This document shows positions 1 through 64,000 of a stretch of DNA of 64,000 nt, one piece after another; the first letter of the stretch is position 1, and each line of letters opens with the position of its first letter. The stretch lies in assembly GCF_002086455.1 (NCBI RefSeq), contig NZ_MVHC01000003.1:124001-188000 (forward strand), given 5' to 3'. The notes under the pieces are model-generated. The model searched no databases and was not told where the DNA came from. It saw only the letters and a program-made list of their open reading frames with translations. The stretch is from Mycolicibacter algericus DSM 45454. GTDB lineage: Bacteria > Actinomycetota > Actinomycetes > Mycobacteriales > Mycobacteriaceae. A program made the position numbers and the translations under genes.

Positions 1-71
1 TCGGCACTGGCGTCGGAGGAGACGCCCAGCTCTTTGTAGAAGTCCTTCTCGACCCATTCACGCTGAGCCAT
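1..71 (-). CDS. dnaJ1: Chaperone DnaJ (DnaJ1), N-terminal fragment cut by window edge
   Basis: Only the first 23 codons are in the window; they read MAQREWVEKDFYKELGVSSD and so on. This matches the beginning of the J-domain of actinobacterial DnaJ1, the Hsp40 co-chaperone that stimulates DnaK ATPase activity. A GAGGAGG ribosome-binding site lies just upstream of the ATG. It follows grpE by 23 nt on the same strand, the usual dnaK-grpE-dnaJ order. The rest of the gene runs off the left edge, so the HPD motif and zinc fingers cannot be checked. Confidence 0.9.
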   Translation of the reverse strand, partial: MAQREWVEKDFYKELGVSSDASA

Positions 72-94
72 GACGCGTCACCTCCTCACCTGGA

Positions 95-720
95 TCAATT
101 CTCGTCGCCGCCGTCTTCGTCGTCGGCGTCGGCCCCGCTGCTGCCCTGGTCACCGTCCGGGACGGTGTCGACCACGCCGACCATGGCGTGGCGCAGCACC
201 TGCTCACCGAGCTTGTAACCCTGCCGCAGCACGGTGCCGATCACCGAATGGCTTCCGTCGCCCTCATGCTGGACGGCCTCGTGCAGCAGCGGATCGAACT
301 CGTCGCCCTCGACGCCGAACGCTGCCAATCCCAGCCCGTCGAGCACACTGGTCAGCTTGTCGCCCAATGCCTTCAGTGGCCCCGCCTCGAGGTCGCCGTG
401 GCTGCGGGCACGGTCCAGGTCGTCGAGGATCGGCAGCAGCTCGGTCACCACCGAGGCCTTGGCCCGGTCCGCGACGCCCTGCTGGTCGCGCAAGGCCCGC
501 TTGCGGTAGTTCGCGAAGTCGGCCTGTACCCGCTGCAGGTCAGCGGTCAGCTCCGCAACCTGGTCGACCTCGCCACCATCGACGACCGGATCCGCCGGTG
601 CCGGCTCGCTTGGAGCCGGTCCGGCAGGACCCGCCCGCACCTCACCGGTTTCCGGGTCGATGCGGCGCTTGTCGGTCACGGTGATCTTCTCCGGGGCCGG
701 CTCGCGTGAATCGCCTTCGC

Positions 721-724
<4 letters not shown>
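95..724 (-). CDS. grpE: GrpE, nucleotide exchange factor of DnaK
   Basis: The 209-residue protein has the GrpE layout: an acidic, Pro-rich N-terminus, a long charged helix around residues 55-105 that would form the dimer coiled coil, and the conserved C-terminal beta domain with the [19 protein letters not shown] signature. GrpE drives ADP release from DnaK in the cytosol and acts as a heat sensor in many bacteria. The start is GTG at 722-724, overlapping the dnaK stop as GTGA, which implies translational coupling. The tail is very acidic ([11 protein letters not shown]). Length is normal for the family. Confidence 0.96.
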
Positions 725-2568
<1,844 letters not shown>

Positions 2569-2654
2569 TGTGGTTCCTCCCTGATAGACGATTCCCTAGT
2601 CTGAGCGGACTGCGCTCAAGGATGCGCTTGCCGCAGCCCCGCTGTCAACTCAGA

Positions 2655-2675
2655 CTTGAGTGGTATTGACTCAAC
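2655..2675 (-). promoter_or_regulatory. HAIR operator for HspR upstream of dnaK
   Basis: The plus strand reads CTTGAGT, seven bases (GGTATTG), then ACTCAAC. The established HAIR consensus is CTTGAGT-N7-ACTCAAG, so only the last base differs. It sits between dnaK and the P450 remnant, in the position expected for autoregulated control of dnaK-grpE-dnaJ-hspR. The hspR gene itself is outside the window. Confidence 0.88.
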
Positions 2676-2716
2676 TTGTTGATCTGGTCAACGGGCGGGG
2701 TACCCGGTTTGTTCCC

Positions 2717-3361
2717 CTAGGCGGTCGCCGGGTGCGCCGAGGCGCCGGCGAGCGCCAGGTCGGGAAATCGCTCGAACAGCGCGCGCAGGGCGATGGTGGC
2801 TTCCGTGCGGGCCAGGTTGGCCCCGAGGCAGGCGTGGATTCCGCTGCTGAAGGACAGGTGATCTTTGGCGTTGGGCCCGGTGATGTCGAACCGGCCGGGG
2901 TCCTCGAAGACGTCGGGGTCGTGGTTGGCACCGCCCAGCTGGTCTCGGTGACGCAGCAACAGCACGATCGCGTTGCCGATGAGATTGACGGTGGTCTCGA
3001 ATCCCGCGCCGACGACCAACAACGCCGTCACGCCCAGTTCGCGTCGGTCAAGATCCCCGTCGCGGATCACCTGGCTGAAGATGTCGTCGCCGGGCTCGTC
3101 ACGCAACCGTTCGATGTGGTCGCCGAAATCGCGGTCGCTTTCCCGCAGCGATTGCATGGCGTGCCGAAATATCTTCCAGGACACGCCGATATCGAGCAGC
3201 GGTGCACCGCGGTCACCCCGGTCGAGCAGCTGCGGCCGCATTTCCTCGGGAATGCCGAGGATCTCGGCGATGATCCGCGCCGGCAACGGACCCGCGAAGT
3301 CGGCGATCAGGTCCGGCTGGGCAGCGGTGCTCGCCGTCGCCGCCTGCGACCAGCCCGGTGA
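2717..3361 (-). pseudogene. Cytochrome P450 remnant with 5' truncation and internal deletion
   Basis: The readable part keeps clear P450 landmarks: the PLPARIIAEILGIPEE region, the I-helix oxygen-binding motif AGFETT, and the heme-thiolate loop FSSGIHACLG near the C-terminus. Two things are missing. About 130 N-terminal residues are absent because the homology stops around 3320-3361, next to the divergent permease. About 45-50 residues are also absent at the junction DQL/GGANHDP (near 2935-2941), removing the K-helix ExxR motif and the following beta region. Without ExxR the heme core cannot form, so this is almost certainly a dead gene. The reading frame happens to stay open across the junction. 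Confidence 0.82.
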
Positions 3362-3376
3362 GTTACTCTCGCACCG

Positions 3377-4858
3377 ATGTCCACGGTCCCCGACCCTCAC
3401 CTGGCCCCGCCGGCCGCGCTGGCCCGCGAAGACGAGGGCTATCACAAGGATCTCCACCCTCGTCAAGTGCAGATGATCGCCATCGGCGGGGCGATCGGCA
3501 CCGGGCTGTTCCTGGGGGCCGGCCGGCGCCTGCACGAGGCCGGCCCCGCCCTGTTCCTGGTCTACGGAATCTGCGGCATCTTCGTGTTCTTCATCCTGCG
3601 GGCGCTCGGCGAACTGGTGGTGCACCGCCCCACCTCGGGGTCGTTCGTGTCGTATGCCCGCGAATTCTTCGGGGAGAAAACAGCATTCGTCGCCGGCTGG
3701 CTGTACTTCCTCAACTGGTCGATGACCGGGATCGTCGATACCACCGCGATCGCGACGTACTTCCACTACTGGGGCGTGTTCCACGTCGTTCCACAGTGGG
3801 TGCTGGCACTGATCGCACTGGTGTCGGTGGTGTCGATGAACCTGATCTCGGTGAAGCTCTTCGGCGAGCTGGAGTTCTGGGCCGCGCTGATCAAGGTGGT
3901 GGCCCTGGTGACCTTCCTGATCGTCGGGACCGTCTTTCTGGGCGGCCGCTTTCAGGTCGACGGCCAGTCCACCGGCCTGCACCTATGGGTCGACAACGGC
4001 GGGTTCCTGCCGACCGGACTACTGCCCCTGGTGCTGGTCACCTCGGGTGTGGTGTTCTCCTACGCCGCGGTCGAACTGGTCGGCACCGCCGCCGGTGAGA
4101 CCGCCGAGCCGGAGAAGATCATGCCGCGGGCGATCAACTCGGTGGTGGCCCGGATCGCGATCTTCTACGTCGGCTCGGTAGTGCTGCTGGCGCTGCTGCT
4201 GCCCTACACCGCCTACAAGCACGGCGAGAGCCCGTTCGTGACGTTCTTCGCCAAGATCGGGTTCAACGGTGCCGGCGGCCTGATGAACCTGGTGGTGCTC
4301 ACCGCGGCGTTCTCCAGCCTCAACGCGGGCCTGTATTCCACCGGGCGGATCCTGCGATCGATGGCCGTCAACGGCAGCGGTCCCAAGTTCACCGCACCGC
4401 TGTCCGGAAACGGTGTGCCCTACGGGGGCATCCTGCTGACCGGCGCGATCGGCCTGTTTGGGGTCGCGCTGAACGCCGTCGTACCGGAGCACGCCTTCGA
4501 GATCGTGCTCAACATCGCCGCCTTGGGCGTGATCACGGCATGGGCGACGATCGTCGCCTGCCAGCTGCGGTTCTTCTCGTTGACCAAGCGAAGCGATCTG
4601 CAGCGGCCGGCCTTCCGGATGCCACTGGCGCCCTACAGCGGCTACGTCACGCTGGCCTTCCTGGCCGCCGTGGTGGTGCTGATGATGTTCGACCCCGAAT
4701 ACGGCGTCTGGATCCGCACCGCGGTGCTGGTCGGCGGACCGGGCCTGGTAGCCGGCTGGTACCTGGTGCGTAACCGGGTGACGGCCGCGGCCGTGCCCCC
4801 CACCGACACCGGCGAGCAACCGCCTGCGGTGGCCGCGCAAGCCGAAACGGACGAGTAG
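3377..4858 (+). CDS. ansP2: L-asparagine permease-like amino acid transporter (AnsP family)
   Basis: The 493-residue protein is an APC/AAT-family amino acid permease with about 12 hydrophobic segments. It has the N-terminal signature [19 protein letters not shown] followed by [16 protein letters not shown], typical of AnsP/GabP-type proton-coupled importers in the inner membrane. Gene order (next to the dnaK operon, followed by an LpqJ-like lipoprotein) matches the location I recall for ansP2 of M. tuberculosis, which supports asparagine as substrate. Substrate cannot be proven from sequence. The stop codon sits inside a 9-bp tandem repeat. The gene is head-to-head with the P450 remnant, so the deletion that truncated the P450 ends next to its 5' region. 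Confidence 0.87.
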
Positions 4859-4876
4859 GACGAGCAGGACGAGTAG
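4850..4876 (+). repeat. Three tandem 9-bp repeats across the permease stop codon
   Basis: Units are GACGAGTAG, GACGAGCAG and GACGAGTAG, immediately followed by the AGGAGG that serves the next small gene. The first unit supplies the TAG stop of the permease. This looks like slippage that lengthened the end of the gene and placed a ribosome-binding site downstream. Confidence 0.8.
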
Positions 4877-4890
4877 GAGGCCGAAACCAC

Positions 4891-5073
4891 ATGCCCGGCA
4901 ACCGGTACGCAGCCAAGCCTCCGCTGTACGGGATGGTGCTGGTCTTCTGCGCCATTGCGATCGTCGCCGTCACGGCCTACCTGCACGGGGGCTGGTGGTC
5001 GGCGCTCGGCTACGCGCTCGCTGCGGTCACGGCGGTCGCCGGGGGCGTGTTGGCATTCCGGGATTTCTCGTAG
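4891..5073 (+). CDS. Small two-span membrane protein
   Basis: The 60-residue protein begins MPGNRYAAKPPLYGMVL and contains two hydrophobic helices (about residues 12-29 and 35-54), predicting a small integral membrane hairpin. A good ribosome-binding site (GTAGGAGG) lies about 12 nt before the ATG. It follows the permease stop by 32 nt on the same strand, so the two are probably cotranscribed. I do not recognise a family. It might be an accessory peptide of the permease, but that is inference from position only. Its stop lies in the first unit of a 15-bp tandem repeat. Confidence 0.62.
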   Translation: MPGNRYAAKPPLYGMVLVFCAIAIVAVTAYLHGGWWSALGYALAAVTAVAGGVLAFRDFS

Positions 5074-5105
5074 GCGGATTTCTCGCAGCCGGATTTCTCG
5101 CAGCC
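5061..5105 (+). repeat. Three tandem 15-bp repeats at the 3' end of the small membrane gene
   Basis: Three consecutive units GGATTTCTCGTAGGC, GGATTTCTCGCAGCC and GGATTTCTCGCAGCC. The first encodes the last residues (DFS) and TAG stop of the preceding gene. In the later copies the TAG is changed to CAG, so slippage here would alter the end of the protein. Confidence 0.85.
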
Positions 5106-5207
5106 GCCGACCCGTCGGTGCCCGACGTTCGGAACCGCGCGTCACTGCAGCCACTCACGTCACAGGGTGCGTAGGCTGTGGCCCAATCGATGTCGGCGGG
5201 GGACTGC

Positions 5208-5783
5208 GTGCGGGTACCGGATCAGGCGAGAACCAAGGCGTTCAGCCGGCAACTGGTGCTGGCGGCCGCGCTGCTGCTGGCCGGCTGCAGTACCACCGTC
5301 GACGGCAACCCGACCGCGGCGCCCGGCGGCAGCGGGCCACCGGAGCCGTCGTTGCGGACACCCCGCCCCACCACCGCCCCGCCGAGCACCTCGACGCCCG
5401 CCGCGCCGCCGTCGTCGAGCAGCCCGGGCAAGCCCGGCGACGCCATCGCCCTACCGCCGGACGAGAACGGTTATGTCTTCATCGAGACGAAGTCCGGGCG
5501 GACCCGGTGCCAGATCTCGACACGGCAGGTCGACTGCGAAGCCGAGTTCACCAACAGCCCGCTCAAGGGCGGTGAGCATGCCAACGGTGTCAGCGTCAGT
5601 TCCGACGGCACCGTGCAGTGGGTGCTCGGCAACCTCGGCGACATCCCGGTCGTCACCATCGACTACCTGACCTACCAGGCCGAGGGCTGGAAGATCGACG
5701 CCGACGTCGAGGGCACCCGATTCACCAACGACCGCACCGGTCACGGCATGTTCGTCAGCATCGACAACGTCGAGACGTTCTGA
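5208..5783 (+). CDS. lpqJ: Lipoprotein, LpqJ-like
   Basis: The start chosen is GTG at 5208, giving a 191-residue protein with a GGGGGA ribosome-binding site and a normal-length lipoprotein signal: basic n-region, hydrophobic core LVLAAALLLAGC, and lipobox LAGC with the lipidated Cys at residue 27. Alternative starts at 5178 or 5190 would lengthen the n-region. A Pro/Ser/Thr-rich tether (about residues 35-80) precedes a compact domain with two cysteines (RTRCQISTRQVDCEAEF) that probably form a disulfide outside the membrane. The domain and location next to the permease resemble LpqJ of M. tuberculosis as I recall it. Function unknown. Confidence 0.75.
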   Translation: MRVPDQARTKAFSRQLVLAAALLLAGCSTTVDGNPTAAPGGSGPPEPSLRTPRPTTAPPSTSTPAAPPSSSSPGKPGDAIALPPDENGYVFIETKSGRTRCQISTRQVDCEAEFTNSPLKGGEHANGVSVSSDGTVQWVLGNLGDIPVVTIDYLTYQAEGWKIDADVEGTRFTNDRTGHGMFVSIDNVETF

Positions 5784-5830
5784 CCTCTGGCCCAGCTCAG
5801 CAGCCACCGCTTTCCGTTACGATCGCTGGA

Positions 5831-6493
5831 ATGGCGCGCTTCGGATCTTCACACGGCTCCGGCACACCCGGGGACGACCCAACCCGATCCACCCAGTACG
5901 GGCAACGCGGGCCGCAGCCGCCCGGCCCCCAGCCGGCGCCGTTCGGCCCCGCCGGCCCCAGGCATCACCCCGGCGACCCGGGATACCAGCCCGGCAATGC
6001 GCCGACCCAGTACAACCCCGCCTACAACCCGTTCGAACAGCAGCTTCCCGGCGATCCGGACACCGAGGACTTCGCCGCGTCGGCGCCCACCCCCTGGTTT
6101 CGCCGACGGTCGGTGCTGACCGCCTGGTTCGGACTCATTATGCTGATGCTCGCGTTGGTGATCTGGGGCATCGTCCAGCTGACCAGCCGCGGCCCGGGGG
6201 ACGGCGGTACCGCGCCGGCGGGCAGCTCGTCGAGCACCACCGCCGGCACGACGAGTCCGACCAGCACGACAAGTCCGACCAGCACCCCGCCGAGCGCTTC
6301 GAGCACCACCGCCGCGCCGCCCCCGCCTCGGCAGGCGCCACCCCAACAATCCCCGCCGCGGCAACCCCCGGCGCCCAGCGAGACGCATCGCCACCGACCG
6401 CGCCTGCCGTCGCTGCCGTCGGTGATCACCATCCCGCCGGTGCCCAAGGTTCCCGAGCTGCCGACGGTGATCACCATCCCGCCGTACCGGTAG
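5831..6493 (+). CDS. Pro-rich single-span membrane protein
   Basis: The 220-residue protein starts with a Gly/Pro/Gln-rich cytosolic region (to about residue 92). One transmembrane helix follows (SVLTAWFGLIMLMLALVIWGI shortened here to its core LIMLMLALVIWGI), then an extracytoplasmic Ser/Thr/Pro-rich stalk. It ends in a twice-repeated element based on SVITIPPVPK and TVITIPPYR. The architecture is shared with the proteins at 6949-7536 and 25996-26673. No enzymatic domain is visible. It is probably an envelope-associated protein anchored in the inner membrane; role unknown. Confidence 0.72.
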   Translation: MARFGSSHGSGTPGDDPTRSTQYGQRGPQPPGPQPAPFGPAGPRHHPGDPGYQPGNAPTQYNPAYNPFEQQLPGDPDTEDFAASAPTPWFRRRSVLTAWFGLIMLMLALVIWGIVQLTSRGPGDGGTAPAGSSSSTTAGTTSPTSTTSPTSTPPSASSTTAAPPPPRQAPPQQSPPRQPPAPSETHRHRPRLPSLPSVITIPPVPKVPELPTVITIPPYR

Positions 6494-6515
6494 GCCGGCT
6501 CGGTACTCTCGCCGC

Positions 6516-6887
6516 ATGCGACCGCAGCGTGATCCGGCCTGGCTCGGCATCGACGTGGTGGCCGTCCTGGTATTCTGCGCGCTGGGGCGCCGCAGTCACG
6601 ACGAGGGCCTCGATATCAGCGGCCTGGCAACTACGGCCTGGCCATTTCTGAGCGGTACGGTGCTGGGCTGGCTGATGTCCCGCGGCTGGCGCAGGCCCAC
6701 CGCTGTTGTCCCCACCGGGGTGATCGTCTGGATATCGACGGTGCTGGTCGGCATGGCGTTGCGGGCAGCGACCGCTACGGGCGTGGCGTGGTCGTTCGTC
6801 GCGGTCGCGTCGACGGTGACCGCCGTGTTCCTGCTCGGCTGGCGAGCGGTGTTCGAGCTCGTCGCGCGACGGCGCGCCACCCGGTAG
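6516..6887 (+). CDS. DUF3054 family membrane protein
   Basis: The 123-residue protein has four hydrophobic segments and the DUF3054 pattern: an N-terminal DVVAVLVFCALGRRSH segment, a central GWLMSRGWRRP loop, and a terminal helix ending in Arg residues. DUF3054 proteins are small integral membrane proteins of actinobacteria with no assigned activity. It follows the upstream gene by 22 nt on the same strand, so it may be cotranscribed. Length is typical of the family. Confidence 0.8.
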   Translation: MRPQRDPAWLGIDVVAVLVFCALGRRSHDEGLDISGLATTAWPFLSGTVLGWLMSRGWRRPTAVVPTGVIVWISTVLVGMALRAATATGVAWSFVAVASTVTAVFLLGWRAVFELVARRRATR

Positions 6888-6948
6888 ACGGCACAGCGAG
6901 TCGTCAGCCGCCGACGCGGGGTTTCGTCAGCCGCAGCACCTACCATCG

Positions 6949-7536
6949 GTGTGCGTGGAACGAACGCGGGACGACCCCAACGACGAACCGACCCGGATGG
7001 CCGACTACGACTATCGCGGGGCCGACAGATATGACGAGCCGGCCGGTTACTACAGCGAGTACCGTGACCCCACCGGATCGCAGCCCGGCTGGTCCGAACC
7101 GGCCGAACCGCCCCCGGCGCCCTGGTACCTGAGGCCGCTCGCGCTCATCGGCTGGGGTGTGCTCACCGCGCTGCTGATCGCCACGCTGGTGTGGAGCATG
7201 GTCCGGCTGGTGAACAAGGACTCCGGCGACACCACGCCGGCGACGACGTCGGTCACCTCCACCGTGGCGCCCCCGGGCGAGTCGACCGCCCCGAATCCGG
7301 TCGCCCCGGCGCCCCCCGGTCAGGAAGAGTCACCGCCGCCGGCTACCACCACCACCGAACCACCGACTACCACCACCACCGAACCAACGCCCACGACCAC
7401 GACCACGACCACCGAACCGACGACGACCACTGCGCCGACCACCACTGCGCCGACGACCACCCAACCCACCACCACCCAGCCCCCGACCACGACCGAAGCG
7501 CCACCGACCACCACCGCCGGGACGGACGGTCAATAG
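6949..7536 (+). CDS. Thr/Pro-rich single-span membrane protein
   Basis: The 195-residue protein has a charged, Tyr-rich N-terminus (MADYDYRGADRYDEPAG from the internal ATG at 6997), one transmembrane helix around residues 60-85, and a long extracytoplasmic tail. The tail is made almost only of Thr, Pro and Glu in TTT/PTT runs, a likely O-mannosylated stalk. GTG at 6949 or 6955 or the ATG at 6997 could be the start; I kept the longest. It resembles the products of 5831-6493 and 25996-26673 in layout. The repeats are coded by ACC-rich DNA. Function unknown. Confidence 0.68.
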   Translation: MCVERTRDDPNDEPTRMADYDYRGADRYDEPAGYYSEYRDPTGSQPGWSEPAEPPPAPWYLRPLALIGWGVLTALLIATLVWSMVRLVNKDSGDTTPATTSVTSTVAPPGESTAPNPVAPAPPGQEESPPPATTTTEPPTTTTTEPTPTTTTTTTEPTTTTAPTTTAPTTTQPTTTQPPTTTEAPPTTTAGTDGQ

Positions 7537-7627
7537 CGCCGCCCTGCCGCGAAAACCCTTCCGAACAGTCGCAAGTCGATACAGTTAGGCCAGCCTGCGT
7601 CGCGCTGGGCGGGGACGGGGTGGCACT

Positions 7628-7705
7628 ATGGGCGAGCATCAAGCAGCGCTTGAACAGGTATTGCGCAAGATAGACGGTAAGTTACCCATCAGTAACTTCA
7701 GTTAA
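7628..7705 (+). CDS. Possible 25-residue leader peptide upstream of the Fe-S reductase
   Basis: An ATG at 7628 opens a 25-codon frame (MGEHQAALEQVLRKIDGKLP and five more residues) ending at TAA 7703-7705, inside the inverted-repeat cluster that precedes the large reductase. There is no clear ribosome-binding site and no recognisable leader-peptide pattern such as a run of one amino acid. It is listed only because it fills the gap between two genes and ends in the presumed regulatory region. Confidence 0.2.
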   Translation: MGEHQAALEQVLRKIDGKLPISNFS

Positions 7706-7723
7706 GCTACTGACCGGTAACTT
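7679..7723. promoter_or_regulatory. Cluster of inverted GTAAC repeats before the Fe-S reductase
   Basis: AAGTTACC (7679-7686) and GGTAACTT (7716-7723) are exact reverse complements. Between them lie AGTAACTT (7691-7698) and the pair TCAGT/ACTGA (7698-7702 and 7709-7713). The cluster ends 20 nt before the GTG start at 7744. It looks like an operator array or an RNA hairpin controlling the downstream gene; the regulator is not known. Confidence 0.45.
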
Positions 7724-7743
7724 CTGGATGAGAGAGGCGCTCC

Positions 7744-10635
7744 GTGACCGAGAATGTCCAGATGATGATCAGGCTGGTCGTCGGCCTGTCCATGACAGCG
7801 CTCGTCGCAGTTCTCGCCGTACGCCGAGTGTTCTGGCTGTACAAGCTGGTCATGTCCGGCCAGAAGGTCGGCGCCGAGCGGGTCTCCGACGTCGGTGCCC
7901 GGGTGTGGACCCAGGTCCGTGAGGTCGCCGGCCAGGCCAAGCTGCTGAAGTGGTCGATTCCGGGCATCGCTCACTTCTTCACCATGTGGGCGTTCATCGT
8001 GCTGCTGACCGTCTACATCGAGGCCTACGGCCAGCTGTTCAAACACGACTTCGCCATCCCGGTCATCGGCCATTGGGACGCGCTCGGCTTCCTGCAGGAC
8101 TTCTTCATCACCGCGGTCACGCTGTCGATCTTCGCGTTCATGATCATCCGCATCATCCGCAACCCGCGCGAGATGGGCCGGGAATCGAGGTTCTACGGCT
8201 CGCACAACGGTGGCGCCTGGCTGATCCTGGTCATGATCCTCAACGTGGTGTGGACCTTCCTGCTGCTGCGCGGCGCCGCGGTCAACACCGGCAGCCTGCC
8301 CTACGGCAACGGCGCCTACCTGTCGCAGCTGATGGGCAAGATCATGGAGCCGTTGGGGCTCGCCGCGAACGAGACCATCGAGACCGCCTCGCTGCTGCTG
8401 CACATCGGTGTGGCGCTGGCGTTCTTGATCATCGTGCTGCACTCCAAGCACCTGCATATCTTCCTGGCCCCGATCAACGTCACCTTCAAGCGGCTGCCCG
8501 ACGGCCTCGGCCCGCTGCTGCCGATCGAGTACGAGGGCGAGGCGCTGAACTTCGACGACCCGCCGGAGGACGCGGTCTTCGGCCGCGGCAAGATCGAGGA
8601 CTTCTCCTGGAAGGGCATGCTCGACTTCGCCACCTGTACCGAATGTGGCCGCTGCCAGTCGCAGTGCCCGGCGTGGAACACCGGCAAGCCGTTGAGCCCC
8701 AAGTTGTTGATCATGGACCTGCGTGACCACTGGATGGCCAAGGCGCCCTACCTGCTCGGCACCAAAGACGCGCCGGACATGGACATCGACCTGACCGACG
8801 CGAAACCGCTGGCAGGTCACCACGTGCCGGAGAAGGGCTTCGAGCGCATCGGTGGCTCCGGTCCGGAACAGGCCACCCGCCCGCTGGTCGGCACCGCCGA
8901 ACAGGGCGGCGTGATCGACCCGGACGTGCTGTGGTCCTGCACCAACTGCGGCGCCTGCGTCGAGCAGTGCCCGGTGGACATCGAGCACATCGACCACATC
9001 CTGGACATGCGCCGCTACCAGGTGCTGGTGGAGTCTGAGTTCCCGTCCGAGTTGGCCGTGCTGTTCAAGAACCTGGAGAACAAGGGCAACCCCTGGGGGC
9101 AGAACGCCAGCGAGCGCACCGCCTGGATCGACGAACTCAACTTCGACATCCCGGTCTACGGCCAGGACGTCGAGAGCTTCGACGGCTTCGAGTACCTGTT
9201 CTGGGTGGGCTGCGCGGGCGCCTATGAGGACCGCGCCAAGAAGACCACCAAGGCGACCGCCGAACTGCTGGCCGCCGCCGGGGTGAAGTTCCTGGTGCTG
9301 GGCACCGGCGAGACCTGCACCGGTGACCCGGCGCGGCGGTCCGGCAACGAGTTCCTGTTCCAGCAGTTGGCAACCCAGAACGTCGAGACGCTCAACGAGT
9401 TGTTCGACGGCCTGGAGAAACCCGATCGCAAGATCATCGCCAGCTGTCCGCACTGCTTCAACACGATCTCGCGCGAATATCCGCAGCTGGGCAGCGAGTA
9501 CACGGTGCTGCACCACAGCCAGGTGCTCAACCGGCTGGTGCGGGACAAGAAGCTGATCCCGGTCACCCCGATGTCGCGCGACGTCACCTACCACGACCCG
9601 TGCTTCCTGGGCCGGCACAACAAGGTGTACGAGCCGCCCCGCGAGCTCGTCACCGCCGCGGGAGCCAATCTGGTCGAGATGCCGCGTAACCGCGATCGCT
9701 CGTTCTGCTGCGGCGCCGGCGGCGCCCGGATGTGGATGGAAGAGCACATCGGCAAGCGGGTGAACCACGACCGCGTGGACGAGGCGCTGGCCACCGGTGC
9801 CACGACCATCGCCACCGCCTGCCCGTTCTGCCGGGTGATGATCAGTGACGGCGTCGACGACCGGATCGAGGCCTCCGGGCGTTCCGGCGTGGACGTGCGT
9901 GACATCGCCCAGCTGCTGCTGGATTCGCTGGACATGTCCGGGGTGACGTTGCCGGAGAAGGGCACCGCTGCGGCGGCGGCCGCTGCGACCGTCAAGACGG
10001 CGCCGAAGAAGGAGGCGGCGGCACCTGCTGCCGCGGCCACCGCGACGGCGGAGAAGCCGGCGGCCCCGGCCGCCGAGGCCAAGACCGCGGCCCCGGCCAA
10101 GGGGCTGGGGATGGCCGGTGGGGCCAAGCGCCCGGGGGCCAAGAAGGCGGCCGCGCCGGCCACCGAGGCCCCCGAGGCCACAGCGGCATCGGCGGCCTCG
10201 GGGGCCGACACCGCGGCACCCGCTGCTCCGGCAGCCCCGGTGAAGGGGCTGGGGATGGCCGGTGGGGCCAAGCGTCCGGGCGCCAAGAAGGCAGCGGCGG
10301 CTCCGGCCGCCCCGGAAGCGACCACCGCTGCCACGCCCGCGGAACCGGCGGCACCCGAAGCGCCGGCGGCACCCGCGGCACCGGTCAAGGGCCTGGGTAT
10401 GGCGGCCGGTGCCCGCAAGCCGGGCGCCAAGAAGCCCGCCGCGGCAACCTCGGCAGCTGCGGAACCGGCCGCTGCGGCCGCTGAGCCCGCATCGACCGCC
10501 GCGGAGCCGGCCTCGTCCGCCACCGAGCCCGCGGCAGCTCCGGAGGCCGCCGCCCCAGCGGAGGCCCCCAAAGAACAGCCCGCCGTGAAGGGCCTGGGAA
10601 TCCAGCGCGGGGCGCGACCGCCGGGCAAACGCTGA
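7744..10635 (+). CDS. Membrane-anchored Fe-S oxidoreductase with CCG domains (Rv0338c type)
   Basis: The 963-residue protein has about five N-terminal transmembrane helices (to about residue 240) and then a ferredoxin-like module with two 4Fe-4S motifs, CTECGRCQSQCP near residue 298 and CTNCGACVEQCP near residue 399. Two heterodisulfide-reductase-type CCG domains follow, recognisable by CPHCF, HDPCFLGRH, FCCGAGGARMW and CPFCRVM. This layout belongs to the DsrK/HdrD-like respiratory reductases that move electrons between quinone and a soluble partner; the mycobacterial member is often annotated as an essential iron-sulfur reductase. The last 200 residues are Ala/Pro-rich with four copies of a KGLGMAGGAKRPGAKK-like motif starting at residues 786, 834, 882 and 949. 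Start is GTG. Confidence 0.9.
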   Translation: MTENVQMMIRLVVGLSMTALVAVLAVRRVFWLYKLVMSGQKVGAERVSDVGARVWTQVREVAGQAKLLKWSIPGIAHFFTMWAFIVLLTVYIEAYGQLFKHDFAIPVIGHWDALGFLQDFFITAVTLSIFAFMIIRIIRNPREMGRESRFYGSHNGGAWLILVMILNVVWTFLLLRGAAVNTGSLPYGNGAYLSQLMGKIMEPLGLAANETIETASLLLHIGVALAFLIIVLHSKHLHIFLAPINVTFKRLPDGLGPLLPIEYEGEALNFDDPPEDAVFGRGKIEDFSWKGMLDFATCTECGRCQSQCPAWNTGKPLSPKLLIMDLRDHWMAKAPYLLGTKDAPDMDIDLTDAKPLAGHHVPEKGFERIGGSGPEQATRPLVGTAEQGGVIDPDVLWSCTNCGACVEQCPVDIEHIDHILDMRRYQVLVESEFPSELAVLFKNLENKGNPWGQNASERTAWIDELNFDIPVYGQDVESFDGFEYLFWVGCAGAYEDRAKKTTKATAELLAAAGVKFLVLGTGETCTGDPARRSGNEFLFQQLATQNVETLNELFDGLEKPDRKIIASCPHCFNTISREYPQLGSEYTVLHHSQVLNRLVRDKKLIPVTPMSRDVTYHDPCFLGRHNKVYEPPRELVTAAGANLVEMPRNRDRSFCCGAGGARMWMEEHIGKRVNHDRVDEALATGATTIATACPFCRVMISDGVDDRIEASGRSGVDVRDIAQLLLDSLDMSGVTLPEKGTAAAAAAATVKTAPKKEAAAPAAAATATAEKPAAPAAEAKTAAPAKGLGMAGGAKRPGAKKAAAPATEAPEATAASAASGADTAAPAAPAAPVKGLGMAGGAKRPGAKKAAAAPAAPEATTAATPAEPAAPEAPAAPAAPVKGLGMAAGARKPGAKKPAAATSAAAEPAAAAAEPASTAAEPASSATEPAAAPEAAAPAEAPKEQPAVKGLGIQRGARPPGKR

Positions 10636-10638
10636 GAT

Positions 10639-10682
10639 AACAAGTTGGGGCCGTGTGGGTGCACATACGGCCCCAACTTGTT
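10639..10682 (+). terminator. Strong hairpin terminator after the Fe-S reductase
   Basis: AACAAGTTGGGGCCGT (10639-10654) is exactly complementary to ACGGCCCCAACTTGTT (10667-10682), a perfect 16-bp stem with a 12-nt loop. It begins three bases after the stop codon. It lacks a long T tract, as is usual for mycobacterial hairpin terminators, and separates the reductase from aspC. Confidence 0.88.
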
Positions 10683-10726
10683 TCTCGGGCAAATTTTGAT
10701 TGGACAGCTATGGGACCATTGTCGAC

Positions 10727-12004
10727 GTGACCGCTCACCAGTTGCCTCACCAGATGCCCTGGCCTGCCGTAGGCAGCCAGCTGCGGCAGCGGACGTTCGC
10801 GCAGTCGACCAAACTGCAGGACGTTCTCTACGAGATCCGCGGTCCGATCCATGCCCAGGCCGCCCGGATGGAGGCCGAGGGGCACCGCATCCTCAAGCTC
10901 AACATCGGCAACCCGGCGCCGTTCGGGTTCGAGGCGCCCGACGTGATCATGCGCGACATGATCCAGGCGTTGCCGCACGCGCAGGGATATTCGGATTCGC
11001 AGGGCATCCTGCCGGCGCGGCGCGCGGTGGTCACCCGCTACGAACTGGTCGAGGGGTTCCCCCGCTTCGACGTCGACGACGTCTATCTGGGCAACGGGGT
11101 CTCCGAGCTGATCAGCATGGTGCTTCAGGCACTGCTGGACAACGGCGATCAAGTGCTGATCCCGGCTCCGGACTATCCGCTGTGGACAGCGTCGACGTCG
11201 CTGGCCGGTGGGACGCCGGTGCACTATCTGTGCGACGAGACCCAGGGCTGGCAACCCGACATCGCCGACATGGAATCGAAGATCACCGAGCGGACCAAGG
11301 CGTTGGTGGTGATCAACCCGAACAACCCGACAGGTGCCGTCTACGGGCGGGAGGTGCTCAGCCAGATCGCCGAGTTGGCCCGCAAGCATCAACTCCTGCT
11401 GCTGGCCGACGAGATCTACGACAAGATCCTCTACGACGACGCCGAGCACACGAACATGGCCACCCTGGCGCCGGATCTGCTGTGCCTGACCTTCAACGGG
11501 TTGTCGAAGGCCTATCGGGTGGCGGGTTACCGGGCCGGCTGGGTGGCGATCACCGGCCCCAAGGAGCACGCGACCAGTTTCCTGGAGGGCATCAATCTGC
11601 TCGCCAACATGCGGCTGTGCCCGAATGTGCCGGCGCAGCACGCTATTCAGGTGGCATTGGGCGGCCATCAGAGCATCGACGACCTGGTACTGCCGGGCGG
11701 TCGACTGCTCGAACAACGTGACGTGGCCTGGAGCAAGCTCAATGAGATTCCCGGCGTCTCCTGCGTCAAGCCGAGTGGTGCGCTCTACGCGTTCCCGCGA
11801 CTCGACCCCGAGGTCTACCCGATCCAGGACGACGAGCAGCTGGTCTTGGATCTGCTGCTGCAGGAGAAGATCCTGGTGACCCAGGGCACCGGGTTCAACT
11901 GGCCAGCGCCGGACCATCTGCGCATCGTGACGCTGCCGTGGGCCCGCGACTTGTCCGGCGCCATCGAACGACTGGGCAACTTCTTGGTGGGCTACCGGCT
12001 GTAG
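10727..12004 (+). CDS. aspC: Aminotransferase AspC/AlaA type (PLP-dependent, fold type I)
   Basis: The protein (425 residues from the GTG at 10727; an upstream TTG at 10700 is possible) is a class I/II aminotransferase. It has the NIGNPAPFGF entry motif, the INPNNPTGAVY loop, the ADEIYDKILYDD segment with the PLP-pyridine Asp, and the Schiff-base lysine in FNGLSKAYRVAGYR at about residue 261. It is closest in motif to the AspC/AlaA group that makes aspartate or alanine from glutamate. It lies directly behind a strong terminator, so it has its own promoter. There is no obvious ribosome-binding site, so it may be leaderless. Its end overlaps the convergent secreted-protein gene by 13 nt. Confidence 0.9.
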   Translation: MTAHQLPHQMPWPAVGSQLRQRTFAQSTKLQDVLYEIRGPIHAQAARMEAEGHRILKLNIGNPAPFGFEAPDVIMRDMIQALPHAQGYSDSQGILPARRAVVTRYELVEGFPRFDVDDVYLGNGVSELISMVLQALLDNGDQVLIPAPDYPLWTASTSLAGGTPVHYLCDETQGWQPDIADMESKITERTKALVVINPNNPTGAVYGREVLSQIAELARKHQLLLLADEIYDKILYDDAEHTNMATLAPDLLCLTFNGLSKAYRVAGYRAGWVAITGPKEHATSFLEGINLLANMRLCPNVPAQHAIQVALGGHQSIDDLVLPGGRLLEQRDVAWSKLNEIPGVSCVKPSGALYAFPRLDPEVYPIQDDEQLVLDLLLQEKILVTQGTGFNWPAPDHLRIVTLPWARDLSGAIERLGNFLVGYRL

Positions 12005-12273
12005 TAGGGCGGTTGCGGCGGCGGTGGCCAGTTCGGATCGTAGGTACCGCCGTTCTGCCAATGTTCCGGGTCGTGCGGGACGTTGTCGAGATAGTGGTTG
12101 TCGTGGCAGTAGTTCGTGTTCCAGTTGAAGCCCATCCACCCGCTCCACTGCTCGCCCGGGCACCAGTGGTAGCGGGGCTCGGCCTGCGCCACCCCCACCG
12201 CGCCCAAGGCGGCCAACCCCACCGCCGCCGTAGCCATACCTGCCGCTAGTGCAACCCCGGTGGTGTTCCTCAT
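11992..12273 (-). CDS. Small secreted Trp/Tyr/Pro-rich protein
   Basis: The 93-residue product has a Sec signal peptide (MRNTTGVALAAGMATAAVGL, then a cleavage site AQA-EP near residue 31). The mature protein of about 60 residues is rich in Trp, Tyr, His, Asn and Pro, with two cysteines (WCPGEQW and NYCHDNH) that could form a disulfide, ending in PPPPQPPYYSR. Small exported proteins with a CPG start and a NYCHDNHY-like element are common in mycobacteria, with no assigned role. It overlaps the 3' end of aspC on the opposite strand. Confidence 0.75.
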   Translation of the reverse strand: MRNTTGVALAAGMATAAVGLAALGAVGVAQAEPRYHWCPGEQWSGWMGFNWNTNYCHDNHYLDNVPHDPEHWQNGGTYDPNWPPPPQPPYYSR

Positions 12274-12318
12274 GCGGGCTTTTCTACCACCGGCGCCGCC
12301 TTCGTGGAACCGCTTGCG

Positions 12319-13821
12319 CTATGCCGGCGGAGGCCTGTTGCGGTTGAGCGCACGCTCGGCCCTGATGGCTGCCCGGCGGTCTTGGCCGCGAGTGCGTCGT
12401 CGGGTTGGCATCATCAGCGTGCGGCAAACGGCCGCTTGCTGCGTCGGTGGTGGTGCGGTGGCCAATGGTTGGCCGATAGGGATGCACAGCGTGGGGAAGA
12501 GCAGTCTGCTGCCCGGCCGGGTGGTGTAGATGTGGCCGGTGGGGCTGGTCCACTCCACGGTGCCATCAGGGTGCTGGATATCGTGCCAGCCACCCGGGCC
12601 GGTCCAAAAAGTCTTGAGCAAGTGATGTTTTCGGCATAGGCAACGCAGATTGGCCGGGTGGGTCGGGCCGAACGGGTACGCGATGGCATGGTCGACGTCG
12701 CAGTAGCTGGCGGGCCGGTCACAGCCGGGGAATCGGCAGGCGAGGTCGCGGGCCCGGACGAAAGCCGCCAGGGCCGCAGACGGCCGATAGTGCGGCTCGG
12801 CAGGCAGACCCTCCGGGTGCCGGAGTGGTTTGACGGTGGCGCCACCGTTGACGAGCCGAGCCAGCAGCGGCGCGGGAACCGTGCCGCCGCCGATGATGGC
12901 CCCAGAGCGTGCCGGACGGGCCTGTGTCTTGGGAGCCGGGGCGGGTGGCGATTGGTCGCCGTTGCCGAATCCCGGATCGGCCGCGGCGTCCAGGGCGGCC
13001 TGTTCGGCAAGGACATAGACCGTGACGTTGGCCGCCCGGGCATCGGTACCACCGCTGGCCGGGCAATCGGTGTTGCCACAACCGCAGGCGAGGCTGTCAG
13101 CTCCGGCAGCCAAGGCGCCGAGGGCATCAGCACGGCGCTGAGCCAAAGTCCGGGGGTCGTCGTCGCAGACGGTGTGGGCCAACTGGGTCAGGCGCCGGTC
13201 GAGGGCGGTGGCGTCGGTGGCAAACAGCCGGCCCCACAGGGCGGTGGTGCCGTTTTCGCTGTTGCGGGTGTCGACGACGATTCCGCGGCCCCGGGCCTCC
13301 CGCTCCTGGCGCCGGATGGCCTCGGGGTCATACCGGTCGATCAGGGCGTCGATGGCGGCAGCGGTTTTGGCCGCCGACAGCGGCCCGAGGCCGGTGGCGA
13401 TCGCGGCGAGTTCGGTGTCGACGGCGTCCAGCAGGTAGGGGTTGGTGATCAAGGCGGTGCGCCAGACGATCGTGGCGACCACTCGGGAGTTGATCGCCCC
13501 GTCAAGAAACAGTGCGGCCACCCTCGGCAGCCGCTCCCGCAAGGCGGAGGCCAGATACATCTGCGAGGAGGCCATGCCGTGGCTGATCTGCTCGGCAGCG
13601 GCAACCTCGGAGGCTGCGGCATCCCAGTAGTCGCAGGACCAGCGCGACCGGTTCACCGCATCGGACCCTCGGGTTCGCCGGGCCACCAACTCACCGACCG
13701 CGGCCAGCCGGCGTGCCGCCGCGGCCGCCTCGGCCTGGGCCCACTCGGTGATCGCGGTCACCAGCTCGGCGTCGTCGGCCTCGGCCAACTGCTCCGGCTG
13801 CAACAATCGATCATCGAACAT
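12319..13821 (-). CDS. 13E12-repeat family HNH endonuclease-like protein (DUF222-HNH)
   Basis: The 500-residue protein has an N-terminal helical DUF222 domain (roughly residues 1-330) and a C-terminal HNH nuclease domain. The HNH domain has zinc-type cysteines (CRFPGCDRPASYCDVDH) and the histidines of CDVDHAIAYPF and LCRKHHLLKT. These REP13E12-family proteins are dispersed in mycobacterial genomes, behave as repeated elements and can host phage integration sites. One also lies between rmlA and aspC in M. tuberculosis as I recall, so this copy appears old at this locus. The frame is intact. Whether it cuts DNA is unproven. Confidence 0.88.
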   Translation of the reverse strand: MFDDRLLQPEQLAEADDAELVTAITEWAQAEAAAAARRLAAVGELVARRTRGSDAVNRSRWSCDYWDAAASEVAAAEQISHGMASSQMYLASALRERLPRVAALFLDGAINSRVVATIVWRTALITNPYLLDAVDTELAAIATGLGPLSAAKTAAAIDALIDRYDPEAIRRQEREARGRGIVVDTRNSENGTTALWGRLFATDATALDRRLTQLAHTVCDDDPRTLAQRRADALGALAAGADSLACGCGNTDCPASGGTDARAANVTVYVLAEQAALDAAADPGFGNGDQSPPAPAPKTQARPARSGAIIGGGTVPAPLLARLVNGGATVKPLRHPEGLPAEPHYRPSAALAAFVRARDLACRFPGCDRPASYCDVDHAIAYPFGPTHPANLRCLCRKHHLLKTFWTGPGGWHDIQHPDGTVEWTSPTGHIYTTRPGSRLLFPTLCIPIGQPLATAPPPTQQAAVCRTLMMPTRRRTRGQDRRAAIRAERALNRNRPPPA

Positions 13822-13886
13822 GTTTTCGATTGTAGCGCCGCGGTCCGACAGTTTGACGAGATCCGGGCGACCGCGCCGGGACCTCG

Positions 13887-14753
<867 letters not shown>

Positions 14754-14784
14754 GCCGTCGAGCCTAACCGCCATCAGCGCAGGC

Positions 14785-15144
14785 TCAGTCGACCCGGTCG
14801 GCCTCGGTGAGATCCGTGGCGGCCAGCGCCGCATCCAGGCCGTCGTGACGGAACACCGCCGCAACCTGATCGCGCACCACCCGGAACGCGACCGCCTGGG
14901 CGGACCCGGCGCCGACGGGGGTCAATTCGGCCACCACCACGCCGTCGTGCACATACATCCTGCCGATGCCGGCGGTGATCTCGGCTTCGGCTGCCCAGCG
15001 CCGCAACGCCTGATGACCTTGCGCGGCGCCGTTCGCGTCGGCAACCTCGATGCCGTCGCTGGACAACTGCTCCAAGGTCTCGAGGTCACCGGCGGCCAAA
15101 GCGTCGTGCCAGGCGAGGACGGTTGCGATCTCCGATGTGCTCAT
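14785..15144 (-). CDS. SnoaL-like (NTF2-fold) protein
   Basis: The 119-residue protein (ATG at 15144) begins [20 protein letters not shown] and has the helix-then-curved-sheet pattern of the NTF2/SnoaL fold, a small cone-shaped pocket used by isomerases, cyclases and ligand-binding proteins. It sits 31 nt upstream of rmlA on the same strand and 29 nt downstream of the isomerase-family gene, in the same order as the neighbours of rmlA in M. tuberculosis. No catalytic residues can be assigned. Not known to be linked to rhamnose synthesis. Confidence 0.72.
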
Positions 15145-15173
15145 GCCCTGCAAACTACCGTGTGGGCTCGCCC

Positions 15174-15932
15174 TCAGAAGGCGGTGTGCTCGACCCACTC
15201 CTGCCACACCGCCGCGTCGCCGAACACCACGATGTCGGTGTCGGCCACCGGAACCCGGCTCATGATTGCCAGAAAGAGGTCGCGGGCCGGACCCCGCAGT
15301 GCCACCGACCCCTTGCCGTGCTCATGCGCCCAGACGAGTGCGGCGTTGTCGGCAGACCGGCTGATGGTCCACTCGCCCGCCTGTCCCAGCCCGTCATCGG
15401 TGGCGTGCAGGTGCACGGTCTGGCCGTCGGCCAGCGGCGGTTGCCCGTCGCGACCGGCGCGTGCCGTGATCAGGTCGAGAAACTCGGAGATGCCGTCGGC
15501 GGCCAACTCCGCCGGCAAGGCGAAATCGCCGCCCAGCGCCAGTGCGGCGTCGGCCCGGTGCACCGTCGCCTCGTGCAGTCGGCGGCGCACCCACCAGGAC
15601 GCCGGTCGCGGTCCCAGGAACGTCCACGCCGGGTTGTTGGGGCCGACCTGCGCGACCCCGTCCAGCACCCGTTGGGCACCGTCGTTCAGCCAGCCGATGG
15701 CCGCGTCCGGGTCCGCCGGCGGCTTGCCGTCGACGACGTCACGGGGATCCAGCGCGTGGTCCAATCGGTCGGCGACGATCTGCGCTGCCCACCGATGACC
15801 GCGCCCGACGTGGCGGAACAACTGGGTCAGATTCCACTCTGGGCAACTCGGAACCGCCAGCCCGGGATCACCGGAGCGGATCAGCTCGCCAAAAGCGCGG
15901 GTCTCATCGAGCAATGCTGCGGCGTAATCCAC
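15174..15932 (-). CDS. Maleylpyruvate isomerase-family mycothiol-dependent protein
   Basis: The 252-residue protein has an N-terminal DinB-like four-helix domain (MDYAAALLDETRAFGELI, SCPEWNLTQLFRHVGRGHRW) with the histidine pattern used for metal binding. Its C-terminal part carries the RSADNAALVWAHEHG-type segment of the actinobacterial MDMPI family. Family members use mycothiol, the actinobacterial thiol, as a cofactor in isomerase or transferase reactions. The actual substrate is unknown. It heads a run of minus-strand genes leading to rmlA. Confidence 0.78.
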   Translation of the reverse strand: MDYAAALLDETRAFGELIRSGDPGLAVPSCPEWNLTQLFRHVGRGHRWAAQIVADRLDHALDPRDVVDGKPPADPDAAIGWLNDGAQRVLDGVAQVGPNNPAWTFLGPRPASWWVRRRLHEATVHRADAALALGGDFALPAELAADGISEFLDLITARAGRDGQPPLADGQTVHLHATDDGLGQAGEWTISRSADNAALVWAHEHGKGSVALRGPARDLFLAIMSRVPVADTDIVVFGDAAVWQEWVEHTAF

Positions 15933-15961
15933 GCCGTCAGGCTAATGGATTATCGGGGTGC

Positions 15962-17650
15962 TCAGAAGGGCCAGCCGCCCTTGCCGCTGCCACCGCCCCC
16001 CAGACCCGGCAACCAGGGATTGTTGCCGCCCCCGTTGGTGCCGACCCCGGGCAGCCACGGTGACGGGTTGCCGCCCTTGTTGCCGCCCTTGTTGCCGCCG
16101 CCGTTATCGCCCGGCAGCCACGACGGGTTGCCGCCCTTGTTGCCGCCCCCGTTGTTGCCCGGCAGCGACGACGGATTGTCCTTCTTGTTGCCACCGCCGT
16201 TGTTCCCGGGTAGCCACGACGGATTGTCGTTCTTCGGGGGACTCTGGGCCGGCGGCTTGAAGATGGGCGGCAACTCCGGCTGCTTCGGGGCCGGGGCGGC
16301 CGGCGACGGAATCTCGACCGGCGGGGCGGGCACCTGGATGGGCACCGGGATCGGTATCGGCGCCGGAGCCGCCGGAGCCGCCGGAGCCGGCGCGGCTGGG
16401 GCCGGCGCCGGAGCTGCGGGCATCGGCGCGGGCGCCGCCGGGGCCTGCGCAACGGGCGGTGCCGGGGCCGCCGGCGCCGGAGCCGCCGGTACCGGAGCTG
16501 CCGGAGGCACCTTGGGCGCCACCTCGGGAACAGGTGCCGGCGCCTTTTGAGCGGGCACCACTTGAGTGGGTACGACGATGTGTTGGCTCGGCGCGGGATG
16601 CTCGGATGCGGTGGGCCGGATACTGACCGCCAGCACCACGAGCAAGGAGGCAACCCCGACGACGAAGAAAGCCGCGAGGCCGCTACCGGCCAGCAGAAAC
16701 GGATTGCGACGCCGAGCCGGCTCGAGCTCATCGCCACGCCGGACGCCAGAACTCGGCGGGTGGTAGTCCGCGGCGATAACGTTCGCGGTACTTTCCGCAT
16801 CGTCGAAGGCCAGGTAGCCACTGTCGGCATCATCGGGGATCGCGCTGTAGGCCAGCGCATACTCACCGATCGTGGCGTCGTAGTCGGCCTGCTGAGCGTA
16901 GGCCAGCGCGACCAGATTCGGGTCGATCACGCCGGTCCCCGGGTCGCGGGCCCAGGCCAGTGCCGACGTCGACGAGTCGAACAGCGGCGCATGGGCGCTG
17001 GCCAGCGCCGCTCCCCGTGCCAGCGCTGTGTCCGGCTCCTCGGGAACACTGACCGGGATCGCGCTGACCGCGTCCAGCTCGGGCTTGACCAAGCCGACAT
17101 TGACGCCGGATCCGACCACGAACAGCCCGTCGGGCCGGGACTCGAGCCGACCGGCCTGGGCGGCCAGGACGGTCAGCTCGACGAGCGCCGCGTCGTCGTC
17201 GGGCGGCAGCGCCACGCGACTCACTTCGGTGATCGAGCCGTCCGTCGAGTCGACGACGGCCAGCGTCGCACCCTGGGGCTCGATGAACATCAGTGCGGTC
17301 CGCTCGTAGCCGATCGTTCCGCCCACGGTCTGGGCCAGCGCGGCCGCCGCCAGGAAGGCCGACACCAGCATCACGTTCTCGACCCGGCGGTCGGCCAGGG
17401 CGTCGCGCAGCTGACCGGCCTGCACCTGGTCGGCGACGGTCACCCCCGTCGACGCCAACCGGTAGCCGCCCTGCTGCGCGCTCTCCTGGGTGCCCAGGAT
17501 GGCCGACACCACCTGGTCGGGGAATGCAGCGCCTGCGGTGTCAACCTCGAAGCCGTCCTCGTCGACGGTGACGCCACCGGCGTTCTCGCCCTCGACGAGG
17601 ACCATGCGCACCGACGGCGGTGCCGTCGACACACCGAGCACGATGTCCAC
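15962..17650 (-). CDS. DUF7159-type membrane protein with Pro-rich, GNPSWLPG-repeat tail
   Basis: The 562-residue protein (GTG start, GGAGG ribosome-binding site) opens MDIVLGVSTAPPSVRMVLVE. A 300-residue soluble domain with alternating beta strands follows, reminiscent of actin-like folds. One transmembrane helix lies around residues 315-340, then a long Pro/Ala-rich extracytoplasmic region. The end repeats a D/GNPSWLPGNNGGGNK unit four to five times before PGLGGGGSGKGGWPF. It is a paralogue of the next gene upstream and matches the proline-rich Rv0312 type. Function unknown; the topology suggests a cytosolic sensor or scaffold coupled to the cell wall. TTATC-N9-GATAA (17693-17711) lies in its leader. 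Confidence 0.75.
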   Translation of the reverse strand: MDIVLGVSTAPPSVRMVLVEGENAGGVTVDEDGFEVDTAGAAFPDQVVSAILGTQESAQQGGYRLASTGVTVADQVQAGQLRDALADRRVENVMLVSAFLAAAALAQTVGGTIGYERTALMFIEPQGATLAVVDSTDGSITEVSRVALPPDDDAALVELTVLAAQAGRLESRPDGLFVVGSGVNVGLVKPELDAVSAIPVSVPEEPDTALARGAALASAHAPLFDSSTSALAWARDPGTGVIDPNLVALAYAQQADYDATIGEYALAYSAIPDDADSGYLAFDDAESTANVIAADYHPPSSGVRRGDELEPARRRNPFLLAGSGLAAFFVVGVASLLVVLAVSIRPTASEHPAPSQHIVVPTQVVPAQKAPAPVPEVAPKVPPAAPVPAAPAPAAPAPPVAQAPAAPAPMPAAPAPAPAAPAPAAPAAPAPIPIPVPIQVPAPPVEIPSPAAPAPKQPELPPIFKPPAQSPPKNDNPSWLPGNNGGGNKKDNPSSLPGNNGGGNKGGNPSWLPGDNGGGNKGGNKGGNPSPWLPGVGTNGGGNNPWLPGLGGGGSGKGGWPF

Positions 17651-17718
17651 TGCACCTCCTCGCCTTCGGCCGCCGATTGATTAGCCCATCTTATCGGTTT
17701 GCGAGATAAATCCCCACC

Positions 17719-19173
17719 TCAGAAGTGGAGGCCCGGAATGGGGATCGGGATCTTGATCCCGCCTTTACCTTTGCCTTTGCCTTTACCGCCTTTACCGTGA
17801 CCACCACGACCCCAGCCGCCGTCACCGTCCCAACCCCCTTTAGGCGGGCCGAGGATCGGGGGTCCGCCGGGCAGGCCGGGAATGTTGAGGTCCGGGATCA
17901 TCGGCGGCGGCAGCGCAGGCGGGGGCGGGAGCGCCGGCGGCGGCGGCGCTGGTGCCACCGGTGCGGGCGCAGGAGCGGGGGCCCGCGGCGCAGGTGCCGG
18001 GGCACGCGGCGGAGCTTGTTCGCCGGCCGGCACCGGCGGCGGAGCCTCCTGCGGTGGGGGGGCCGGGGACGGGACGGCGGCCTTGGACGGCGGGGGTTTG
18101 ACGACGTTGGCGCGCACGTCGGGACCGTGGTGGTTGGCCGCCCGCATGCCCACCGCCAGCGCTACCGCCAACGCCAGCACCCCGACCACGAACAACGCCG
18201 CGACGCCGCCGGTGACCAGCATCGGTTTGCGTTCGCGCTGCTGTATTCCGGTGGTGAAGTCCAGCAGCCGGGAGTCGACGAGCTCCGGCTGGTCGACGAC
18301 GCGCTGGGCGGCCGAGGGAAGGTAGCCGCTGTCGGTGTAGTCCGGGACCGCGCTGTAGGCCAGCGGCTCGATGTCGGCGGTGGCGTTGTAGTCGACCTCC
18401 TCGGCCGGGACGTAGGCGTATCCGGAGCTGACCACCGCCGGATCCAGCGAGCCGGTGCCGGGGTCCTGCGCCCAGGCCACCGCCCGGGTGGAGGACACGA
18501 ACAGCGGGGCGTGCGCACTGGCCAGCGCCGCACCACGGGCCAACGCCATGTCGGGTTCCTCGGGCGCGCTGACCGGCAGCGGGCTGGCCTTGCCCAACTC
18601 CGGTTTGATCATCGCGACGTTGACCCCGCCCGACCCCACCACGAACAACCCGTCGGGACGCGACTCCAGCCGTTGCGCGCCGGCAACCAGTTCGGTCAAC
18701 TCGCCGACCGCGCTGTCGTCGTCGGGTGACAGCGGCTGCCGATGGACCTCGGTGATCTCACCGTCATCGGAGTTGACCACCGCAAGGGTGGCGGCGTCAG
18801 GTTCGACGAACAACAGGGCGGTGCGGGCGTAGCGCGTCGCGCTGCCCACCGCCTGAGCCAGGGCGGCGGCGGCCAGGAACGCCGACACCAGCATCACGTT
18901 CTCGACCTTGTGCCCTATCAGGGCCTCGCGCAGCGCGGTGGCTTCGGCCGGGTCGCTCCAGGTCACCCCGGTCGAACTGAGCTGATAGCCGCCCTCACGA
19001 GCACCTTCGCGGGTGCCCAGGATCGCCGAGACCACCCGCTCCGGGGCGCTCTGGGTGTCGGCGCCGACGTCGAAGTCGTCGTGCTCCACCGTGACCCCGT
19101 CGGCACCTTCGCCTTCCACCAGGACCATGCGGACCGTCGAGGGTGCAACCGATACCCCGAGAACGATGTCCAC
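17719..19173 (-). CDS. DUF7159-type membrane protein, paralogue with Gly/Lys-rich tail
   Basis: I set the start at GTG 19173 (ribosome-binding site GGAGGTAG), so the N-terminus VDIVLGVSVAPSTVRMVLVE aligns with its paralogue at 15962-17650; the protein is then 484 residues. The N-terminal 300 residues align with the paralogue throughout. A single membrane helix lies near residues 318-343, followed by a Pro/Ala-rich segment. The tail differs: KGGKGKGKGKGG ending IKIPIPIPGLHF, rather than PSWLPG repeats. The gene pair is tandem, with 68 nt between the two genes. It seems a local duplication whose C-terminal tails diverged by repeat expansion. Confidence 0.75.
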   Translation of the reverse strand: MDIVLGVSVAPSTVRMVLVEGEGADGVTVEHDDFDVGADTQSAPERVVSAILGTREGAREGGYQLSSTGVTWSDPAEATALREALIGHKVENVMLVSAFLAAAALAQAVGSATRYARTALLFVEPDAATLAVVNSDDGEITEVHRQPLSPDDDSAVGELTELVAGAQRLESRPDGLFVVGSGGVNVAMIKPELGKASPLPVSAPEEPDMALARGAALASAHAPLFVSSTRAVAWAQDPGTGSLDPAVVSSGYAYVPAEEVDYNATADIEPLAYSAVPDYTDSGYLPSAAQRVVDQPELVDSRLLDFTTGIQQRERKPMLVTGGVAALFVVGVLALAVALAVGMRAANHHGPDVRANVVKPPPSKAAVPSPAPPPQEAPPPVPAGEQAPPRAPAPAPRAPAPAPAPVAPAPPPPALPPPPALPPPMIPDLNIPGLPGGPPILGPPKGGWDGDGGWGRGGHGKGGKGKGKGKGGIKIPIPIPGLHF

Positions 19174-19281
19174 AGCTACCTCCACCCACTGCTGATCGGC
19201 CAGTACTGAGGGCCGCACCCCCGCAGGGCCAGCCGGTACCGGCTACATCTCAGCCGCGGGGCGGCTGTCACAGCCGAAGGG

Positions 19282-19854
19282 CTAACCGGACTGGATGAAG
19301 TTCTGGTACGAGCGGGACGGCGTCGGCCCGCGCTGGCCCTGATATTTCGACCCTACTCGCGTACTGCCGTATGGGTGCTCCGCCGGACTCGTCAGCCGCA
19401 GCAGACACAGCTGGCCGATCTTCATACCCGGCCACAACGTGATCGGCAGATTCGCCACGTTGGACAGCTCCAAGGTGATGTGTCCGGAGAAACCCGGGTC
19501 GATGAATCCCGCGGTGGAGTGGGTCAGCAGGCCAAGGCGGCCCAGGCTCGACTTGCCCTCCAGCCGGCCGGCCAGATCGTCGGGCAACGTGCAGCACTCC
19601 AGGGTGGAGCCCAGCACGAACTCGCCGGGGTGCAGCACGAACGGCTCGCCGGCTTTGGGTTCGACCAGCGTGGTCAGCTCGTCCTGCTGCTTGGCGGGAT
19701 CGATGTGGGTGTACCGGGTGTTGTTGAACACCCGGAACAGGTTGTCGAGGCGGACGTCCACGCTGGACGGCTGGACCAGGGTGTCGTCGAAGGGGTCGAG
19801 GGCCAGGCGGCCGGCGGCGATTTCGGCCCGCAGATCACGGTCGGAGAGCAGCAC
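19282..19854 (-). CDS. dcd: dCTP deaminase (Dcd)
   Basis: The start is GTG at 19854 ([19 protein letters not shown]), giving 190 residues, the usual length. The trimeric enzyme deaminates dCTP to dUTP and, in mycobacteria, also hydrolyses dUTP to dUMP for thymidylate synthesis. The core motif [15 protein letters not shown] followed by [13 protein letters not shown] supplies the nucleotide-binding and catalytic Glu residues. The C-terminal strap [13 protein letters not shown] is intact. It lies next to tRNA-Gly, as in other mycobacteria. Confidence 0.96.
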
Positions 19855-20007
19855 CGGACGAGCGTATCCGCTCGGCTGGCGCATCGCCCGCAGCGCCGAC
19901 AGTGCGGTTTGGTTGGCTTTTCGGCGGGTGCGCCGACCATTCCGCACACTCGGCGCCATCGTTGGCTGCCGGTCGGGCCGCAGGTGCTAGCCTGCTAGCG
20001 CACCCAT

Positions 20008-20081
20008 GCCGATGTAGTTCAATGGCAGAACATCAGCTTCCCAAGCTGAATACGCGGGTTCGATTCCCGTCATCGGCTCCA
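20008..20081 (+). tRNA. glyU: tRNA-Gly (anticodon CCC)
   Basis: The acceptor arm GCCGATG (20008-20014) pairs with CATCGGC (20071-20077), followed by discriminator T and encoded CCA (20079-20081). The anticodon arm TCAGC-TTCCCAA-GCTGA puts CCC at 20040-20042, and the T arm is CGGGTTCGATTCCCG. It decodes GGG glycine codons, which matter here because PGRS genes are glycine-rich. Confidence 0.97.
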
Positions 20082-20468
20082 CGTTTGACCAGGTCAGGCA
20101 ATCAAGGGCAGTCGCCCCCGTCGCGGGCTGACGATTGCCGGCCATCGCGGTAGACCGCGGACCCGGCCCCGTAGCTGAGATTTCGTTGGGCCTGGCGCCC
20201 GGTTCGGCGCAACCTTCCATCGGTCACGAGCGGTGACGTTCCCGCGCCAACGACCTTGGGGTACCGATCCTCCAGTGGGCTCATCCCACATCAGGCACAC
20301 CAAGGGTCATCTATCTGACGCAAAATGACGCAACTCGGATGACAATATCGAACATCGTTGACAACAAGTTAACGTCCACCTACCTTAGAAAGTACTAAGC
20401 GTTGAGTTACCAACGTGTTACAGAAAATCGTCCGCGGCCGGGAGCACGGTAAGGAAGGGAACGGGGGC
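20082..20468. other. 387-bp intergenic region between tRNA-Gly and the PGRS gene
   Basis: Apart from the hairpin at 20097-20139, I see no protein-coding frame or integrase-type att repeat. The last 150 bases are AT-richer and contain repeated GACGCAA/GACGCAA and TTGACAACAAG, so the promoter of the PGRS gene is likely here. CTTAG (20384-20388) and CTAAG (20395-20399) form a short inverted repeat about 70-85 bp before the ATG. Confidence 0.45.
20097..20139 (+). terminator. Hairpin downstream of tRNA-Gly, probable terminator
   Basis: GGCAATC (20097-20103) pairs with GATTGCC (20133-20139), and inside it GTCGCCC pairs with GGGC-T-GAC with one bulge, giving a two-step stem 16 nt after the tRNA. 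There is no T run. It could also reflect RNA processing. Confidence 0.5.
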
Positions 20469-21185
20469 ATGGCGAATCGGGGGAGCCTGGGTGTGGGGAG
20501 CACTAGGCAGGCGCGGTCGCGTCGGCGGAATCGCGCGGTGGGGACCGTGGCGTCGGTGGGGGCGTTCCTGACGTTCGGCGTGATGCCGTCGGCCCCGGCC
20601 CAGGCCGACGAGTTCGATTGGATCGCGGACGTGTTCGACATGTCCGCCTGGGTCGATGACGGTGGCGCCTCGGATGCCGTTAATTGGTTCGACTCGGCCA
20701 GCTGGAGCCTGGACGGTCTTGCGGGCAGCGCGGCGGCGGACGACTTCACCACCTGGGCTGAGACGTGGATCTACCAGCCGTTTCACACGATGATGCAGAA
20801 CTGGATGCAGACCGACTTCGGGATCGTTTTCCGCTATGTGCTCAACGAATCGTTCGGCAACGGGCAAATCCTGATCGGCAATGGCGCCGACGGTTACAGC
20901 GGCGGCACTTTGGAGGAGGCTGCCGGCCAGCCCGGCGGGCTGTGGTTCGGTGACGGCGGTGACGGCGGTACTGCCGCTTCCGGTGTTGGCGGCGCCGGCG
21001 GCGCGGCGTACTTCGGTAACGGTGGTGCCGGCGGTGACGGTACCGACGGTGCTGCCGGCGGCTCCGGCGGCAGTGTCGCCTACATCGGCATTGGCGGTGA
21101 CGGCGGTGCCGGCGGTGCCGGCGGACCCGGCGGTGACGGCGGTTGGTTGTTCGGAAGCGACGGGAACGCCGGCTCTCCGGGGTAG
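20469..21185 (+). CDS. Signal-peptide PGRS-type Gly-rich protein lacking a PE domain
   Basis: From the ATG at 20469 (AAGGAAGG ribosome-binding site) the 238-residue protein has a long basic n-region, a hydrophobic core and a cleavage site AQA-DE, indicating Sec export. A 100-residue folded region follows, then NGQILIGNGADG, which resembles the GRPLIGNGANG linker of PE_PGRS proteins, and finally GGDGG/GGAGG repeats typical of PGRS domains. No PE domain is present. It ends at TAG 21183-21185, but in-frame codons beyond the stop still read AGGSGAGIIG, so the repeat may once have been longer. A paralogue lies at 57337-58623. Confidence 0.78.
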   Translation: MANRGSLGVGSTRQARSRRRNRAVGTVASVGAFLTFGVMPSAPAQADEFDWIADVFDMSAWVDDGGASDAVNWFDSASWSLDGLAGSAAADDFTTWAETWIYQPFHTMMQNWMQTDFGIVFRYVLNESFGNGQILIGNGADGYSGGTLEEAAGQPGGLWFGDGGDGGTAASGVGGAGGAAYFGNGGAGGDGTDGAAGGSGGSVAYIGIGGDGGAGGAGGPGGDGGWLFGSDGNAGSPG

Positions 21186-21269
21186 GCCGGCGGCTCCGGA
21201 GCCGGCATCATCGGCGATTCCGGTCATCAAACTCCACGCGGGGCGCCCACGCACAGCACAATCACCACC

Positions 21270-22127
21270 ATGGGCCTATTCCCGAAGCCGCACGCCACCC
21301 TCACCGATGCCGAGGTCGCCGACGCCTTGAACCGCGCGGTAGCCGTTATCAACCCGCTGCTCGACCTGCTGGCGCAATCCGATCCGATCGGCCTGCGCCA
21401 GCGCACCCGCCGACTGCTCAGCCCGCCGCGCGGGCTGACCGGCCGGGTCCGGCGGTTCCGGCTACGCCGACGCCGCCACGAGGCCGGCCGCGGCCCCAGC
21501 GCCGCCGACCGTGCCAGAAACGCCGGCGCACAGTTGATGAACGCCGCCGACCTGCCGGGCACCGCCGCCTGGGAGCGGATGAGCCGCGATGAGCGCGTGC
21601 ACTGGTGGGTGCACCGGGTCGGCGCGCTGAACACCGTGGTGGTGGCCTCGCCGCGCGTCTTCGGGTGGCTGTCGCGGGTGGTGCCGGTCGGCGAGCTTGC
21701 CGGGTTCGTCAATCACGCCATCGTGCTGTGTGCGCTGGCCCGCGAGTACGGCGTCACCGACCGACGCGAGCAGGTGCGACTGCTCGCGTCGGTGCTGTGC
21801 CGGCGGGATCTTCCCGAGGACCTCGACGTGCCGCCGCCGCCCGATCCCGAGCCGCTCCCCGAAACTCCGCCGCCGGGCTGGAAGCCCCTGAAGACCATCA
21901 CCTCGTCGACCCCGGTGGTGATCACCCGGACCGTTTGGCAGCTGGCCGGGATCCTGCGGGCAACCTTCGAGGAAGCGGCTAAGCGCCCGCACCCGACGAA
22001 GCTGTACCAGCGGCTCAGTCTGCTCCCCGGGATCGGGGCGATCGCCGGATATTTCGGCGAGCGCGGCGCGCTGTTCCGGTCGGCGCGAGAAGGTGTGGCC
22101 TGGCTCGACCAGCACACCGTCGCTTAG
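21270..22127 (+). CDS. Conserved hypothetical protein, 285 residues
   Basis: I do not recognise the family. The protein begins MGLFPKPHATLTDAEVADAL and is largely helical. It has a basic stretch (RRFRLRRRRHEAGR, about residues 60-75), a Trp-rich segment (ERVHWWVHRVGAL) and a Pro-rich linker (PPPPDPEPLPETPPPGW) before a second helical half ending in a hydrophobic Gly/Ile-rich patch (LLPGIGAIAGYFGERG). This patch may bind a membrane. No signal peptide is present. It converges with and overlaps the GH16 gene by 4 nt. Codon usage is like its neighbours, so it is a real gene. Confidence 0.65.
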   Translation: MGLFPKPHATLTDAEVADALNRAVAVINPLLDLLAQSDPIGLRQRTRRLLSPPRGLTGRVRRFRLRRRRHEAGRGPSAADRARNAGAQLMNAADLPGTAAWERMSRDERVHWWVHRVGALNTVVVASPRVFGWLSRVVPVGELAGFVNHAIVLCALAREYGVTDRREQVRLLASVLCRRDLPEDLDVPPPPDPEPLPETPPPGWKPLKTITSSTPVVITRTVWQLAGILRATFEEAAKRPHPTKLYQRLSLLPGIGAIAGYFGERGALFRSAREGVAWLDQHTVA

Positions 22128-22945
22128 AACACCCGTATCCAGTCGACCAGCATCTCCGCCGGATAGTTGCCCGGGCCGGGGTCGCCGCCGCCCGAACCCG
22201 CGACGGCCAGATTCAGCACCGTGAACACCTGGTAGCCGGGATCATTGAAGGGCCAGTCGGCGACCGAGTTCGCCGGGACCGTGAAGTAGGGCGCGGCGCC
22301 GTCGACGTAGTCGCGCCAGAACCGGATGCCGTCGGTGTCCCACCGGCACCGCCAGGTGTGCCAGGCACTGTCCAGCGCGATCTGCTGGGTGGCCCATTCG
22401 GCCCCGTTGGCTTTGGTGTGGACGGTGGTCGCCGACGGCCAGTTGCCGTTGCCGTACCACTCCAGGACGTCGATCTCGCCGCGATCCTCGTTGCCCATCC
22501 ACCAGGCCGGCCAGGCGCCGGGGGTCAGGCAGTTGAGCTTGATGCGGGCTTCCCAGGTGTGGCCGATGCCGCCGGTCCACCGGCTCTGGACCTTGCCGCT
22601 GTAGTAGGTGTTGCCGTCTTTGGCGGCGCGCAGCACCAGGTTGGACTTGCCGTCGAGGAACACGTTGCGGCGATCGTCGCGGTACTGCCCGACGTTTTCG
22701 GGCCGCTCCCAGAAGGTCGGATCCTTCATGGACTCGCGGGCTCGCGCCACCGTCCACTTCGCCGAATCCGGGGCCGAGCCGGCGGGACCGTCGAACTCGT
22801 CACTGAACAGGTAGGTCTGTGCCGGCGCGGCGGGCAGCGGGCCCACCGGCGACGGCTGCGCCCAGGCCTCCGGGATGCGCATCGCGGTGGCCAGCATCCC
22901 GATCCCGGTGGTCAGCATCAGGCTGCGTCGATTGATCTCGGGCAT
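22124..22945 (-). CDS. Exported glycoside hydrolase family 16 protein
   Basis: The 273-residue protein has a signal sequence with a twin-arginine start (NRRSLML) and an AWAQP cleavage site near residue 30. A GH16 beta-jelly-roll domain follows (FSDEFDG, WEARIKL, PAWWMG) with the catalytic motif EIDVLE: nucleophile Glu157, Asp159 and acid/base Glu162. GH16 enzymes cleave beta-1,3 or beta-1,4 glucans and galactans; the mycobacterial relative Rv0315 is annotated as a beta-1,3-glucanase-like antigen. Substrate here is unknown. It is a tandem paralogue of the next gene, separated by about 50 nt. Confidence 0.86.
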   Translation of the reverse strand: MPEINRRSLMLTTGIGMLATAMRIPEAWAQPSPVGPLPAAPAQTYLFSDEFDGPAGSAPDSAKWTVARARESMKDPTFWERPENVGQYRDDRRNVFLDGKSNLVLRAAKDGNTYYSGKVQSRWTGGIGHTWEARIKLNCLTPGAWPAWWMGNEDRGEIDVLEWYGNGNWPSATTVHTKANGAEWATQQIALDSAWHTWRCRWDTDGIRFWRDYVDGAAPYFTVPANSVADWPFNDPGYQVFTVLNLAVAGSGGGDPGPGNYPAEMLVDWIRVF

Positions 22946-22993
22946 CTTCGAATGGTGCCATCGATCGGTGTCGACGGCACGGCGGAACGCCGG

Positions 22994-23896
22994 TTAGAAG
23001 ACGCGCACCCAGTCGATCAGCATGTCCGCCGGGTAGGACCCCTGCCGCGCGTCCCCGCCCCCGGAACCGCCGACCGCGAGGTTCAGGATCGGGAACACGG
23101 TGTAGCCCGGGTCGTTGAACGGCCAGACGCGGACCGGTTCCTCGATATCTTCGATGCCCGCCGCCGGGACGCTGAAGTAGGGCTCCATCCCCTCGACGTA
23201 GTCCTGCCAGAAGTACATGCCGCTGGCATTCCAGGTGACGCGCCAGTTGTGCCAGTTGCCGTCGACCGGAAACGCGAATGTTTCGAACGCGGTGCCGTAC
23301 GGGTTGGCGTGCACGGTGGTGCCGGACGGCCACTCGCCGTTGCCGTACCACTCCATCATGTCGATCTCGCCCTCGCGGCCCGGGTCGTCGTTGGACAACC
23401 ACCACGCCGGCCAGCAACCCGCCGTCTGGCAGTTCAGCTTGATGCGGGCTTCCCAGGTGGTGCCGATACCGCCACGCCAGTTACCGTGCACCAGCCCGCC
23501 GAAGTAGGTGTTGCCCTCCTGGGTGGCACGGATGACCAGGTTGGACTTGCCGTCGAGGAAAACGTTCTGCCGGCTGTCGCGGTACTGGTAGAAGTACTCG
23601 GGCCGGTCCCAGCCGACCGGGCGCCGGATCGGGGTGCGGTGGTTGGAGATCGTCCACTTCGACCGGTCGGGGGCGGAACCGGCCGGACCGTCGAACTCGT
23701 CATGCCAGATGAAGCCGCCGGGCTTGGCGCCGGCGGCGGGCGCCGCCGGATCGGCCGGCGCGGCCGGTGGCTGCGTCGGGTCGCCGGGCGCCCCGGGAGG
23801 TGCGGGAACAGCTCTGGCCAGCGGGTTCGGGGCGGTGGCCGCCAGCGCCCCGGCACCCAGCATCAACATGACTTGGCGGCGGTTCATCTCAGGCAC
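22994..23896 (-). CDS. Exported glycoside hydrolase family 16 protein (paralogue)
   Basis: The GTG at 23896 gives VPEMNRRQVMLMLGAGALAA, matching the paralogue's MPEINRR start and giving 300 residues. The twin-arginine-like NRRQVM signal is followed by a Pro/Ala linker of about 40 residues that the paralogue lacks, and then the GH16 domain. The catalytic motif EIDMME is intact, as are FDGPAGS and PAWWLSN. The insertion EDIEEPVRVWPFNDPG before the conserved PGYTVFPILNLAVGGSGGG segment distinguishes it, so substrate preference may differ. Probably cotranscribed with the downstream copy. Confidence 0.86.
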   Translation of the reverse strand: MPEMNRRQVMLMLGAGALAATAPNPLARAVPAPPGAPGDPTQPPAAPADPAAPAAGAKPGGFIWHDEFDGPAGSAPDRSKWTISNHRTPIRRPVGWDRPEYFYQYRDSRQNVFLDGKSNLVIRATQEGNTYFGGLVHGNWRGGIGTTWEARIKLNCQTAGCWPAWWLSNDDPGREGEIDMMEWYGNGEWPSGTTVHANPYGTAFETFAFPVDGNWHNWRVTWNASGMYFWQDYVEGMEPYFSVPAAGIEDIEEPVRVWPFNDPGYTVFPILNLAVGGSGGGDARQGSYPADMLIDWVRVF

Positions 23897-23962
23897 GGTG
23901 GCAATGTAACCCACGCCGGAACCGTGTCAAACCAGGCGTGCCCCACCTGTCGGTGGCCTACG

Positions 23963-24346
23963 TCACTCGCTTTGGTCGGCGCTGTCGTCGAGCACACCGA
24001 CGGCAATCCCATAGGGCAAAAACCGTACTTTTCGCCTGAGGTCGGGGTTGCGTTGGCTGGCGCGCAGGGCGTCGATCTCGGTGGCGTAGACCTGCTCGAC
24101 CCGGGCCGCGCCGTCGTCGCCGACGGTGTAGATGGCCCACACGCCGTCACCGGTCTCGCCGGTGGTCGGCGGCCCGGACCGCGCCGCCTGGGCCAGATCG
24201 GCGAGAATTCCGCCCCAGCCCGCCCGGTTGCCCGGGCCGAACGCTCCGGAGAACCGGTCGAATGCGGCGCGCAGCCCCTCACCGGCCTCGCGCATCATCC
24301 GGTCCAGGTCCTCGGAATCGAATCCGAATGCACCGTCGTTGCTCAT
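23963..24346 (-). CDS. Conserved hypothetical protein (Rv0313-like)
   Basis: From the ATG at 24346, with ribosome-binding site GGAAGGGG, the protein has 127 residues and starts MSNDGAFGFDSEDLDRMMRE. The N-terminal half is an amphipathic helix. The second half (DGVWAIYTVGDDGAARVEQVYATEIDALRASQ) looks like a small alpha/beta fold that ends VRFLPYGIAVGVLDD. No signal peptide or membrane span is present. Mycobacteria carry this gene near the GH16 gene, but no activity is known. Neighbouring genes are transcribed in the same direction. Confidence 0.7.
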   Translation of the reverse strand: MSNDGAFGFDSEDLDRMMREAGEGLRAAFDRFSGAFGPGNRAGWGGILADLAQAARSGPPTTGETGDGVWAIYTVGDDGAARVEQVYATEIDALRASQRNPDLRRKVRFLPYGIAVGVLDDSADQSE

Positions 24347-24410
24347 CGCCAACCCCTTCCGGCCCGGTGTCCCACCCAGTGTGCCCGCGGCGGGCGGGAT
24401 CCGGCCAGTG

Positions 24411-25265
24411 TCAGGCGGCGTCGACCCGGTCGCGCTCGTCGATCAGCCGGCGCCCGCTGCTCAGCCGGCGCCGCATCGCCCACAAGTAGTAGCGCGACGG
24501 CAACCAGCGGATCGGCCGCGGCACCAGCCGGTACACCGGCGGTAGCACCGCCATCAGCGCGTCGAACAGCTGCTGGTCGCGCGGGCTCCAGCTCCAGTGC
24601 AGTTGCTCGCGGAGTTGCGGCGGCAGCAGGCCGCGGGTGATCCACCGGTTCAACGGCATACCGAGCCGGATCAGCAGCGGCGAGTCGCCGCCGCGGAACA
24701 GCTCATGGCAGAACGCCCGAACATGGTCGTCGATGGTCAGCTCGTCGAGCTTGCGCTGCCAGTACTGCTCGAACTCGGCGCGGGTCGGCGGCCACATCTC
24801 CGGCTTGACCTGCAGCGTGGTGCCGTAGACCCCGGACTGCTGATACAGCCGTTCGGCCGTGGCGTCGTCCATCGGGCCCAGGAAGCGCTCGTAGAGGTCT
24901 TGGCCGTTCTTGTAAAGCGTGGCCGCCACCCACAGCTGCAGATCGGGGTCGAAGCCGTTGTAGACCACCGGGCCGTCCGGCTTCGACTTCACCGGCACGT
25001 GCGCCTGGTTGACCATCTTGGCCACGGCGCGCCGCTCCTCCTCGGTGCCGAGGGTGGTGACGTAGATGTAGGTCATGGTGGTGCGCAGCCGGTCCAGCGG
25101 CCGGGACAGCACCGTGGAGTGATCGGCGACGCCGTGTCCGACGCCGGGCTCGGCCAGCTGCAGCAGCACCGTCACGCCCGCGCCGAGGAACAGGAAACCC
25201 TCACCGACGTAGTCGGCCAGGTTCAGACCCCGGTCGACCGGTGGCTGGGACTGCCGGATAGCCAT
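24411..25265 (-). CDS. DUF2236 (MpaB/latex-clearing-like) protein
   Basis: The ATG at 25265 (MAIRQSQPPVDRGLNLAD) gives 284 residues. The DUF2236 fold is shown by the RPLDRLRTTMTYIYVTTLGT segment, a conserved basic YNGFDPDLQLWVAATL helix and FCHELFRGG, with His residues that bind heme b in studied relatives such as the rubber oxygenase Lcp. This makes an oxygenase plausible, although many members are uncharacterised. It is divergent from a TetR gene with a shared palindromic operator, so the regulator probably represses it, as in the Rv0275c/Rv0276 pair. Confidence 0.8.
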   Translation of the reverse strand: MAIRQSQPPVDRGLNLADYVGEGFLFLGAGVTVLLQLAEPGVGHGVADHSTVLSRPLDRLRTTMTYIYVTTLGTEEERRAVAKMVNQAHVPVKSKPDGPVVYNGFDPDLQLWVAATLYKNGQDLYERFLGPMDDATAERLYQQSGVYGTTLQVKPEMWPPTRAEFEQYWQRKLDELTIDDHVRAFCHELFRGGDSPLLIRLGMPLNRWITRGLLPPQLREQLHWSWSPRDQQLFDALMAVLPPVYRLVPRPIRWLPSRYYLWAMRRRLSSGRRLIDERDRVDAA

Positions 25266-25287
25266 GGCCGCATCCTCTCCGCTGTGC

Positions 25288-25316
25288 AACGATTCAACAA
25301 TAATTGTTGCATCGTT
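25288..25316. promoter_or_regulatory. 29-bp near-perfect palindrome, TetR operator
   Basis: AACGAT (25288-25293) mirrors ATCGTT (25311-25316), and CAACAAT (25295-25301) mirrors ATTGTTG (25303-25309), centred on A25302; only the bases at 25294 and 25310 fall outside the paired arms. It lies between the divergent DUF2236 and TetR start codons, so binding would control both. This is a typical length for a TetR operator. Confidence 0.8.
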
Positions 25317-25330
25317 CCGAGTTGTTGGCA

Positions 25331-25999
25331 ATGTCCTCGGCGGTAGATTCGACCTCGATGGTCGCCAATCCGTTGTTTGCGCTGCTCGGGGCGCCAGACG
25401 AGTCCGACGCCGATGCCCCCATCCTGCGGGCCGCGCTGGAGCAGTTCGCCTTGACCGGTGTCCGGCGGACCAGTACCGACGACATCGCCCGCCGCGCCGG
25501 GATCAACCGCGCCACGCTCTACCGGCGACTGGGCGCCAAGAGCGATATCGTCGCGGCCGCGTTCCTCTACGAGGCCGGGCGGGTGCTGACGCAGATCGAC
25601 TCCGGCACCGGCATGTTGGCCGACCATCCGGCCGACGCCGAGATCGATGACTACATCGTGCGGTTCTGCACCACGACCCTGGTCACGTTGCGCGACAACC
25701 GATTACTGCACCAGCTGCTCGAGGTGGACCGTGACGAGACACTGCGAGCGCTGACGATCGGAGCCGGTGACGTGGTCGAGCTGGCGTCGGCGTTCCTCGC
25801 CGAGCGCATCCGGTTGGTGCGGGAGCGCTCCGGCGGCTCGACCGACGCAAGCGAGATCGCTTCCCTGTCAGCGGTGCTGGCCCGGCTGACCCAGTCGCTG
25901 CTGCTGACGCCGGGTGGGCCGCCGCACTTGCACACCCACGCCGAGATCACGGCGTTCTCCGCCTCGGTGTTGGTTCCGCTGATCCGCGGGCGGGCTTAG
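25331..25999 (+). CDS. TetR-family regulator divergent from the DUF2236 gene
   Basis: I chose the ATG at 25331 (MSSAVDSTSMVANPLFALLG), giving 222 residues; an earlier TTG at 25304 lies inside the operator. The N-terminal helix-turn-helix is clear (ALEQFALTGVRRTSTDDIARRAGINRATLYRRLGAKSD, seen here as the TSTDDIARRAG and TLYRRLG elements). The helical ligand-binding domain follows. Position and operator suggest repression of itself and of the divergent DUF2236 gene. The ligand is unknown. Its 3' end overlaps the convergent gene by 4 nt. Confidence 0.85.
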   Translation: MSSAVDSTSMVANPLFALLGAPDESDADAPILRAALEQFALTGVRRTSTDDIARRAGINRATLYRRLGAKSDIVAAAFLYEAGRVLTQIDSGTGMLADHPADAEIDDYIVRFCTTTLVTLRDNRLLHQLLEVDRDETLRALTIGAGDVVELASAFLAERIRLVRERSGGSTDASEIASLSAVLARLTQSLLLTPGGPPHLHTHAEITAFSASVLVPLIRGRA

Positions 26000-26673
26000 T
26001 TCTCCGGAACGGTGATCGGTATCGGTATCGGCACCAAGGGGATTCGCAGGTACTCGGTGGTCATCGGCACGGTCGTGGTCGGCGGCGCGGTGGTGCTCGG
26101 CGGCGCGGTGGTGCTCGGCGGCGCGGTCGTGGTCGGGGGTGCCGTCGTCGTGGTGGGCGGCGCGGTGGTGCTCGGCGGCGCGGTCGTGGTCGGCGGCGGT
26201 GCCGGTGTGGTGGCCGCCGGCGGAGGTGGCGGGGCGGGCGTGCTGGGAGCCGGAGGCGGTGGCAACTCGCTGGACGGCGGGGTGGGCGGCGCCACCACGG
26301 CACTGGTCTCCGGCTGCACTGGGGCTTGCTCCTCGGAGTTGCGCGCCAAGCTGTAAAGCGCGCCGGCGACCGCGATCAGCGCAACCAGGATGCCGAAACC
26401 GAGTGCGTACAGCGGTAGCCGCGACGGATGGCGGCGACCGGGGACCGGCGCCGGGGGCGGCGGGGTAACCGGTCGGCGTCCGGTGCCCGGCGACTGGTCG
26501 TAGCGGTCCTCGACGTAGGGCACCGGTTCGGCGCCGGCGCTGCCGTCCTCCTGCGACCAGGCGTAGGCGTCCACGACACCGGAACCGGGGCCTGACGTAA
26601 CCGTCGGCGCCAGCTGGGTCGCTCCGATTGCGTCCGCTTCCCGGGTGACATCGTCGGCCTGCGGGTCGTACAT
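25996..26673 (-). CDS. Single-span membrane protein with TTAPPST repeat tail
   Basis: The ATG at 26673, preceded by AAGGT, gives 225 residues starting MYDPQADDVTREADAIG. A cytosolic acidic domain leads to a transmembrane helix (LPLYALGFGILVALIAVAGAL, core LGFGILVALIAVAG). Beyond it lies a Pro/Ala stalk and a repeat tract built from TTAPPST/TTTAPPT units, coded by an 18-bp DNA repeat between about 26075 and 26200. The end IPLVPIPIPITVPEN is distinctive. It matches the layout of the proteins at 5831 and 6949. Probably O-glycosylated at the cell surface; role unknown. Confidence 0.7.
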   Translation of the reverse strand: MYDPQADDVTREADAIGATQLAPTVTSGPGSGVVDAYAWSQEDGSAGAEPVPYVEDRYDQSPGTGRRPVTPPPPAPVPGRRHPSRLPLYALGFGILVALIAVAGALYSLARNSEEQAPVQPETSAVVAPPTPPSSELPPPPAPSTPAPPPPPAATTPAPPPTTTAPPSTTAPPTTTTAPPTTTAPPSTTAPPSTTAPPTTTVPMTTEYLRIPLVPIPIPITVPEN

Positions 26674-26762
26674 ATGCTGATTACCTTGGATCGACAACGG
26701 CTAGGGGTCGCGACCACGTTAGGGGCACGGCCCGGTGAGCCGCCACCGCCGAGACCATAAGG

Positions 26763-27989
26763 TTATACAACCGTTAGCGGCAACGACTTTCGGGTGCGGA
26801 ACTGGAAGGTCGCACCGCCGCTGACCTTGGTCACCATCACCTCGGGCAACTCCTTGGCCTCGGTGTCGGTCTCGGTCAGTTGTGCCGTCCACTCGTCGTC
26901 GGACCCCCCGACGCTCACCCGCAGCAGCGGGTTGACCGCGGTCGCGATGGCCTGCAACGGGTTGACCTCGGCCGGCGAACACAGCGAAATCCAGGCACCG
27001 TCGTCGTGCGCAGGTGAGCGACGCACCGCAATCCGGTCCTCACCGATCTCGGCGCGCACGTAGCCCGCCGGATTGAGCAACGGGTGCAACTCGAAGGTGC
27101 GCAGCGCCCCGGCGATGTCGTCGGAGAGCCGCATGGCGTCCTTGATGCGCATCGCGCCCAGCCCTGCCAGCCCGGTCAGCTGACGGCGGCCCACCGAGAC
27201 CGCCAGCTCGTCGGTCTCGGCCCGCGCGCGCACCGCCAGCGCGAACGACAGGTACAGCAGGTGCATCTGCAGACACACCTCATCGGCGATCCGGACCAGT
27301 GCCGAGTGGGAGAACGCGGTGAAGTCGACATCGGACAGCAGCGGCCCGGTGTAGTCCGACAGTCCCTCGGCGGCCGGATCGATCTCGCCGAGTTGCCAGG
27401 TGGCCGCGTTGGTTTCGCTGATCACCGCCAACGCGGGGATCGGCTGGGCGTCCGGATAGGACTCGTCGATGATGACGGTCCAGCAGCAGTGCGGCTGCCG
27501 GTCCGCCGGCGTGCGGGGCGGCCGGTGTACGGGGCGGCACTGCGCCTTCACGTTGGTCGCCACCGCGGTGGCGTCGAACGTCGGGTCCTCGATGGTGTGG
27601 CACATGCCGAAGACGTAGTCCTCGCCCATCGGCTCCACGTCGAGCAACGCGCCGCAGCTGGCCAACTCGAATTCGCCGTTCCAGCGGTCGTGGACGGTGA
27701 AGCGGAAGTCCATGAACTGCGGCGGTGAGCCGATGTCGAACTGCAGGCCCTTGAAGATGGTGGGCACATCGTCGCCGACGTAGCCCAGCGCCCGTTGCAT
27801 GCGCTGGGTGTAGACCGGACTCGAGCCCGCCCACTCCTCGATGGCGATCTGCAGCATCTCCTCACGGCCGAACTCTTGGATGCACCAGGCCATCCCGGAG
27901 CGGTCGATCATGTGCCCGATCAGCAACAGCTCGGGTACCAGCACGGCCAACTCGTCGCGCGACAGCGACGCATACCTGGATTCGGTCAC
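26763..27989 (-). CDS. Conserved hypothetical protein controlled with the adjacent TetR
   Basis: The 408-residue soluble protein begins MTESRYASLSRDELAVLVPE. Its first half has a helical segment (LIGHMIDRSGMAWCIQEFGREEM) and Cys/His-containing stretches (FGMCHTIEDPTF, QCRPVHRPP, HCCW) that might bind a metal. The second half is alpha/beta with a Ser/Arg-rich region. I do not recognise a family with certainty; it is not an obvious enzyme. It diverges from the TetR gene at 28029, 39 nt away, with an inverted repeat between them, so it is probably the regulated target. Confidence 0.65.
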   Translation of the reverse strand: MTESRYASLSRDELAVLVPELLLIGHMIDRSGMAWCIQEFGREEMLQIAIEEWAGSSPVYTQRMQRALGYVGDDVPTIFKGLQFDIGSPPQFMDFRFTVHDRWNGEFELASCGALLDVEPMGEDYVFGMCHTIEDPTFDATAVATNVKAQCRPVHRPPRTPADRQPHCCWTVIIDESYPDAQPIPALAVISETNAATWQLGEIDPAAEGLSDYTGPLLSDVDFTAFSHSALVRIADEVCLQMHLLYLSFALAVRARAETDELAVSVGRRQLTGLAGLGAMRIKDAMRLSDDIAGALRTFELHPLLNPAGYVRAEIGEDRIAVRRSPAHDDGAWISLCSPAEVNPLQAIATAVNPLLRVSVGGSDDEWTAQLTETDTEAKELPEVMVTKVSGGATFQFRTRKSLPLTVV

Positions 27990-28007
27990 GGAAGAAAAAA
28001 TAGACCC

Positions 28008-28024
28008 GACTATGTTATAAAGTC
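28008..28024. promoter_or_regulatory. Short inverted repeat between divergent hypothetical and TetR genes
   Basis: GACTATGTTATAAAGTC is an imperfect palindrome (GACT/AGTC outer arms with TAT/ATA inside). It ends 4 nt before the TetR ATG and is the only symmetrical element in a 39-nt divergent gap, which makes it the likely operator. Confidence 0.5.
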
Positions 28025-28028
28025 AACA

Positions 28029-28655
28029 ATGGGTATTTCCGCTGGCACCACCGCGTCTCCCGGACCGACCCGGCGAACCACCGCGCCCCGCAAGCGCGGC
28101 GACGACACTCGTGCCCGGATCATCGAGGAGACGGTGCGCTGCATCACCGACGAGGGCTTCGGCGCGGCCACCGCCAAGCACGTCGCCGAACGGGCCGGGG
28201 TGACATGGGGCGTCATCCAGTACCACTTCGGCGACCGCAACGGGCTGCTGATGGCCGTGGTCGACGACGGCGTCGCCCGGTTGCTGACGAGCCTGTCGGC
28301 GGTCGACGTCGGCGGACTGGGACTGCGGCAGCGCATCGAGGCCGTCGTCGACACCGCGTGGCGCTGCTACGCCAGCCCGACCTCACTGGCGGCGTTCGAG
28401 ATCCTGCGAGCCACCCGCGGCAGCCTCGGCGAGCAGTCCCACGAGCACCTGCTGCAGATGAACTCCGCGATCAACCGGCTGGGCGTGCTGGTCTCCGATG
28501 ATCCGGCGGATTCCGGTGTGGTCGAGGTGATCTGGGCGTCGCTGCGGGGAATCGTGTTGGCACAGATGATCGTCGGCGGCGAATTCGACTGGCAAGCCGA
28601 ACGGCGGGCACTGATCGACATGGTCAGCCACTACTTGGAGCGCGAGCGCCGATAA
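28029..28655 (+). CDS. TetR-family regulator
   Basis: The ATG at 28029 gives 208 residues. After a basic, Thr/Pro-rich N-terminal extension (TTASPGPTRRTTAPRKRGDD) comes a TetR helix-turn-helix: RARIIEETVRCITDEGFGAA, then TAKHVAERAGVTWGVIQYHF. The remaining helical domain would bind a ligand and dimerise. It is divergent from the 408-residue hypothetical gene, with a palindromic element just before its own start, suggesting autoregulation. It ends against the convergent PPE gene, with one base between the stop codons. Confidence 0.86.
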   Translation: MGISAGTTASPGPTRRTTAPRKRGDDTRARIIEETVRCITDEGFGAATAKHVAERAGVTWGVIQYHFGDRNGLLMAVVDDGVARLLTSLSAVDVGGLGLRQRIEAVVDTAWRCYASPTSLAAFEILRATRGSLGEQSHEHLLQMNSAINRLGVLVSDDPADSGVVEVIWASLRGIVLAQMIVGGEFDWQAERRALIDMVSHYLERERR

Positions 28656-28656
28656 C

Positions 28657-29907
28657 CTACGCGGACTGGTCTGAAGGCCCGGTGCGCCAATGGGTCGGCA
28701 GCGGCCGCCCCTCCCGCGGTCGATTGTGATACGCCCAGGATGACGCCAACCAGCCGTTGCCGTTGGTCAGCGTGGTGATGGGCTGGCCGTCCTGCTCCTC
28801 GTTCTTCTTGCCCGTCTTCTGGCCGCGAGCACCACTGGTGTCGGTCACTGCGCCCTGCCCGGCGGTCGTTCCCATCAGCGCCTCGTGGAACGCCGTGCCC
28901 GGCGGCAAAGCGGTGACGGCCGGGGCGTCGGCAGCGGCCAGGGTGAATGCGGTCGCCCGCAGCTGCGGTGCCGCGCTGGCCCATCTCGGCGGTACCGACA
29001 GTCGCCCGACCGGGACCGCCCGGCCCATGCCGGCACCGACCGCCGGCGTCGTGGACGACGACAGCACACCGCGCGGGCCCAGCCCCTCGAACGTCAACGC
29101 ACCCTCGACGCCACCGCGGACGAACAGCAGCCGTCCCCAGCCGGCGCCGTTGCTGACCACGGTGTACATGCTGGAGTCGAAGCTGATCCCGCTGGCGGCG
29201 ACGCTGGTATAGGGCGTCAGCGGATTCAGCAGATCGGCCAGCGACTCCGACGACGTACCCGACGTGCCGCTCGATGTCGATAGTTGGTGCAGCACGCTGT
29301 GTATCGCGCCATTGAGGTGTGCATGAGCACTGGTTCCGGCCGCATGTGAGGCCGCAGCGGACTGAACGCCGGGGCCGGCCGGGTTGGTGGTGCGCGGCGG
29401 CTGGTCCACGGTCGGCAGGGCGCTGGCCGGCGTAGCAACCGCTGCATACCCGTACATCGCGACGGCGTCCTGCGCCCACATCTCGCCGTAGTGCGCTTCG
29501 GTGGCGGCGATGGCCGGAGTGTTCTGGCCCAGGAAGTTGGTGGCGACCAGCGCCGCGAGCAATGCCCGATTGGCGGCCACCTCGGCCGGCGGCACGGTCG
29601 CGGCAAACGCGGCCTCGTAGGCCGCCGCCACCGTCTTGGCCTGGATGGCGGTCTGCTCGGCCTTGACGCAGTTGGCCTGCAGCCACGCCACGTACGGCAT
29701 CGCCGCATTGACCATCGCCGCCGATGCGGGGCCAGACCATTCGTGGCCGGTCAGGCTCGCGATCACCTCCGCATACCCGACGGCGGCCACCTCCAGGTCG
29801 GCGGCAAGGACATCCCAGGCCGAGGCCGCCGCCAGCATCGGCGCCGCCCCGGGGCCGGTGTACATCCGCCCGGAATTGACCTCCGGGGGGAGCAGCGCGA
29901 AATCCAC
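28657..29907 (-). CDS. PPE-family protein, SVP subgroup (second of tandem pair)
   Basis: The GTG at 29907 gives the standard PPE start VDFALLPPEVNSGRMYTGPG (416 residues) with a GGGAG ribosome-binding site; a GTG four codons earlier is less likely. The PPE domain (about 180 residues) includes the W-x-G turn HEWSGPAS and the NFLGQNTPAI segment. The C-terminal half carries the SVP motif GRLSVPPRWA around residue 310. PPE proteins pair with PE proteins and leave the cell through ESX systems, SVP members usually via ESX-5. No PE gene is adjacent, so its partner is elsewhere or it pairs differently. Confidence 0.88.
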   Translation of the reverse strand: MDFALLPPEVNSGRMYTGPGAAPMLAAASAWDVLAADLEVAAVGYAEVIASLTGHEWSGPASAAMVNAAMPYVAWLQANCVKAEQTAIQAKTVAAAYEAAFAATVPPAEVAANRALLAALVATNFLGQNTPAIAATEAHYGEMWAQDAVAMYGYAAVATPASALPTVDQPPRTTNPAGPGVQSAAASHAAGTSAHAHLNGAIHSVLHQLSTSSGTSGTSSESLADLLNPLTPYTSVAASGISFDSSMYTVVSNGAGWGRLLFVRGGVEGALTFEGLGPRGVLSSSTTPAVGAGMGRAVPVGRLSVPPRWASAAPQLRATAFTLAAADAPAVTALPPGTAFHEALMGTTAGQGAVTDTSGARGQKTGKKNEEQDGQPITTLTNGNGWLASSWAYHNRPREGRPLPTHWRTGPSDQSA

Positions 29908-29919
29908 CCCGGCTCCCAC

Positions 29920-31098
29920 TCAGCCCGCGGCCGGCGGTCGGGGCACGACCGTGCGTCGATTCGAAACGGCGCGAGACGTCGCTGCGCCCAGGCCGCGACC
30001 CGCGAGGGTGCCGAGCATGGTCTCGCCGAATGCCGTTCCCGGCAGGCCGCCGGCAACGGCCCCCGGCACCCCCGGGGCAGGCAGGGCCGCCCCGGCCGGA
30101 CCGACGGCTGAAGCCAGCGTGGCCGGCATCGCCCAGCCGTGCGGCACCGACAATCCCCCGATCCGCAACGCGCTGCCCGCGCTCGCCGACAGCCCGGCGC
30201 CCAAGCCACCGCCGCCCAAGCCACCACCCAGACCGCCACCGCCCAGGCCCAACCCGCCGAGGCCCAAACCGGCCGGCCCGATCATCGGCGGGTTGAGGAT
30301 TTCGCCCAAGCCGCCCGGGTTTTCGGCCGTGAAGGCGGCCAGACCGATGCCATTGTTGATATTGCTGAGCATGTTCGCGGTGCCAGACCAACCCGTCATG
30401 GTGGCGCTCATGCCCTGCGTCGCCAGCCCGGTGAACGGCGAGAACTGACCGATGATCGACGTCACCGAGGTGAGCAGACCCGACACCCCGTCGGTGACGC
30501 CGCTGCCGGCGGCCGTGGCGCCGGCCTGGGTCACCGCCGCGGACTGAGCGGCCTGGCCGGACGCGTTGGTCGTCGGTGGCGGCTGACCGAATGCGGTCAG
30601 CGTCGACGCGGCAGCCGAAGAACTCGCGTAGCGGTACATCGCGGCGGCGTCCTGGGCCCACATCTCGGCGTACTGGCGTTCGGCCTCACCGATCGCCGGG
30701 GAGTTCTGTCCGAAGAAGTTGGTGGCGACAAGCCCATTGAGCAGGACCCGGTTGGCCGCGATCACCGGCGGTGGCACCACCGCCGCGAGCGCCGTCACAT
30801 ACGCCTCCGCGGCGGCCGCGGCCTGTCGGGACGTCTGCTCCGCCTGCGCACCGGTGCCGCGCAGCCACGCCACGTACGGCTGGGCGGCGGCAGCCATCGC
30901 GGCCGCGGCCGGGCCGGCCCACGAGCCGGCGGCCAACCCCGACGTCACCGAGTCGTATCCGGCCGCGGCGGTGTGCAGTTCGGCGGCCAGCTGCTCCCAC
31001 TCCGCCGCGGCGGTCAGCATTGATCCGGACCCGGGCCCTGCGTAGATGCGACCGGAGTTGATCTCCGGGGGCAGAACACTATAGTCCAGGTACATCAC
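29920..31098 (-). CDS. PPE-family protein, SVP subgroup (first of tandem pair)
   Basis: The 392-residue protein begins [20 protein letters not shown] after a GTG-ATG double start (31098 or 31095). The PPE domain has GSWAGPAA as its W-x-G turn and the [16 protein letters not shown] segment. The middle is Gly-rich ([16 protein letters not shown]), and the SVP motif is [11 protein letters not shown]. It is followed by the second PPE gene, whose chosen start lies 12 nt after this stop, and the two share ancestry along the PPE domain. It is probably exported and surface-exposed; a specific function cannot be inferred. Confidence 0.88.
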
Positions 31099-31353
31099 AG
31101 CCCCTTAGCAGCTAACCCACAGTTCGCCTGTAGTTCTCCGAGAAGTCACCCGGCGATGAGGAAACGCCGCCGAAGTGAACTCGGGGTTACGGTCAGGTGG
31201 TCAGCACAGTGGCGCGTCGATGAAATCTGCGGCGCACCGGACCGGCTGGTCGCCGCCGAGGTAGCGCCGATGCAGATCAGACGGTTGGTGTTCACCCGCT
31301 ATTCACGTCATGGCAGGTGGTGATTAATCCCGGGCCGCGATGCTTTCAACACT

Positions 31354-31656
31354 GTGAAGCACGCACGATGGATTCTGACCGCGATCAGCGCCGCCGCGCT
31401 GGTCGGGCTCGGCGCGCCGGCACACGCCGACACTGATCCGGATGTCGCGTTCCTCAACGCGATCGACCAGGCAGGCATCGAATACACCGACCCGCAGGAG
31501 GCCGTGGCCGTCGGACGCCAGGTCTGTGACTACCTGCACGCCGGACACCAGACCGACGGCGCCGCCCGCGCGCTGCGGATCTCCAACCGCGGCTTGTCAG
31601 TGAAAAACGCCGCCCGATTCGTGATGGTCGCGCGAACTTCGTACTGCCCCAACTGA
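31354..31656 (+). CDS. Secreted DUF732 protein (first copy)
   Basis: The 100-residue protein (GTG start, VKHARWILTAISAAALVGLG) has a Sec signal with cleavage AHA-DT near residue 26. The mature DUF732 domain of about 75 residues starts DVAFLNAIDQAGIEYTDPQEAV and has two conserved cysteines (VCDYLH and SYCPN) that should form a disulfide. DUF732 proteins are abundant small exported proteins of mycobacteria with unknown function. It is tandem with a second copy 23 nt downstream, so the two are probably cotranscribed. Confidence 0.85.
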   Translation: MKHARWILTAISAAALVGLGAPAHADTDPDVAFLNAIDQAGIEYTDPQEAVAVGRQVCDYLHAGHQTDGAARALRISNRGLSVKNAARFVMVARTSYCPN

Positions 31657-31679
31657 CTAACCGGCCGACGGAGGACACG

Positions 31680-31982
31680 ATGAGGGCTCGCAAACCCACG
31701 GTGGCGGTGTTCGCGATGGCAGGTCTGATAGGGCTGGCCGCCCCGGCCGCCGCCGAACCCGGCGACGCCGGTTTCCTCGGCGCACTCGACCAGATGGGCA
31801 TCTCCTACCCGAACCCGGCCGACGCGGTGGCCGGCGGTCAGGCGGTATGCCGGTACATCGCCGAGGGACACAGCGTCAATCAGGCGGCCAAGGGCGTCAA
31901 GAACGCCAATCCGAGCCTGACCCTGACCAAGGCATCGCAATTCGTCGGTATCGCGCGAGCCACCTACTGCGCGGAGGTGTAA
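31680..31982 (+). CDS. Secreted DUF732 protein (second copy)
   Basis: The 100-residue protein starts MRARKPTVAVFAMAGLIGLA with an AAA-EP cleavage site, and the mature part follows the same DUF732 pattern (GFLGALDQMGISYPNPADAV, VCRYIAEGH, TYCAEV). A GGAGG ribosome-binding site lies close to the ATG. The two copies are clearly homologous over the whole mature domain but diverged enough to be an old duplication. Both cysteines are kept. Confidence 0.85.
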   Translation: MRARKPTVAVFAMAGLIGLAAPAAAEPGDAGFLGALDQMGISYPNPADAVAGGQAVCRYIAEGHSVNQAAKGVKNANPSLTLTKASQFVGIARATYCAEV

Positions 31983-31999
31983 CGACCGTCACCGGCGCG

Positions 32000-32656
32000 C
32001 TATTGCGCGATTGCCATGACCGCCCCGGGTCGCAGCCACTGGATGATCTGCACCAGCTTGGCGTCGTCGATGGCCACGCAACCCGCAGTCGGGCCGCCGT
32101 CGGTGGTGTGAAAGAAGAATGCCGCGCCGTCACCGGGGGTGCGGGCGGTGTTGACGCCCATCACCACCGCATGCTTGTACTGCGGAATCTGGAGGTTCTC
32201 GCTCTCGCCGGTGTCGAACGGGCACTGTTGCTTCTTGCAGACCTGCATGGTGTTGAAAGTCGGGCTGTGGTCGTCACCGTCCCACCAGTGGTCCGGACCG
32301 ACCTGGACATACTGCAGTCCGCCACCGGGATTCGGCGCGGTGCCGAACGCATACGGCAGCGTGAACACGCCCATCGGGGTGGCGGGGTAGCCGCTCTTGG
32401 CCTGCTGCGCCATCCCGGCGGAACCGACGTGGGCGGGTATGCCGGCCGCCACCGGTTGCCACCCCGTCGCGCTGCGCTGGTAGACGTCCATCTTGGCGTC
32501 GGAACCGCCGACCCCGACCACCGAGATCACCTGGGCCGCGTTCCCCACTGACCGCGCAAACCACGGCGTGACATCGGCTTGGGCGCCGGGCGCCGCCACC
32601 AGCGCCGTGGCGGCGGTGCACAGGGCAGCGCAGAACACGCTCAGCAGTCGGCGCAT
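32000..32656 (-). CDS. Exported L,D-transpeptidase-like (YkuD) protein
   Basis: The ATG at 32656 (MRRLLSVFCAALCTAATALV) gives a 218-residue protein with a signal peptide ending AQA-DV. The mature domain is YkuD-like: KSGYPATPMGVFTLPYAFG, then FFFHTTDGGPTAGCVAID with the catalytic-type Cys at residue 193. In classical L,D-transpeptidases the motif is SHGC; here it is TAGC with a Pro-Thr before it, so the enzyme may be a divergent member, as in Rv0309. Such proteins cross-link or modify peptidoglycan in the periplasm. Activity is uncertain. Confidence 0.78.
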   Translation of the reverse strand: MRRLLSVFCAALCTAATALVAAPGAQADVTPWFARSVGNAAQVISVVGVGGSDAKMDVYQRSATGWQPVAAGIPAHVGSAGMAQQAKSGYPATPMGVFTLPYAFGTAPNPGGGLQYVQVGPDHWWDGDDHSPTFNTMQVCKKQQCPFDTGESENLQIPQYKHAVVMGVNTARTPGDGAAFFFHTTDGGPTAGCVAIDDAKLVQIIQWLRPGAVMAIAQ

Positions 32657-32713
32657 CGGCTCATCATCGGCGGGTGCCGCGGGAGCGTCAAACACCGGTC
32701 CCGGCGCGCCGGG

Positions 32714-32950
32714 TCACGGTTCGGCACGGCGCGGTAGGTCTTCGACCGGCGCCTCGTCCTTGAGCAGACCACGCGACGACAGATAGCCGCGGAAGTACTC
32801 CCGGTGCTCGGGACAGGTCAGCCACACCTTGCGACGTTCGGGGGTGTGCAGCTTCGGGTTGTTCCACAGCATGCCGAACGTCGCGACGGCGCTGCAGCCC
32901 TTACGCGAGCACACGAGTGCCCCCACCGGGTCGGCGTCATAGCTGGTCAT
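32714..32950 (-). CDS. Small Cys-containing conserved protein
   Basis: The 78-residue protein begins MTSYDADPVGALVCSRKGCS and has three cysteines (Cys14, Cys19, Cys46) plus histidines in TCPEHREYF, consistent with a small metal- or DNA/RNA-binding module, though not a classical zinc finger. The ribosome-binding site GAGGAG abuts the ATG. It follows the PAP2 gene on the same strand by only 4 nt, so it is likely translated from the same message. No function is known. Confidence 0.68.
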   Translation of the reverse strand: MTSYDADPVGALVCSRKGCSAVATFGMLWNNPKLHTPERRKVWLTCPEHREYFRGYLSSRGLLKDEAPVEDLPRRAEP

Positions 32951-32954
32951 CTCC

Positions 32955-33587
32955 TCAAGCCTGCCACGGTTTGAGTAACAGCACCCAGGCCGTCAGATAC
33001 GCCCAGCCCAGCGCCCAGCCGGCCAGCACGTCGGAGGGATGGTGCACGCCCAGCGCCACCCGGGCGATGCCGACTGCGGCCACCACCAGCGCACCGCCGC
33101 CGACGGCCGCCACCCGGGCGCTGCCCCGCAGCACCGGCAACACCAGCACCAACAGTGCACCCACCGCGACCGTCACCCCGAGCGCGTGCCCGGACGGAAA
33201 CGACGACGACGATGCGGTCGCCAACGCGGTCACCGGGCGGGGCCGGTCGACCGAGGCCTTGGCCGCGGCGGTCAGCAGGCCGCTCAACTCCACCGTCAGC
33301 AACAGGAACAGTGCCGGCCGCAACCGGCGCCGCAGCAACGCGACCACCACCGCCACCATGGCCAGCACCCGGAACACGGCCGGTGCGAAGACGGTGGACA
33401 ACCCGTCCCAGAACCGCACCCACGCCGGGTGTTTGACCCCGATGTCGTAACTGGCGTCGAGCGCCGCGGCATCGACGGTGGCCAGCCAGCCCCAGCCCTG
33501 CCGGTAGCCCACCAGCATCAGGGCACAGACCGCCGCCGCGACAACGACCGAGACCAGTGCGGAGACGCGCGCCGCCGACGGCCTCAT
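32955..33587 (-). CDS. PAP2-family membrane phosphatase
   Basis: The ATG at 33587 overlaps the upstream stop as ATGA and gives 210 residues with about six membrane helices. It has the three PAP2 motifs: KASVDRPRP, PSGHA, and RVALGVHHPSDVLAG with the catalytic histidine. PAP2 enzymes remove phosphate from lipid phosphates such as undecaprenyl pyrophosphate or phosphatidic acid at the outer face of the membrane. The substrate is not shown by sequence. The small upstream gene is probably cotranscribed. Confidence 0.87.
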   Translation of the reverse strand: MRPSAARVSALVSVVVAAAVCALMLVGYRQGWGWLATVDAAALDASYDIGVKHPAWVRFWDGLSTVFAPAVFRVLAMVAVVVALLRRRLRPALFLLLTVELSGLLTAAAKASVDRPRPVTALATASSSSFPSGHALGVTVAVGALLVLVLPVLRGSARVAAVGGGALVVAAVGIARVALGVHHPSDVLAGWALGWAYLTAWVLLLKPWQA

Positions 33588-33922
33588 GACGTCGGATCGC
33601 GCCGCACGCCGACGCTCCGCAGGTCCGGCCAGGGCGGGCGGCGCAGCACCGCCAGCGATGCGATCACCGCCGACACCAGGCCGGTGAGCACTCCCACCAA
33701 GGCGATCCGGTCGGCGTTGACGGCGGCCACCCACCTGGCCTTGTCACCGCGGATCACCATGACGCCCAGCGGCGTGGCGGTCACCGCCGAACCGTCGCGG
33801 CCGGCCTGAATGCGGGTGGCGGTGATGACCGTGGCGCCGTCGGGGGTCTGGTGCGGTTCGCCGTAGACCAGCGCACCGGTGGAGCCGGCGGACAGCTTAT
33901 CCAGCAGTTCCGAACGTTTCAT
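33584..33922 (-). CDS. Conserved protein with C-terminal membrane helix
   Basis: The ATG at 33922 (GAAGGG ribosome-binding site nine bases away) gives 112 residues starting MKRSELLDKLSAGSTGALVYG. A soluble domain (PHQTPDGATVITATRIQAG, VTATPLGVMVIRGDKARW) recalls the YtfJ/GerW-type fold. A single transmembrane segment (ALVGVLTGLVSAVIASLAVL) ends the protein. Its stop overlaps the PAP2 start. It diverges from bluB by 37 nt. Family assignment is tentative. Confidence 0.62.
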   Translation of the reverse strand: MKRSELLDKLSAGSTGALVYGEPHQTPDGATVITATRIQAGRDGSAVTATPLGVMVIRGDKARWVAAVNADRIALVGVLTGLVSAVIASLAVLRRPPWPDLRSVGVRRDPTS

Positions 33923-33959
33923 GGCGGGCATCCCTTCGTGTGACTCCTACCATGATCGC

Positions 33960-34610
33960 GTGGCCGATCCGTCCTTCACCGCGCAGGAGCGCCGAGCCGT
34001 CTACCGGGTGATCGCCGAACGGCGCGACATGCGCCGCTTCCTTCCCGACAGCACCGTCGACCCGAACGTGCTGACACGCCTGCTGGCCGCGGCGCACGCC
34101 GCGCCCAGCGTGGGGCTCATGCAGCCGTGGCGGTTCGTCCGGATCACCGACGACACCCTGCGGCAACGCATCCACACGCTGGTCGACGAGGAACGTCACC
34201 GCACCGCTCGCGCGCTAGGGCGGCGCGAACAGGAGTTCCTGGCACTGAAGGTGGAAGGCATCCGCGACTGCGCCGAACTGCTGGTGGTGGCGCTGCGCGA
34301 TGGTAGAGGTGCCCACATCTTCGGCCGCCGCACGCTGCCACAGATGGACCTGGCATCGGTGTCGTGCGCCATCCAGAACCTGTGGCTGGCGGCCCGCGCC
34401 GAGGGGCTGGGCATGGGGTGGGTCTCGCTGTTCGAACCGCGGCCGCTGGCGCAACTGTTGGGTATGCCCGCCGACGCGGAGCCGGTGGCGATCCTGTGCC
34501 TGGGCCCGGTTCCGGAGTTTCCGGATCGGCCGGCGCTGGAACTGGACGACTGGGCCTACCGGAAACCCTTGAGCGAGTTCATCTCCGAGAACAGCTGGGA
34601 GCAACCATGA
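33960..34610 (+). CDS. bluB: 5,6-dimethylbenzimidazole synthase BluB-type flavoprotein
   Basis: The GTG at 33960 gives 216 residues (VADPSFTAQERRAVYRVIAE). The protein has the nitroreductase-like BluB fold with RRDMRRFLPDS, the HAAPSVGLMQPWRFV segment, and GLGMGWVSLFEP. BluB breaks down reduced FMN with oxygen to make the lower ligand of vitamin B12, dimethylbenzimidazole. The adjacent amidohydrolase is translated through an ATGA overlap and is not a known cobalamin gene, so a generic nitroreductase-family role remains possible. Confidence 0.82.
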   Translation: MADPSFTAQERRAVYRVIAERRDMRRFLPDSTVDPNVLTRLLAAAHAAPSVGLMQPWRFVRITDDTLRQRIHTLVDEERHRTARALGRREQEFLALKVEGIRDCAELLVVALRDGRGAHIFGRRTLPQMDLASVSCAIQNLWLAARAEGLGMGWVSLFEPRPLAQLLGMPADAEPVAILCLGPVPEFPDRPALELDDWAYRKPLSEFISENSWEQP

Positions 34611-35503
34611 GCGACGACGAGGCGGCCGCGGTCCAGCGGATCTGGTCCGGGCTCGGGTTGCCGGGAATCATCGACGTGCATACCCATTTCATGCCGAAAC
34701 CGGTGATGGACAAGGTGTGGAATTACTTCGACTCGGCAGGCCCGATGGTGGGACGCAGCTGGCCCATCACCTACCGCACCGACGAGGCCCACCGTGTCGA
34801 GACACTGCGGTCCTTCGGAGTGCGCCGATTCACCTCACTGGTCTATCCGCACAAGCCGCAGATGGCGGCGTGGCTGAACCAATGGTCGGCCGAATTCGCC
34901 CGCGAGACACCGGATTGTCTGTCCACTGCGACGTTCTACCCCGAGCCGGGGGCGGCCGACTACGTCGGTGCGGCCATCCACGCCGGCACCCGGCTGTTCA
35001 AGGCACACATCCAGGTCGGCGACTACGACCCCAACGATCCGCTACTCGACGATGTTTGGGGAATGATCTCCGATTCCGGCATCCCGGTCGTGACCCACTG
35101 CGGCTCCGGACCACAACCCGGGCGGTTCACCGGTCCCGAACCGGTTCGGCGACTGCTGCGCCGTCACCCGCGGCTGCCGCTGATCGTCGCGCACATGGGT
35201 ATGCCCGAATACGGTGAATTCCTCGACATCTGCCTGGATTCGGCCGCTGTGCACCTGGACACCACCATGGCGTTCACCGCGTTCGTCGACGAAATGATGC
35301 CCTTTCCGGCCGGTGAGCAGGCGCGACTGCGTGACGCCGGTGAGCGGATCGTATTCGGCAGCGACTTTCCGAACATCCCGTACCGGTACCGCGACGCACT
35401 GACCGCCGTCACCGCAGTTCCCGGCATCGACGACGGCTGGCTGCGGGGCGTGCTCTACGACAATGCCGCCCGATTGTTCGAGATCGCGCTACCATCCGCT
35501 TGA
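34607..35503 (+). CDS. Amidohydrolase-family metallo-hydrolase or decarboxylase
   Basis: The 298-residue protein starts MSDDEAAAVQRIWSGLG and has the TIM-barrel amidohydrolase signature. Visible metal-site motifs are DVHTHF near residue 23, KAHIQVGDYD, VVTHCGSG, the IVAHMG histidine and FGSDFPN near the C-terminus. This set matches the ACMSD-like amidohydrolase-2 group, which includes decarboxylases and hydrolases of aromatic acids. The ATGA overlap with bluB argues for coexpression. The substrate is unknown. Confidence 0.82.
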   Translation: MSDDEAAAVQRIWSGLGLPGIIDVHTHFMPKPVMDKVWNYFDSAGPMVGRSWPITYRTDEAHRVETLRSFGVRRFTSLVYPHKPQMAAWLNQWSAEFARETPDCLSTATFYPEPGAADYVGAAIHAGTRLFKAHIQVGDYDPNDPLLDDVWGMISDSGIPVVTHCGSGPQPGRFTGPEPVRRLLRRHPRLPLIVAHMGMPEYGEFLDICLDSAAVHLDTTMAFTAFVDEMMPFPAGEQARLRDAGERIVFGSDFPNIPYRYRDALTAVTAVPGIDDGWLRGVLYDNAARLFEIALPSA

Positions 35504-35520
35504 CAGAAAGGCCGGCGACC

Positions 35521-36705
35521 GTGACCACTGACGCCACTCCGTCCATCCCGGTCCCCGATGTTCCGGGCGCCGACGCGGGCCCGAGGGGCCTGCCCGAGCG
35601 CAGCGAGTTGTCGTTGCGGGACAAGCTGATCGTCGACGCGTCGGCGTTCGCCGATATCGGCCTGCGAACCGCGGTCGCATCCATGGTCGCGGCGTCGATG
35701 ATTCCGTCGGTGCTGACCACCGCGATCGGGCGCGAACAGTCGCGGCGGGAACGGGAACGACTGGCGTTCTACGCCGAGTTGGCCGCAGCAGGCGACCCGG
35801 CCAGATCCTTTCCGGCGCCGACGACGCTGCCGCGGATCTGCTCGCGGCGGGCCAACCCGCTCGCTGAGCGGGTGGCGCGCGGCACGGTGGAGAACGTGTC
35901 GTTCCACAGCGGCTTCGAAGCCGTCAACCCGGCCATGAGGGATTCTTGGAACACTCTGGGCCAGAACAATATCGCGCGGTTTCAGCACTGGCGTCACGAC
36001 GACGGGCCGCGGCCGACGCTGTGCGTCATCCACGGTTTCATGGGATCGGCGTATCTGTTCAACGGCCTGTTCTTCTCACTGCCGTGGTTCTACCGGTCCG
36101 GCTACGACGTCGTGTTGTTCACCCTGCCGTTTCACGGCCGGCGCGCCGAGAAGTACTCGCCCTTCAGCGGATACGGTATCTTCTCGCACGGCTTGGCGGG
36201 TTTTGCCGAGGCGATGGCCCAAGCCGTCCACGATTTCCGCTCGGTGGTCGACTATCTGGAGTTCACCGGCGTCGACCGCATCGCGTTGACCGGCCTGTCA
36301 TTGGGCGGTTACACCAGCGCACTGCTCGCCGCGGTCGAGCCCCGGCTGCAGGCGGTGATCCCGAATGTTCCAGTGGTCTCGGTCGATTCGGAGATCCGCG
36401 ACTGGTTCCCGGCCAACAAGGTGGTACAGGCCGGTCAACTGCTGGGCCGGGTCGACCACGGCGCGTTCACCGACGCGACGGCGTACCATTCGCCGCTGAA
36501 CTACCCGCCGCTGGTGGCTAAGGACCGCCGGCTGATCATCACCGGCCTGGGTGACCGGTTGGCACCGCCCGAGCAGTCCGAGATGCTCTGGCGGCACTGG
36601 GATCGATGTGCGCTGCACTGGTTCCCGGGGAACCACGTGCTGCATGTCAGCCAGCCGACCTACCTGCGCCGGATGACCGCATTTCTGCGCGGATACATGT
36701 TCTGA
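35521..36705 (+). CDS. Alpha/beta-hydrolase fold protein (Rv0293c-like)
   Basis: The GTG at 35521 (VTTDATPSIPVPDVPGADAG) gives 394 residues; a GAAAGG ribosome-binding site precedes it. The catalytic pattern is that of an alpha/beta hydrolase: HGFMGSAYLFNG as the oxyanion-hole region, GLSLGG as the nucleophile elbow with the catalytic Ser, and GNHVLH as the likely catalytic His. The N-terminal 120 residues form a family-specific extension. In mycobacteria a protein of this size lies next to eccE3 and converges on it, as here. No ESX role is known. Confidence 0.82.
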   Translation: MTTDATPSIPVPDVPGADAGPRGLPERSELSLRDKLIVDASAFADIGLRTAVASMVAASMIPSVLTTAIGREQSRRERERLAFYAELAAAGDPARSFPAPTTLPRICSRRANPLAERVARGTVENVSFHSGFEAVNPAMRDSWNTLGQNNIARFQHWRHDDGPRPTLCVIHGFMGSAYLFNGLFFSLPWFYRSGYDVVLFTLPFHGRRAEKYSPFSGYGIFSHGLAGFAEAMAQAVHDFRSVVDYLEFTGVDRIALTGLSLGGYTSALLAAVEPRLQAVIPNVPVVSVDSEIRDWFPANKVVQAGQLLGRVDHGAFTDATAYHSPLNYPPLVAKDRRLIITGLGDRLAPPEQSEMLWRHWDRCALHWFPGNHVLHVSQPTYLRRMTAFLRGYMF

Positions 36706-36732
36706 CGCCGATGACCTGACGGCGGCGACCCG

Positions 36733-37719
36733 CTAGCGCGCTGCCAAGTCCGACGCCGCGACGGGCCACCGCAGTCCGGCGAGCTCGTCGTCCGCCAGCA
36801 CCGCACCGCCGTCGAGGCGGCTGCCAGAGAGCGGATGCAGGCTCAGCAGCGCGCTGCGGTGCTTGCCCTGCTCGGAAACCAGACCGGCCAGCGGGGCCGC
36901 GCCGCCGGGCGCCGACCCGGTACGCAGCGCACACGCGGCCGCGACGGTCCGCCGGCCACCGTCGTCGGCGAATTCCAGTACCGTCCAGGTCTCTCCGGCG
37001 TTCGAGGCCCGGATCCGGCTCAGCGTGTCCCCCAGCGCCGCGTCGATGGCGACCTGGTAGGCGGCAACGTGATCACCCGAGCCGTCGACCACGGACCGCC
37101 ACGTCTCCCGCGCGCCCGAGTCGATCAGCGGAGGGATCTCGTCAGCGGCGACAAGCGTGGTGTCCCAACCGATCTCGCGGAGATGGTCGGCGAGTCGGCG
37201 CACCGCGATGTCAGCGGTGCGCTGCAACGGGATCTCCGGCGAGCGGGCCTGCAGTGCGGCCAGATTCCGTGCGGCCGAGAATGTCAGACCGATCCAGGTG
37301 TCGGTTTCATCGGCACCGCCTTCCGGCCGGGTGCCGCGGCTGGTGATGCGCACGGCGTCGGCCTGCAGACCGTACCGGTTGAGGTAGCCGGCAATCACCG
37401 AGAGCGGCAACGTATCCCCGGCGGCCGCGGCCGCGATCCGCAGTGCCGACGTCGTCCGCGCCCCGGAGACCGCTCGCCGGTCGGTGTGTGTGCCGCGGCT
37501 CGAACGCGACATGGCCAGCCGGCGCCGGACGATCGTGGTCAGGTGCAGGCCGTGCCACCAACTCAGCAGCACGATCGCCACCGCGACCCCCACGGCGAGC
37601 ACCCAGCGGTCCCGGGGGGTCGGCCAGGGGTAGGCCAGCAGTGCCGGCACGACGGCGAGCAGAACCAGTGCGATTCTGGCCGGGCCGGGCCGGGGGATGG
37701 TGGAACGGTACGGGCTCAC
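36733..37719 (-). CDS. eccE3: EccE3, ESX-3 membrane component
   Basis: The GTG at 37719 overlaps the mycP3 stop as GTGA and gives 328 residues. Two N-terminal membrane helices (ALVLLAVVPALLAYPW-like and WVLAVGVAVAIVLLSWW) are followed by a cytosolic domain carrying the DUF/EccE-type fold with ARTTSALRIAAAAAGDTLPL. EccE sits at the periphery of the hexameric type VII secretion complex and stabilises it. It is the last gene of the locus. It converges on the alpha/beta-hydrolase gene with 27 nt between them. Confidence 0.93.
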   Translation of the reverse strand: MSPYRSTIPRPGPARIALVLLAVVPALLAYPWPTPRDRWVLAVGVAVAIVLLSWWHGLHLTTIVRRRLAMSRSSRGTHTDRRAVSGARTTSALRIAAAAAGDTLPLSVIAGYLNRYGLQADAVRITSRGTRPEGGADETDTWIGLTFSAARNLAALQARSPEIPLQRTADIAVRRLADHLREIGWDTTLVAADEIPPLIDSGARETWRSVVDGSGDHVAAYQVAIDAALGDTLSRIRASNAGETWTVLEFADDGGRRTVAAACALRTGSAPGGAAPLAGLVSEQGKHRSALLSLHPLSGSRLDGGAVLADDELAGLRWPVAASDLAAR

Positions 37720-39146
37720 AGCTGGTTTTCCTTTCGTCGGCGGGCGGCCGCTGCGGCGCCGACAGCGACGGCGACGACCAGCCCGCCCAGCAGCGCGGTT
37801 CCGGCGAAGGCCACGATCCGCGGCGCCGGGTCCTCCGGTTGCGGGGCCGGCGGGGGGGACAGTTTCTTCGACGGTGAGAAAGCCGGATCCGCGAGCGGTG
37901 TCAATTCCCACGTCAGGGCGGCCACCGCGTCGACGGTCCCGGCACCCACCAGAGCCGACGGCGCGCGGGCGCCGTTGTGGGCGGTGGCGACGATCCGGTG
38001 CGCCACCTGCATGGCGTTCAGGTCGGGGTAGCGGCTGCGAACCAGCGCGGCCACGCCCGCGACGTAGCCGGCGGCGTAGCCGGTGCCGGTGAGCGGCACC
38101 AGCCTGCCCTGGTTCCCGGGAAGCCCGTTGGCCAGACCCCCGTCGTCGCGGTTACTGACCGAGACGACGCCCTCCCCGGGTGCGGCGACGCCGACCCACG
38201 GCCCGGCCATGGTGAAGCTCGACGGCTGCTCGTTCGAGGACAGCGACGCCACCGACAGCACGTAGGGCTGCCACCACGACGGCACCGACAGCGAGCTGAC
38301 GCCCGTCCAGTTGCGCGGATCGTGCGGGCGGCTGAGGTCGGTGAGCGGATTGGACTCGCACGCCTCACCCCCGCCGCCGACCGACCCGGTCTGCCCGTTG
38401 TCGCCGGCAGCAGCCACGATCAGCGCGTCCTTCTCCACCGCCGCGTAGCGCAACGCCGCGCCCAGGGCGGTCTGGTCGACGTTGCGGTCGGCCGGCAGGC
38501 ACGTGGTGGTCGAGATGGTGATGACCCGGGCGCCGAGGTCGGCGGCGTGCACGATGGCCCGCGAGAGCGCGGTGATGTCGGTGACCACCCGGGCCGTTCG
38601 AGGGTCGTCCCCGGCCAACCGCGGCGAGACCGAGGCCGAGGCGGTACGCAGCGACAGCAGTCGCGCCGCGGGGGCCACGCCGGTGAAACCGTCCTGGCCC
38701 TCCGGCGCGGGCTGGCCGGCGATGATGCCGGCGACCAGGGTTCCGTGACCGTCGCAGTCGGTCAGGCCGTCGGTGGTGCCCAGGTAGTCACCGCCCGGGT
38801 CCACCGCCGGCAGCCGCGGGCCCGGCCGCACGCCGGTGTCGATGACGGCCACTGTCTGGCCCTCGCCGCGGGAGAACTGCCACGCCGCGGGCAGGTCGAG
38901 CATCCGCTGTCCGGCGGTCGCCGTGCCGACGTCGCTGCCGGGCAGCACGCCCGAACTCACGCAGTCGCCGCGTTGCTCCATCGCCGCGACGGGGCCGGGT
39001 GCACCGTTGGGTGGCGGCACCGTCGGGTCGATCGTCGGCGGCGTGATCGCCAGCGCCGGGGCACTGGTCAGCAGCGCGGCCAGGGCCGTGATCCCGGCCC
39101 CCCGGACCGCCCTTCGGCTCCAGCTGTGCGTGTCGGCAACGGTCAT
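37716..39146 (-). CDS. mycP3: MycP3 mycosin with altered catalytic residues
   Basis: The ATG at 39146 overlaps the eccD3 stop as ATGA; the product has 476 residues with a signal peptide, subtilase domain, Pro-rich linker and C-terminal membrane helix. The catalytic Asp (VAVIDTGV, Asp103) and His (DCDGHGTLVAG, His134) are present. The serine loop, normally GTS, reads LTGTGYAAGYVAGVAAL, so the nucleophile is Gly356 (codon at 38079-38081). The oxyanion Asn loop, normally AAAGN, reads VAAAGDNGQTG, giving Asp249 (codon at 38400-38402). The frame is intact. Mycosins are needed for type VII secretion as structural parts, so a non-cleaving MycP3 may still support the ESX-3 machine. Confidence 0.93.
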   Translation of the reverse strand: MTVADTHSWSRRAVRGAGITALAALLTSAPALAITPPTIDPTVPPPNGAPGPVAAMEQRGDCVSSGVLPGSDVGTATAGQRMLDLPAAWQFSRGEGQTVAVIDTGVRPGPRLPAVDPGGDYLGTTDGLTDCDGHGTLVAGIIAGQPAPEGQDGFTGVAPAARLLSLRTASASVSPRLAGDDPRTARVVTDITALSRAIVHAADLGARVITISTTTCLPADRNVDQTALGAALRYAAVEKDALIVAAAGDNGQTGSVGGGGEACESNPLTDLSRPHDPRNWTGVSSLSVPSWWQPYVLSVASLSSNEQPSSFTMAGPWVGVAAPGEGVVSVSNRDDGGLANGLPGNQGRLVPLTGTGYAAGYVAGVAALVRSRYPDLNAMQVAHRIVATAHNGARAPSALVGAGTVDAVAALTWELTPLADPAFSPSKKLSPPPAPQPEDPAPRIVAFAGTALLGGLVVAVAVGAAAAARRRKENQL

Positions 39147-40585
39147 CGAGACAGGACCCAGGCGAAAATGCCGACCAGGTAGGCCATGACGGGGATCAAG
39201 GTGGCATCGACGCCGGAGGCCAGGAAGCCGACCAACCGCCGCACCGGCAGCGAGTAGCTGTCCGGCGATGCGACCGTCGGGCTCAGCGCGACCACCACCC
39301 ACACCGCCACCAGGGCGGCCAGCACCACCACCGCGCCGAAGGCGGCCGCGAACCGGCCGGTCGCGGCGTAGCAGGCCAGCAGCACGACCGCGGTCAGGTG
39401 CGGCTGGGCCAGCAGCCAGGCCTTGCACCACGCCGAGTCCCACACCCGGGCGCGCAGCACCGAGGCCAGCGCGATGCCCGCGACCACGTACCACGCCCAG
39501 CCCGAAAGGCCTTCGGGCGCAAAGGCGATCGCCACCGAGCCGAGCACGGCGAGCAAAACGGCGCCGGCGACGAAGCCGGTCTGGTGGGCGTCGGTGACCC
39601 GAACGCGGCGAGGCAGGTCCTCGAGCACACGCTGCGGCAGCGCCGACGGGGTCGGGTCACCCGGCGCCGGGATCACCGGTAGCGGCAGCCGCGCCCAGAG
39701 CGCCGAGAGTTGCGGAGCGGCAACGGTCAGCAGCAGCGAAGCGGTGATGAGCCCGCAACCGAGGCTGAGGAACGGCAGCTCCCAGAAGGTTTTGACGGCG
39801 GCCGCCGCCAGCACGCCGACCCCGGCGACCACGGCCGCGGTGAAGAAGGCGATCCCGCGCTCACCGCCGCCGCCGGGCGGCAGGATCAGACAGATCAGCG
39901 ACCACGCGCTGACCGCCGCGGCGCCCAGCACCACGTGCGCCGGGCTGAACAGTCCGGGTACCGCCAGGGTGCCTGCCGCGGCGACCGGCACCAGCGCCGC
40001 GATCGACAGCGTCAGCGCCGCCTCGGCCGACCGGGTCCGGCACAGCAGCGCCGCCAGGACGGCCACCAGCGCGATGGCCACGGTGGCCAGCAACCCGGCC
40101 GGTTCACCGGTGAGCGCCCGATGCGCGGTGGCCAGGCCGGTGGCCGCGAAGATCAGCGCCGCCCCGGCGGCCAGTGCGCCACGCCGGATGTGGTTGCCGC
40201 CCCACGGCTTACGGCGCGACGCCGAGAAGATGACCGCGGCGTCGGCGATGTCCTCGACGATGCCGGGCGCCGCCGGGCCGACCGGCACGGGCCGAAGCGC
40301 CAACAGGTCGCCGTCCACCACCCCGACGGTGTCCAGGCTGGCGTCCAGGCTGAACGGTGCACCGCCGACCGGCGCAAGGCTCAGCCGGGTCGTCACACCG
40401 GTGCCCGGATCGGCTGAATCAGCCGAGTCACCGGAGTCCGGGGCCACCAGGCGTTGCACCGCCGGCAGGATTTCGCGCAGCGGCAACTCCGCGGGGACGG
40501 CGATCTCGGTCAGCCGCCTGTCGGCCAGCACCGCGATACGGACGATCGGCATGGCGGCACTGGTCAGCACCGGAGCTTCGGTCAT
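39143..40585 (-). CDS. eccD3: EccD3, polytopic ESX-3 channel subunit
   Basis: The 480-residue protein begins MTEAPVLTSAAMPIVRIAVL. An N-terminal ubiquitin-like cytosolic domain (residues about 12-100) is followed by 11 predicted membrane helices. EccD is the most hydrophobic type VII component, forming the dimeric channel vestibule with EccB, EccC and EccE. It overlaps mycP3 by 4 nt and follows espG3 by 24 nt, supporting a single message. Length is typical of EccD3. Confidence 0.95.
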   Translation of the reverse strand: MTEAPVLTSAAMPIVRIAVLADRRLTEIAVPAELPLREILPAVQRLVAPDSGDSADSADPGTGVTTRLSLAPVGGAPFSLDASLDTVGVVDGDLLALRPVPVGPAAPGIVEDIADAAVIFSASRRKPWGGNHIRRGALAAGAALIFAATGLATAHRALTGEPAGLLATVAIALVAVLAALLCRTRSAEAALTLSIAALVPVAAAGTLAVPGLFSPAHVVLGAAAVSAWSLICLILPPGGGGERGIAFFTAAVVAGVGVLAAAAVKTFWELPFLSLGCGLITASLLLTVAAPQLSALWARLPLPVIPAPGDPTPSALPQRVLEDLPRRVRVTDAHQTGFVAGAVLLAVLGSVAIAFAPEGLSGWAWYVVAGIALASVLRARVWDSAWCKAWLLAQPHLTAVVLLACYAATGRFAAAFGAVVVLAALVAVWVVVALSPTVASPDSYSLPVRRLVGFLASGVDATLIPVMAYLVGIFAWVLSR

Positions 40586-40609
40586 TGGTGTTCTCTATTC
40601 TTTTCTCTG

Positions 40610-41491
40610 CTAGGACGGCTGGGTGGTGAAATCTCGGGACAGTCGCTGACCGGGGAACCACTGGCCCTCGGGCAGCGTGGCGGTCAGCTCTTCGATCGCG
40701 ACGGCGGTCGCGAAGTCGGTTCCGGGCCGGAAGGTCGACACCCATTCGCCGTCGAAGGCCTGCGACGGGGTGACCAGGATGCGGCCCTGCTCGGTGTCGA
40801 CCAAGCTCATCCCGACCTCCGTGGTGGCGTGCCGGCCGTTCTGGGCGCAGCCCGCGACAACCTCGACGTAGCTGCGCGGGCCGGCGAACACCGACTCCAC
40901 GACCGGTCGCGCTGATGCTGGAATACCCAGGTAATCAAGAACTTCGCCGAGCGGGGCGCCGGCGCGCAGCCGCTCGTCGGCGCGCACCCCGACCCGGGCG
41001 GGCAGGGTGAACTCGTCGAATCGGGCCGGCGGGCGCTGCCGCAGACCGGCGCCGAGCACCGGGACCAGCAGCCGCGAGTCGGCGATGTCCATCGCGGTGA
41101 AGGTGACCAGCTGGGCGTTGCGCAGCGCCACCACCGTCCGGGTGGGCTTGGCACTGCCGGGGTCGCGGCGCGCCACGATGCCGCGCAGCATCTCGTCGGC
41201 CCCGCCGGACGGTGAACCCACGTAACGCAGATCCAGCCAACGATCCGGGAAGCACACCACCCGAATCCATTCGGCCACATACGCGTTGATCGTGCCGTCC
41301 GGCGAGACAACTCCCATCCGGGTCAGTTCCTCGCGCTGGCGTGCCATGAACGCACCGCGTTCCCCGGCGTCGGTGTAGGGCATGGTGATCGCCAATACCC
41401 ACGGGAAAGACCCGGCGCCAATGGTTTCCGCGATGTACCAAGCTTGCTCGACCGTCAGTTCGGCAGCGTTGGGTTCAGTCCCCCAGTTCAC
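40610..41491 (-). CDS. espG3: EspG3, chaperone for PE-PPE substrates
   Basis: The 293-residue protein (GTG start) has the EspG fold: an N-terminal beta sheet with [20 protein letters not shown] and [15 protein letters not shown], and a C-terminal half with [18 protein letters not shown]. EspG binds the tip of the PPE helical bundle in cytosolic PE-PPE dimers, keeping them soluble and delivering them to ESX. Here it could serve both PE/PPE pairs at 42144-43903 and 53424-55305. It lies 36 nt downstream of esxH, where EspG genes usually sit. Confidence 0.94.
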
Positions 41492-41527
41492 GCCGGCGGC
41501 CTTCCTTCGTCGAGCAGAACATGGCGG

Positions 41528-41815
41528 CTAGCCCCACTTGGCGGCTTCGGCGGTGTCGCGGGCGTTCATCATCAACGTGTTGGTCTCATGCGTCATCGCC
41601 ATCGCGTGATACGCCCGCACCAACTCCTCCATCGCCTGATTCCACTGCACCTGCCAGGCCTGATACGTCATCCCCGTATCGCCCTGCCACGCCGCCTGCA
41701 ACGCCGCCTGCTCACTGGCGATATCAGCACCGACGGCCTGCAACGTGCCCGCATACCCATTCATCTCCCCGGCATGGGCCAACATCGCCGGGTAGTTGTA
41801 CATAATCTGCGACAT
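41528..41815 (-). CDS. esxH: EsxH, WXG100 substrate of ESX-3 (copy A)
   Basis: The ATG at 41815 (AAGGGG ribosome-binding site) gives 95 residues, [20 protein letters not shown] and so on, matching TB10.4/EsxH. The WXG turn is WQGD at residues 43-46, and Tyr21 is present. Residues His14, His70, His76 and Glu77, recalled as the zinc site of EsxH, are conserved. EsxH leaves the cell as a heterodimer with EsxG and is linked to iron uptake and host ESCRT interference. TAG stop. It differs from copy B by one residue. Confidence 0.97.
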
Positions 41816-42146
41816 CACACAAACCCCTTCTAAACCCCGGTGTAACCCGACGCCGCCGCCGCATCGGCAGCAACATACGTCGAACCCGCATCCGCCAGAT
41901 TCACCTGCGCCATATCCAGCAACGCATTCACCCGCGCCGCCATCGCCACAAACCGCGCATGCGAACCCTGAAACGCCGCCGCCGCCTCACCGACATGAAA
42001 CGCCTGCGCCGACAACGCCGCCTGCTCAGCCTGCGCCATCGTCGACCGCATCAACGCCGCCTTCGCCCCAAACGCCGACTCCGAGGCCACCAACTGCGGA
42101 ATATGGGCATCCAACATACTCATCGCCGCACTCCTTTCTCCATCTA
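41530..42146 (-). repeat. esxG-esxH duplicated segment, copy A
   Basis: A 617-bp block aligns without gaps to 52616-53232 (constant offset 11,086). I count ten mismatches: one in esxH (Tyr21 to Asp), eight synonymous ones in a 24-bp patch of esxG and one in the esxG leader. Flanking sequence diverges abruptly on both sides. Confidence 0.93.
41830..42123 (-). CDS. esxG: EsxG, WXG100-family partner of EsxH (copy A)
   Basis: The 97-residue protein starts [20 protein letters not shown] and aligns along its length with EsxG (TB9.8). It keeps the helical hairpin with a FQGSHARF turn and a C-terminal export signal region ending [10 protein letters not shown]. It is encoded 14 nt upstream of esxH, and the two proteins form an obligate dimer for secretion. 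The product is identical to that of copy B at 52916-53209. Eight synonymous differences from copy B lie in 41869-41892. Confidence 0.97.
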
Positions 42147-43592
42147 TTTCTCCGGTTCTGTTTCCGGCTCCGGACCGGAAAGTTCGTTCTCACTCCAGGT
42201 TTCGGGAAGCATTGGCACGCCCGGCCCGCCACCGAATCCGTCGCCTGCCAGGGTGGTCAGCCCCGACGCGGCCGCGGTACCGCGCCCGCCCACGGTTCCG
42301 GTGAAACCGAGCGCCCCGGCACCACGATCCGAGCCCGCGGCCGACGCCGGCTCATCGACCGGACCGGCCGGGCCTGAATCCATGTCCATGTACTCATCGG
42401 CGTGGTCGTGCAGCACGGCGCGCCGGCGCCGCCGCGCGCGAGACCGTTCCCGAGCCGAGGCGCCCACCGCCGCCGCAGCCGCGGGCACCCGCGAGGCCGG
42501 TGCTTGCGCCTTGTTGCGGTCGGTCAGGGTCGGCCCCAGCCCGGTACCGGGGTCGCCACCGGCGACCAGGTAGCCGAATCCGATGGCCCCGCCCGCCGCG
42601 GGCGCCGGTGCCGCCGCCGGCGTGGCCGGTGCGGCGGTGACGCTCGCTGCACCGGGGGTGGCGACGCTCGGGCTGAAACCGGCCACCACCGGAGTCGCCC
42701 GGTCGCCGGACGGGGCGACCGCGACCGGCACCGGCTTCAGGTCGCCGTCGGGGGCCAACTCCCCGCCCAGCATGTCGGCGAGGTGGCCCAGCCCCACTCC
42801 GAGCAGGATCGGCACCAGCGCCGCACTGGCGAACAACAGCGACCAGAAGGTCCAGCCGAACGGGATGAAGAAAGCCTCGTAGGCGATGAAGAAGAGCAAT
42901 GGGAACCAAGTGACAAGGGCACCGGGGCTACTGAGGATCTCGCGGATCACCCCGATCGGGTCGGTGAAGAACTGGACCAGTTGATCCCACAGCCGGGTGA
43001 AGAAATCCCCGATGTCCGACGACGTGTCAGCGGCCGGCTGCGCGGTGTCGGCTTTGAGCACCGGCGGCGCCTGCACGGTGCGCGGCGCCGACGCCAGTGC
43101 CGCACCGGACACCGCATGGTAGGTGCTCATGGTGGTGGCCGCCTGGACCCACATCCGGGCGTAGTCGGCTTCGTTGAGCGCAATGGGGATGGTGTTGATG
43201 CCGAAGAAGTTGGTGGCGACCAACACCCCATGGGTCATGTGGTTGGCGGCCAGCTCGGCCAGCGTCGGCATCGTCGCCAGCGCCGACGCGTAGGCCGATG
43301 CCGCCACCTCGTGCTGGGCGGCCACCCCGGCACTGTCCGCGCTGGCTTTGCCCAGCCACGCCAGGTACGGCGCATGCGCCGCCAGATACTGCTCGGCGCT
43401 GGGGCCCTGCCACGCACCGCTTTGCACCGCGCCCAGCAGCGCGGTGAGTTCGTCGGCGACCGAGGCGTACTCGACGCTCAGCGCATTCCACGCCCCGGCA
43501 GCCGACAGCAGCGGACCCGGGCCGGGGCCGCTGCTCAGCATTGCCGAATGCACCTCCGGGGGGGAGGCGATCCAGACCGGGGCGGAAATCAT
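42144..43592 (-). CDS. PPE4: PPE4-like protein of the ESX-3 locus
   Basis: The 482-residue protein (start overlapping the PE5 stop as ATGA) begins [20 protein letters not shown]. It has the PPE domain with GAWQGPSAEQYLAAH as its W-x-G element and [21 protein letters not shown] strongly hydrophobic stretch (WFPLLFFIAYEAFFIPFGW and on to LVPILLGVGL) lies near residues 235-275, unusual for a soluble substrate, then an Ala/Pro-rich region. Its C-terminus (GFTGTVGG, PMLPETW) matches the end of the second PPE at 53424-54998. ESX-3 substrate PPE4 is linked to iron-siderophore use. It forms a heterodimer with PE5 and is bound by EspG3. Confidence 0.93.
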   Translation of the reverse strand: MISAPVWIASPPEVHSAMLSSGPGPGPLLSAAGAWNALSVEYASVADELTALLGAVQSGAWQGPSAEQYLAAHAPYLAWLGKASADSAGVAAQHEVAASAYASALATMPTLAELAANHMTHGVLVATNFFGINTIPIALNEADYARMWVQAATTMSTYHAVSGAALASAPRTVQAPPVLKADTAQPAADTSSDIGDFFTRLWDQLVQFFTDPIGVIREILSSPGALVTWFPLLFFIAYEAFFIPFGWTFWSLLFASAALVPILLGVGLGHLADMLGGELAPDGDLKPVPVAVAPSGDRATPVVAGFSPSVATPGAASVTAAPATPAAAPAPAAGGAIGFGYLVAGGDPGTGLGPTLTDRNKAQAPASRVPAAAAAVGASARERSRARRRRRAVLHDHADEYMDMDSGPAGPVDEPASAAGSDRGAGALGFTGTVGGRGTAAASGLTTLAGDGFGGGPGVPMLPETWSENELSGPEPETEPEK

Positions 43593-43903
43593 CAGCCGCG
43601 CGACCCCATGAAGTATCTCGACGCACCTGCCGCGTCGCCGGCGGCGTAGTTGACGCCGGACTCACCGACGCCCACGCCCGCGCGACCGAGCTCGGTGGCG
43701 CCCTGGGCGGCCACCGCGGCGTGCTCGGTACCTTGGGCGCTGAAGCCCGCGGCGGTCTGCAGTGAGACCGGGTCGGCCGCCGGCGGCACCACCGCGGTGA
43801 TCAGCGGGGCGGCGGCGGCCTGTGCGGCCGCCAGACGGGCGGTCAACGCCTCGACCGCTGCACTGGCGGCGGCAAGGCCTTCGGGAACCACGTTGAGAGT
43901 CAT
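43592..43903 (-). CDS. PE5: PE5-like protein of the ESX-3 locus
   Basis: The 103-residue PE protein starts [20 protein letters not shown]. It has the two-helix PE domain with the VVPEG motif, and a C-terminal YxxxD/E-type secretion signal in [17 protein letters not shown]5 pairs with the adjacent PPE4. It lies 28 nt downstream of eccC3. It is clearly diverged from the second PE at 55006-55305, unlike the neighbouring esxG/esxH genes, which are near-identical. Confidence 0.94.
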
Positions 43904-43931
43904 GGCTGTTTCTCCTTCCCTTCGATGCGCG

Positions 43932-46900
43932 TCAGCGCGTCAGGCTCTCGCTGAACAGTGGATTGACCAGCTGTAGGTAGGTGGGTTCATCGCTGTCGCC
44001 GAGCAGCATGGCCCGGCCCGCCGGCAACCGGCCGAACCGCTGGCCGCGGATCTTGCCGGAATCGGCCGGGTTGCCCGACAACATCAGCGTGGTGGCCTGC
44101 AGGTCGTTGAGGCGCCGCAACAGCGGGTTGGTCATCAGCGCGTGCGCTGACCCGGTGGCCCGACCGGTCACGATCACGCGCAGCCCCAGGTCCTGCGCCT
44201 GCGACAGCAGCCCGATCAGGTTGGTCCACGGCCGTTGACCCGCGTACGGGCCGGTCAGCGCCGGGGAATCCGGGATGGCGTCGACGTCGTCGATGATCAG
44301 GTAGTGGGTGTGTCCCTCGTAGGTCCATCCGGCGAGATCCGCGGCCGACAGCCCGGCCGGCGGCCGGCGCGAGCCGATCAGCGCCGACAGGCCCAGCATC
44401 GCCGGGATCACTCGATCGACGTTGGCGGTGTACTCGTTGTCGGCGAACAACGGTTCGTCGACCAGGTGCAGCCGGCGGTCCAACACCGTGAACGCGACCT
44501 GCTCGGCGGTGCTGTTCTCCCGCACGGTGCGGATGATGTGGCGCAGCAGGGTGGTCTTGCCGGACTTGTTGTCCCCGAGCACCATCACCAGCGGGTTGGC
44601 GGTGAAGTCGAGTTCCACCGGAGCCAGGTCCTCTTCGCGCTGACCGATCACGATCCGCTCCGGGCCGGGCCACAGCGTCCCGACCTCTTCCGGGGCCAGG
44701 TTGGTCGGCAGCAGGCGCACGGGCGGCGCCGCCAGACCGGGGTGGCGGGCGTTGATCTCGGCGATCTGGCCCAGGTCCGGTTCGGCGATCAGGAAGTGCT
44801 CGGCGGCCATCGTCAGGCCGCGGCCCGGCTGGTTGGCGGGCACCGCCTCGGCGGGCCGGGTCAGTGCCCCCGCCACCCGGACGTTGCTGTCCCGCGGGTC
44901 GTGCAGCTTCAGTTCCAGGCGCAAGCCCAGTCCGTCGCGCATCGCCAACGGCACCTCGAGCCAGCTCGGGGTGGTGACGACCACGTGGATACCGTAGGCC
45001 AGGCCGACGTTGACCAGCTCGGTCACCTTGGCCAGCAACGGGTTCCGGGTGTTGAACGCATCGGTGTTGTCCCGGCTGAAGGCGTACAGGTTGTCGATGA
45101 CCAGGAAGACCTCGCCGTACCCGTCGTTGAGCGAACCGATGCTGCCGTCGCGGAACGCCTCCCGCTGCTGGCGGGCGGTGAGCAGTTGCTCCAGTTCACC
45201 GAAGGTGCGCCGGATCCGCTCGGGCTCCAGCCCGGAGGCGACACTGCCCACATGCGCCAGGTCCTCGAGCCCGCGCAGTTGGCCGCCGCCGTAGTCCAGG
45301 CAGTAGAAGGTCACCTCGCGCGGTGAGTGCAGGCTGGCCGCCGACATGATGAAGGTCTGCAGCGCAGTCGTTTTCCCAGACTTGGGCCCGCCGTGGATGA
45401 GCATGTTGCCGCTGGCCGAGCGGGCGTCGAACACCAGCGGATCGCGACGCATGTCGAACGGCTTGTCGATCTCGCCCAGCGGCCAGCGCAGCTGCCGCTC
45501 GCCGATGCCGGCTCGAGCCAGCGCCGAGACCAGCGGGATCGGCTCGTCCAGCGGTGGCAGCCACAGCACCGGCGCTTGGGGCCCGTAGTTGGCCAGCTGG
45601 TCGCCGATCGTCGCGATCAACTTGCGCGGCGGGGCGTGCGTCTCATCTTCGGCCTCGGCCACCACGGTGGTCTCCTCGCCGGAGGCCACCGGTCCGGCGG
45701 TGAACAGCTTGGGCTCTGGAATCGCGTGCATCACAACGGTTCTGGATTGCCGCGGCGGGTCGTAGATGCCGTCGACGTAGGTGCTGCGGAACTTGATCGG
45801 CGCCGCGCCCGGGGCGGGCACCAAGAAGCCCTCGCCCTTGTGCTCCTTGCCGGATTCGATGTGGTAGGCGTCTTCCACCCCGATGATCTGGCGAGAGACG
45901 CTGGGACTGGCTACCTTCAGGCCGATTCGGTAGGAGGTGTTCTTGTCGATGTCTTTGATCTTGCCGACGTCCAGGGTCTGCGAGGCGAACAGGATGTGAA
46001 TCCTGAACGATCGACCCTTGCGCGCGACGTAGTCGAACAGCTCGGCGTACTCCGGGTGGTCGGCGAGCATCAGCGTGAACTCGTCGGCGACGATGAACAG
46101 CGTCGGAATCGGGGCCAGATCGTGGCCCGCGGCGATCGCGGACTCGTACTCGGTCACCGAGTTGAACGCACTGCCCTGCACCCGACGGCCGGCCTCCCGC
46201 AGCAGCAACTCGCGCCGTGCCACCTCGCCGCGCAGCGTGTCGGCGAACCGATCGGCCAGCGAGCGCTTCTCGGCCATGTTGGAGATGACCGCGACGACCT
46301 GCGGGAAGTGCCGGAAGATGTCGGCGCCGGCCTCACCCTTGAAATCGGCGTAAATCACGATCAGCCGATCCGCCGAGTGCGTCGTCAGCAGCGACAGCAG
46401 AATCGACATCAGGGTCTGGGATTTGCCGGACCCGGTCATGCCGATCATCAGGCCGTGCGGCCCCATGCCACCCTCGGCCTCGTCCTTGAGGTCGAAGATC
46501 AGCGGCTCGCCGGTCGCGGTGACGCCGATCGGTACCCGCAGTTCCTCGTCGCGGTTCCGCGGCGCCCACAGCGCGGGCACGTCCAGCCGCGAGGCGTCGG
46601 GGATGCCCAGCAGCGTGGTGAAGGTGGCGCCGCGGGTACTGGCCGACCGCAGCCCGGCGTGGGTCGGGTTGGAGTCCCAGCGCGACAGCCGCCGCGCCAG
46701 GTGGGCGGCCTCGTCGGTGGTCAAAGCATCGGCGTGATCCACGTAGCGCTGCCAGCCGCCGGTCTGCCAGCGGTCGATGGCCCGGGCTCGGCTTGCCCCG
46801 TCGGCGTCCCCGGCGATGCGCAGGATCGGCCGCTCGGGGTCGGAGTACTGCTCGCGGTTCGGCGCGACGCTGCTGCGCTGCACGATGGTGACCCCGGCAC

Positions 46901-47912
46901 GCGCGGCGCCCAGCGACGATGCCGCGACGTCGAAATCGGGGTCGTCGATGATCACCAGCAGGTGCCGCGCCGTCTCGGCCGGACCCCCGGTGAACGCCGG
47001 GCGTTCGGCCAGTGCCGGAGCCAGCAGCGCGGCCAACTCCTCGGGGCCCGACGCCAGGTAGCGCGCCGGGCCGACGCCGTCCACGGAGCCGGGGATGTCG
47101 ACGTGTGGCAGCCACTTCAGCCATGACCAGTCCGCGGTTTCCAGACCGGGCGAAGCCAGCGCCACCCCGAGCATGGTCGGGTCGTGCCAGGTGACGGCCT
47201 GGGCGACCCAGGCCCGCAGCGTGCTGCGCACGTCATCGGCGGCCGTGTCACCCTCACCGAGCACGGTGATCCGGGAGACCTTCGTCAGATCCAGGCCGAC
47301 GGGCACGTCGCGCACCGTGCGCTGGGTGTCGAGCAGGCTGCGTAAAGCGCTGTGCGACACCGGCTCCAGGTCGATCTCGTCGGCGGTGTCGGTGACCCGC
47401 ACCGGGCTGGCCAGCGGCACCGAATGACGGCCGGTGCGCACCACCAGGAAGTCCTCGTCGTGTGGGTCGCGCTCCCATTGCCGGCGTGAGCCGGGGACGG
47501 CGGCCAGATCCGACGGGTCGGGGTGCGACCATTCCGCGGCGGCCCGCTGTTTGGCGGCCGACCCCCGGATGTTGTCCCGGACCACCGACAGGTAGCGCAG
47601 GTAGTCGGCGCGCTCGGCGTCGACCTCGACGGTGCGGGTCTTCTTGTCGCCACCGCGATAGATGCCTGCCGCCGCCACCAGCAGGGCGAACGGGAAGAAC
47701 AGCATCACCGGGGAGATGAGCCGCATACCGGTGGCGACCATCGCGATCACCATGCCCACGATCAGGATCACGATCACCACCGGCAGCGCCCGCTGCAGGA
47801 ACGACGCCGGCACCATCCGCGGCAATTCGGGTGGGGGCTCGATGGTGATGGTGCCCTTGTCGGTGGGCGGCGCCGGCAGCCGGCGGTGGGCCTCGAAGAT
47901 CAGTCGGCTCAT
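43932..47912 (-). CDS. eccC3: EccC3, FtsK/SpoIIIE-type ATPase of ESX-3
   Basis: I set the ATG at 47912 ([20 protein letters not shown]), overlapping eccB3 as ATGA, giving 1326 residues. Two N-terminal membrane helices are followed by three ATPase domains with Walker A motifs GMTGSGKSQ (near residue 490), GGPKSGKTT (near 840) and GDNKSGKTT (near 1111). Walker B sequences are [15 protein letters not shown] and HYLIIDD. EccC drives substrate transport and recognises the EsxG/EsxH signal with its last domain. A full single-chain EccC is typical of ESX-3. Confidence 0.97.
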
Positions 47913-49531
47913 CGGGTCTCTCCCCCGTTGGTTGCACCCAGCTCGGTGGTGGCGCGGCGAACGGGTCGTTGATCCGGTGCCAGCCCGTCGTGGGCCAGCA
48001 GGGCGTCGGCGCGCGACAGCGTGGGACCGAGGGCGAATTGCGACAGCACCGACCACGGGATGGGCACTGCGGGCCGGCTCAGCCCCAGCGCAGCCACGGT
48101 GTCACCGTCGCTACCGGCGGTTCCGCTCTCGGTGTTGACGCCGTAGCGCACGCCGGTGTCGGCGATCCAGAACAGCGGTCCCGCCGAGTGGTCGGCGGTC
48201 GGATCGGCGCTGACGCTCTGAACGAAGTAGCCGGTGCCCGGTGCCAGCGCGACCCGCGCGGCGGTCCCGCCGACTCCGGCGCCGACCAGATCCAGGGTCC
48301 GGACACCGTCGCGCAGCGGCAGCGACGAGCCGGACAGCAGCGTCAGCGAGCTGGTGCTGGCGCCGGCCGCCCGGCTCCAATGCGCGCAGGTGAGCGGGTC
48401 GGCCACCGAATCGATGACGCTGACCGGCTGCTCGGGGAAGCGGGAGACGTCCAGTGCGTGCGACACCGGCAGCCGGGCGACGTCGTCGGCGCCGAGCAGC
48501 GGCGGGCGGTCCAGCCCGTGGGAGTCGGTGTTGCGCAGCACCGCGGCGACCACGCCGGAGATCGGTTGCAGGCCGTCCGGCAGTACCGCGTAGTAGCGCA
48601 GGGTGCCCTGCTCGTTGCCCTCTAGGGCGTGCGCGGCCATGACCGCGCCCACCGGCGCGTCCCCCGGCAGGTCGAACGACGGCTTGTCGCCTGCGCCGGG
48701 GATCACCGGCGCGGTCAGCGGGGGCGCCTCCGGGATCACGTTGAACAGGCCCGTCGAGATCGAGCGGGGCGCGGGAACGGCGGTGCCCTTCTCGCCGAGC
48801 CCGAGCGCGCCGGTGATGGCGCGGTCGGCCAGGTCGATCCGGCTGCGTTTGCCGTCCCAGAGCAGCCATGCTCCGGAACCGTTGTCGGCCAGCACCACCT
48901 GGTGTGCGTCGAGTGCACCGGCCCGGGAGCCGCCGTCGCCCAGCGGCCCGCCGATCACCGTGACCCCGGCTTCCGAGCCGGCCACCGAGTCGCACACCGT
49001 CCAGTCCGCGTCGCGGCTGGTGTTCTGCACCATCCGTTCCGGAGCTCCCGGGATGCCGATCAGGTTGCCGCGCGGGATCTTGTCCAGCCCGGCGCTTTTC
49101 ACCGCGGTGGGATTGACCGGGCGGCCGGCGATCAACCGCGCCGAGGTCAGGTTCAGCACCGGGTGCAACTGGTCTCCGACCCGCACATACAGCGCCGACG
49201 TCGACTTGTCCGCCAGCACCGGGTCATTGGCAGCGGCACTGTTGGGCCAGATCAAGGTGAACACGAAACAGCCACCGGCGACGGTGGCCAGCACCAGCAG
49301 ACCCATGAGCACGGCGCGCGCCTGTGAGCGCAGCGGCTCGACCAGCATCCGGGTGTCGTGCAGGGCCACCCCCGAGGCGATCCGGCGCATCACGAAGCGC
49401 CAACCGCTGACCTGATGCTTGGTGACGAACCCTCGCCGGTATTCGACGCGGTCGGGGTTCTCGTTGACCGGGGTGCGCGATGCGAAGGAGCGCCGCTCCT
49501 CCTCGGGCCGGTCGGATTGCGCGGCACTCAC
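47909..49531 (-). CDS. eccB3: EccB3, periplasmic-domain subunit of ESX-3
   Basis: The 540-residue protein (GTG start overlapping the eccA3 stop as GTGA) begins [20 protein letters not shown]. It has a short cytosolic segment, one membrane helix near residues 74-95 ([17 protein letters not shown]), and a large periplasmic domain with R1-R4-like repeats and paired cysteines ([15 protein letters not shown]). EccB holds the hexameric complex together on the periplasmic side. It is followed by eccC3 with 4 nt overlap. Confidence 0.95.
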
Positions 49532-51360
49532 GCGTTCGCCTCCAGTCCCAGGCCACGCAGCAACGGCGTCACCGAGTAACGGACGTCTTCGGTCGTGATG
49601 GTCATGAGCTCCTCATCGGTGAACACCCCGGTGCCGGACTGCTCGGAGTGGTCGAGCCGGAACTCGCGCTCCTCTTCCGAGCGTTCGACCAGGTTTCGCA
49701 CGAACCGGCCGTTGCCGGCGATGTCCAGGCTGCGCCGGGCGATGCCGTTGGCGTCGGGGTGCGACGCCTCGGCCAACTGGTGGAACAACGCCTGCATCTC
49801 CTCAAGCGCCGCCGGCTCGAAACGGCTGTCGCGCTGTTCGGCCATCTTGTAGGCGATCTCGACCAGCTCCGGCGGCTGGTAGGACGGGAAGTCGATGCTG
49901 CGGGTGAACCGCGACCGCAGACCTTCGTTGGTGTCCAGGAACCGGTCCAGGTCGGCGCGGTAACCGGCGACGATCACCACCAGCCGGTCACGGTCGTTCT
50001 CCATCCGCGCCAGCAGTGTGTCGATCGCGACCAGTCCGAAGTCGTTCTTGGCGCCGGTGGCCACCAGGGCGTAGGCCTCATCGAGGAACAGCACGCCGTC
50101 CAGCGCACTGTCGATGATCGCATTGGTCTTGGCCTCGGTCTCACCGATGTGCTGACCGATCAGGTCGGCACGGTGCACCTCTTTGATGTTCTCTTTCTTC
50201 AGCAGCCCCAGACCGCAGTAGATCTTGGCGACCACGCGGGCGATGGTGGTCTTACCGGTTCCGGGCGGCCCGGCGAACACCAGGTGGTGGGTGCGCTGGC
50301 CGACGGCCAGTCCGTGCTGCTTGCGCACCACCTCCATGGCGACCGAACTCTTGAGCCGCTGCACCTGGTTCTTGACCTCGGACAGGCCGATGAACTCGCC
50401 GAGTTCGCGTTCGGCCTCGGCCAGCAGCTCGGCCTTGCGTTCGTGGGCGGCGGGGTCGATGAAGTCCTCGGCGCTCGGCTCCGTCTGGGGGTCCCAGGGG
50501 TCGGTCCGCGCCTCGATCCGCGCGGCGGTAGTCGTGACGATCCCGAAGCTGGTGTCCAGCAGGGCCTCTTCGACCTGCTCGTTCTCCGGGTTGGCTGCGT
50601 AGAGGTCCTGCAGCACCTCCTCGGCCGTCTCATCCTCGCCCTGCGCCCGCAGGATCAGCCCCTTGGCCAGTGCCCCGTCGGTGGCCGCGACGGCGATCGG
50701 GCCGTCGGGCTCCTCCAGGTAGGACAGTGCCGGGGCGTACATGCCCAGCCGGGCCAGCGCGACGCCCAGCGCGATCTTGGCGGCGTGGCTGAACAGCTCG
50801 TCTCGGTCGGGGTCGTTGACGATCGGGGTCAGCAGCTTGACCATGTCCGACCACCGCCCGGCGTGGTGGTTCACCGAGATCGCCAGCCAGCGTGCGTCGT
50901 TCCAGTTCGGGCGCCGGGCGGTGATCTCGGCGACGATCTCGTTCGCCTCCGCGCAGCGGCCCGCCATCGCCAGCTGGGCGGCGTGCGCCAGGTGGAAGTC
51001 GTCGGCCTCGGTGGCGCGCAGCTTCAGGTAGAGCCCGGTGTCGTAGTGGAACCCGAGCGCGCCCTGCGGCAGGTCCAGTCGGCGCTGCAGTGCCCCGGCG
51101 CTCGCAGCGGTCTGCGAGACGGCGGCCAGCACCCGCGGTGACTGGTCGCCGGCAGCGGCCAGGCCGGTCCAGGCATCGCACTGCTCGTGCGCGACACGGG
51201 TCAGCGCGGCGAAACCGGTGCGGGCCGCAACCAGATCGGCGGGCCGTTGCCGCTGGTACACGGGGATGCCCAGGGCACGACAGCAGGTGGCGAACCGGCT
51301 GAGAGTCTCCTCGTCGATCCGAGGTTGCGGTGCCAACAGAGCCGCGTCACCGTTGTTCAT
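49528..51360 (-). CDS. eccA3: EccA3, AAA+ ATPase of ESX-3
   Basis: The 610-residue protein (MNNGDAALLAPQPRIDEETL) has an N-terminal TPR-like helical domain and a C-terminal CbxX/CfqX-type AAA+ domain with Walker A GPPGTGKTT (near residue 363), Walker B VLFLDEAYAL (near 423) and a sensor arginine region DRFLDTNEGLRSRF. EccA is a cytosolic ATPase thought to act on PE/PPE-EspG complexes. It is the first conserved gene of the main locus. The leader carries Zur- and IdeR-type sites, so expression should rise in zinc or iron limitation. Confidence 0.96.
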   Translation of the reverse strand: MNNGDAALLAPQPRIDEETLSRFATCCRALGIPVYQRQRPADLVAARTGFAALTRVAHEQCDAWTGLAAAGDQSPRVLAAVSQTAASAGALQRRLDLPQGALGFHYDTGLYLKLRATEADDFHLAHAAQLAMAGRCAEANEIVAEITARRPNWNDARWLAISVNHHAGRWSDMVKLLTPIVNDPDRDELFSHAAKIALGVALARLGMYAPALSYLEEPDGPIAVAATDGALAKGLILRAQGEDETAEEVLQDLYAANPENEQVEEALLDTSFGIVTTTAARIEARTDPWDPQTEPSAEDFIDPAAHERKAELLAEAERELGEFIGLSEVKNQVQRLKSSVAMEVVRKQHGLAVGQRTHHLVFAGPPGTGKTTIARVVAKIYCGLGLLKKENIKEVHRADLIGQHIGETEAKTNAIIDSALDGVLFLDEAYALVATGAKNDFGLVAIDTLLARMENDRDRLVVIVAGYRADLDRFLDTNEGLRSRFTRSIDFPSYQPPELVEIAYKMAEQRDSRFEPAALEEMQALFHQLAEASHPDANGIARRSLDIAGNGRFVRNLVERSEEEREFRLDHSEQSGTGVFTDEELMTITTEDVRYSVTPLLRGLGLEANA

Positions 51361-51533
51361 GCGTGGCTCGCCCCTTCACCAATATTCCCCAAGTTAACTC
51401 GGCTGAAGTTAGCATTGCATAAGCTAACTGTCGAGGCCGGTTCGAGCGATCGTCGGGTGGGCTGCATCACCGCATTCCCCGCTCCTTCGGCAGGTAGACC
51501 CGCCGCGGGAGCACCGACATCGTTCACCCTCAT
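51357..51533 (-). CDS. Possible 58-residue ORF between the Zur box and eccA3
   Basis: An ATG at 51533 with a well-spaced AAGGAG site opens a 58-codon frame starting MRVNDVGAPAAGLPAEGAGN. Its TGA (51359-51357) overlaps the eccA3 ATG as ATGA, the coupling seen at other junctions in this operon. Third-position GC, however, is much lower than in neighbouring genes, and the IdeR-like box lies inside it. It may be a leader peptide, or chance. I do not recognise the sequence. Confidence 0.3.
   Translation of the reverse strand: MRVNDVGAPAAGLPAEGAGNAVMQPTRRSLEPASTVSLCNANFSRVNLGNIGEGASHA
51409..51427. promoter_or_regulatory. IdeR-like box in the eccA3 leader
   Basis: TTAGCATTGCATAAGCTAA matches the 19-bp mycobacterial IdeR consensus (TWAGGTWAGSCTWACCTWA) at about 14 positions and is flanked by an AGTTAGC/GCTAACT inverted repeat. 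It lies 49-67 bp upstream of the eccA3 ATG. IdeR is the iron-dependent repressor known to control ESX-3 in M. tuberculosis; the site here is imperfect. Confidence 0.55.
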
Positions 51534-51546
51534 ACCCCGGCTCCTT

Positions 51547-51564
51547 ATTGAAAATGATTTTCGT
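51547..51564. promoter_or_regulatory. Zur box upstream of eccA3
   Basis: The core GAAAATGATTTTC (51550-51562) is a palindrome with a 3-nt centre. On the minus strand it reads CGAAAATCATTTTCAATA, very close to the mycobacterial Zur consensus TGAAAATCATTTTCA. It is about 190 bp upstream of eccA3 and just after the methyltransferase stop. Zinc-dependent repression of ESX-3 by Zur is established in M. tuberculosis. Confidence 0.8.
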
Positions 51565-51626
51565 TTGCTGGAACGTTACCCCATCCGGGGCATGTTGACG
51601 ACAGTGGCTGGCGTTCTCGACGGCCC

Positions 51627-52535
51627 CTACCTTTTGACCGCCCGGACCAGCGAATTCCGGGCCACCATCGGGCCGGCTTCGCTGTCCGGACCCGGTACCG
51701 GACGCCCCAGCTCACGCAGGTAGTCCGCCAACGGCGTCGCCACCGCGGTCCAGCCGCGCTCGCCGAACCACTGATCGGCCGGCGCGCAGCGCTCGTTGTA
51801 GATGAGTTGATGGAAGACGCGGCTGTCGTCGCCGGCGACGACTTCGGCCTGTACCGCGGCTTGGAACACCTCGTCCGGCAGCGGGGCGCCGTCCTCGACC
51901 GCCAGGTGGCTGCCGGGAGCCGCCAGGCCGTCGATACCGGTGAACAACTGTTCCTGCGCATCGGCCGGAAGGTAGACCAGCACGCCCTCGGCGATCCACG
52001 CCGAGGGCTGGGCCGGATCGAAGCCACTGGCCACAAGCGCCGCGGGCCAGTCCTCGCGAAGGTCGACGGCGACCTCGCGCCGCTCCGCGGTCGGCCGGAT
52101 GCCGCGCTGGGAGAGCACGTAGCTCTTGAAGGCCAGCACCTGAGGCTGGTCCAGTTCGAAGATCGTCGTCCCGTCCGGCCAGTCCAATCGGTAGGCCCGG
52201 GAGTCCAGCCCGGCCGCCAAGATCACCACCTGCCGCACACCCGCCTCGGCGACGCGACGGAAGTAGTCGTCGAAGTAGTGGGTGCGCGCGCCTTGATAGT
52301 TGACGAAGTGCTCGCCGAAGTCACTGGTCAACAGTCGATGATCGGGCAGGTTGCCCTCCACCACCGCTTGCCAGTCCCCGCCCGCCGCCCGGCAGAACAC
52401 CTCGGCATAGGGATCGACCGCCACCGGATCGGGCTTGCGGGCCTCTAACGCCCTGGCTGCGGCCACCCGCAACGCGGTCATGCCGACACTTGTGGTGATG
52501 TCCCAACTGTCACCTTCACTGCGCATCTCAGGCAT
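51627..52535 (-). CDS. SAM-dependent methyltransferase (Rv0281-like, LCM/Ppm1 family)
   Basis: The 302-residue protein begins [20 protein letters not shown] and shows the actinobacterial O-methyltransferase family: [19 protein letters not shown] as the SAM-binding loop, [13 protein letters not shown], and the [11 protein letters not shown] post-II motif. This family lies next to ESX-3 in M. tuberculosis too (Rv0281 between PPE3 and eccA3). The methylated substrate is unknown. It separates the second esxH copy from the Zur box and eccA3, with the same transcription direction. Confidence 0.9.
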
Positions 52536-52613
52536 TCCAGTGACCCTACGCCGGAGTGATCAGCGCGTGATCCCCGCTGGTCGCGCCCCGACCCGCGCAG
52601 GTTCGTCGCGCGG

Positions 52614-52901
52614 TCAGCCCCACTTGGCGGCTTCGGCGGTGTCGCGGGCGTTCATCATCAACGTGTTGGTCTCATGCGTCATCGCCATCGCGTGATACGC
52701 CCGCACCAACTCCTCCATCGCCTGATTCCACTGCACCTGCCAGGCCTGATACGTCATCCCCGTATCGCCCTGCCACGCCGCCTGCAACGCCGCCTGCTCA
52801 CTGGCGATATCAGCACCGACGGCCTGCAACGTGCCCGCATCCCCATTCATCTCCCCGGCATGGGCCAACATCGCCGGGTAGTTGTACATAATCTGCGACA
52901 T
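52614..52901 (-). CDS. EsxH, WXG100 substrate (copy B)
   Basis: The ATG at 52901 gives 95 residues differing from copy A only at residue 21, Asp instead of Tyr (codon 52839-52841). The zinc-site residues His14, His70, His76, Glu77 and the WQGD turn are retained. Stop is TGA here and TAG in copy A. Residue 21 is Tyr in EsxH of M. tuberculosis as I recall, so copy B carries the derived state. It is 14 nt downstream of esxG copy B. Confidence 0.95.
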
Positions 52902-53232
52902 CACACAAACCCCTTCTAAACCCCGGTGTAACCCGACGCCGCCGCCGCATCGGCCGCGACATAAGTACTGCCCGCATCAGCCAGATTCACCTGCGCCATA
53001 TCCAGCAACGCATTCACCCGCGCCGCCATCGCCACAAACCGCGCATGCGAACCCTGAAACGCCGCCGCCGCCTCACCGACATGAAACGCCTGCGCCGACA
53101 ACGCCGCCTGCTCAGCCTGCGCCATCGTCGACCGCATCAACGCCGCCTTCGCCCCAAACGCCGACTCCGAGGCCACCAACTGCGGAATATGGGCATCCAA
53201 CATACTCATCGCCGCACTCCTTTCTCCGTCTA
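52616..53232 (-). repeat. esxG-esxH duplicated segment, copy B
   Basis: The counterpart of 41530-42146 in the same orientation. Identity falls away at both ends: a different sequence follows the esxH stop, and homology ends within the esxG leader. The PE and PPE genes beside each copy are homologous but not similarly conserved at the DNA level. Confidence 0.93.
52916..53209 (-). CDS. EsxG, partner of EsxH (copy B)
   Basis: Its 97 residues are identical to copy A. The DNA differs only in the patch at 52955-52978, where Gly-Ser-Thr is coded GGC-AGT-ACT rather than GGT-TCG-ACG, which requires a serine codon-family switch. A 214-bp gap separates it from the preceding PPE, unlike the 20-bp gap in copy A. 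That gap includes an AT-rich stretch with TTGACT on the minus strand (53342-53347), so a separate promoter for this pair is possible. Confidence 0.95.
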
Positions 53233-53423
53233 CCGGTTAGTCGTGAAGCACACCGGTACGGTTCCCCGGGCACGACCGACTGCTCGCCGTCACAGCGCTG
53301 CCACGGACACCTTCCGACGGTACGCCCGCAGGCATGACCCAAGTCAATATTTACGGGCAGATCATCCGGAATTTAACAGAATCTACGTCCTGCTAATCGG
53401 CTCCTGGTCCGCGATTGCGGTAC

Positions 53424-54998
53424 TTAAGTTGGTTCGGCCCGTGGGCTGTTCCCCCAGGAGTCCGGCAGCATCGGAAGCCTGGGGCCCCGGCCGAACTCAT
53501 CGCGCGCCAATTCCGCCAACCCCGCAGGCTGCGTCACCCCGGTCGCACCGAGGGTGCCGGTGAACCCCGCCGAGCCGTGCTGGACCTGCGGTGCAGCGCC
53601 CGGGTCGTGCTCCTCGAGGTACTCATAGCGGTAACCGGGGTCGATCAAGGTTCCGCGGCGGCGACCTGGTTGCCGCGCCGCGCCCCGCACCGACTCGGTG
53701 ACCGCCGCGGGCACCGCGATGTCGGGTGCGCGCCGGGCCGCCTTCGAGGCCACGGTGGCGGCGGTGCGCTGCGATGCGGGGAGCCAGCCCACCAGGTAGC
53801 TGTGGAACGTGCCTTCGGTGCCGATCAGCGGCGGTGCCGCCGGCGGCGGCGGGGCGGCAGCGGGGGCTGTCGGTATCAACGCGGCCGGGGCGGCAGGCGC
53901 AGCCGGCCCGGGCACCGCGGCCGGAACCGGCGCGGGCGGCGCCGTACCACCCGAGATGACCGGCGCCACCGGCGCGGGCGCCGGCATCACCGGCGGCGCC
54001 GCGATGCCGGCCAACCCGGACAGTCCGGACAAGCCGGCCAGTCCCGACACGCCGGCCACCGGTGCCAGCACCCCCAGGTTGGCGATCGACAGGTTCAAGC
54101 CGACACCGGCCAACAGCGGGGACAGCTGGGCGAAAAAGCGCAGGCTGCGCAGCGTCCAATTGACCGCACGGTAGGTCTGCCACGCGATGAAGTAGCTCGA
54201 CAGCTGCCACCACTGGGCGGGCGTCAGCGGGCCCTGGAAGTTCTGTTGCAGCCAGGCCAGCGCCTTCTCGTTACCGTTGAAGAAGTTCGACAGATTCTGC
54301 AGGAATTCCGCCGGACTCCAGTTGGGCTGGCCCTGTCCGGGCACCTGGTCTCCGTCACGACCGAAGAGCATCTGCCAGATCTCCGCCGGTGTCGGCAGGT
54401 CGAAGTTTCCGCTGCCTCCGCCGCCGCTGCCGCCACCGCCGCCACCGCCGTCCCCGGCGGCAGCGGAGCCCGCTTGGGTTCCGCCACTGGTATGCCCCAG
54501 GCTGCGCGCGGTCTCGGTGGTGGCCTGGTAGACGCTCATAACGGTGGCCGCCTGAATCCACATCCGCGCGTAGTCGGCCTCGTTGACGGCGATCGGAATG
54601 GTGTTGACACCGAAGAAGTTGGTCGCAACCAGCACCGCGTGGGTGGCGTGGTTGGCGGCGAGCTCGGCGAGCGTGGGCATCTCCGCCAACGCGCTGCTGT
54701 AGGCCGTCGCGATCACCTCGTGCTGGGTGGCGGTCCGGGCACTGAGGGTGCCGGCCAGCTGCAGCCAGGCCAGGTAGGGCAGGTGCGCAGCAGCATAGGC
54801 GTCCGCCGTCGCACCGGCCCACACACCCTGGGAATCTGCCAGCACGGCAGCGAGTTCGGTTGCGGCGCTGAGATACTCCCCGCTCAAGGCGGTCCAGGCG
54901 GCCGACGCGGCAAGGAGCGCACCGGGTCCCGGGCCTGTGCTCAGCATCGCCGAATGCGTCTCCGGCGGGGCCGCCATCCACACGAGGGCGGACATCAC
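53424..54998 (-). CDS. PPE3-like protein of the second ESX-3-type cassette
   Basis: The 524-residue protein (GTG start aligning with the PPE4 start) begins [20 protein letters not shown]. The PPE domain has [11 protein letters not shown] and [20 protein letters not shown]. After a Gly-rich hinge ([14 protein letters not shown]) comes a helical region with several Trp ([17 protein letters not shown]), then a Pro/Ala-rich part, and a tail [16 protein letters not shown] and LPMLPDSWG that matches PPE4. Location and size fit PPE3 (Rv0280) of M. tuberculosis. It is presumably an ESX-3 substrate dimerising with the adjacent PE. Confidence 0.9.
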
Positions 54999-55005
54999 CG
55001 CACCG

Positions 55006-55305
55006 CTACCGCGGAAACGCCGACGCGGCCGACGTGTCGGCGGCCTGGTAATTCGCCCCGGCCGCGGCTACGCCGACCCCGGCCCGGCCCAGCACCTCGG
55101 TGCCGCGCGCGGCGACGGCCTCATGCTGGCTGCCCTGCATGCTCAGTTCCGCCGCGGCTTGCAGCGACACCGGGTCCATCGCCGGCGGAACCACCGCGGT
55201 GATCAGCGGGGCCGCTGACGCGTGGGCGGCCGCCAGGGTGGCGGCGATTGCCTCCACCGCCGCGCTCGTCGCGGCCAAGCCTTCGGGAACGACGTGCAGG
55301 ACCAT
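55006..55305 (-). CDS. PE-family protein of the second cassette
   Basis: The ATG at 55305 (GGAAGGAG ribosome-binding site) gives 99 residues starting [20 protein letters not shown]. It is a short PE protein with no extension; the secretion motif region is [17 protein letters not shown]. It is followed after 7 nt by the PPE, so the two will be translated together. It is a paralogue of PE5, with many substitutions. Confidence 0.92.
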
Positions 55306-55402
55306 GACGAAGCTCCTTCCGGCAACGAACGCGGCGTAGGCCGTCGACCTCAAGGGACCTCAAGAACTCTAGCCGACGAACACCTTTTCACTGGCCTTAG
55401 CT

Positions 55403-55417
55403 GCGGAATAATTCCGC
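55403..55417. promoter_or_regulatory. GCGGAA-TAA-TTCCGC inverted repeat before the second PE gene
   Basis: A perfect 6-bp inverted repeat with a 3-nt centre, about 100 bp upstream of the PE start and between it and the divergent side of the TiaS-like gene end. I find no Zur or IdeR box here, so this cassette may respond to a different regulator. Confidence 0.4.
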
Positions 55418-55476
55418 TTTCTCAGTCACGATATGCCTACCGAGTCGGTCGATCTTCCCGTAGCTGCGGAAGCACC

Positions 55477-56253
55477 TCAATACTTCTTGACGACCGCCCG
55501 CGGTGCGGTCCGCCAGTGGCGCCGCCCATCGGGTTGCTCGACAGGTGGTTCCAGCAGGAGCACAGCGGCGCCCCCCAGCAGAACCGGCCGGACCCAGTCA
55601 CCCAACTCGATACGCTCCCCGGCCGCGGGTCGGCGGTTGCCGCCGTCGCGGGCTTCGTCGATGGGCACGCTCGCCAGCAGTTCGTCGACAGTCGCCGCGT
55701 GGGGCAGGTCAGCGAGGCCGGGCAGCGTGATGAACAGGCCGTCGTCGCCGGAGAGCTGCAGGCCGATAGCCGACAGCGCACCCACCACCCCGTCGTGGGT
55801 TCCCCCGTGCCCGGACAGCTGCACCCCGAGTTCGTCGGCGAGGTGCCGAGCCTCGGCACGGTGCAGCACTTCGCGTTTGGCCCGCCGGCCGAACTCCACC
55901 AGCGGTCCGATGTCGGACAGGTCGGCCGGGACCGCGACGGCGAGGCCCGGGTCGGCGGCCGGTGGGCAGACGCGTTCCAGGAACCGGGCGGTGTAGTCGA
56001 TGATCTCGCCGCGTACCGCGTGCGGGTCGCCGGCTGGGCTACGCCAGGCCAGGCAGGCGCTGGAATTGTGCGAGGTATAGGGCACGCGGTCGTCGACCAG
56101 CAGTTGGTGGCGGGTGGCACCGGCTGCACTGCCCAAACCCGCGGCGGCCAGTTCGCACAGCAACGCTCGGGCGCGCCGGCCGGTGCCGGGACTGAACCGG
56201 TCATCGGTGTCATCGATGGCGATCAGCAGATCGACGCCGGCGAAGACCGTCAC
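55477..56253 (-). CDS. TiaS-like IDDTDD-domain protein
   Basis: The GTG at 56253 overlaps the upstream stop (GTGA) and gives 258 residues beginning VTVFAGVDLLIAIDDTDDRF. The IDDTDD sequence followed by an RARALLCELAAAG helix and YTSHNSSACLAW resembles the N-terminal half of archaeal TiaS, the agmatidine synthetase that modifies tRNA-Ile. TiaS itself is archaeal, and the OB-fold and zinc ribbon of full TiaS are not visible. The bacterial protein is more likely an acidic-site enzyme of unknown substrate, associated with the upstream lipoprotein. The function is not known. Confidence 0.6.
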   Translation of the reverse strand: MTVFAGVDLLIAIDDTDDRFSPGTGRRARALLCELAAAGLGSAAGATRHQLLVDDRVPYTSHNSSACLAWRSPAGDPHAVRGEIIDYTARFLERVCPPAADPGLAVAVPADLSDIGPLVEFGRRAKREVLHRAEARHLADELGVQLSGHGGTHDGVVGALSAIGLQLSGDDGLFITLPGLADLPHAATVDELLASVPIDEARDGGNRRPAAGERIELGDWVRPVLLGGAAVLLLEPPVEQPDGRRHWRTAPRAVVKKY

Positions 56254-56690
56254 GGGTTGACGACCACGGTCTGCACGTCGCGCACCCACCGGTCACGGTC
56301 GAGGTCGGCCGCGGCCAGCTTGACGGTGTCGCGCTTGGTGAAACTCAGCACGACCCGGTCGGTGAGTTCGGCGGCGGTCAGCGTCTGCGCGGGGTCGCTG
56401 CCCTCGATGCGGACACTGCGGATGTCGGCAGCCCCGGCGGCGTCCAGCACCGTGCGCACCGACGGGCCGCGCTGTACCGGGCTGCCGTGCGACTGCGGGG
56501 TGGTGATCTCGATCTGCGGCAGTTCACCCAGCCGTGCCAGATCGAACTCGTCCAGCACTCGACCGTCCTGCCGGACGACCAGGTGGTACCCGGCGTCGGA
56601 ATCGGCGGCGCACCCCCCGATTCCGGTGCTGACGACGAGGACCGTCAGACCCATTCGGAGCAGGTGCCCGGCAGATGACCGCATGTGCAT
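56250..56690 (-). CDS. Lipoprotein with SUOX-like molybdopterin-type domain
   Basis: The ATG at 56690 gives 146 residues with a lipoprotein signal (LLRMGLTVLVVSTGIGGC; lipobox GIGGC). The mature domain (HLVVRQDGRVLDEFDLARLG, LPQIEITTP, GPSVRTVLDAAG) has the compact layout of the sulfite-oxidase molybdopterin-binding superfamily, but no cofactor-binding Cys is visible. It may be a degenerate or binding-only version. It is translationally coupled to the TiaS-like gene and divergent from the membrane-protein gene at 56789. Confidence 0.6.
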   Translation of the reverse strand: MHMRSSAGHLLRMGLTVLVVSTGIGGCAADSDAGYHLVVRQDGRVLDEFDLARLGELPQIEITTPQSHGSPVQRGPSVRTVLDAAGAADIRSVRIEGSDPAQTLTAAELTDRVVLSFTKRDTVKLAAADLDRDRWVRDVQTVVVNP

Positions 56691-56788
56691 GACCGTATGT
56701 CGGCATCGATGCGTATTCAAGCTTTAACACGTCGTTCTGGACCGCAGATGAGGTTGTGTGGCGCGGCCGTCAGGCCTACCTTGAGGCG

Positions 56789-57340
56789 ATGACTGTGATG
56801 CCGTGGGCAGCCCGTAACGCGACGAGTCTGGCGCTGGCCCGCGAGGTGGTTTTTCCGGCCGCTGCCGCCGCCGTGATCACCATCTCCGCTGACGTGCGGA
56901 TGCCGCTGGCACTGCCCGGACACCGCGGCCTGGTGTGGCTGACACTGCTGGTGGCCGTGGCATTGACCACCCGCAGACCGCCCACCGTGCTCGCCGTGGG
57001 GGCCGCATCCACAGCGGCGACCCTGCTGCTGCAATCCGGGCCCGGGCCGTGGGCCAGCATCCGCTACCTGGGCGCCGCGGTGTTGCTGTACCTGCTGATC
57101 GCAAGTCCCGCGGTACGGGCACGCCGGTGGCTGGTCGCACTGGCCGCCGCCCCGGTTCACCTTGTCGCGCTTGTTGTTCCACTCACGAGGTGGCTCATCG
57201 TCGGCCACTCGTTCGGGATGGTGGCCATCGGCGAGAAGGCGCTGTTCCACCTCGGATTCGGCCTCGCGGCCGGGATGCTCGGCTGGGCGATCGTCGCTGT
57301 GATCGACCGCGCCGCACCGGCAGGCTCCCCGAGCGGTTAG
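56789..57340 (+). CDS. Integral membrane protein, six predicted helices
   Basis: The ATG at 56789 (MTVMPWAARNATSLALAREV), with TTGAGG before it, gives 183 residues consisting almost entirely of hydrophobic helices separated by short loops such as TTRRPPTV and VRARRW. I do not recognise a family. It diverges from the lipoprotein/TiaS-like pair, so a functional link is possible. Its end overlaps the convergent PGRS gene by 4 nt. Confidence 0.65.
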   Translation: MTVMPWAARNATSLALAREVVFPAAAAAVITISADVRMPLALPGHRGLVWLTLLVAVALTTRRPPTVLAVGAASTAATLLLQSGPGPWASIRYLGAAVLLYLLIASPAVRARRWLVALAAAPVHLVALVVPLTRWLIVGHSFGMVAIGEKALFHLGFGLAAGMLGWAIVAVIDRAAPAGSPSG

Positions 57341-58623
57341 CCTCCGCCGCCGCCACCACAACCGGTGCCGCTGCCGGGGCCGCCGGGACCGCCGCCACCC
57401 GGGTTGGGAACGCAGCCGTCCCCGCCGCCGCCCTTGCTGCCGGGGGTGTTGCCGGCGGCTCCGGCCTCGCCGTTGTCGCCGTTGATGCTGCCCGCGCCGC
57501 CCTGGCCACCGGCACCGCCCTGACCGCCGGGGGTGTCCGGGCCTCTGACACCGGCGAAGCCGCCGTTTCCGCCGGCTCCGCCATTGCCGCCGTTGCCCGA
57601 CATCAGCCCGGCACTGCCGCCCGCTCCACCGGTACCACCGTTGCCGCCGGCGGTGTTCGCTTCGGTGCTGCCGCCACCGCCGCCACCGCCGGTTCCGCCA
57701 CCGGTGCTACCGCCACCACCGCCACCGCTGCCCGCCACGTCGGCACCGTTGCCGCCGTTGCCACCGGCACCGCCGTTACCACCGTTACCCGTTCCCACGG
57801 AGGCACCGTTGCCGCCGACTCCGCCGTTGCCGCCGGCACTGCCGGCGCCGCTGTTCAGTGCCTGGACGCCCTTGACGCCGGCGCCGCCATCGCCGCCATC
57901 GCCGCCGTCGCCGAGCCAGGATCCGGCATTGCCGCCCGCACCGCCGTTTCCGCCGACCATTCCGGCGGTGTCGCCGGCGCCGCCGTCACCGCCATGGCCG
58001 CCATTGCCGAACCAGCTGCCGCCGTCACCACCGGCCCCGCCGGCGGCACCCGCCGCACCGGCGCCGCCGTCACCGCCGTTGCCGAACATGCCGGCCGAAC
58101 CACCGTCCCAACCAGCGCCGCCGTTCACGCCGGCCACTCCGTCGGCTCCGGCGCCGCCGTTGCCGAACAGGAACCCGCCGTCGCCCAGATCACCGAACAT
58201 GCCGGTGCTGCCCAGCAGCGAGGTGTTCTCCCCGGTGAAGTCGTCCAGGCCGTTGCCGATCAGATCGCGTCCGAACAGGTAGACGAACGGCGCGTTGATC
58301 ATCTCGGCCAGCTGTATGCCGGAGTCGCTGGCGAGCCAGGCTTGGAGCGCATCGTTGATCGACTGCGCGAAGTCGAGTGGACCGGACTCCGCGCTGCCCA
58401 GACCGAAGACGAGATTGGTATCGCCGAACCCGGCGAACGGGTCGGCGCCATCGCCCGTGCCACCGTCGAAGACGTTGACGAACGGGTCGACGATCAGATC
58501 CCAGAGATCGTCGGCGTGCGCGGTGGGAGCGGCGGCGATCGGCACCATCCCGGCGACCAGGAACGCTCCGGCTGCGGTCCCGAGCAGGCGTTTGCCCCGA
58601 CTGTCACGGCTACGACCGGTCAT
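57337..58623 (-). CDS. Signal-peptide PGRS-type Gly-rich protein lacking a PE domain
   Basis: The 428-residue protein has a Sec signal peptide (RLLGTAAGAFLVAGMVPIAA, cleavage AHA-DD near residue 37). A 90-residue region follows with ALQAWLASDSGIQLAEMINA and FGRDLIGNGLDDFTG, similar to the linker of PE_PGRS proteins. The rest is about 270 residues of GGxGG/NGGxGG repeats ending GTGCGGGGGG. In M. tuberculosis this position next to PPE3 holds PE_PGRS4; here no PE domain is present. The protein is a paralogue of that at 20469-21185. Sec rather than ESX-5 export is the simplest reading. Confidence 0.82.
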   Translation of the reverse strand: MTGRSRDSRGKRLLGTAAGAFLVAGMVPIAAAPTAHADDLWDLIVDPFVNVFDGGTGDGADPFAGFGDTNLVFGLGSAESGPLDFAQSINDALQAWLASDSGIQLAEMINAPFVYLFGRDLIGNGLDDFTGENTSLLGSTGMFGDLGDGGFLFGNGGAGADGVAGVNGGAGWDGGSAGMFGNGGDGGAGAAGAAGGAGGDGGSWFGNGGHGGDGGAGDTAGMVGGNGGAGGNAGSWLGDGGDGGDGGAGVKGVQALNSGAGSAGGNGGVGGNGASVGTGNGGNGGAGGNGGNGADVAGSGGGGGGSTGGGTGGGGGGGSTEANTAGGNGGTGGAGGSAGLMSGNGGNGGAGGNGGFAGVRGPDTPGGQGGAGGQGGAGSINGDNGEAGAAGNTPGSKGGGGDGCVPNPGGGGPGGPGSGTGCGGGGGG

Positions 58624-58760
58624 CCTGCACCCCTCTTCGATCAGGATCTGCTCAGTCTGGACACATTAATACTTGTAGCCGGAAATGCAAGATCGAACGC
58701 GGGTTTATTGCCGCGTCTGCGGATGGTTTTCCCGGCTATATCGCGCGCCTGCGACTACGT

Positions 58761-59579
58761 TCAACCGACGATGCGGTCGGCCCGGCTGTAGACGTTCATC
58801 GAGTCACCGCGGAGGAATGCCACCAGGGTCAGGCCGGATTGGCTGGCCAGGTCCACGGCCAACGAGGAGGGCGCCGACAGTGCGGCCAGCACTGGGATCC
58901 CGGCCATCACCGCCTTCTGGGTCAGTTCGAACGACGCCCGACCGCTGACCAGCAGGACGGTGCCCGACAGCGGTATCCGGTTACGTTCCAGCGCCCAGCC
59001 GATCACTTTGTCGACGGCGTTGTGCCGGCCGATGTCCTCCCGTACCACCAGAACCGACCCGTCGGAGCTGAACAGTGCGGCGGCGTGCAGGCCACCGGTG
59101 CGGTCGAACACGTCCTGCGCTGAGCGCAGTCGGTCCGGCATCGCGGTGATCGCCGCCGCGGTGACGCTGACCGGGTCATCGCCCGGACAGTACCGGCTGG
59201 CCAGTTGTACCGCGTCCAGCGAAGCCTTGCCGCAGATCCCGCAAGATGAAGTCGTATAGAAGTTGCGGGTGACGTCGACCGTGGGCGGCGGCACGCCGGG
59301 CGCCAGCGTCACATCGAGCACGTTGTAGGTGTTGGGCCCGGCCGGCGTACCGCAGTAGCGCGCGCTCAGCACGTCGGCGCGCCCGGAGATGATGCCCTCG
59401 GTGAGCAGGAAGCCCTGCGCCAGTTCGACATCCGATCCCGGCGTACGCATGGTGACGCTCAGCGGCGTGCCGTTGAGGCGGATCTCCAGCGGCTCCTCCA
59501 CCGCCAGCGTCTCGGGGCGCTGCGTCGCGGCACCGGCCGCGACATGGCTCACCCGGCGCCGCTGCGTTATCCGACTCAT
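58761..59579 (-). CDS. fdhD: FdhD, sulfurtransferase for formate dehydrogenase
   Basis: The ATG at 59579 gives 272 residues. FdhD transfers sulfur to the molybdenum cofactor of formate dehydrogenase and is required for its activity. The reactive cysteines are in [10 protein letters not shown] (Cys113 and Cys116). The conserved [28 protein letters not shown] and [13 protein letters not shown] motifs are all present. It lies divergent from the formate dehydrogenase alpha gene, with 57 nt between starts, so the two share a regulatory gap. Confidence 0.95.
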
Positions 59580-59636
59580 TGCTCCATCATGCTTGCTCGG
59601 CTGCGGGAGCGCGGCCGGTTCCCTTAGGCTCTGAAG

Positions 59637-62600
59637 ATGGTTCCGCGAAAATTCCTGGAGTGGCCGGTGATCCGGCAACTGCGCACCGGTGACGTGTTCG
59701 GCCGCGGGCCGGCCGTCACCTCCGAACGCACCCGCGCCACCGTGCCGCGAACCGCGACCGCCGACCGAGTGGTGCAGAGCATCTGCCCCTACTGCGCGGT
59801 GGGCTGCGGGCAGCGCGTCTACGTCAAGGACGAGAAAGTGGTGCAGATCGAGGGCGATCCGGACTCGCCGATCTCACGCGGCCGGCTGTGTCCCAAGGGC
59901 GCGGCGAGCGAACAACTGGTCAACTCTCCCGGGCGGCAGATCACCGTGCTCTACCGGGCGCCCCGCGCCAGTGACTGGCAGCCGCTGGAGTTGGACACCG
60001 CGATCGACATGGTGGCCGACCGGTTCATCGCCTCCCGGCGCAACGGCTGGCAGGACCACGACGACTACGGCCGGCCGCTGCGGCGCACCATGGGGATCGC
60101 CTCGCTGGGCGGCGCCACGCTGGACAACGAAGAGAACTACGTCATCAAGAAGCTCTTCACCGCCGCCGGCGCGATACAGATCGACAATCAAGCTCGTATT
60201 TGACACTCCGCCACGGTTCCCGGTCTGGGAGCCTCCTTCGGTCGCGGTGGCGCGACACAGTCCCTGCAAGACATGGCGAATGCCGACTGCATCGTCATCC
60301 AGGGCTCCAACATGGCCGAGTGCCATCCGGTCGGATTCCAGTGGGTCGAAGAAGCCCGGAGCCGGGGCGCCACCGTGATCCATGTCGACCCGCGGTTCAC
60401 CCGCACGTCGGCGGTGTGTGACACGCACATTCCGATCCGGGCCGGCTCCGACGTGGTGCTGCTGGGTGCGCTGATCAACCACGTGCTCACCCACGACTTG
60501 TGGTTTCGTGACTACGTGCTCGCCTACACCAACGCCGCGACGCTGGTCAGCGAGGACTTCCGCGACACCGAGGACCTGGGCGGGCTGTTCTCCGGGTTCG
60601 ACCCGGAGACCGGGCAGTACGACCCGTCGACGTGGGCGTACCAAAGCCGCGACGCCGGCGAGGACGACATCGGCTCGCCCGGCGGTGGTCATGAGCACGG
60701 CGCCAGCGCATCGGCGCGCTCGCTCGGCGAGACGCTCGGCAGCGGCGGCGCGGCACTCGAACACCCCCGGGTGCGGCGCGATCAGACCCTGCAGCACCCG
60801 CGCACAGTCTTCCAGATCCTCAAGCGGCACTACGCGCGCTACACCCCGGAGATGGTCCGCGACGTCTGCGGCATTGACACCGAACTGTTCGACTACCTGG
60901 CGCGCGCCGTCACGTCCAACTCGGGGCGGGAACGCACCACGTGCTTCGCCTACGCGGTGGGCTGGACACAGCACACCCTGGGCGCCCAGTACATCCGCAC
61001 CGCCGCGATCCTGCAGCTGCTGCTGGGCAACGTGGGCCGGCCGGGCGGCGGCATCATGGCGCTGCGCGGGCATGCCAGCATTCAAGGTTCCACCGACATC
61101 CCGACCCTCTACGACATGCTGCCCGGCTATCTGCCGATGCCCAAGGCCGGGCGCGACGACACCCTCGGTGCCTACCTGGGCCGCGTCGGGTCGAAGAGCC
61201 AGAAGGGTTTCTGGGCGGACGCCGACGCCTACCTGATCAGCCTGCTCAAGGCGTGGTGGGGCGACGCCGCGACCGCCGACAACGACTGGGCTTATCACTA
61301 CCTGCCCCGGCTGACCGGAGCCCACGGCACCTATCAGACCGTGACCGGGATGCTGGCCGACGAAGTCGAGGGCTACTTCCTGCTCGGTCAGAACCCGGCG
61401 GTCGGTTCGGCCAACGGGCGCCAACAGCGGCTGGGCATGGCGCACCTGAAGTGGCTGGTGGTACGGGATCTGAACCTGATCGAGTCGGCCACCTGGTGGA
61501 AGGACGGTCCCGAGATCGCCTCCGGCGAGCTGCGCACGCAAGACATCGAGACCGAGGTGTTCTTCCTACCGGCTGCCGGTCACGTCGAGAAGGCCGGGAC
61601 GTTCACCCAGACCCAACGGCTGCTGCAATGGCGCCATCAGGCCGTGGCCCCGCCGGGAGACTGCATCAGCGAGTTGCAGTTCTTCGTCGAACTGGGCAAC
61701 CGCATCCGCGCCAAGCTGGCCGGGTCGACCGATCCGCGAGACCGGCCGCTGCTGGATCTGGTCTGGGACTACCCCGTCGACGAGCACGGCGACCCGGATC
61801 CCGAGTTCGTGCTGGCCGAGATCAACGGGCATCAGCTCACCGGCGACGACGCCGGCCGGCCGCTGTCGTCCTACACCGAATTGCGCGCCGACGGGACCAC
61901 GGCCGGCGGCTGCTGGATCTACACCGGGGTTTACGCGGACGGCGTCAACCAGGCCGCCCGGCGGGTGCCCAACGGCGGGCCGAGCCGCAGCCAGTCGCAG
62001 TGGGGTTGGGCCTGGCCGGCCGACCGGCGGATCTTGTACAACCGGGCGTCGGCGGACCCGGACGGGGTGCCGTGGAGTGAACGGAAGCGCTACGTCTGGT
62101 GGGACGCGCAAGCCGGCCGCTGGACCGGCGATGACGTGCCCGACTTCGTGGTCGACCGTGCCCCGGGCGCCCGGCCGGATCCGGCGTCGGGCGGTCCGGA
62201 CGCGTTGGCCGGTGACGACCCGTTCGTGATGCAGTCCGACGGCAAGGGTTGGTTGTTCGCGCCCAAGGGCGTGGTGGACGGCCCGCTGCCGACCCACTAC
62301 GAACCGCAGGAGTCACCGATCGCCAACGCGGTGTATCTCCAGCAGCGCAATCCGGCTCGAATCACCTTCCCGCGCAAAGACAATCTGTCGGCTCCCAGTG
62401 CCGGTGAGCCGGGCGCCGACGTCTACCCGTACGTGTTCACCACCTACCGCCTCACCGAGCACCACACCGCCGGCGGCATGAGCCGCTGGTTGCCGTATCT
62501 GGCCGAACTGCAGCCGGAGATGTTCTGCGAGGTCTCCCCCGCGCTGGCCGCCGAGCGGGGCCTGGAGAACTACGGCTGGGCGACCATCATCTCGCCGCGG

Positions 62601-62927
62601 GCGGCGATCGAGGCGCGCGTCCTGGTGACCGACCGGATGACACCGCTGATCGTCGGCGGACACACCGTGCACCAGATCGGGCTGCCGTATCACTGGGGTG
62701 TCGGTGGCGACGCGGTGGTCAGCGGCGACGCCGCCAACGACCTGCTCGGGGTGACCCTGGATCCGAACGTGCAGATCCAGGAGTCCAAGGCCGGTTCCTG
62801 CGACATCCGGCCGGGCCGGCGACCGCACGGCGAGGAGCTGCTGCGGCTGATCACCGAATACCAAAGCCGTTCCGGCGCAACACCGGAGACCGGCAACACC
62901 GCTGTCGACCCGGAAAGGCGGGACTGA
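59637..62927 (+). CDS. Formate dehydrogenase alpha subunit, selenocysteine-containing
   Basis: I read one gene of 1097 codons with in-frame TGA at codon 189 as selenocysteine, giving 1096 residues. Upstream of the TGA are the MopB features: 4Fe-4S cysteines at 50, 53, 57 and 85 ([15 protein letters not shown]) and IDNQARI. Right after the TGA the frame continues [20 protein letters not shown] and [15 protein letters not shown], as in FdnG/FdoG enzymes, where the Sec lies at the same place (QARVUHGPT). The C-terminal MopB-binding domain ends near [12 protein letters not shown]. There is no twin-arginine signal. It oxidises formate using a molybdenum or tungsten bis-pterin cofactor. Confidence 0.92.
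60201..60203 (+). other. In-frame TGA read as selenocysteine (codon 189)
   Basis: The TGA is in frame with coding sequence on both sides and follows CAAGCTCGTATT (QARI). The next residues are [10 protein letters not shown] hairpin at 60215-60233 fits a SECIS. Confidence 0.9.
60215..60233 (+). promoter_or_regulatory. SECIS element 3' of the selenocysteine codon
   Basis: GGTTCCC (60215-60221) pairs with GGGAGCC (60227-60233) around a GGTCT loop, giving a 7-bp stem (one T-G pair), starting 11 nt after the TGA. Escherichia coli fdhF has the same GGUCU apical loop, recognised by SelB, at a similar distance. This is strong support for Sec insertion rather than a stop. Confidence 0.85.
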
Positions 62928-63892
62928 TGGGCCAACTTTCAGGACCGACCAACCCCGCCGCCGACGCGCGATGGTCAGCGCAACACCGGCGTAAAGGCTT
63001 CCTCACCGACACCTCGATCTGCATCGGCTGCAAGGCCTGTGAGGTGGCCTGCAAGGAGTGGAACCACAACCCGGCCGACGGCGACCTGGAGCTGCTCGGA
63101 TCCTCCTATGACAACACCGGCTCGCTGGGCGCCAACACCTGGCGGCACGTCGCGTTCATCGAACAGGGCGCCGACGCCATCGCGAACGCCCGCGAATCGG
63201 GGCGACAGCTGATCGATCTGGGCATGCCCAAAATGCCTGGCGCAGCAACGGATATCGCGCCGCCGGCTACCGAGCAGTTCCGCTGGCTGATGGCCTCGGA
63301 CGTCTGCAAGCACTGCACGCACGCCGGATGCCTGGACGTCTGCCCGACGGGCTCGCTGTTCCGCACCGAGTTCGGCACGGTCGTGGTGCAGGACGACGTC
63401 TGCAACGGCTGCGGAAACTGCGTGCCGGCCTGCCCGTTCGGGGTGATCGAGCGTCGCACCGACGGCACAGCGGCGCCGAAGTCCGCCCGCGGCGCCGCTC
63501 CCGGCGTGGCAGAAGTCGGGATCGCCCAGAAGTGCACCATGTGCTACGACCGGCTGGTCGACGGCGGAACTCCGGCCTGCGCCAAGACCTGTCCCACCGA
63601 ATCGATCAAGTTCGGTGACCACGACGATCTGGTGGCCGATGCCCGCGAGCGGGTGGCCCGACTGCACGCTCAGGGCCGCACCGAGGCCCGGCTCTACGGC
63701 GCCAACGAGCACGATGGCGTCGGCGGCACCGGATCGGTCTTTCTGTTGCTCGACGAGCCGGAGGTCTACGGCCTGCCACCGGACCCGCGGGTCGGCACCG
63801 CCGATCTGCCGGCGATGTTCAAGCGGTCGGCCCTGGCCGCGGCCGGGATGCTGGCCGCCGCCGCCGTCGCATTCCTGGGGGGGCGGTCATGA
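62927..63892 (+). CDS. Formate dehydrogenase iron-sulfur beta subunit
   Basis: The 321-residue protein begins [20 protein letters not shown]. Four ferredoxin-type cysteine groups are visible (CIGCKACEVAC, CKHCTHAGCLDVC, CNGCGNCVPAC, and CTMCYDR with CAKTC), consistent with four 4Fe-4S clusters relaying electrons from the alpha subunit to the membrane. The final 25 residues form a membrane helix (ALAAAGMLAAAAVAFLGG). It overlaps the alpha stop (TGATG) and the next start (ATGA), so all three are coupled. Confidence 0.95.
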   Translation: MGQLSGPTNPAADARWSAQHRRKGFLTDTSICIGCKACEVACKEWNHNPADGDLELLGSSYDNTGSLGANTWRHVAFIEQGADAIANARESGRQLIDLGMPKMPGAATDIAPPATEQFRWLMASDVCKHCTHAGCLDVCPTGSLFRTEFGTVVVQDDVCNGCGNCVPACPFGVIERRTDGTAAPKSARGAAPGVAEVGIAQKCTMCYDRLVDGGTPACAKTCPTESIKFGDHDDLVADARERVARLHAQGRTEARLYGANEHDGVGGTGSVFLLLDEPEVYGLPPDPRVGTADLPAMFKRSALAAAGMLAAAAVAFLGGRS

Positions 63893-64000
63893 GCACCGTC
63901 TCGGACGATCCGCGCCGCGGCAGGCGTCGGCGCCGTGGCGGCGGCGACGGTGGCCGCGAGATGCCGATGGTGCCCGACGTGGCGTTCAGCTCCTACTACG
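63889..64000 (+). CDS. Start of a probable NrfD-like membrane subunit
   Basis: A new frame starts with ATG inside the beta stop and reads MSTVSDDPRRGRRRRRGGGD, then REMPMVPDVAFSSYY at the right edge. An Arg-rich cytosolic N-terminus followed by a PDVxFSSYYG-like element suggests the NrfD/PsrC family that anchors formate dehydrogenase and reduces quinone. Truncated by the window, so this is inferred from position and the short motif. Confidence 0.7.
   Translation, partial: MSTVSDDPRRGRRRRRGGGDGGREMPMVPDVAFSSYY

Follow-up and report, generated by a model that had tools for sequence, protein, structure and literature searches.

Formate dehydrogenases (FDHs) containing selenocysteine (Sec) are already known in mycobacteria, and the locus described here adds another case. 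A passage on M. marinum describes a locus with selA and a Sec-FDH (MMAR_5190, MMAR_5194 and MMAR_5195) that was lost in M. ulcerans (PMC3434033), SelB is mentioned as present in M. avium in part of another report (PMC1780047), and a 2005 table of predicted recoding has an entry for M. avium paratuberculosis and FDH alpha (PMC1242214). Similarly, the relevant passage of a study covering 244 mycobacteria predicts tRNA-Sec in 103 of them (PMC9569102), and a section of a 2015 genome paper lists UGA as a selenocysteine codon of the four mycobacterial strains it describes (PMC4524478). In Corynebacterium aurimucosum, a region with fdnG-fdxH and selD-selA-selB-selC (cauri_0962 to cauri_0968), including the UGA in fdnG, is described in an excerpt of a paper published in 2010 (PMC2830990). 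In Actinomycetospora chiangmaiensis, according to the part of the article concerned, formate removal was measured and was dependent on selenite, and the FDH1 cluster includes selA and selB (PMC7176365). The literature also reports that the Sec trait has been transferred between Actinobacteria, one instance being its passage from Nakamurella or Microlunatus to Arthrobacter (PMC5029168).

The window analyzed here is a stretch of 64,000 nucleotides of the Mycolicibacter algericus DSM 45454 genome (contig NZ_MVHC01000003.1), and the features of interest, which continue beyond its end, are collected in Table 1. With a probability that we put at about 97%, the gene fdhA is predicted to encode the alpha subunit of a likely membrane-bound Mo-/W-dependent FDH whose UGA would be read as Sec by means of the nearby SelA, SelB, SelD and tRNA-Sec.

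Table 1. Features of the FDH locus. Positions are in window numbering, which is carried on past the window end for selD, tRNA-Sec, selA and selB.
Feature	Position	Strand	Basis or remark
fdhD, FDH accessory sulfurtransferase	58761..59579	-	NF001943, 398.6 bits (cut-off 269); divergent from fdhA
fdhA, FDH alpha subunit, one gene with in-frame TGA	59637..62927	+	1096 codons plus stop; NF041513
TGA codon, predicted Sec, ligand position of molybdenum site	60201..60203	+	Junction of both FDH pieces; relatives
SECIS hairpin, 7-bp stem, loop GGTCT	60215..60233	+	Rfam SECIS_3 match, conservation, published-model constraints
fdhB, iron-sulphur beta subunit	62927..63892	+	Several 4Fe-4S domain matches; start overlaps fdhA stop
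fdhC start, NrfD-type membrane subunit, 349 aa	63889..64000, on to contig position 188938	+	PF03916, 59.9 bits
Short Hva1_TUDOR ORF	Beyond window, between fdhC and selD	-	
selD	65160-66137	-	SelD, 388 bits, over NCBIfam cut-off
tRNA-Sec	66174-66268	+	Anticodon TCA; 79.3 bits (cut-off 47)
selA	66288-67598		SelA, 418 bits, over NCBIfam cut-off
selB	67612-69399		SelB, 269 bits, over NCBIfam cut-off

The alpha-subunit gene and its neighborhood

The list of open reading frames contains a first ORF (59637-60203) of 188 aa that is closed by the TGA, beyond which the same frame stays open for 907 codons until a stop at 62925-62927. The first-pass annotation had described an FDH alpha gene broken by one TGA with coding continuing in the same frame, and the ORFs bear this out. 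When the two pieces were searched separately against NF041513, the NCBIfam family of actinobacterial FDH, the upstream piece matched profile positions 3-185 and the downstream piece positions 187-1067, so that the TGA occupies profile position 186. The downstream piece alone scores 1578 bits against a cut-off of 1400, while a search of the genome that reads through stops returns a single continuous match to positions 3-1067, which scores 1923 bits and contains one TGA; none of the four further matches from that search exceeds 35.6 bits. With the alpha-subunit family TIGR01553 the downstream piece alone gives 751 bits, which is below the cut-off of 814. The domains of FdhA are, in order, PF04879, PF00384 and PF01568 (Fe4S4, molybdopterin and molydopterin-binding).

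Comparison with FDH chains locates the junction within the enzyme. The downstream piece begins at residue 141 of E. coli FDH-H (1aa6); the upstream piece stops at residue 195 of E. coli FDH-N (1kqf), at residue 157 of chain 1h0h_A and at residue 191 of FDH chains named as selenocysteine-containing. The known Sec sites are Sec140 of FDH-H and Sec196 of FDH-N, and by these alignments the two pieces of FdhA meet at the catalytic Sec residue of solved FDHs. The assignment of the TGA to the Sec site of FdnG-type enzymes, made in the first-pass annotation, thus agrees with the alignments to both FdnG and FdhF that it had proposed as a check.

The neighboring genes are those listed in Table 1. For fdhD we chose the ATG at 59579 as the start, since this is where the family match sets in, at residue 34 of the longest ORF (from 59678). 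FdhB has, as judged by eye, a hydrophobic stretch at its C-terminus, and it scores 156.6 bits with TIGR01582, below the cut-off of 334.7. The presence of selA, selB, selC and selD somewhere in the genome had been predicted from the TGA; all four were found, 1.3 to 5.5 kb past fdhB on the same contig (contig positions 189160-193399). A tRNA scan returned only a tRNA-Gly in the window and only the tRNA-Sec in the next 20 kb.

The hairpin and selection around the TGA

The TGA is followed by an 11-nt spacer (60204-60214) and a hairpin in which 60215-60221 pairs with 60227-60233 around the loop GGTCT at 60222-60226, just as the first-pass annotation had drawn it, and the distance from TGA to loop is 18 nt. 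An additional G-U pair could close a GUC triloop within this hairpin. The Rfam model SECIS_3 (RF01989) matches exactly at the hairpin with 33.3 bits and an E value of 1.4e-4. Because this score is lower than the gathering score of 63, the hairpin is not filed as an RF01989 member. A scan of the whole genome with SECIS_3 ranks the hairpin best (E 2.1e-5) and yields no second SECIS elsewhere, the next-best match having an E value of 0.92; the hairpin is more than a chance match. A genome search with a model made from 34 sequences returned only the known site, which that model includes by construction, and these SECIS-based searches of the genome found no second selenoprotein.

A published model of the bacterial SECIS specifies an apical loop of 3-9 nt, an upper stem of 4-16 bp, a G in the first two loop positions (mostly in the form N1-G-[G/U]-N-N2, with N1 pairing N2), a UGA-loop distance of 16-37 nt and a minimum free energy (MFE) of at most -7.5 kcal/mol (PMC13188914). 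With its 5-nt loop, 7 bp, GGUCU sequence, distance of 18 nt and MFE of -14.6 kcal/mol, the hairpin lies within all four constraints of that model. The MFE, computed for 39 nt, compares with a shuffle mean of -12.0 (z -0.96), and an equal or better fold is reached by 30 of 200 shuffles. The folding energy is therefore no evidence beyond composition, and it is conservation that carries the case for the hairpin.

We examined conservation in 80 named loci, which are the best 80 of at least 593 from a contig scan and which we refer to as the relatives. The host had been called Mycobacterium-like, a description that we correct here, since the locus is nearest to that of Mycolicibacter senuensis among the matches listed (strain GF74, 97% identity over the downstream piece). 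TGA and hairpin are kept in all 80 relatives (best 80 of at least 593), including those from Micrococcaceae and Nakamurella. Adding the window and nine further loci gives a set of 90 sequences; the nine were picked for carrying the TGA pattern, so that their TGA is not independent evidence. Every one of the 90 keeps standard pairing in the seven stem pairs and in the one that could close the loop, the loop positions N1 and N2 being G-U in 69 and A-U in 21. For the 34 distinct sequences, pairing holds in 272 of 272 cells; sliding the partners by 1-3 columns lowers this share to 25-74%. The only pair changed on both sides goes from G-C to A-U in three Mycobacterium asiaticum loci. This covariation, one cell in one pair, is equaled in 31 of 500 shuffles, and the structure slid by -1 has nine cells with changes on both sides against one, though only 73.5% of its cells are paired. 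Stem and loop vary so little that covariation is weak, and for this reason we relied on the constraint at synonymous sites and on the share of paired cells relative to the slid versions.

The synonymous test spans the part of the gene after the TGA. For codons 1-13 past the TGA, codon entropy is 0.58 times the value expected from how the same amino acids are encoded in the rest of this part, and the 836 other 13-codon windows there never fall below 0.62, so that synonymous constraint is strongest at the hairpin. All 81 sequences have GTT as codon 5 and CCC as codon 6. At the protein level, 20 of the first 24 codons after the TGA specify the same residue in about 99% or more of the 81 sequences. 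In comparisons with five relatives the dN/dS ratio is 0.09-0.16 downstream of the TGA and 0.12-0.18 upstream, which means that purifying selection acts on both halves of fdhA. In each of the 81 sequences, the downstream frame runs for 869-934 codons before it closes.

These observations bear on two other explanations of the TGA. If it were a nonsense mutation, fdhA would be a pseudogene split in two, and under the standard code the ORF list does give two separate frames, as the first-pass annotation had anticipated. Against this stand the sharing of the TGA by every one of the relatives, the lack of relaxed selection and the open frame after it, the constraint over the hairpin and the adjoining sel genes, and we regard a nonsense mutation as practically excluded. 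Homologues with a Cys codon and no hairpin had been named beforehand as a sign of such a mutation; there are none among the 80 relatives (best 80 of at least 593), and such FDHs do occur as distant forms in 8 of 396 genomes, as described below. Alternatively, translation could stop at the TGA and an independent C-terminal subunit could be made from a second start, and there is indeed an ATG-started ORF of 884 aa from 60273. A protein made in this way would lose the 23 residues that follow the TGA, which are well conserved and lie within the FDH profile from position 187, and it would leave the hairpin and the sel genes unexplained; we reject this two-protein arrangement as extremely improbable. 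A single gene with a TGA read as Sec is the explanation that we carry forward.

Distribution of the Sec trait and its two machineries

A sample of 396 genomes drawn from the genus has 171 with tRNA-Sec (at E 1e-8 or below) and 173 with the pattern N-Q-A-R-[I/V]-TGA-H. That Sec is used in some mycobacteria had been mentioned in the first-pass annotation; it is in fact common, as well as published. The TGA site is present in 171 of 171 genomes with tRNA-Sec and in 2 of the 225 without. One of these two (G086) has SelB at a contig edge, and the other (G293) is a 74%-complete assembly with no SelB match over the cut-off. Decoding of the UGA as a different residue independently of the selenium machinery, by a suppressor tRNA for instance, found no support in tRNA scans that covered the window and the next 20 kb, and both the tight tie to tRNA-Sec and the SECIS-like hairpin at a fitting distance speak against it, so that we reject it and give it a negligible chance of being right.

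The Cys-codon form of the pattern occurs in 8 of the 396 genomes. Two of these also have the TGA form, and the other six are without tRNA-Sec at the same threshold. Eight Cys loci were fetched from these genomes; seven share 60-67% identity with the window FDH, and L097 gave no alignment. None of the three Cys loci whose DNA was inspected has the GGTCT loop. By these comparisons, Cys FDHs that lack the loop do occur, but they are remote homologues of the window FDH rather than its close orthologues.

The genomic position of the sel genes defines two arrangements among the 80 relatives (best 80 of at least 593). In type A, to which the window belongs, they lie downstream of fdhC, while in type B they are upstream and divergent. 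The type was assigned by the place of selD alone, which is downstream in 46 of these best 80 of at least 593 loci, upstream in 28 and missing in 6. In the same best 80, type-B loci share 81-85% identity with the window in FdhA but 46-50% in SelB, where they have it (54% for the fragment of locus L032). Out of 95 positions of tRNA-Sec, four type-B genes match the window gene at 77-79 and four type-A genes at 88-93.

In a tree of 59 SelB proteins, type A clusters with those of Skermania, Micrococcaceae and Nakamurella, and type B falls among further families of the class. The outside relatives of type A came from the FDH scan; those near type B were retrieved using a type-B SelB as the query (the best 30 places, with matches in 103 of 394 genomes at E 1e-80), a choice that favors relatives of B in this tree. 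The hypothesis that SelB of the genus forms one clade is rejected by an AU test (32 rows versus 27, p 2.9e-5), although this p-value is optimistic because the group was named after the tree was seen. An earlier SelB tree of 63 rows left out L052, L032 and L063, whose SelB has 0.41, 0.39 and 0.75 of the full length, respectively, together with loci lacking any of the three sel genes; the 59-protein tree and the later FDH tree used hand-picked representatives.

The nine further loci of the genus extend this pattern. Six of them (L143-L148) have a type-B SelB beside a different FDH, here called FDH-B, which is 61.5-63.0% identical to that of the window after the TGA and has the same hairpin stem and loop. 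Of the remaining three, L149 and L150 are of type A in every part, and L151 is a hybrid. Hybrids are also found in the Mycobacterium colombiense/interjectum group and in the M. paraense group, where an A-type FDH stands beside type-B sel genes, and the two groups nest separately among the A-type loci in the FDH trees. The position of FDH-B inside the Micrococcaceae, as drawn in the tree, is one that we do not believe, its branch being 1.65 long and such joins being often false. Whole-genome searches of three such genomes, which carry a type-B SelB (G017, G058 and G061), found no FDH-B at E 1e-100, the only match being 64-65% identical to FDH-B. The FDH of G017 is 81% identical to that of the window, and we infer that those of G058 and G061 are also of the A type. 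For one pair of SelB proteins, those of the window and of L026, the C-terminal part, which would bind the hairpin, is 53-60% identical and the preceding stretch (361-480) 25-35%.

On the basis of these sequence comparisons, we think it likely that the genus has two phylogenetically distinct and complete Sec machineries that would be functionally interchangeable, with the shared SECIS serving as a portable adaptor that lets genes and machinery be exchanged separately. Because FDH-A and FDH-B have the same SECIS stem and loop, several lineages could have dropped FDH-B, with FDH-A being decoded by the type-B SelB and tRNA-Sec. The pattern probably reflects the exchange of FDH genes between two machineries made compatible by the shared SECIS; alternatively, the machinery may have been replaced. 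This evolution of two machineries is less expected than the Sec-FDH itself. The passages of the literature searched contain no description of an A-type FDH beside type-B machinery, and the passage reporting tRNA-Sec in mycobacteria ties it neither to FDH nor to two machinery types (PMC9569102).

Proposed function and comparison with known systems

In the mechanism that we propose, SelD would make selenophosphate, SelA would convert Ser-tRNA-Sec to Sec-tRNA-Sec, and SelB together with GTP and Sec-tRNA-Sec would bind the GGUCU hairpin, whose loop follows the UGA by 18 nt, and hand Sec to the ribosome, which because of this delivery would not stop at the UGA. FdhD would sulfurate the cofactor, and electrons would pass from formate through the iron-sulphur clusters of the alpha-beta pair and the NrfD-type subunit to menaquinone, homology being what suggests formate as the substrate and menaquinone as the acceptor. 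The least certain step of this mechanism is the side of the membrane. Inspection by eye of the FdhA N-terminus finds no RR pair, no hydrophobic core and no full twin-arginine signal, so the active site probably faces the cytoplasm; the N-terminus of the relative L026, also inspected by eye, has an RRxFL stretch without a hydrophobic core.

The value of the locus is twofold. The fdhA gene is a clean case of a selenoprotein cut into two frames by standard-code reading, and since its TGA site is found in 173 of the 396 genus genomes, the risk of misannotation is wide. In addition, sister lineages seem to use SelB proteins with about 49% identity for reading one and the same hairpin. Having two machinery types beside a near-identical SECIS makes the extent of co-evolution between SelB and SECIS testable, which is normally hard to reach.

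When compared with E. coli, the window TGA falls at the catalytic position that is occupied by Sec in FDH-N (FdnGHI) and FDH-H (FdhF). The 18-nt spacing from TGA to loop is also that between the UGA and GGUCU of E. coli fdhF, and the match of the hairpin to the fdhF SECIS had already been pointed out in the first-pass annotation. The window locus differs from the E. coli FDHs in having all of its sel genes beside the FDH and perhaps in lacking a full twin-arginine signal, none being seen by eye, and its membrane subunit is of the NrfD type, whereas FDH-N has the cytochrome b gamma subunit FdnI.

Similar systems are described in actinobacteria. As far as the published descriptions go, the M. 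marinum locus is, like that of the window, a mycobacterial Sec-FDH with alpha and beta subunits linked to selA (PMC3434033), and the C. aurimucosum cluster has the same gene set in another genus (PMC2830990). The A. chiangmaiensis FDH1 cluster, in the passages describing it (PMC7176365), differs from the window locus in including a permease and in not listing selD, and three Sec-FDHs were deduced in that genome. In its composition (FdhA1-FdhB1-FdhC1, permease, SelA and SelB) it resembles the window locus as a membrane-bound Sec-FDH accompanied by selA and selB (PMC7176365).

Genes flanking the FDH components

The genes upstream of the FDH locus, the ORFs close to fdhD and the short ORF that lies between fdhC and selD are collected in the table below. 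None of the three ORFs near fdhD (window 55480-57337) matched any Pfam family.

Features flanking the FDH genes (window coordinates; the last entry lies past the window end on the same contig)
Feature	Coordinates	Strand	Remark
EccA1-type ATPase	49531-51360	minus	upstream of FDH locus
PPE-PPW	53427-54998	minus	upstream of FDH locus
PE	55009-55353	minus	upstream of FDH locus
ORF	55480-56289	minus	near fdhD
ORF	56253-56720	minus	near fdhD
ORF	56756-57337	plus	near fdhD
PGRS-repeat-like gene	57340-58623	minus	upstream of FDH locus; score under its Pfam cut-off
Hva1_TUDOR (PF11160) ORF, 69 aa	64945-65154 (L009:1945-2154)	minus	between fdhC and selD

Cys-type and TGA-type FDH copies

FDH relatives of the Cys type are found in eight genus genomes (loci L095-L102), two of which, G137 and G196, additionally carry the Sec form and a tRNA-Sec. 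In genome G263 the TGA-site pattern was matched twice and FDH only once (83% to FDH-B).

Sec machineries in the genus

Two otherwise compact clusters are interrupted by additional DNA: in L018 it amounts to about 2.7 kb ahead of selD, and in L063 it separates selD from selA by about 4 kb. The genus contains two phylogenetically distinct Sec machineries (loci including L026, L021, L055, L143-L148 and L151, among others), and hybrid loci, in which B-type sel genes (upstream and divergent) adjoin an FDH of the window's A type, are present in its genomes.
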